Source: a virus
Strand: one strand, 5' to 3'
DNA: 24,290 nucleotides
Virus record (IMG/VR): IMGVR_UViG_3300020020_000156
Coordinates: 1 to 24,290 of that record
Part shown: positions 1-24,290 of the stretch, piece by piece
Layout of the letters: each line of letters begins with the position of its first letter
How positions within the stretch are numbered: position 1 is the first letter of the stretch
Made by a program: the position numbers and the translations under genes
The notes under the pieces: model-generated
Database searches by the model: none
Told to the model about the DNA's origin: nothing
The model's input: the letters and a program-made list of their open reading frames with translations, nothing else

Positions 1-75
1 TTTCGGGCGGCCGGCTTTCAGGTTCGCTCTGACCCGACCGGCATCGAAGTGAGCTGGAAGGAAAGGAGGCTGTGA
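1..75 (+). CDS. C-terminal end of an unidentified protein (partial)
   Basis: Frame 1 is open from the window edge to a TGA at 73-75 and encodes the last 24 residues of a protein (ending VSWKERRL). The stop overlaps the next start codon (TGATG), as at many junctions downstream, and the peptide looks like ordinary coding sequence (alternating hydrophobic residues, GFQVRSDPTGIEVSW). Too little is visible to name a family. The missing 5' part lies outside the window. Confidence 0.6.
   Translation, partial: FRAAGFQVRSDPTGIEVSWKERRL
62..69 (+). promoter_or_regulatory. Shine-Dalgarno of the 48-aa Cys-rich gene
   Basis: AAAGGAGG at 62-69 is a near-perfect match to the 16S rRNA anti-SD and sits 5 bases before the ATG at 75. 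It supports the small gene that follows, which is otherwise easy to miss because of its length. Confidence 0.7.
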
Positions 76-221
76 TGTATCAGGAAGAAGCAAGGTGCCG
101 GCGGTGTGGGCGCGTCAAACCGCCGGACCAATCCTACCAGGCTGACGTCTATTGCCGCTGTCCGGAGGAGCGCGAGGAGCGCGATCCGGCGCTGCAATCG
201 GTGCCAGCGAGGCAGCCATGA
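75..221 (+). CDS. small Cys-rich (zinc-ribbon-like) protein, 48 aa
   Basis: The ATG at 75 follows a strong SD and the frame ends with TGA at 219-221, overlapping the next ATG (ATGA). The 48-residue product has two cysteine pairs, C8-x2-C11 and C27-x-C29, separated by 15 residues. This pattern suits a small zinc ribbon or treble-clef knuckle. The second half is charged (PEERERD-like) and probably helical. Many phages encode such single-knuckle proteins near packaging genes, and their roles are mostly unknown. Flanking overlaps on both sides (TGATG before, ATGA after) imply translational coupling. No function can be assigned. Zinc binding is inferred from cysteine spacing only. Confidence 0.7.
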   Translation: MYQEEARCRRCGRVKPPDQSYQADVYCRCPEEREERDPALQSVPARQP

Positions 222-646
222 CCCCCGCCGAGCGGACCGACCACATCCTTCGCATGATGCTCCGCGGCGAGTGGAAGGGCGGCCGCTCCCGCAAGGAGCT
301 TGCGGCCGAGTGGAAGCTGCACGAGCGGACCATCGGCGACGACGCCATGGTGGCATCGGGCGTGCTGGCAAGGCGCGGCAAGCCGATCGAGGACCTCATC
401 GACTCCAAGATTGCCGAGCTCGAGACCATCCAGGCCCTCGCGCTCGAGAAGGAGCACTTCGTTGCCGCCATCAGGGCCATCCAGCTGCAGATGGACATCC
501 GAGGGGTGACGTCAACGAGCAGGCCGAAGCTCGACGGCAAACCGGACCTGCCAGAGTACGAGAAGCTATCGGCAGAGCAGCGCATCGCTATGCATAAGGC
601 GGCGATCGCAGAGGAAGAAAGCAAGCTGAAAGGCGGGATGCATTGA
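218..646 (+). CDS. putative terminase small subunit / HTH DNA-binding protein
   Basis: The 142-aa product starts at the ATG at 218, fixed by the ATGA overlap with the previous gene; a TTG at 152 would extend it by 22 low-complexity residues without an SD. Residues about 10-45 read as a helix-turn-helix: a helix, then RKELAAEWKLHERTIGDDA, where KELAAEWKL and ERTIGDDA suit the two helices. The rest is helical (PIEDLIDSKIAELETIQALA onward), fitting an oligomerisation region, with a charged Lys/Glu tail. Small terminase subunits have this size and plan, recognise the packaging site and sit upstream of the large subunit. Here about 1.2 kb separates it from the large subunit, so an ordinary phage regulator remains possible. 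Confidence 0.55.
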   Translation: MTPAERTDHILRMMLRGEWKGGRSRKELAAEWKLHERTIGDDAMVASGVLARRGKPIEDLIDSKIAELETIQALALEKEHFVAAIRAIQLQMDIRGVTSTSRPKLDGKPDLPEYEKLSAEQRIAMHKAAIAEEESKLKGGMH

Positions 647-930
647 TGCCCACGTGTACTGAAGCAGAGCGGAAGGTTTTGGATGAGGCGCTCAAGAGCA
701 AGGCGAGCTACATCGACATATCGGCTCTAGAGGTGGCCGTGTACCTAGAGACACAGACCGAGATTCTGGAGAGGCTCGTGGCCGCGGAGATGGCATGCCT
801 TGTGGCCTGCCAACAGCGACGCGAGGCCTATGATGCAATCAACGGCATTAGCGGCGCCGCGTGCAAGAAGCTCATTGAGATGGGCGAGGCGGAAGCGGAG
901 AAGCGCATGGCCAGAAGGTTGGGCATATGA
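646..930 (+). CDS. small helical protein of unknown function
   Basis: The 94-aa product starts at the ATG at 646, which shares its A with the preceding TGA. AAAGGCGGG at 629-637 is an SD 8 bases upstream, so this ATG is preferred over the TTG one codon earlier. The protein is predicted all-helical and rich in Ala, Glu and Lys, with four cysteines (C4, C51, C55, C73) in no clear metal motif. It ends with a basic stretch (EKRMARRLGI). The family is not recognised. Its place in the coupled packaging cluster is the only functional clue. Confidence 0.7.
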   Translation: MPTCTEAERKVLDEALKSKASYIDISALEVAVYLETQTEILERLVAAEMACLVACQQRREAYDAINGISGAACKKLIEMGEAEAEKRMARRLGI

Positions 931-1223
931 AACTCGCCCGCGTCAACCTGGCCCGCGCCATCACCATCGGCCGAAAGCACGGCGCTGACATCGTCGCAGA
1001 GAACGGCGTGGAGCTCACCGCCGATATGGGCTCCAGAGTCATCTGGGTAGGGGGGGAGTCGAAGCAGTTCATTCCTTTCGAGGCGCTGAACGTCGCAACG
1101 CCCGCAGACCCGAACGAGGAGTGCCCCGAGTGTCAGAAGAAGTTCACCAACCTGCAAGCGCTTGGCGCCCACAGGAACAAGGCCCACGGGGTCAGAGGAG
1201 GTAGCGCCAATGAATCAGCCTGA
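927..1223 (+). CDS. C2H2 zinc-finger protein
   Basis: The 98-aa product starts at the ATG at 927, overlapping the previous stop as ATGA. Residues 66-87 form a classical C2H2 finger, C66-x2-C69-x12-H82-x4-H87, with the expected hydrophobic residues F73 and L79. The finger contains the string NLQALGAH. The N-terminal 60 residues look like a small beta-rich unit (RVNLARAITIGRKHGADIVA; SRVIWVGGESKQFIPFEALN). Single C2H2 fingers of this kind bind DNA or proteins in many bacterial and phage proteins. The gene overlaps the next one by 14 bases. The finger is clear from sequence; its target is unknown. A regulator or packaging accessory are both possible. Confidence 0.8.
   Translation: MKLARVNLARAITIGRKHGADIVAENGVELTADMGSRVIWVGGESKQFIPFEALNVATPADPNEECPECQKKFTNLQALGAHRNKAHGVRGGSANESA
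1195..1202 (+). promoter_or_regulatory. Shine-Dalgarno of the GroES-like gene
   Basis: GAGGAGGT at 1195-1202 lies 7 bases before the ATG at 1210. It decides the start of the GroES-like gene, since the same frame is open upstream to 1162 with an earlier possible start. Confidence 0.7.
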
Positions 1224-1584
1224 CATTATCACGCAGTTGCGAAACGAACCGCAGTACGACGATCACGAGCCGCAGCATGATTACATCTTCGTGCGAGACC
1301 TGCGCACCGAGATGATTAGCCGCGGCGGCGTCGTCATGCCGAACGTGCAGGACCCCACCGGCAACAAGCGCTCGAGTGGCCCTTGTGAAGTCGTCGCCGT
1401 GGGGCCAGGCCCGTGGACAGACCGCGTCGACGCCAACGGGCAATTCCTCAGGCGCCCCATGTGCTGCGAGGTCGGCGACATCGTCGTCTACCAGGGCGGA
1501 CAGTTCGGCGTGAACGTCAACGGGCAGGCGCTGGCGGCAATCCAGGACTACCAGGTGGTCGACTGCCGGCGGAGGAAGGGGTGA
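1210..1584 (+). CDS. GroES-like (Cpn10) co-chaperonin
   Basis: The 124-aa product follows the GroES layout along its length. YIFVRDLRTEMISRGGVVMP (residues 25-44) matches the first strand and the start of the mobile loop, with GGVVM where GroES has GGIVL. GPCEVVAVGPG (57-67) matches the GEVLAVGNG strand. EVGDIVVYQGG (87-97) matches VKVGDIVIFNDG, and the end, ALAAIQDYQVV, matches the final strand. GroES caps the GroEL folding chamber as a heptamer. Phage versions such as T4 gp31 replace host GroES to fold the capsid protein. No GroEL gene is in the window, so a host GroEL would be the partner. A roughly 20-residue N-terminal extension and a Cys pair (C85, C86) differ from GroES. Its stop overlaps the next start (GTGA). 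Confidence 0.82.
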   Translation: MNQPDIITQLRNEPQYDDHEPQHDYIFVRDLRTEMISRGGVVMPNVQDPTGNKRSSGPCEVVAVGPGPWTDRVDANGQFLRRPMCCEVGDIVVYQGGQFGVNVNGQALAAIQDYQVVDCRRRKG

Positions 1585-1838
1585 AGGCGCGCGACAGGGG
1601 GCTGCGGTACGACCTGGCGAAAGCGGCTATTCAAGGGTGCGCGCGGTTCGTGCCGTCCAGCGGCGGGGCGCCTGGCGTGGAATATCGCATCGCCCTCGAT
1701 GTGGCGCAGGACCTAGCCAAGAAGGCATTGGCCATCGCGGACTCGCTGCTCGACGAGCTTGAAGCGGAAAGCACGAGCAAGAATCCGGACGACTTGGTGC
1801 ATGTGCCATCGGGCGGTTCTTACGGTGGCCACTGGTAA
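1581..1838 (+). CDS. small helical protein of unknown function
   Basis: The 85-aa product starts at the GTG at 1581, which overlaps the preceding TGA (GTGA) and follows GGAGGA at 1571-1576. The frame is open farther upstream, but that part is a shadow of the co-chaperonin gene. Sequence features are a basic N-terminus (KARDRGLRYDLAKAA), a long Ala/Leu/Asp/Glu-rich helix (VAQDLAKKALAIADSLLDELEAE) and a Gly/Ser/His tail. It is one of the few genes here that ends in TAA, followed by a 3-base gap before the large terminase. No family is recognised. A role in packaging or as a terminase accessory is only suggested by position. Confidence 0.65.
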   Translation: MKARDRGLRYDLAKAAIQGCARFVPSSGGAPGVEYRIALDVAQDLAKKALAIADSLLDELEAESTSKNPDDLVHVPSGGSYGGHW

Positions 1839-1841
1839 CGA

Positions 1842-3353
1842 GTGCGCAGCGTTGACCTCCTCGCCGCGCGCGCCGCGATGACCCCAGCGAGGGCCAGCGG
1901 CGCGGCTCTCTTCGCTGCCCTCATGGCGCAAGATGAAAGGCTCGTCGCCGCGGGCTTCCCGCCGATGACCGAATGGTGGGTGGAGCAGCTGCGGCGCTTC
2001 TACCTATCAGGAAAGCGCAGGTTCGTGGCGAGGGTCGGGCGGAAGGGAACGAAGAGCTCGACCATGTGCCGCGTGGCCGTCAATGAGATGCTTCGCGGCG
2101 ATCACTTGCTCCGCCCGGGTGACCTTGGGCTCTTCATGTTCGTATCGGAAAACATGGAGGAGGCGCAGGGGCGTATCTTTACGATGAAGAGCATCCTCGA
2201 TGCGCTCGATGTCGGCTACGCGCCGATGAACCGCGACACCAGACTTGCGGGCAAACAGGTCATCTTCGGCGTGCGCGCCGGACGCATTGGCGCCGTGTCC
2301 GGGCCCGTGCTCATCGGCCTTGTCGATGACGAAGTGGCCAAGTGGAAGAACGATACGACTGGCGTCAACCCGGCCACGGAGATTCTGAGCTCTGTCCGCC
2401 CCGCGATGATTACCCAGCCGAACGCGCATGAGTTCATGATCTCCTCGCCGTGGTCGACGCTCGATGCCCACTACAACGCCATGGAGGAAGGCGAGACCGA
2501 GCAGCAAACGGTGGCCGAGGCGCCGACGTGGATCGCCAACCCGACGGTCACTGAGGAGGCCACGCGCAAGGAAGAGAAGGACCAGCAAACGTGGGAGCGG
2601 GAATACAAGGCCGTGCCGATGGGCTCGACGGAGGTCCACTTCTTCGACCATCGCGCCATCGATGCGTGCTTTGCCTCGGACATCGTCATGCCCGTCAAAG
2701 CCGAGGCGGGCGCCGTCGTCACCGCCGGCGGAGACCTCGCATTCGTGCGGGACACTGCCGCCATGGCGGTGTGCCATCGGTACGGCGCTTGGAACGACGA
2801 CGCCTCGCGGTATCTCCTCGCCGACGTGCTCGAAGAGAAGCCAGCGTCAGGCTTCCCCCTGCTCCCAGGCAACGTGATCGGAGCGTTCGCGGCGAAGCTC
2901 GGCGAGCACAAGGTCTCCTACCTGATGGCCGATGGGCACTACCGGATGAGCGCCATCGAGCACCTCGAGCGGCATGGCCTCCACTACGCCGACGCGCCCG
3001 AGGGGCAGATTGGCAAGGCCGATACATACGTCCGGATGAGGGTCATCCTGCACGGCGGGCGCTTCCGGTACTGCTCTCCTGACCTACAACGGCAGATGAA
3101 AGAGGTCACCAGCAAGCCCACGCCGGGCGGTGGCCTCTCGATAAGCTCGCCGCACAAGGCAGGCGGGGGCCACGGCGACGTGCTCTCAGCGGTCGTCCTG
3201 GCGCTCTGGCAGCAGACTGGGCACGAAGTGCTCGCCCCCGAGCCGGTGCCTGGCTCGGCGGAGTGGCACAGGCGCGAGCAGATGGCAGCGAAGGAAGCGG
3301 CAATGCGCATGGCCAGCAAGAGGGATCGCAAGGCGCCGCAGTATCCGCATTGA
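1842..3353 (+). CDS. terL: terminase large subunit (ATPase-nuclease)
   Basis: This 503-aa protein is the DNA-packaging motor. In the ATPase domain, VGRKGTKS (about 65-72) is the Walker A loop, LIGLVDDEVAKW (157-168) is Walker B with catalytic D-D-E, and MISSPWS (199-205) is the coupling motif III. The nuclease domain has the RNase H-like acidic residues D298 (GGDLAFVRD), D364 (YLMADGHY) and D446 (GGGHGDVLSAVVLALW). Length is normal for the family. Walker A is unusual: the residue before the conserved Lys is Thr, not Gly. The GTG at 1842 is the likely start; an ATG at 1878 has no better SD. It works with the portal gene 430 bases downstream and probably with the HTH protein at 218. Confidence 0.93.
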   Translation: MRSVDLLAARAAMTPARASGAALFAALMAQDERLVAAGFPPMTEWWVEQLRRFYLSGKRRFVARVGRKGTKSSTMCRVAVNEMLRGDHLLRPGDLGLFMFVSENMEEAQGRIFTMKSILDALDVGYAPMNRDTRLAGKQVIFGVRAGRIGAVSGPVLIGLVDDEVAKWKNDTTGVNPATEILSSVRPAMITQPNAHEFMISSPWSTLDAHYNAMEEGETEQQTVAEAPTWIANPTVTEEATRKEEKDQQTWEREYKAVPMGSTEVHFFDHRAIDACFASDIVMPVKAEAGAVVTAGGDLAFVRDTAAMAVCHRYGAWNDDASRYLLADVLEEKPASGFPLLPGNVIGAFAAKLGEHKVSYLMADGHYRMSAIEHLERHGLHYADAPEGQIGKADTYVRMRVILHGGRFRYCSPDLQRQMKEVTSKPTPGGGLSISSPHKAGGGHGDVLSAVVLALWQQTGHEVLAPEPVPGSAEWHRREQMAAKEAAMRMASKRDRKAPQYPH

Positions 3354-3410
3354 CCTGCCCGACAATGGAAAACCTGGAAAGTCTGGATAATGTCCTGTAC
3401 GGCATGAAGT

Positions 3411-3623
3411 GTGAGCGCTCGACACGCTTCCAGCGAGGCGCCCCCGGCTCCCGTTCCCTCGGTCACCGGCAGGCGCCTTGCTGTCCTCTGCCTGGATCCC
3501 GTCGGCGCTGAGATTGCCCGGCGGGCCATCCTCGCAGGCCAGCGCGGCGCTGTAGAGATGCAGCTCGACCGCGACGAGCGCGAGCGCTTCATGGCCGCAC
3601 AGTGGCCGCGGGTGAAGCGGTGA
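3411..3623 (+). CDS. small protein of unknown function
   Basis: The 70-aa frame begins at GTG 3411; an in-frame TGA at 3405-3407 prevents a longer form. No good SD precedes it. The first 20 residues are Pro/Ala/Ser-rich and look unstructured, while residues 21-70 look folded (RRLAVLCLDPVGAEIARRAILAG, then a charged helix QLDRDERERFMAAQW). The stop overlaps the next start (GTGA), which supports it being translated. The 57 bases between the large terminase and this gene hold no clear site. The family is not recognised. Confidence 0.55.
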   Translation: MSARHASSEAPPAPVPSVTGRRLAVLCLDPVGAEIARRAILAGQRGAVEMQLDRDERERFMAAQWPRVKR

Positions 3624-3787
3624 CAGTCGCCCGACTGCTCCACGTGAAGCCCATGGCCTATTGGGCCTGCGTCGGTTTCGGGCACCTCTACTTCGTCAAT
3701 TGCATTCGCGGCCTGCTCGACCTGGACCCCATCTCAGTCGGCAGGCCGCTCGGTCTAACCTTTCGAGGGAAGTCCATGAGTGGCTAG
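3620..3787 (+). CDS. small protein of unknown function, 55 aa
   Basis: The GTG at 3620 overlaps the previous stop (GTGA), and the frame ends with TAG at 3785-3787, overlapping the portal start by 8 bases. The product has an aromatic, mildly hydrophobic centre (MAYWACVGFGHLYFVNC) and a short basic C-terminus. The centre is too polar to call a membrane helix with confidence. An upstream in-frame start at 3602 would add six residues, but the GTGA junction argues for 3620. The family is not recognised. Confidence 0.5.
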   Translation: MTVARLLHVKPMAYWACVGFGHLYFVNCIRGLLDLDPISVGRPLGLTFRGKSMSG

Positions 3788-5744
3788 CGACGCGCAGCTT
3801 TGGTGGCAGGTCAAAGAGGACGCCGCGCGCGCCGCTGCGGTCGTTGCCACCGTTGACGCCATCGAACGCGACCAGGGCGAGCGACGAGCCCGCGCGCTCC
3901 GCAACCTTCAGATCTACGAGGGGCGCAAGCTCGAGGGCCTATTCCCTTCGGCGTATTTCACCTCGGTCGACATGGACGGGGAGGCCTGCGACAAGCGCCG
4001 GCTACGGCTGGCCAGGTCGCTGGTCAATACGGCATTCGCCAAAGTGGCCGGCAAGCAAAAGCCCAAGGCGCAGTTCATGACGACGGACGCCGACTGGACG
4101 ACGAAGCGCCGTGCCAAGCGCATGGAGCGGGTCGTCGAGGCGGTATGGTCGCAGCGGCAGGGCAATTGCCGTGATGGGTGGGAGGTTGCGCGTAATGCCT
4201 TCCGCGACTGCGAGATTGGGGACATGGGGGTCCTGAAGTTTTGGACCGACCTGCAGGAGCGGAAGATTGTGATCGACCGCGTCCTGTGGTGGGAGCTTCT
4301 CACCGACCCGCAGGAATCCCGCTATGGGATGCCGCTCAACTGGTTTCACGTCTACGCCTACGATCGCTACAAGCTCGCCGCTCGTTTCCCCAACGACAAG
4401 GAAGCCATCATGGCGGCGCCAGGTCTCAACGAAGAGACGACGGGGGCCAACGCCTACGGCTTCGGTAACGAGATTGCCCGCATGGTCAAGGTCCGCGAGG
4501 CGTGGCGGCTCGCCGTCTCGAAGGACGACCCGGGCGTGCACTCGATCATCGTCGGCGACGCGGACCTGGCCAAGGGCGAGGAGTACACGCGCACCTTCCC
4601 TCCCTTCGAGACCATTAGCTGGGAGCCATGGGTCATGGGGCTCGGCGGCACGTCGCTCGTGGACAACGTCGCGGACATCGACGACGAGCTGAATGCCGCG
4701 GTGGAGCGTCGAAGCCAAGCCGAGAAGCTCTGCTCCAACGGAGTCACGTTCTACCGGGAGAGCAGCGTCGACTCGCGCGACCTTGCGGATAACCGCATTG
4801 GCATCTCCGTGATGGTGAAGCAGGGGATGGAATTTCCGCAGTACAACGCCCCTGAGACCACCTCGCAAGGCTCCGTCCAGTGGGCCGGGCAGGTCCAGCA
4901 ATGGGGGCACGACATGTCTGGCGTGTCTTCAATGGCCGCAACGGGGCAGACCGACCAGGGCGTCACCGCCGGCATCGCCATGCGGACCCAAGAGAACATC
5001 TCCTCGGAGCGCTTTGCCATCCCATGGCAGACCTTCGAGAACATGGTTGCGATTGGGGGGGCACGTCAAATCGTGGCCTGTATGCGCGAGCTCGCCGAGG
5101 ATAACCCAGGCGCATCCGTGAAGTGGCCGGGCGGCTCGTTCCTTCGGGAGATCCGGTGGAGCGACGCGGACCTAGAGGACGACCAATACCAGGTCCAGGT
5201 GGCAGCGGTGTCGGGCCTGGTGAACACGCCGGCAGACCGCCTCTCGCTCGCCTCCGAGCTCTACGACCGCGGCATCCTGTCTCAAGACTCGTTCCTGCGC
5301 GTCATCCAAGCGAAGGACATCGACGCCGAGCTCGAGCGGACGAACACGCAATACCAGCTCATCGACCGGTACATTGAAGACTGGCTCGAGGCCACGCCGG
5401 AGACGGAAGAGGACGGCACGTTCCGCTACCGCGCGCCCATCAAGTGGATGCAGCTGCCCGAGGCGATCGTGCAGGTCGGCCGGGCCTACCTCGCAGCGGA
5501 CCTCGACAACGCGCCCGAGTGGAACCTCGACTTCTTCCTTCGGTGGATGGGCGACGCCGACGGCAAGATTCAAGAGATTGAAGGGCAACGCAAGATGGCC
5601 GAGGAAGCCATGCGCGCCAAGCAACAGCAACAGCAGCAAGCCCAGCAACAGCAAGCCGCGCCGACTCCTGGCGCTGGTCCGCCACAAGCCCAGCCGCGGC
5701 CACCGGCCATGGCGATGCAACCGAACGGAGCACCCGTCCAATGA
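3780..5744 (+). CDS. portal protein
   Basis: The 654-aa product forms the dodecameric ring at the capsid vertex through which DNA enters and leaves. The start is GTG 3780, behind GAGGGAAG at about 3765-3772. The length, place between large terminase and scaffold, and the block FPPFETISWEPWVMGLGG followed by SLVDNVADIDDELNAAVERR (residues about 273-312) are typical of podovirus portals, where this region leads into the stem and crown. The C-terminus from residue 614 is Gln-rich (runs of six and four Gln) then Pro/Ala-rich. It probably forms a flexible or coiled barrel into the capsid. The stop overlaps the next gene (ATGA). Confidence 0.88.
   Translation: MASDAQLWWQVKEDAARAAAVVATVDAIERDQGERRARALRNLQIYEGRKLEGLFPSAYFTSVDMDGEACDKRRLRLARSLVNTAFAKVAGKQKPKAQFMTTDADWTTKRRAKRMERVVEAVWSQRQGNCRDGWEVARNAFRDCEIGDMGVLKFWTDLQERKIVIDRVLWWELLTDPQESRYGMPLNWFHVYAYDRYKLAARFPNDKEAIMAAPGLNEETTGANAYGFGNEIARMVKVREAWRLAVSKDDPGVHSIIVGDADLAKGEEYTRTFPPFETISWEPWVMGLGGTSLVDNVADIDDELNAAVERRSQAEKLCSNGVTFYRESSVDSRDLADNRIGISVMVKQGMEFPQYNAPETTSQGSVQWAGQVQQWGHDMSGVSSMAATGQTDQGVTAGIAMRTQENISSERFAIPWQTFENMVAIGGARQIVACMRELAEDNPGASVKWPGGSFLREIRWSDADLEDDQYQVQVAAVSGLVNTPADRLSLASELYDRGILSQDSFLRVIQAKDIDAELERTNTQYQLIDRYIEDWLEATPETEEDGTFRYRAPIKWMQLPEAIVQVGRAYLAADLDNAPEWNLDFFLRWMGDADGKIQEIEGQRKMAEEAMRAKQQQQQQAQQQQAAPTPGAGPPQAQPRPPAMAMQPNGAPVQ
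5622..5654 (+). repeat. CAA/CAG polyglutamine tract in the portal gene
   Basis: Ten CAA or CAG codons interrupted by one GCC encode six Gln, Ala, four Gln near the portal C-terminus. Such tracts are prone to length change by slippage. The mix of CAA and CAG suggests selection for glutamine rather than recent expansion. Confidence 0.75.
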
Positions 5745-5944
5745 GCGAGACCGACCAGAAAGAGCACATCATGCAGTTCTTCTCGTTCGCGCATCTTCCG
5801 CCTGCAATGCAGGAAGTCTCGCGACCGTTCTGCGAGATGGCGACGAAGCTGCTCGAGCTGCCGCGCAACGCCGAGAGAACCGTGGCGCTGCGCAAACTAC
5901 TCGAATCGAAGGACGCGGCGGTGCGCGCGTTCATCGCCAAGTGA
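5741..5944 (+). CDS. Acb2/Tad1-like hairpin protein (possible cyclic-nucleotide sponge)
   Basis: The 67-aa product starts at ATG 5741 in an ATGA overlap, with GGAG at 5727-5730. It reads as a two-helix hairpin: LPPAMQEVSRPFCEMATKLL, a turn at LPRNAER, then TVALRKLLESKDAAVRAFIAK. This order of an F..LA-type first helix, an LP turn with E-R/K, a KL.E second helix and an A..A-I-A-R/K end follows my memory of small phage proteins in the Acb2/Tad1 hairpin family. Acb2 and Tad1 bind the nucleotide signals of CBASS and Thoeris defence and so shield the phage. The match is by eye, the ligand-binding residues cannot be confirmed, and it could be another helical virion or accessory protein. It sits between portal and scaffold genes. 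Confidence 0.6.
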   Translation: MSETDQKEHIMQFFSFAHLPPAMQEVSRPFCEMATKLLELPRNAERTVALRKLLESKDAAVRAFIAK

Positions 5945-5951
5945 GGCCACA

Positions 5952-6284
5952 ATGAACCACCGCAGCGAAGAGCAGCTGGCAGCAATCCACCGTTTCGAGA
6001 CGGACTACTTCCCCACGCTCGAGAAGGGCATCGTCTCCAAAGACATTACCCAGGCCATGCGCCAAGACTGGGCCATCCTCCTGGCTCCGCCGGAGATCCC
6101 GCTCGCGGTCTCGGTGACCCCGGATAAGGGGCCGCACAACTTCCAACATGCGGCGGAGTTCCCCATCGACGTCGAGGAAGAAGCGAAGCTCGAGGCCGCA
6201 GTCGAGCTCGTCGGCATCCGCGAGCCGAAGAGAAGCGACCCGCCGCCCACGCCCAAAGTGGGGAAGGGCCGGCGCAATGCGTAG
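5952..6284 (+). CDS. hypothetical protein, 110 aa
   Basis: The ATG at 5952 follows TGAGG at 5942-5946, seven bases after the previous stop. The product has a helical N-terminus (SEEQLAAIHRFETDYFPTLEKG), a middle with beta character (IPLAVSVTPDKGP), an acidic stretch (DVEEEAKLEAAVEL) and a basic, Pro-rich tail (KRSDPPPTPKVGKGRRNA). It overlaps the next gene by 8 bases. No family is recognised. It lies between portal and scaffold, where small accessory genes are common. Confidence 0.65.
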   Translation: MNHRSEEQLAAIHRFETDYFPTLEKGIVSKDITQAMRQDWAILLAPPEIPLAVSVTPDKGPHNFQHAAEFPIDVEEEAKLEAAVELVGIREPKRSDPPPTPKVGKGRRNA

Positions 6285-6543
6285 CTTCGAGCCACGCACA
6301 ACGCTCGGTGAGCCGGTCAAGGCGCTCACGCGCGGCGAAGAGCCCGCCGAGTCTCCCCGCATGCAGATGGGCGACGATGTGCCCAGCGCCGTGCGCGAGG
6401 ACCGCGAGTTTCAGCTGCTCTTCAGGGAGAGCCAGAAGATCAAGAACTCGAGGCGCCCCGCTGATCAGCGGCACTTCGCCAACCTGCTGAACCAGATGCG
6501 CGTGCGCTGGGAAGAGCTCACCGGAGAATCCAATGGCAGCTGA
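6277..6543 (+). CDS. hypothetical protein, 88 aa
   Basis: The frame is open from 6148, but the upstream part is a Ser/Arg-rich shadow of the previous gene. The ATG at 6277, preceded by GGGAAGGG at about 6261-6268, is the likely start. The product is polar with no hydrophobic segment: an N-terminal half rich in Glu/Pro/Arg and a helical C-terminal half (DREFQLLFRESQKIKNSRRP; LLNQMRVRWEELTGES). It overlaps the previous and next genes by 8 and 11 bases. The family is not recognised. Confidence 0.65.
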   Translation: MRSFEPRTTLGEPVKALTRGEEPAESPRMQMGDDVPSAVREDREFQLLFRESQKIKNSRRPADQRHFANLLNQMRVRWEELTGESNGS

Positions 6544-7717
6544 AGTCACCCCGCCCCCGATGCCGACGGAGCCCATCTCCGTCGAAGAAGCCCTCGAGCA
6601 AGCCAGGCTCGACGTTGCCGACCAGATCGAGGCCGAGGACGCCGACGAGGCGACGGCCGCCGCGGAGGTCAAGAAGGCCAACGCCGAGCGTGGGCCGGAC
6701 GGTAAGTTCAAGGCGGCCGAGGCCAAGGCGGAAGCCGCCAAGGAGCCCAAGGCGAAGCCAGAGAAGCCGGAGGAACCCGCAAAGGCCAAGCCGAAAGCGG
6801 AGGCCGAGGAGCCCGCCGAAGACCGCAGCGCCGGGGGGCTCGCCCGTGCGCGCAAGATGTTCGCCAAGGGCGACATTCAGGACGCGGTCAAGCTCGCCTT
6901 CGGAGTCGACGCCGAGGACCTGAAGCTGACTTCCAAGCAGTGGGACGCGGTCAAGGAGAAGATCGCAACCGGCAAGGAAGCGGCCCGAGAGACAGAGGCG
7001 CGTGGGCAGCAGATGCTGAACCAGGCGCAGCAGATCATTCAGCAGTTCGTCCCGCTGGCGCAGGCGAAGGTTGCCTACGAGCAGGGCGATTACGAGACGT
7101 TCGTCAGGCTCGCCACGGGCGACGACTTCACCACCTTTCAGCGCAAGCTCATCGCGCAGGTAGCGCAGACGAAAGACCCAGCCGCCGACGCGCGCATTGC
7201 GCGGCTCGAGCAGGAGCTTGCGCGGCGCGACCAGGAAAACGTGCGCCTCCAACAGATGACGGCGCAGCAGCGGCAGACGCAGGCGGTCGAGCAGCACATC
7301 GCCTCCATTGCATCCGAGCTGAAGGACTGCGGCGATGCCCGATTCGAGGCAGCCGCGGGCAAGAAGATATTCCTCGACAAGGTGCTCGAGATTCAGCGCG
7401 AGCACTGGGACAAGTACACCAAGCAGACGCTCCCACCCGCAGAGGCGGCCGAGCTCGCATGGGAAGAACTCTACGGCGACCTTCTCGAGGTTCGCACCGA
7501 GCGCGGCGGTGCCCGCGCTACACCCGAGCATCGCGGGCAAAACGGTGCTTCACCCGGGCGCGGCGGGCCAAACGGCGCACGAGTGCAGGCGAAAGCCGGC
7601 ACGAACCTCCGACATTCACAGGCCGCAGAGGCAGCGCCGGAAGACGACCTAGAAGGGGACGAGCTGTTGCAACACTTCATACGCAAGGCCCAGTCCCAGC
7701 AGAGGGCTACCGGATAG
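6533..7717 (+). CDS. capsid scaffolding protein
   Basis: The 394-aa product is highly charged and helical, directly before the coat gene, as expected for a scaffold that templates procapsid assembly and then leaves. The first 105 residues are an Ala/Glu/Lys/Pro-rich low-complexity region containing GPDGKF, a motif often seen in phage scaffold-type proteins. A coiled coil is likely around residues 219-262 (ARIARLEQELARRDQENVRL). The C-terminus ends in an acidic patch then a short basic helix (DELLQHFIRKAQSQQRATG), like the coat-binding end of the P22 scaffold. No protease domain is seen. The ATG at 6533 follows GGAGAA at 6523-6528. Confidence 0.75.
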   Translation: MAAEVTPPPMPTEPISVEEALEQARLDVADQIEAEDADEATAAAEVKKANAERGPDGKFKAAEAKAEAAKEPKAKPEKPEEPAKAKPKAEAEEPAEDRSAGGLARARKMFAKGDIQDAVKLAFGVDAEDLKLTSKQWDAVKEKIATGKEAARETEARGQQMLNQAQQIIQQFVPLAQAKVAYEQGDYETFVRLATGDDFTTFQRKLIAQVAQTKDPAADARIARLEQELARRDQENVRLQQMTAQQRQTQAVEQHIASIASELKDCGDARFEAAAGKKIFLDKVLEIQREHWDKYTKQTLPPAEAAELAWEELYGDLLEVRTERGGARATPEHRGQNGASPGRGGPNGARVQAKAGTNLRHSQAAEAAPEDDLEGDELLQHFIRKAQSQQRATG

Positions 7718-7748
7718 CATTGCCAATACCGGCCATGGGTGAATCGCC

Positions 7749-9014
7749 ATGGCTTCCACACTCACGACGTTCGATCCGTTTCTCAAGCGATATTACAACC
7801 CCGGACAAGTTGCCGCTCTCGTCAACAAGGATCGCCCCTTCCTCGCCAAGGTCAAAAAGACCATGGGGAGCGGCATTCTTTGGGTAACGCCCGTCATCTT
7901 CGCCAACCCGCAAGGCCTCTCGGCTGACCTGGTCAACGCGCAGCTCGCGTCCAACCAGGCCGGCGCAGGCGGCAACCTTCAGGGCAAGCAGTGGCAGTCG
8001 ACTTGGGGCGACTACACAGGCGCCGTCTCGATTGGAGACAAGGTCATCGCCGCGTCCCGCGACAACGTGGGGGCGTTCTTCGAAAACCAGAAGGCGGAGA
8101 TTGACCGGCTCTACGAGCAGTTTGCCGACATCATGGGCCTCTATGCCATCGGCAACAGCGGCCACTCGGTCACGCCGAGCGGCTTCACCATCTCGTCGGG
8201 CGTCTGTACGCTCGTCGTGCCGGACGACATCGTCAACATCCAAGTGGGGATGATCCTCCAGGCCTCCGCGGCCGATGGATCTGCCACCTCGGACACGTTG
8301 ATCGACCCGTCGCTCGGGTACGTCATTGCCGTCAACGAGAATACCGGTGTTTTCACGGTCTCGGCGACGTCGGGCGGAGCGGCGGGCACGCCGACCAACT
8401 GGACCGGCACCATGTTCGCCTTCCGCAATGGCGACTTCGGCGGCTCGGGCGCGACGCGCATCATGCTCGGCCTCTCGGCCTGGGTTCCGGCGGCTGATCC
8501 GTCGGCGACCTCGTACGAGGGTGTCGTGCGAACGGCTGGGATCACTGCTCTGTCGGGCGTTCGCCTGACGGCTGCGGAGATTGCCGGCGTTGGCATTGAG
8601 CAGCGCATCAAGAAACTCGTCACCCGCATGGTGGGACGCGCCAAGGGCCCCGGGCCCAGCGACGTGTTCCTCAATCCGGAGAAGTGGCAGGCGCTCGCCG
8701 ACTCGCTCGAGTCACGCGGGACTCGGCCGCTCGACGGGAAGATCGGAACCTTCAATTACCAGAAGGTCCAGCTCGCGGCGGGCGGCAAGATGGTCGACAT
8801 CTGGGCAGATCGCTTCTGTCCTCTTGGGCGCGCCTTCGCCGTCAACTTCGACTACATCGAGATGAAGACGCTGTCGGGCTTTCCCGCTGTCGTCAATGGT
8901 GACGGTCTAACGATGCTCCGTAAGACGACATCGAACGACTACGAACACCGGCTCGTCTCTTACCCGGCATTCCAGGTGAAAGCGCCTGGGTACCAGGGAA
9001 CGACGGCGGTGTAA
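7749..9014 (+). CDS. major capsid (coat) protein
   Basis: The 421-aa product begins MASTLTTFDPFLKRYYNPGQ. Its size, position after the scaffold and composition fit an HK97-fold coat protein. The helix-rich middle (FFENQKAEIDRLYEQFADIMGLYA, given here as two parts ending LYEQFADIMG) matches the spine helix region. Residues about 140-235 form a beta-rich insertion (SGVCTLVVPDDIVNIQVGMI; TGVFTVSATSGG) like an inserted domain of P22-type coats. The block SDVFLNPEKWQALADSLESR (about 301-320) and the C-terminal strands complete the P-domain. No N-terminal delta domain or protease site is evident. A weak SD (GGGTGA) precedes ATG 7749, after a 31-base gap with no recognisable site. The GroES-like protein may assist its folding. 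Confidence 0.85.
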   Translation: MASTLTTFDPFLKRYYNPGQVAALVNKDRPFLAKVKKTMGSGILWVTPVIFANPQGLSADLVNAQLASNQAGAGGNLQGKQWQSTWGDYTGAVSIGDKVIAASRDNVGAFFENQKAEIDRLYEQFADIMGLYAIGNSGHSVTPSGFTISSGVCTLVVPDDIVNIQVGMILQASAADGSATSDTLIDPSLGYVIAVNENTGVFTVSATSGGAAGTPTNWTGTMFAFRNGDFGGSGATRIMLGLSAWVPAADPSATSYEGVVRTAGITALSGVRLTAAEIAGVGIEQRIKKLVTRMVGRAKGPGPSDVFLNPEKWQALADSLESRGTRPLDGKIGTFNYQKVQLAAGGKMVDIWADRFCPLGRAFAVNFDYIEMKTLSGFPAVVNGDGLTMLRKTTSNDYEHRLVSYPAFQVKAPGYQGTTAV

Positions 9015-9016
9015 TC

Positions 9017-9418
9017 ATGACCGAATACGCTGCTGACGCTTCGGCGTCCAATCTCGACACAACCAAGGCCTGGCTCCGGCACTTCCGTTTCACGGCGGTG
9101 CTCGGGGCCGCAGGCGTGGTCGTTGCCGCGACCACGGGCCAAGACGGCGGCTCCGACGCCGCGCTCACCATGGCGAAAGACGCTGGGACGACGGGGGAAT
9201 ACGACATCACCTTCCCGAAGTCCCCCGGCTACGTCTCCATCCTCGCAACCGTCTGCTCGCCGCTCGGCACCATCGGGCAGATGTACGTGAGGGTTATCAA
9301 CAACGCCGCTGGCACCGCGTCTCTCATCTTCTCCACGCCGGCCGGAGTCGCGGCCTATGGGGCATCGGGGGACATCATCATCCTCGACTTCTTCATTGAA
9401 TGCAGGCCGAAGACATGA
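9017..9418 (+). CDS. putative capsid decoration / small structural protein
   Basis: The 133-aa product follows the coat gene after two bases. It is beta-rich with alternating hydrophobic strands: VLGAAGVVVAATTG, TGEYDITFPKSPGYVSILAT, GQMYVRVINNAAGTASLIFS and SGDIIILDFFIECRP. Small beta-sandwich proteins of this size beside the coat gene often decorate the capsid or serve as modules of fibres. The pattern of a T-G-E-Y-D-I-T-F strand and a late G-D-I-I-L-D strand recurs in phage structural proteins. No catalytic motif is seen. The stop overlaps the next start (ATGA). Decoration is inferred from fold character and position. Confidence 0.55.
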   Translation: MTEYAADASASNLDTTKAWLRHFRFTAVLGAAGVVVAATTGQDGGSDAALTMAKDAGTTGEYDITFPKSPGYVSILATVCSPLGTIGQMYVRVINNAAGTASLIFSTPAGVAAYGASGDIIILDFFIECRPKT

Positions 9419-9639
9419 CCCCGCCGTACGACGACGAGGAAGACGACGAGGGCGGCGCAGATCTCGCCCTCGTCTTCGGCCCCGCCAAAAAGAAGAAGGG
9501 CAAGGAGAAGGCCAAGAAGGACGCCGACGGCGACGACATGCCGGCGGAGTTCGACTCTGCCTATTCCGAATGGAAGGACGACCCCGGCCCCGAAACCATG
9601 TGGCGCATGATCAAGGCTTGCGTGGGCGGGGGCTACTGA
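9415..9639 (+). CDS. acidic hypothetical protein, 74 aa
   Basis: The start is taken as ATG 9415, which overlaps the previous stop (ATGA). The frame is open to an ATG at 9400 without an SD. Residues 6-15 are almost all Asp/Glu, a Lys-rich block follows (AKKKKGKEKAKKDADGDD), and the C-terminal part is a folded helical piece (SAYSEWKDDPGPETMWRMIK). The charge blocks suggest an unstructured middle. No family is recognised. The place between coat and adaptor genes suggests a head-completion or assembly role, by context only. Confidence 0.6.
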   Translation: MTPPYDDEEDDEGGADLALVFGPAKKKKGKEKAKKDADGDDMPAEFDSAYSEWKDDPGPETMWRMIKACVGGGY

Positions 9640-9640
9640 C

Positions 9641-10411
9641 GTGTCCTCTGCCGTCACATTGGGCGCGCTCCGGGCTCGTGTTCGCAAAGAAGCGGATGCG
9701 GGTCCGGACACGACCACGGGGCGGCACACCAACGCTGAGATCAACAGCATGATCAACCGCTCTTGGCAGGACCTCCGCTCGTTCGTCTGCGCGAGCGCCG
9801 GAGGCCTTGCCGAGGCGTATCTGAAGGCGACGACGCCCGCGGCGATGACCGTCGGCGTTCTGTCGGGCTACTCGTTCGGCACCGTCCCGCTCCCCGCCGA
9901 TTGTGTCGAGGTGCACGGCATCGATGTCGTCATTCAGGGCAATGAGCGGGTGTCGCTCGAGCCGGTCAGCTGGAAGGACCGCAACCTCTACCACGACGTA
10001 TGGGGCAACGGCACCGGCATCCCCATCGGCTTCAGCATCTACAACATCGGCGTCGAAGCAACGACGACGGTGACGGCGGGGGTGATTGCCATCCTGCCAG
10101 CGCCCGACCGCGCCTACGTCTACTCGATCTGGTACGTCCCCAAGTGGACCGACCTGACCGACGATAGCCACGTCTTTGACGGCGTCGCCGGCTGGGAAAA
10201 CTGGGTTGTCTGGGACTGCGTCGTCAAGCTCGCGGCGGCCGACAACGACATGCAGAACGTGGCGCAGATCGCCATGACCGAGCGCGCCGCAGCGCAGGAC
10301 AGGATTGCGCAGGCCGCGGCGAAGCTTCAGCGCGTGGCCCCGGTGCGGCGCATCGACATGGCCGGGCGCGACCGAGGGCATCGGATGTGGGGAATGCGGA
10401 GGTTCCCGTGA
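9641..10411 (+). CDS. head-tail adaptor (connector) protein
   Basis: The 256-aa product starts at GTG 9641, with GGGCGGGGG about 8 bases upstream. It has an N-terminal helical part with a polar face (ALRARVRKEADAGPDTTTG; AEINSMINRSWQDLRSFVCA) and a beta middle (MTVGVLSGYSFGTVPLPADC). It then shows APDRAYVYSIWYVPKWTDLT and DGVAGWENWVVWDCVVKLAA, followed by a long Ala/Gln helix and an Arg-rich C-terminus. The motifs P-D-R-A-Y-x-Y-x-x-W-Y-x-P and D-G-x-x-G-W-E are typical of podovirus adaptor proteins that bind the portal and carry the nozzle, such as SU10-type adaptors. The position between coat and nozzle supports this. Its stop overlaps the next start (GTGA). Confidence 0.75.
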   Translation: MSSAVTLGALRARVRKEADAGPDTTTGRHTNAEINSMINRSWQDLRSFVCASAGGLAEAYLKATTPAAMTVGVLSGYSFGTVPLPADCVEVHGIDVVIQGNERVSLEPVSWKDRNLYHDVWGNGTGIPIGFSIYNIGVEATTTVTAGVIAILPAPDRAYVYSIWYVPKWTDLTDDSHVFDGVAGWENWVVWDCVVKLAAADNDMQNVAQIAMTERAAAQDRIAQAAAKLQRVAPVRRIDMAGRDRGHRMWGMRRFP

Positions 10412-10809
10412 TTACCCTCCAGCGCCTGCGCTCCTACAGCGAAGAGCCGAAAGACCTGCTTCGCCAGCTGAAGCAGCTCGAGGACAACACCGCCACGGTG
10501 GTGAAGAGGCTGGATGGATCGTTTCTGCCCGTCTTCACGGTGACGCGGCGAGAGAGGCACTGCCGCGCGAGCGTGGGCGAGTTCCTTGTGGCCAACACCG
10601 TCCAGGCCGACATCACGGTCACCTTCCCGGCGGCAACGTCGGAGAACGCCGGACGGTGCATTGCTGTCATGTTCACCGATGCCGCGTTCACGTGCACGAT
10701 TGCGGTCGTCGAGGGGACCGTTGCGGGCTCCGTCTCCTACCTGCTCGGCACGGTGGGGCGGCTCTACCTCTTCTGCTCGGACGGCTCGAACTGGGGAGGG
10801 ACGGCATAG
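10408..10809 (+). CDS. small tail-associated structural protein (unknown)
   Basis: The GTG at 10408 overlaps the adaptor stop (GTGA) and follows GGAGGT at 10398-10403, so it is preferred over the GTG at 10387. The 133-aa product has an N-terminal helical coiled segment (ITLQRLRSYSEEPKDLLRQL and KQLEDNTATVVKRL). A beta domain follows, with strands such as TVQADITVTFPAATSENAGR, CIAVMFTDAAFTC and GRLYLFCSDGSNW. A helix-stalk-then-beta plan suits a short fibre or tail plug. No family is recognised. It sits between adaptor and nozzle, and ends in TAG overlapping the nozzle start. Confidence 0.6.
   Translation: MITLQRLRSYSEEPKDLLRQLKQLEDNTATVVKRLDGSFLPVFTVTRRERHCRASVGEFLVANTVQADITVTFPAATSENAGRCIAVMFTDAAFTCTIAVVEGTVAGSVSYLLGTVGRLYLFCSDGSNWGGTA
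10793..10800 (+). promoter_or_regulatory. Shine-Dalgarno of the nozzle gene
   Basis: GGGGAGGG at 10793-10800 lies 8 bases before the GTG at 10809. It decides this start against the same frame being open from 10305, which only overlaps two other genes. Confidence 0.65.
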
Positions 10810-13800
10810 TGGCCGAGATTCATATAGCCCTCGTCGGCGGCATCGACCAGACGACGGACACGAAGCTTCTGCCCGACGGGCGGCTATCGGCGCTATCGGA
10901 TGTGAGGTTTCGCAAGCACGGCAAGATTGGGCCGCGCAACGGGTACTCAACCGGGGCAGGGGGCGTCGCTGCGGTTGCGTCGGCGGAGTACGCCAACGGG
11001 CACACCCTTCTCCTGACCGACCGGACCAGCATCAGCGGGCACCCCATCATTGACGTCATTGCGGACGGCGTCGGCGGCCGAACCGATTACGGCGTCGACG
11101 GCAGCAGCACCGGCACGACTGGGTACAACTCCTCGCTGACATCTCTCGGTGGCGTCACGCGCAGGCCGCTCGCTGTGACCTCCACGACGGGGTGCATGTC
11201 CTGCGACATCGTCAACACGGGCGTGTACCTGCTCGCTGTCAGCAGCGACGGCGACATCTTCGGCGGCACGGCCGACCCTTTGCCACGCGGCATCGTGAGC
11301 GTCTTCGACGCCGGGACGCTCAAGCAGCAGACGGCGCAGATGCTCGGCGAGACCTTCGCCGGGGTAGAGACGTCGAACCTGCACGCGCAGCTTGTCGGCG
11401 CTTTCGTTCTCATCTTCTACGCCAAGGGGACGACCGCGATCCGCATGGAGCGCTGGACGGCGGGCTCGCTCGGCACCGTCCCGACGGTCAGCACCGCGGC
11501 GGCCACGGTGGCGACCGCCACGTCGGCAACGGCTGCGCGCTACGCGCACGTGGCGCCATACGATTCGACCAAGTGCCTGCTCTGTTTCCAGAGCGGCGCG
11601 ACCACGATGGAGTGGGGCTTCGTCTCCTCGTCGGGCGTCTACACGCAGATGGCCACGTGGGCGGTCACCAATACCGTGCGGCCGTGCATCTGCCGCGTCG
11701 GCAACGCTGGGACAGACGTCGCGGTTGTTTGGAACGACGGCGCGACGTTCGACGTCGGCACCGGATACTTTGGACGATGGTCCGCCGCTGGCGCCGTGGT
11801 GACGGCAGCCACGGCGCTCTCCGGTTTCGCCAGCGTCGCGTTCCCGTTCGCGTCTGGCTACCCTATCGTCGCGCCTGCGGCGATTACGGGCGACATCGTT
11901 CTAGCGGCAATCTGCAAGGTGACTGCGCCGACGGGGACACACACTCTGTTTCAGAACGCGGCAGCCACGATCCAGGACGTGTGCCCGTTCATGGTGCCGG
12001 CGTCTCTGCCTTTCACGCTGGGCAATGGGTTTTACGTCTGGATGGTCGACGCGACCAAGTCATTCTCCGGCGGCTCGCCGCTTGCCCTCGGCACGTACCG
12101 CTTGCTCGACGTCTTTCGAACGACCATCACTGGCGCCGGCTCGATTCCGCTCGGCCCCGGCGGCAAGCCGCAGGTGGGCGGCGCGGCCAACTTGAAGGCG
12201 CTCCCGGCGAAGTACATGACCGACGTGAGCGCGCGCAACGACAACCGCAACAGCGTGGCCTCGACGCCGTCGCAATCGCCTATGCCGGGCTGCGTCGCAA
12301 CGGCGTGCCTCCTGCCGGTGCTCGGCGCGGATAGCGTATTCGGCCCACAGCTGACCTACGTGGAGCAAGGTACGCTCGCGGAGCGCCTTCAGCCGGCGAC
12401 GCTACAGGGCCAGACGATGTTCTCCGGTCCGCGCGTCTGCGTCTACGACGGGGCGAGGTTTTACGCGTCGGGGCTATTCAACGGCCCAGCAGAGCTATAC
12501 CTCACGGACCTTGGCGTTGTCGCAAGCGGGCTTGGCGCCGGCACGTACCAGTACTGCGCTGTTTGGGAACGCGTCGACTCACTCGGCCAGCGGACGCTGT
12601 CTGCCCCGTCCAACCCCGTCAGCATTACGGTGATTGCTAATACGAAAGTCCAGATCCAGGTAAGCACCCCGCCCCCGTGCGGCAACAACGGCCGTGCAGG
12701 ACTCAACAACGGCTTCGATTACTACCGGCGGTTTTATCGGACGTTGGCCGGCGGGTCTGTTTTCTACGCATTGCCGGTGCTGGCAGCCACCGCAACGCTC
12801 GTCGACGTTCTGCCAGCGGCGACCTACAACCAGTCGGTTCAGCCCGCCTCCGACGTCTCGGCCGACGCCACCATCTCTGATAACGAGGTGCTCTATACGC
12901 AAGGCGCACAGGGCGGCCTTTCCGGCATCCTTCAGAACGACGAGCCGCCATCGGCCAAGTTCGTAGCGGCCGGCTCGGACCGCTTCATCCTCGGCGGGCT
13001 GGACGAACCGAGCGCCGTGCAGCTTTCGAAGCTCGTCTTCCCGGGCGAGGCGGTGCGGTGGTCGGCGAGCGCAGCCTTCAAGCAGTACATCGACGCCGAC
13101 GTGACCGGCGTCGCCGCGCAGGACGGGCAATGGCTCGTCTTCTCGCGCGTGGCCATCTTTGCCTTCGGCGGCGAGGGGCCCGACGACTCGGGACAGGGCA
13201 CGTTCACCGAGCCCGTCAAGCTTCCCTCCGCGGTGGGTTGTCTATCGGGGCGCTCCATCTGCGCGACGCCTATCGGGCTCTTCTTCCAGGGCGAGGCCGG
13301 CATCTACCTCCTTCCACGCGGGGGCGGGACGCCGCAATGGATCGGACAGCGCATCCAAGACGAGCTCGCGTCCTTCCCCGTCGTCACCACGACCTATTTC
13401 GACCAGACGGCGGGCGTCGCCTACATGGCGTGCTGCAACGCGGCAGGCTCGGCTGGCATCTTGCTCGGCTACGACATCAACCAGAACGAGTGGTTTAAAG
13501 ACAACGTCCAGACGACGGTCATTGTCACCATCGCCAAGTTCAACGGGCAACTGCTCTTGAACGGGAACATTACGCAGATCTCCGCCGCCTGGAAAGACAA
13601 CTACACCGGGGCGCAGGACATCGTCGTTGCTCCCGTCATCGCTACCGCCGACATCCGCCCCTTCGGGGTGCTCGGCGCGGGTCGCACGCGCAAGGCGGTT
13701 CTTCTTGGCGAGTTCCGCTCGGCGTCGAACGTGACGATGCTGGTCGAGGTATCAACCGACAGCGGCACGACGTACACGACCATCGGGACCTTCACCATGG

Positions 13801-13988
13801 CCGGCACGGCGGGCACGGCTTTCCGCCGCGAGTGCCTGCTACCTCGCCCACGCGAAACCGCCTTCCGTTTCCGCGTCACCCTCACGCCTTCCGCGTCGAC
13901 GGTCGAGGCCCCTGTCATCAACGCCATCACGCTCGAGGTCTTCAAGAGCGAAGGCACCCCACGGCTCGCAGCATCGGAGAGAGCGTAG
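10809..13988 (+). CDS. large tail nozzle / stabilisation-type protein
   Basis: The 1059-aa product is beta-rich throughout and begins IALVGGIDQTTDTKLLPDGR then LSALSDVRFRKHGKIGPRNG. The G-G-(I/L)-x-x-x-x-D-x-x-x-L-P-D-G-x-L opening followed by D-V-R is typical of podovirus tail hub and nozzle proteins, which form a beta-propeller ring below the adaptor (compare P22 gp10, about 470 aa, and T7 gp12, about 790 aa). A repeated GxxVYLLxxSSDG-like strand pattern and GEAGIYLLPRGGGTPQWIGQ (about residue 830) fit propeller blades. An Ig-like/FN3 part follows around residue 600 (AVWERVDSLGQRTLSAPSNP). It is longer than usual, so it probably carries extra domains. GTG 10809 overlaps the upstream TAG. 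Confidence 0.68.
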   Translation: MAEIHIALVGGIDQTTDTKLLPDGRLSALSDVRFRKHGKIGPRNGYSTGAGGVAAVASAEYANGHTLLLTDRTSISGHPIIDVIADGVGGRTDYGVDGSSTGTTGYNSSLTSLGGVTRRPLAVTSTTGCMSCDIVNTGVYLLAVSSDGDIFGGTADPLPRGIVSVFDAGTLKQQTAQMLGETFAGVETSNLHAQLVGAFVLIFYAKGTTAIRMERWTAGSLGTVPTVSTAAATVATATSATAARYAHVAPYDSTKCLLCFQSGATTMEWGFVSSSGVYTQMATWAVTNTVRPCICRVGNAGTDVAVVWNDGATFDVGTGYFGRWSAAGAVVTAATALSGFASVAFPFASGYPIVAPAAITGDIVLAAICKVTAPTGTHTLFQNAAATIQDVCPFMVPASLPFTLGNGFYVWMVDATKSFSGGSPLALGTYRLLDVFRTTITGAGSIPLGPGGKPQVGGAANLKALPAKYMTDVSARNDNRNSVASTPSQSPMPGCVATACLLPVLGADSVFGPQLTYVEQGTLAERLQPATLQGQTMFSGPRVCVYDGARFYASGLFNGPAELYLTDLGVVASGLGAGTYQYCAVWERVDSLGQRTLSAPSNPVSITVIANTKVQIQVSTPPPCGNNGRAGLNNGFDYYRRFYRTLAGGSVFYALPVLAATATLVDVLPAATYNQSVQPASDVSADATISDNEVLYTQGAQGGLSGILQNDEPPSAKFVAAGSDRFILGGLDEPSAVQLSKLVFPGEAVRWSASAAFKQYIDADVTGVAAQDGQWLVFSRVAIFAFGGEGPDDSGQGTFTEPVKLPSAVGCLSGRSICATPIGLFFQGEAGIYLLPRGGGTPQWIGQRIQDELASFPVVTTTYFDQTAGVAYMACCNAAGSAGILLGYDINQNEWFKDNVQTTVIVTIAKFNGQLLLNGNITQISAAWKDNYTGAQDIVVAPVIATADIRPFGVLGAGRTRKAVLLGEFRSASNVTMLVEVSTDSGTTYTTIGTFTMAGTAGTAFRRECLLPRPRETAFRFRVTLTPSASTVEAPVINAITLEVFKSEGTPRLAASERA

Positions 13989-14907
13989 ATGGCGATCACG
14001 ACTTACACCGCGAGCCCCGCAGTCATGGCGCCGACGACGCTCGGCGCCTCCCCCTACAGGACGCAGGAGGAAGAGGACGCGGCCTGGAATGCGGCGCATC
14101 CGACCAGCGGGGGCGCCATCGCGGCCAACACGAGCGGCGCGACGGCCCCGTTCTTCCCCGACCCCTACCAGACGCAATCGCTCATCATCGATCCGCCGCA
14201 CCCGGAGGACCCGCCGCCGTACCAGGGGCCGCCCGCGCCGGAAGATCCGCCGCCGCTCCCGCCGTCGACGCCAATTCCTAGGCCGACAGGCCCCGTGTAC
14301 CCGAACGTCCCTGTGCCGCAGCCGCCGTGGCAGCCGCCCCCCGCCCCGCCGATCGGGCCGGGTGGGATCCCCATCATCCCAACAGGCACCGGCACTGCCG
14401 GCAACCCGGCTTACCCAGTGGGGCCGCCTGGCGCGTCGCCGACGGGCGACACCAACTACGGCGTGACCGGGCTTTCCCAAGTCCGCAGCCAAACCCCTGG
14501 CTTCGGAAACGTCCCCGTTGCCGACTACACGACGACGGCGCCGGTCTATTACGGAAACAACCAATCGGCAGCTACCAGCGCTGCGCAGCAGGCCTACGGA
14601 ATGGCCGAGCTCTCTGCGCAGCAGCAGCAGCAGATGGCCCTCAACAACTACGGGCTATCGGGTGGCTATTACGGCGCAGCGCAGCAGCAGTACGGCGCGC
14701 AGCAAGCGAGCATGGCCAATCAGGCCACCGCGCTCGGCGGGCTTCAGGGCATGTACCAGATGCTCGACGCCAACGCGGCGGCGGGGCAGGGCAACGCGAA
14801 CGTCGCTTCGGATATCTACGGCTACAACGCCATTCAACAGCTTCAGCAGGCGGCCCAGTCACGGCAAGGCGTTCTCAATCAGGTTCAGAATCTCGGCACC
14901 GTCGGAA
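13989..14907 (+). CDS. Gln-rich repeat protein, N-terminal part before the frame break
   Basis: The ATG at 13989 directly follows the nozzle stop, with GGAGAG just upstream. Frame 0 is proline-rich at residues 65-145 (PPHPEDPPPYQGPPAPEDPP and later PPPLPP), so likely extended. It then becomes Gln/Ala/Tyr/Gly-rich (AELSAQQQQQMALNNYGLSG) up to QVQNLGTVG, where a repeat motif begins. After about position 14907 this frame turns into Arg/Pro-rich sequence unlike the rest of the protein, while the matching continuation is in frame +1. This entry is therefore the upstream half of one gene that continues to 17418. The same frame stays open to 17102 only because GC-rich repeats lack stops. Start and composition are seen; one-gene status is inferred. 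Confidence 0.7.
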
Positions 14908-15350
14908 GCGCTCGCGGCGCAGATGGCGGGCAATCAGTACTCCGTCTATCGCGACCAGGGCTATACCGGCGCGGGACTCGATCGCCAGGGCATGGCCGCG
15001 CAGCTTCAGAGCCTTGGAGCTGTCGGGCAGCAGGCGAACGCCTACACGACGAGCATGGCCGGCCACGCCGACATGGTCGGCGACCGGTACGGGCAGAGCG
15101 CGCAGACCGCTATGGGCCAGATGCCGGCCGACCGGCAGACGCAGCTCACGCAGCTTCAGAACCTCGGCCAGGTCGGCCAGGGGGCGATGGGCTACACGTC
15201 GGGCCAGGCGACGCAGGCCAACAACCTCGCCAACTTCTACGGCCAGGCCGGCGCGCAGGCGCTCGGCAACCTGCCGGCGGACCGACTCGTCCAGCTTCAG
15301 CAGTTGCAGAACCTCGGAACCGCTGGGCAAGGTGCGGTCGGCTTCGGCGA
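14880..15350 (+). repeat. 50-codon repeat of the Q-x-Q-N-L-G-x-x-G unit
   Basis: The unit QxQ(N/S)LGxxG recurs at 14880, 15001, 15151 and 15301. The last three are spaced exactly 150 bases (50 codons). The flanking block (M/L)PADR also recurs at 15121 and 15271, again 150 bases apart. The first to second copy distance is 121 bases, that is 40 codons plus one base, which is where the reading frame changes. Confidence 0.8.
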
Positions 15351-17418
15351 GCAGGGCCAGCAATACGCCACGCAACAGGCGGCGGGGGCGAACCAGACGG
15401 GGCTGCAAGCCCTCGCGCTCGCCATGCAGGGCGGGGCCGGCGCCGGGCTGATTGGGCAGCAGGGCCTGAACTACGCCATGCAGCAGGCGGCAGGGGCGCA
15501 GGGCGCGGCGGCTCCGTACGCACAGGCGGGCGTCAACGCGCTCGGCCAGTCCGACGCGGACCGCACGGCGACGCAGCAGGCGCTCGCGCGGATGCAAGGC
15601 TTCCTCGATGCTGGCCCGGGGGCGAGCCAGGCGGAGGCGCTGCTGAAGGCGCAGAGCGACTCGACGATGGCGCAAAACGTGGCGCTCGCGCGGTCGGGCC
15701 GCGGCGCTGGAGACAACGTGCTCGCGCAGCGGCAGGCGATGTTCCAAAACGCCGCGCAGCAGCAGAAGCTCGGTCAGGACATGTCCGCCCTGCGCGCGAA
15801 CGAGGCGGACAAGTGGCGCGGGATCCAGCAGCAGGGACTCGGCGCGATCCAGCAGGGCCAGGCGGCGCTCCGCACGCAGGACCTCGGCGCGGCGCAGAAC
15901 GCCTCGCAGGCGCAGCTCGGTCTGTCCGGGCTCGCGCAGCAGTACGCCAATCTCGGGCTCGGCAACCAAGCGACCCTCTCGGGCCAGCAGCAGGCGTACC
16001 TCGCTTCGGGGCTCGGCGCGCAGGGGCAACAGGCCGGAGTGGCGCAGCAGTACGGCGCGCTCGGCCAGCAGTACGGCGCGACAGGGCTCGGCACCATGGC
16101 GCAGCTCGCCGGCATTCAGCAGCAAGGCGTCAGCGAGCTCAGCGCGCGCGACCTCCAGGCCTCGCAGCAGGCGGCGCAGGCGCAGCTCGGCCAAAACCAA
16201 CTTGCCCAGCAGTATTCCGGACTCGGGCTCAACACCGTGGGCCAGCTCGCCGGGCTCCAACAGCAGGGCATCACGGGCCTTCAGCAAGGGTCGCTCCAGC
16301 AGGCCCAGCAGGGGCAACAGGCGCAGCTCGGTCAGAACCAGCTCGCACAGGGGTACATCGGCCAGGGCTTCGACATGACGAAGAGCCTCGCCGGTCTGCA
16401 AGGGCAGACCCTCGGGCAGATGAGCGCGCAGGACCTGGCCATGATGCAGCAGGGCCAAACCGGTCAGCTCGCGCAAAACCAGCTTGCCCAAGGGTACACG
16501 GGGCAGGGGCTTGGCTCGATCGGACAGCTCGCGGGCTATCAGACGAACCTCATGGGCGGGCTCCAGGGCCAAGACATCTCGGCCATGCAGGCCCTCGGGC
16601 AGCTCCAGGGAGTGCAGGGCCAGCTCGGCCAGCAATATGCCGGGCTCCGCGCAGACACCGGCACGAACGTCGCTGCGCAGACCATGCAGGGCATGCAGAG
16701 CATCGGCGCGGAGAACGCGCAGCTCTACGCGCAGCAGCTCGCGCAGCAAAACGCCTACGTGCAGATGGCCCAACAGGGGCTTGGCGCGGCGCAGGCGCAG
16801 CGCTCCGAGGGCCAGCAGCTCTCCAACAACATTCTCAATCAACAGCTCAACGCGCAGCTGCAACAGCAGTCGCTCAATGCGCAGCTTCAACAGCAGACGA
16901 ACCTCGCCAACCTCGCGGCCCTTCACAACAAGGACATCAACGCGGCGCAGATCTCCTCAGCGCAGAACATTGCCGCGCAGCAGGCGGCGTCGACGAACCA
17001 GGCGGCCGTCATCGGCGCAACAGGCTCAATCCTTGGCGCGATGGGCGGGCTCGCGTCCGACATCCGCGCGAAGACCGACATCAAACCGGCAACGTTCGAT
17101 GAGTTTCTGGCAGGCGGCGCGGGCGGCAAGCCGCTCGGACAACCGGCGATCGACTTCAGGCCCGCACAGGGCTACTCGTACGACTACAAGGATCCGAACG
17201 CACCGGGGGCGGCGCCAGGGCGGCAGTTTGGCCCGATGGCGCAGGACCTCGAGAAGACCGCCGCGGGCGCGTTTGCTGTGGGCAATGGCCCGGGCGGACA
17301 GAAGTTCGTTGACCCTGCTCGCCTCACGATGGCCAACACGGCCGGGTTGAGCGAGCAGCAGCGCAAGATCGAAGAGATGCAGGCCATGCTCGCCAAGCTC
17401 AAGGGGAGGGCGGCCTGA
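14908..17418 (+). CDS. Gln-rich repeat protein, C-terminal part with S74-type chaperone-like domain
   Basis: In frame +1 relative to the N-terminal part, the product reads LAAQMAGNQYSVYRDQGYTG then long Gln/Ala/Gly/Leu helices of about 700 residues containing 50-residue and 47-residue repeats. The last 120 residues form a separate domain: SDIRAKTDIKPATFDEF at 17056, YSYDYKDP near 17170, RQFGPMAQDLEKT near 17220, then VDPARLTMAN and a final coiled coil. That order (SD-x-R-x-K-T-D-I, Y-x-Y, G-x-M-A-Q-D/E) is the intramolecular chaperone (peptidase S74) domain found at the ends of fibres and some large virion proteins. There it aids trimer folding and may cut itself off. The frame is open from 14518; the first ATG past the break is 14923. 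Long helices suggest an ejection or fibre protein. Confidence 0.68.
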   Translation, partial: ALAAQMAGNQYSVYRDQGYTGAGLDRQGMAAQLQSLGAVGQQANAYTTSMAGHADMVGDRYGQSAQTAMGQMPADRQTQLTQLQNLGQVGQGAMGYTSGQATQANNLANFYGQAGAQALGNLPADRLVQLQQLQNLGTAGQGAVGFGEQGQQYATQQAAGANQTGLQALALAMQGGAGAGLIGQQGLNYAMQQAAGAQGAAAPYAQAGVNALGQSDADRTATQQALARMQGFLDAGPGASQAEALLKAQSDSTMAQNVALARSGRGAGDNVLAQRQAMFQNAAQQQKLGQDMSALRANEADKWRGIQQQGLGAIQQGQAALRTQDLGAAQNASQAQLGLSGLAQQYANLGLGNQATLSGQQQAYLASGLGAQGQQAGVAQQYGALGQQYGATGLGTMAQLAGIQQQGVSELSARDLQASQQAAQAQLGQNQLAQQYSGLGLNTVGQLAGLQQQGITGLQQGSLQQAQQGQQAQLGQNQLAQGYIGQGFDMTKSLAGLQGQTLGQMSAQDLAMMQQGQTGQLAQNQLAQGYTGQGLGSIGQLAGYQTNLMGGLQGQDISAMQALGQLQGVQGQLGQQYAGLRADTGTNVAAQTMQGMQSIGAENAQLYAQQLAQQNAYVQMAQQGLGAAQAQRSEGQQLSNNILNQQLNAQLQQQSLNAQLQQQTNLANLAALHNKDINAAQISSAQNIAAQQAASTNQAAVIGATGSILGAMGGLASDIRAKTDIKPATFDEFLAGGAGGKPLGQPAIDFRPAQGYSYDYKDPNAPGAAPGRQFGPMAQDLEKTAAGAFAVGNGPGGQKFVDPARLTMANTAGLSEQQRKIEEMQAMLAKLKGRAA
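16039..16743 (+). repeat. 141-bp (47-codon) tandem repeats in the Gln-rich protein
   Basis: Tyrosine codons at 16072, 16213, 16354, 16495 and 16636 are spaced exactly 141 bases. Three central units (16180, 16321, 16462) begin with the near-identical (A/G)QL(G/A)QNQLAQ(Q/G)Y. The outer units are more diverged. No base is inserted or lost across five units, so the reading frame has been held. Confidence 0.85.
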
Positions 17419-19265
17419 TGGCGATCATCGGCTTCCGCCAAGACCCAGGCAAGCCGCCGGGGGCGGGCTTCTTCAAAGGCTCCGACGGCAAGGAGAAGTA
17501 CGCCTACGCGCCCGAAGTGGCCGCGCAGTTCGCGGGCGTCTCGCCGACGGCCGGTCTTTTGCCGCCAACGCAGGGCGCTCCCGACATGCGGCTCGCGTTC
17601 GGCGATGGGCAGATGATGCCGGGGGGCCCGCCCCCTAGCCGTCTCGATGCTGGCGGGGGGCTCGGCGCTGGCGCTCCGCCTCCTATCGGGCCGCCCGCCG
17701 CTGCCACTCCGCCACTTCCGCCACCGCCCCCGGCCCGCGTTGTGCCGCCCGCGGCCGCTCCACCTCCGCCGCCAGCCCCGCCGGCCGTCGGGCAACCGAA
17801 TCCTGTGCTCGCTGCGCAGCAGGATGGCGTGGGGGACATCATGCGCGCCGTGGCCAGTGCGCCAGCGGGCCCGCGCAAAGCGGCAGGCTATCAGGACAAG
17901 TCGCGCTCTGTCACGGTCGAGGCGGGGGCGCCGTACTCCGAGGCGCAAGCCGACGATCGCGCGCTCGCCGAGGCGAACGTGCAGCAGGCGCACCTCAGTG
18001 CGACGCGGGCTTTTGCCGACGAGCAGGAGATGAGGGCCAGCGCGCTCTCGCTCCAAAAAGAGCACATCAATACCGAGCTGCAGGCGGCGCAGGGCAAGCA
18101 GGCCGCGAAGCAGCAAATGTACCAGGACGAGCGCTCGCGGATTCAGGGCCTGATGGACGCGACGGCGAACCAGAAGATCGACACGGGCGCATGGTTCAAG
18201 GAAAACGAGTTCGGCGGCGTGATGGCCATCATCGGCCAGGCCATGCAGAACTTCGCCTCGATCAAGACGGGGCACGGGCCGACGAACGCGATGCTCGACA
18301 AGATCGTGGATCGCTCCGTCGCGGCGCAGCGCTCGGACATCGAACAGGGGCGCGTCCGTACGGGCAATGCGCTCCACATGCTGAACCTCCAGATGGGCGA
18401 CCTCGACCAGTCGACCGAGGCGCTCAAGATGGTGCAGAAGAAGGCCATTGACGCGGAGATTGCGCGCCAGGGGGCGATGCACAGTAGCCAAGACGCCAAG
18501 AGCAAGACGCAGGAGTGGCTCGCGCAGCGAAACCAGGAGTTCACCAAGAACGAGCAGACGCTTTACAACCTGTCGGTCGGCAAGACGACAGTGAAGACCG
18601 ACCAGGCCTACCAGGCGGCGAGCGGCGGCGGGATGCAGGATCCGCTCGCGCGCATCAAGCGCATGGGTGAGGGGGCCGACGCGCTTCGCAAGATGGGCGT
18701 CCCCGAAGACCAGATCGCGAAGTCGCTCGGGTTGCCCACAGAAGGCGGCAAGGCCGGCAAGGACGTTAAGACCGAGGCGGAGAAGTTCGGCAAGGAAGTG
18801 GAGAGCTCGAAAGCCAACGAGGTGCTCTCCTCGCTGACTCCCGTTGAGAACATGCTCAACAAGTACGCTGGCCAGGAAACGATCCCGGGCATCAAGTCGG
18901 AGAACATTGCCACGCGTGGCTACCGCGGCGTTGTCGATACGGTGAGCGGCCAGGGGACAGCCGAAAAGCATCTCTACAGCGACGAAGAGCGCAACAACCG
19001 GCAGACCTTCGAATTCATGAAGGCCGACATCCGGCACGCGATTACCGGCGCCGGCATGAGCGACACCGAGCGCAAGAACCTCGACGACATGGTCGAGAAG
19101 GCGCGCACGGCGTCCGACCTTCGCAACGCGGTCGGCGTGCTGAAGCAGCGCGCGACGAGCCGCATTGACAGCATCGCGCAGGGCTACTCGCCCGAAGCTG
19201 TGCAGCTCTACCACTCGCGCGGCGCGCCGAAAGCGCCAGCCCCCGAGCGGAAGGTGGGGCCATGA
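17418..19265 (+). CDS. putative DNA-ejection (internal virion) protein 1, Pro-rich and helical
   Basis: The 615-aa product starts at ATG 17418, sharing an A with the previous TGA and following AAGGGGAGGG at 17401-17410. Residues about 90-124 are proline-rich (PPLPPPPPARVVPP then AAPPPPPAPP). Residues 170-360 are long charged helices (AEANVQQAHLSATRAFADEQ; SLQKEHINTELQAAQGKQAA). A Gly-rich spacer follows around 395, and the C-terminal 200 residues look folded and helical (FEFMKADIRHAITGAGMSDT). Coiled-coil proteins in pairs after the nozzle in podoviruses are ejected with the DNA to form a channel. No enzymatic motif is seen. The alternative is a tail-internal scaffold. The stop overlaps the next gene as ATGA. 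Confidence 0.55.
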   Translation: MAIIGFRQDPGKPPGAGFFKGSDGKEKYAYAPEVAAQFAGVSPTAGLLPPTQGAPDMRLAFGDGQMMPGGPPPSRLDAGGGLGAGAPPPIGPPAAATPPLPPPPPARVVPPAAAPPPPPAPPAVGQPNPVLAAQQDGVGDIMRAVASAPAGPRKAAGYQDKSRSVTVEAGAPYSEAQADDRALAEANVQQAHLSATRAFADEQEMRASALSLQKEHINTELQAAQGKQAAKQQMYQDERSRIQGLMDATANQKIDTGAWFKENEFGGVMAIIGQAMQNFASIKTGHGPTNAMLDKIVDRSVAAQRSDIEQGRVRTGNALHMLNLQMGDLDQSTEALKMVQKKAIDAEIARQGAMHSSQDAKSKTQEWLAQRNQEFTKNEQTLYNLSVGKTTVKTDQAYQAASGGGMQDPLARIKRMGEGADALRKMGVPEDQIAKSLGLPTEGGKAGKDVKTEAEKFGKEVESSKANEVLSSLTPVENMLNKYAGQETIPGIKSENIATRGYRGVVDTVSGQGTAEKHLYSDEERNNRQTFEFMKADIRHAITGAGMSDTERKNLDDMVEKARTASDLRNAVGVLKQRATSRIDSIAQGYSPEAVQLYHSRGAPKAPAPERKVGP

Positions 19266-22078
19266 GCGTATTCCTCCGCAGCCCGACCGACGGCGCAATC
19301 TACCAATACGCCGACAAGGATGCCGCCGCAGCGCAGAAGGCTGGCTTCGTCCCCGTCGAGGCGGCGGAGGTGCAGGCCGCCGAGGCCGCCGCAGCTGCCA
19401 AGGCGCAGGCGGGAAGCCTGGGGGGGAAGCTGCAAACCGGGCTCGAGGCGGCGGGGGCGGGCGCCTTCGACGCGGTCACCGGCATTCCACGGCTCCTCTC
19501 CGCCGGGCTCACCAAGCTGACCGGCGAAGAAGACCCGCTGGCCCGGGTGAGCGGCCGAAAGTTCATCGAGGACGTCAAAGGCGTCGGCTCCGAGCTCCTC
19601 TCCGGCGGCGACGTCACGGCCGAAGCTGCGGCGCGTCAATACGCGGCGGGCGCACGCGGCAGGGCCCTCGAAAACCCAATCTCATCGACGGTTGGCGGCA
19701 TCGTTGGGCAAGTGGCCGGCGCGGCGGCTGGGGGGCTCTCTGGCGCGGCTCGAGCGGCAGGCGCGGGCCTTACGGCGGGGGCCGGCGGCGGGCTCGCGGC
19801 GAGGCTCGGCGGCGCGGCATTGACCGGCGCAATCGAAGGCGCCCCGCTGGCGCTCGCGGGCGCAACCGACCAGGCCTACATCGAGGGTCGCCAGCTCACC
19901 GGGGAACAGGCCCTTGCAGCCGGCGGCATCGGCGCGCTGCTCGGCGGCGGGCTTACCCTAGGAGCGAAGGGGCTCGGCGAGCTCGGCGGTGCCGTCCGTA
20001 GCCGGGCCTCAAGCAAGCTGGCAGAGGTCATGGAGGGCGGAGCGCCCGCTGGGGAAGCGGCGCCAGAGCCGGCGGTGCGGCGGATCCTGAAGACGGGCGA
20101 TGCCCACATCGAGAAGCAGGGCGAGCGCGTCTTGGGCGAGGCCCCCCTTCCTGGCTTCGCAGAGCACGTGCGCTCGGCAGTGAGCGGCAAGAACATGTCC
20201 GAGCTCCGCGCCGCGACCCACGGCGAGGCGACCGAGCGGCTCACGACGGAGCTGCAACGCGCCGTCGCGACATCGAACGACGTCGGCGACCAGATCTTCA
20301 ACCGCGCCGTCAAGAAGAGCTACGTCGAGGCGAACTTTGCGAAGGGCGGGGTCGCCGATGACGCCATCGACCGGACCGCGGGGATCGCGGGGGGCTTCCT
20401 CCGGGACCTCGACACCGCCATTGCGGACGTAGGCACTTTCGGCAAGCCGACGAAGGCGCTGGTCGGACTGCGCAATCAGGTGGCCAAGAACGCGAGCGCG
20501 ATCGCCACGGCCGAGGCGCCGGCCGACGCCTACATCGCCATGGACGTCATCCGCCGCGACCTGCTCACGGCCAGCAAGTCCTTCGGGGAAAGCGCCTCCA
20601 AGAGCGCGAACGTCGACGCCGCGGCGAACATGAAGCTTCTCGCCGAGAAGGTCGGCCAGCACTACGACTCCGCTTGGCAGCACCTCATGGATACGTCCAC
20701 GTGGGGCGCGCAGGGGGCGGCGCAGCAGGAGGTCAACAACGCTGCTGTGAAGTTCATCGAGGCCAAGCGCTTCGCCTTCCCGCACTTCGCCGAGAAGGTC
20801 GGCGAGCAGTACGCGGGCCCCGGGCGGTTTCTGCCGACCTTCGAAGTCAACGACGGCAAGATTCTGAACCTCGTTCGCAAGGCCGGCTCGCCCGATGCCG
20901 CGTTCGCGGAGCGGCGCTTTCAGCAGTACCTCACCTCGACGCGCGAGTTCTCCGAGGCGGTGGCCAAGGGCTACGAGCTCCCCGGTGAACTCGCCGGCAA
21001 GGTGGCCGAGCTCGGCGCCGGGGCGAAGACCGTGAAGGCGACCTACGACGCCATGATGCAGAAGGTCGGCGCGCTCAACCAGGCCGAGCTTTTCATGGAA
21101 GCGGCGAAGCAAGGGAGCGGCGCGCAGACGAACGCCATCCTGGGCGGCATCATGGGGGGGCCGGTTGGCTCCGCTGCGGGCTTCGCGCTGGGGGCCGCAA
21201 CCAACCCCGCACGGTTCATCTCGCAGCGCATCGCGCTCGAGCAGATGGCGGAGCGCTCGCAGAAGCTCATCGGGTCGTCCCTCGATGGCCTTTTTGCCCG
21301 GGGCAACGACCGGGTAGCGCCAAAGGTTCTGCAGCTTGCGCCCCCCGCGGGGTCTCTCGCGCGCGTGGCCACCGTGCCCGCGTCGCTCGCCTATTTCATG
21401 GGCAAGCACGCCACGCCCGAGCAGGCCTACGAGAAGCGCGTCAACGAGCTCTACCACGTCTCGCAGAACATGGGCGGCGGCGTCCACGAGGCTATCGGCA
21501 ATGCCTTCGGCCCGCTCGCGTCGCAGGAGGCCGAGGCGCTCACCGCGATGACCGTCTCCGCCGTCACGGGCGTCAACTACCTGCTCTCCAAGATGCCGAG
21601 CGGGCTCTATCAGCAAAACACGCTCACGCCGCTGACCTCGAAGACCATCCCCAATCGAGGCGAGATCCAGAGCTTCGCGCGCACGTACGCCGCCGTCATG
21701 AAACCGTCGACGGTGCTCGACGACCTGAAAGCCGGCAAGGCGACGCCCGACCAGATCCAAGCCGTGAAGTCGGTCTATCCCCGCTACTACGAAGACATCC
21801 GCACGGCGGCGCTCGAGCGTATCCGCGACCTCGACCAGCGCGGCAAGTCGATCCCGATGCGCACGAGGATGAACCTCGACACGCTGCTCGACCTGAACGG
21901 CGCGGGCGAGCGCACGATGACGACGGCATTCGTTCAGCGCTACGCGCCGATGATGAGCGACACGGCCGCGATGCGCTCGAGAGAGCAGGAGCGCGAAGCC
22001 AAGAGACCACGGCCAGGCCCGACGCGGCTCGGCAAGTCAACGACCACGCAAACCACGTCATTTCTCGGAGGCACATGA
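19262..22078 (+). CDS. putative DNA-ejection (internal virion) protein 2 with glycine-zipper segments
   Basis: The 938-aa product begins SVFLRSPTDGAIYQYADKDA, a short N-terminal unit like those on other large phage virion proteins. Residues about 140-235 are Gly/Ala-rich and hydrophobic with GxxxG/AxxxG spacing (VGGIVGQVAGAAAGGLSGAA; GAGGGLAARLGGAALTGAI). A second such stretch lies at about 624-647 (AILGGIMGGPVGSAAGFALG). Glycine zippers favour membrane packing, fitting an ejection protein that crosses the envelope. The rest is helical and charged (KLLAEKVGQHYDSAWQHLMD; YPRYYEDIRTAALERIRDLD), ending in a basic tail. I found no lysozyme or transglycosylase catalytic motif. It overlaps both neighbours by 4 bases (ATGA). 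Confidence 0.55.
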   Translation: MSVFLRSPTDGAIYQYADKDAAAAQKAGFVPVEAAEVQAAEAAAAAKAQAGSLGGKLQTGLEAAGAGAFDAVTGIPRLLSAGLTKLTGEEDPLARVSGRKFIEDVKGVGSELLSGGDVTAEAAARQYAAGARGRALENPISSTVGGIVGQVAGAAAGGLSGAARAAGAGLTAGAGGGLAARLGGAALTGAIEGAPLALAGATDQAYIEGRQLTGEQALAAGGIGALLGGGLTLGAKGLGELGGAVRSRASSKLAEVMEGGAPAGEAAPEPAVRRILKTGDAHIEKQGERVLGEAPLPGFAEHVRSAVSGKNMSELRAATHGEATERLTTELQRAVATSNDVGDQIFNRAVKKSYVEANFAKGGVADDAIDRTAGIAGGFLRDLDTAIADVGTFGKPTKALVGLRNQVAKNASAIATAEAPADAYIAMDVIRRDLLTASKSFGESASKSANVDAAANMKLLAEKVGQHYDSAWQHLMDTSTWGAQGAAQQEVNNAAVKFIEAKRFAFPHFAEKVGEQYAGPGRFLPTFEVNDGKILNLVRKAGSPDAAFAERRFQQYLTSTREFSEAVAKGYELPGELAGKVAELGAGAKTVKATYDAMMQKVGALNQAELFMEAAKQGSGAQTNAILGGIMGGPVGSAAGFALGAATNPARFISQRIALEQMAERSQKLIGSSLDGLFARGNDRVAPKVLQLAPPAGSLARVATVPASLAYFMGKHATPEQAYEKRVNELYHVSQNMGGGVHEAIGNAFGPLASQEAEALTAMTVSAVTGVNYLLSKMPSGLYQQNTLTPLTSKTIPNRGEIQSFARTYAAVMKPSTVLDDLKAGKATPDQIQAVKSVYPRYYEDIRTAALERIRDLDQRGKSIPMRTRMNLDTLLDLNGAGERTMTTAFVQRYAPMMSDTAAMRSREQEREAKRPRPGPTRLGKSTTTQTTSFLGGT

Positions 22079-22488
22079 GCCAGCTCGACCTAGAAGCAGT
22101 TAACCCGATCGCGCCGCTGATGGGGAAGATCCGCGCCATTGCGGTCACCACATCGAGCGCTCGCCATAACCTAGCGGCGCTCGCCGAATTCGGCACAGGC
22201 GGCGATGACATGGCCCGCGTGTTCCGGCTGCGCGCCAACGGCGCCGATGTTTATTACTTCTTCAACAACGCCGACGCTGGGACGGTCGACGAAGCCAACA
22301 CGACGGCGGGCAACGCCAACCAGTGCGACGTCATCCCCAACGGCACATTCATCGATGTCCGCTTGCCGTGGGTGAAGATTGGCGGCGGCGCGACGGCTGG
22401 GCTAGCGACGTGGCTCCTCGTCAAGGGGTCCGCGGCGTGCGTGCTCCGCGTCACCCTCAGCAGCGAGGACCCCTCCAAGAGGTACTGA
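22075..22488 (+). CDS. small beta-rich structural protein
   Basis: The 137-aa product starts at ATG 22075 in an ATGA overlap. A short helical lead (LEAVNPIAPLMGKIRAIAVT) is followed by strands and loops: MARVFRLRANGADVYYFFNN, AGTVDEANTTAGNANQCDVI, TFIDVRLPWVKIGG, TWLLVKGSAACVLRVTLSS. Short beta-sandwich proteins with VYYFFN and LVKGSAACVLRV-like strands are found in tail or head regions of many phages, without firm function. It directly precedes the lectin, so it may attach that protein to the tail. The role is inferred from position. Confidence 0.6.
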   Translation: MSQLDLEAVNPIAPLMGKIRAIAVTTSSARHNLAALAEFGTGGDDMARVFRLRANGADVYYFFNNADAGTVDEANTTAGNANQCDVIPNGTFIDVRLPWVKIGGGATAGLATWLLVKGSAACVLRVTLSSEDPSKRY

Positions 22489-23510
22489 TGCTCCGCCGTC
22501 AATTCCAAGCGTCTCGCAGAAGTGGGCAGGTAGTGCAGGGCGCGCTCGCGTTCGGCAACCCGCTGCTTTACGCGGTGCAGTACGGCCTTCTGCTTTGGCT
22601 TCGCGCCGACATGGGCATCACGCTCGGCGGGACGCTGCGCGGTACGGGCACAGGTGGCCCGCCGGTGTGGACCATCACGGGGACGGCGACGCGGCAAGTC
22701 GGCCTGCACCTCGAGATCGACTCGGTGGACGGCGGCACAGGGCTCGGCCAGGCCACTTACAAGTGGAGCGAGAATAACGGCGCGACCTACGTTGCTACTG
22801 GCGTTGTCACTGCGGCCGGACCGACGGCGCTCGGGACAACTGGGCTTTCCGTGTCGCAAGCGGTAGGCCCGTACAACATTGACAACAAGTGGGACGCTAC
22901 GGTGTCGGCATGGGCCGATCAGAGCGGCAACGCGAACCATGCAATTCAGGCAACGGCCGCGGACCAGCCTAGGTTCACCCTTGCTGGCTTCGGTGGGTAC
23001 CAGGCGCTCGACTGGACGGTCAGCACAAATTCCATGGGCATGGCGACGCCGTCGCTGTCGTACGGCCTATTGACTCAGGTCATAGCGCTGCGCGCCGACG
23101 CAACGTCTGGATTTGTCGTCCATCGACTAAACGGCGCAGATCTGGAATTCCTCTATGGCTCCACTCCAGCGACCTACATCAATCACGGCGGCGTCATCAC
23201 CTCGAAGAACGCAGGAGCGTGGCTAAACGACAGCGTACGAAGAACGATCGCGAAGCGCTTCGACGGGACGCACGCCGGGCACCTGATTTATAAAAACGCC
23301 TCGCCAGTGGCCACGTCAGACGGCGGCACCGGAGACCCAGGCGCCGTCGCGATGGCGGCGCCGCTCTACGTGGGGCGCTACACGCTAGGCACGAGCGACA
23401 AGTTCGTCGGACTCATTCGCGAGGTGGTTGTTTTTAGCTCATCCGTTCCGGCGAGCGTAGTCACCGCACTACACCAAGGGATGGCGGCGAGAGCCGCGGG
23501 GGCAATCTGA
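22488..23510 (+). CDS. LamG-like (concanavalin-type) receptor-binding protein
   Basis: The 340-aa product starts at ATG 22488, sharing its A with the preceding TGA; the frame open from 22323 is a shadow. LLLWLRADMGITL (34-46) and AWADQSGNANHAIQATAADQ (141-160), with FVGLIREVVVFSSSVPASVV (about 305-324), are the start, middle and end of a LamG-like jellyroll. This fold binds sugars or surfaces in phage tail proteins. Between the first two blocks about 90 residues are inserted: TRQVGLHLEIDSVDGGTGLG and YKWSENNGATYVATGVV resemble a separate beta module with a W-S-x-N-G-x-T-Y strand, also common in phage structural proteins. It is likely the host-recognition protein. The next gene starts at its stop (TGATG). 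Confidence 0.68.
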   Translation: MLRRQFQASRRSGQVVQGALAFGNPLLYAVQYGLLLWLRADMGITLGGTLRGTGTGGPPVWTITGTATRQVGLHLEIDSVDGGTGLGQATYKWSENNGATYVATGVVTAAGPTALGTTGLSVSQAVGPYNIDNKWDATVSAWADQSGNANHAIQATAADQPRFTLAGFGGYQALDWTVSTNSMGMATPSLSYGLLTQVIALRADATSGFVVHRLNGADLEFLYGSTPATYINHGGVITSKNAGAWLNDSVRRTIAKRFDGTHAGHLIYKNASPVATSDGGTGDPGAVAMAAPLYVGRYTLGTSDKFVGLIREVVVFSSSVPASVVTALHQGMAARAAGAI

Positions 23511-23800
23511 TGGCACACCTCGTGTGGGCAGACAGGCCGACGGCAAAGGCGTTCTCGGACGCTATCGACGCGGACTTCGGCTTCCCCACGCTCGGCTGTC
23601 GCATGGGCGGCGGAATTCACGTGAGCGTCGCGCAGGGCAGGACGGCGCGCTACGCCTCGGTCGACAAGCACCGGACGCTAAGCCAGTGGGCCTACCAAGA
23701 GGACCCCGTCATTGTCGCCAAGGAGGTGCGCGTCCCGATAGGCGTCGCCACGCGGCAGACGCTCGATGCGACTTGGGACGACAGGATCCGCGATGGGTGA
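23510..23800 (+). CDS. hypothetical protein, 96 aa
   Basis: ATG 23510 shares its A with the lectin stop (TGATG). The 96-aa product begins AHLVWADRPTAKAFSDAIDA, then FGFPTLGCRMGGGIHV with a beta-like Gly/His region, then a basic and polar segment (ARYASVDKHRTLSQWAYQED) and beta strands (IVAKEVRVPIGVATRQT). It has no transmembrane stretch and one Cys. A small protein between the lectin and the fibre-like gene could be a chaperone or an anchor, but no family is recognised. It is followed by 35 bases with a 13-codon ATG frame and an SD (AAAGGCGG). Confidence 0.65.
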   Translation: MAHLVWADRPTAKAFSDAIDADFGFPTLGCRMGGGIHVSVAQGRTARYASVDKHRTLSQWAYQEDPVIVAKEVRVPIGVATRQTLDATWDDRIRDG

Positions 23801-23822
23801 CGTGACCGACTCAAAGATACTG

Positions 23823-23830
23823 AAAGGCGG
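23823..23830 (+). promoter_or_regulatory. Shine-Dalgarno of the fibre-like gene
   Basis: AAAGGCGG at 23823-23830 lies 5 bases before ATG 23836 and decides that start. Confidence 0.55.
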
Positions 23831-23835
23831 ATGAG

Positions 23836-24258
23836 ATGGCAAACGATTACGGAGTTCAGGCTATTGTCGCGGTGAAGGTAGCGGACGGCACAGACGTGGC
23901 CACGGCGGGATCAGGTGCCGTGCTGTTCTGCGACTCTGACGACCGGCCCACTACCGCCATTCGAGCGAAGACTGCCGACGGCGCCATGCGCGACGTTATC
24001 CAGCAGAGCGGCGCGGCGACGCTCGTGGCGGGCACCACCGCGCTCCTGCCGGCGACGGTCACGGCATCGAGCCGGATCCTTCTGTCGCTGAAGACGCCCG
24101 ACACGAAGACCGACACGACAGAGTACGCGGCGCTCGGGACTGACCGCGTCGTCGGAATCGGCGGCGCAGGCGGCGGATTCAAGATAACCGCTCTCGTCGC
24201 GGCGGGGACCATCAACGTCGCCGACGTGAGCGTTATCGATTGGGTCGTCTTCAACTGA
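23836..24258 (+). CDS. small structural (head-fibre or tail-fibre-like) protein
   Basis: The 140-aa product reads as an N-terminal beta part (YGVQAIVAVKVADGTDVATA) followed by ATLVAGTTALLPATVTASSR, ILLSLKTPD, RVVGIGGAGGGFKITALVAA and DVSVIDWVVFN. The order LVAGTxxLxxxxVTAxSRIxL, then a Gly-rich loop with x-F-x-I-T, then a final W-V/L strand is a recurring phage beta module. I know it from fibre tips and capsid-surface proteins. No catalytic residues are expected. It is the last complete gene of the window and follows the lectin cluster, so a surface or receptor-binding role is likely but inferred. Confidence 0.65.
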   Translation: MANDYGVQAIVAVKVADGTDVATAGSGAVLFCDSDDRPTTAIRAKTADGAMRDVIQQSGAATLVAGTTALLPATVTASSRILLSLKTPDTKTDTTEYAALGTDRVVGIGGAGGGFKITALVAAGTINVADVSVIDWVVFN

Positions 24259-24264
24259 GGGCGC

Positions 24265-24290
24265 ATGGGCATCCACACCGACATTGACGA
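24265..24290 (+). CDS. start of a gene running off the window (partial)
   Basis: ATG 24265 follows GAGGG (about 24257-24261) six bases after the previous stop and opens a frame reading MGIHTDID to the window edge. Too short to identify. The tight spacing continues the operon pattern. Confidence 0.5.

Follow-up and report, generated by a model that had tools for sequence, protein, structure and literature searches.

The window analysed here, a viral contig of 24,290 bases (IMGVR_UViG_3300020020_000156), encodes directly behind its portal gene a helical hairpin protein of 67 amino acids (positions 5741–5944, plus strand). Is this small protein a sponge for nucleotide messengers of bacterial immunity, carried among genes for structural proteins? 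Such a function had been proposed in a preliminary description, on the basis of a resemblance to the hairpin of Acb2 and Tad1. Acb2 assembles as a homohexamer and traps cyclic di- and trinucleotides, and Tad1 binds gcADPR. The hairpin protein of the window is documented by its open reading frame with a coding signal, by membership of a family, by remote homology to PF24729 (Acb2_Tad1_hairpin) and by a predicted model.

The open reading frame 5741–5944 is a real gene, because its G+C content at codon positions 1, 2 and 3 (0.60/0.40/0.82) follows the pattern of the portal gene and because dN is low relative to dS in comparison with its nearest relative. This relative, from locus L002, is 81% identical to the window protein. 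Over 59 codons, dN is 0.086 and dS is 1.22 (dN/dS about 0.07), with 22 synonymous versus 7 non-synonymous codon differences. The translated product is MSETDQKEHIMQFFSFAHLPPAMQEVSRPFCEMATKLLELPRNAERTVALRKLLESKDAAVRAFIAK, in which the segments quoted in the preliminary description are all found. The ATGA overlap that had been pointed out is also present: the stop codon of the portal gene (3780–5744) and the ATG of the hairpin gene share this sequence at 5741–5744 on the plus strand. This overlap suggests that the hairpin gene may be translationally coupled to the portal gene.

Judged from the SU10-type portal and adaptor matches and from the flanking terminase and head genes, this part of the window represents the structural module of a SU10-like phage. 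All of its genes considered here lie on the plus strand. The terminase large subunit (1842–3353; phrog_2, E 8e-12) is followed by the SU10-like portal protein of 654 amino acids (3780–5744), whose match with PF23899 (SU10_portal, E 2e-6, 27 bits) is just below the cut-off of 30. Downstream of the hairpin gene come a 110-amino acid open reading frame without Pfam or PHROG match (5952–6284), a charged protein of 394 amino acids without significant profile match, placed as scaffold from its position alone (6533–7717), the major head protein (7749–9014; phrog_14242, E 8e-6) and an SU10-like adaptor protein (9641–10411; PF24175, E 7e-9). The hairpin gene had been placed between portal and scaffold. 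It is indeed located behind the portal gene, but the scaffold-like gene is not adjacent, as the 110-amino acid frame intervenes. Its location in a late structural operon is likewise real, though relatives also occur among early or metabolic genes. A scan for promoters and terminators found none near the hairpin gene on its own strand. This, together with the position in the structural block, suggests late expression that would be coupled to the portal gene. Tight coupling to the portal gene would be surprising for a sponge, because only a few copies of the portal are required and a sponge acts by its amount. This point speaks against a sponge, since such coupling would fit a low-copy protein better.

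Several other features of the window deserve mention. A GroES/Cpn10-like co-chaperonin (1162–1584; PF00166, E 5e-6) is encoded upstream of the terminase gene, and a 98-amino acid phage protein with a C2H2-type zinc finger at 927–1223 (PF13912, E 8e-6). A long protein at 13989–17418 is seemingly split over two overlapping frames. The first, from 13989, is sensible to about 14,900, then the second, that of 14518–17418, which ends with a Peptidase_S74 domain, takes over. This may be an assembly indel or a frameshift, and the switch point has no obvious slippery run. Near the end of the contig, 23836–24258 encodes a protein matching PF24146 (E 4e-6), the C-terminal domain of a family of K1 capsule lyases.

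The preliminary description had proposed a profile search for the Acb2/Tad1 hairpin family, and for the window protein itself this search came back empty. No match with PF24729, nor with any other Pfam profile, was obtained at E≤1, no chain was matched among PDB sequences, PADLOC gave no match and NCBIfam no usable one. The negative result with PF24729 is meaningful, because the same copy of Pfam recovers T4 Vs.4/Acb2 with this profile at 7e-20. The designed helical repeats 6xss and 5cwp gave weak matches, which we read as matches of composition. A pairwise BLAST between the window protein and a protein of PF24729 gave nothing. PF24729 is reached by only one of 69 close relatives (E 0.07) and by divergent members from Actinobacteria (E 3.5e-4, 4.8e-4 and 6.8e-3), of which the best has 21.1 bits, all being below the curated cut-off of 27 bits. 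In 38 phage records carrying window-type hairpins no PF24729 protein was found, a sample too small to speak of mutual exclusion. Since defining features were checked and are lacking, the window protein should be classed neither with Acb2 or Tad1 nor among the curated members of PF24729. In comparison with Pfam, PDB and PADLOC, only PHROGs recognises it, as a clear member of phrog_1761 (7.5e-24) and phrog_5120 (6.8e-15), two families that carry no functional annotation.

The family is large. Relatives were found by tblastn in 311 phage records, with Vibrio, Erwinia, Acinetobacter, Brevibacterium, Gordonia and many others as hosts, and by pattern scan in at least 557 viral contigs and at 77 loci in bacterial genomes. 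The window-type hairpin is also present on 23 plasmid records. None of the phage records listed carries an anti-defence name, and all annotate the gene as hypothetical protein. The family consensus is (I)xxFFxYxHLPxxLQxVSxPFxxLAxxxxxxLPRNPERTVALRKLLEAKDAAVRA. Helix 2 is almost invariant, a conservation partly produced in alignments A1 and A6 by the pattern search, which favours its residues. Checked on 15 phage relatives found by tblastn, the sequence RKLLE(A/S)KDxxVR is kept in all except that of Ruegeria phage V17 (L332). In some relatives the hairpin is part of a longer protein. In L014 (3794–4186) and L041 (3797–4183) it is fused C-terminally to a domain of about 60 residues, an arrangement reminiscent of Tad1; a PDB search with the N-terminal part gave no match. 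It stands behind a P-loop-like segment (GAVGSGKS) in the jumbo phage pEa_SNUABM_23 of Erwinia (L335, 2255–2707), and behind zinc-ribbon-like segments in L329 (765–1133) and L025 (3620–4195). The Microlunatus locus L155 has two copies of the hairpin gene (2178–2390 and 6478–6687), about 4 kb apart.

Evidence for a kinship with Acb2 and Tad1 comes from profiles. The profile of the window family (A2) was compared with profiles of bona fide PF24729 relatives, which had been collected by scanning genomes and viruses. A3 represents the stand-alone FxYHxP family (from L234, PF24729 E 9e-21), A4 the Acb2 type, with T4 Vs.4 and PaP2 p26 among its members, and A5 another group of hairpins (L171-type). 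A2 matches A3 with a profile-profile probability of 92–93% (E 7e-7 to 3e-7) and a score of 36; reversing A3 gives 12, and none of 100 column shuffles exceeds 17. A3 in turn matches A4 (95%) and A5 (98.7%), and in the PDB it finds 9ptq, "Acb2 homolog 43" (3.5e-6), Tad1 chains (3e-4) and T4 Vs.4 (0.03). Reciprocal searches over real open reading frames agree. With A3 over 17,827 frames from window-family loci, window-type hairpins are 24 of the 24 matches at E≤0.01 and 146 of the 156 at E≤10, the window protein itself scoring only E 3.1; with A2 over 2,654 frames, the other family accounts for 36/36 and 80/88 at the same two thresholds. Compared directly, A2 is not significant against A4 (probability 0.3%) or A5, so the window family is a sister family linked through A3. 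The detectable homology with PF24729 is strongest across residues 32–56, and the end of helix 2 differs. By these profile comparisons, the window family is homologous to PF24729 in a wide sense, remotely.

The helical hairpin that had been claimed is predicted with high confidence. From the window protein together with its relatives, AlphaFold2 builds a monomer model with a mean pLDDT of 91 and helices at residues 9–14, 21–37 and 44–65. In Acb2 a short helix is combined with two long antiparallel ones (PMC10419184), and the predicted model has this layout of one short plus two long helices. In a viral structure library, the named matches below the own family are mostly Acb2/Tad1 hairpin proteins, found at ranks 6, 10, 14, 15 and 23; the best of them reaches a TM of 0.69 (E 0.022, probability 1.00). 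In a fold search of the PDB, neither Acb2 nor Tad1 was among the matches listed for the window model, two-helix hairpins giving little power in such a search. The A3 family model, used as a control, found T4 Vs.4 with cGAMP first and Tad1 fourth. The predicted fold is thus supportive of the kinship, which it backs but does not decide.

What the protein might bind was considered from the known pocket of T4 Acb2, for which it is reported that binding is lost in the mutant Y8A, with F82 stacked on the ligand (PMC12657218), and lowered by T68M (PMC12657230). These contacts were mapped to the window protein through chained alignments, F82 being the least certain since the alignment is poor at the end of helix 2. 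Y8 corresponds to F16, a position that 86 of 90 relatives fill with Y, F, H or W. T68 corresponds to R51, an arginine in 87 of the 90. At I65, the counterpart of F82, the residue is I, L or V throughout. Only one of the three contacts, the aromatic residue at the Y8 position, is therefore kept in kind. The resemblance with Acb2 and Tad1 from which the question arose thus stands as a remote kinship, by profile-profile and reciprocal tests, but not as a direct match with Acb2, and the T68 and F82 contacts are changed. Since a near-invariant set of charged residues peculiar to the family, H18, R51, K52, E55, K57, D58 and R62, lies on or around helix 2, the ligand is probably held in a manner not quite that of T4 Acb2. 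Of these residues, R51, E55, D58 and R62 have helical spacing and lie on one side of the predicted helix. We infer a kept binding site with an altered ligand or geometry. On balance we read the family as a divergent sister group to the Acb2/Tad1 hairpin domain, acting probably as a nucleotide-messenger sponge in anti-defence.

The partial conservation of the T4 Acb2 pocket could also mean that an anti-defence protein of the same fold binds a host protein instead of a nucleotide, and the accessory-gene behaviour described below would suit such a function. We consider this unlikely. The near-invariant charged residues fit a phosphate-bearing ligand, and the characterised relatives named in the literature consulted are all sponges.

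A second alternative, which seems to us quite improbable, is that the portal cistron also encodes a virion or head-assembly protein, i.e. a small portal-associated or head-completion factor. The overlap with the portal gene and the location in the structural block agree with this, as do the relatives of Gordonia and Acinetobacter phages, found in capsid blocks, and the closest relative, which in L002 also follows a portal gene. However, that portal, ahead of an 81% identical hairpin, is unrelated in sequence to the portal of the window. Moreover, 155 of the 157 relatives' loci have no other gene in common with the window, only two having any. The neighbouring frames of relatives match 105 PHROG families, each by at most 3 of 148 frames, including RecT, endolysin, portal, terminase, DNA methyltransferase and Lar-like restriction alleviation. 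The relative is found within nucleotide metabolism genes in Ruegeria phages and in the right arm of a mycobacteriophage; in other named phages it adjoins a T4-type topoisomerase, lies between the terminase subunits or is close to a putative endolysin. A conserved position in the structural module, as would be expected of a head-assembly protein, is thus not seen, as relatives are also located in nucleotide-metabolism, early or lysis regions. The preliminary description had held that homologues occurring only as virion proteins would speak against a sponge; those found here are not confined to virion modules. Because the neighbours are scattered among relatives and the L002 portal is unrelated, the gene, as far as gene order tells, behaves as mobile cargo would and not as a head part would.

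Least likely of all, a small DNA- or RNA-binding regulator would be consistent with the basic residues on helix 2 and with the zinc-ribbon-like fusions in L025 and L329, but Pfam, PHROGs and NCBIfam give no DNA-binding profile, the homology points to a messenger-binding hairpin, and L252, of bona fide PF24729 type, has a similar zinc-ribbon-like fusion.

If the family is a nucleotide-messenger sponge, its small helical protomers may assemble into a compact oligomer, as those of Acb2 do. Pockets between the protomers would bind and hold a phosphate-bearing nucleotide messenger, and with the messenger held, the host abortive-infection effector would stay off. The mobile cargo gene would have landed behind the portal gene, and its product would be made with the structural proteins. 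More tentatively, and possible rather than likely, the family could be a very widespread sponge branch with its own near-invariant charged pocket that catches a messenger unlike those of Acb2 and Tad1 and, in this phage, is delivered late with the structural proteins. This would point to a defence signal that no sponge is so far known to capture. The gene is carried by more than 300 sequenced phages from very different hosts, and the records listed annotate it as hypothetical protein. Should these encode sponges, a large anti-defence family would have been overlooked by standard profiles, the changed pocket opens the question of messenger choice, and sponge genes would also ride in the structural block, a region less often searched for anti-defence genes.

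Compared with known systems, the window protein is related to the C-terminal hairpin of Tad1, reached via A3, but the N-terminal beta domain of Tad1 is absent from its 67 amino acids, predicted as helices only. With Acb2 (T4 Vs.4 and PaP2 p26) it shares one short and two long helices and the aromatic residue at the Y8 position. It differs from Acb2 in having a shorter loop, in lacking T68 and F82, and in the lack of a direct profile match. The T4 and PaP2 genes also lie outside the structural block, T4 vs.4 clustering with tk, regB and denV, and PaP2 p26 being located on the strand of the replication genes. The FxYHxP type of PF24729 (A3), with PDB 9ptq "Acb2 homolog 43", differs from the window family in that the latter has R for T before K, has KDAAVRA in place of VMWANAA and is below the Pfam cut-off. 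The two have in common the length, the layout of helices, the aromatic residue before helix 1 and the register PxxxE(R/K)(S/T)xAL(T/R)K at the hairpin turn.
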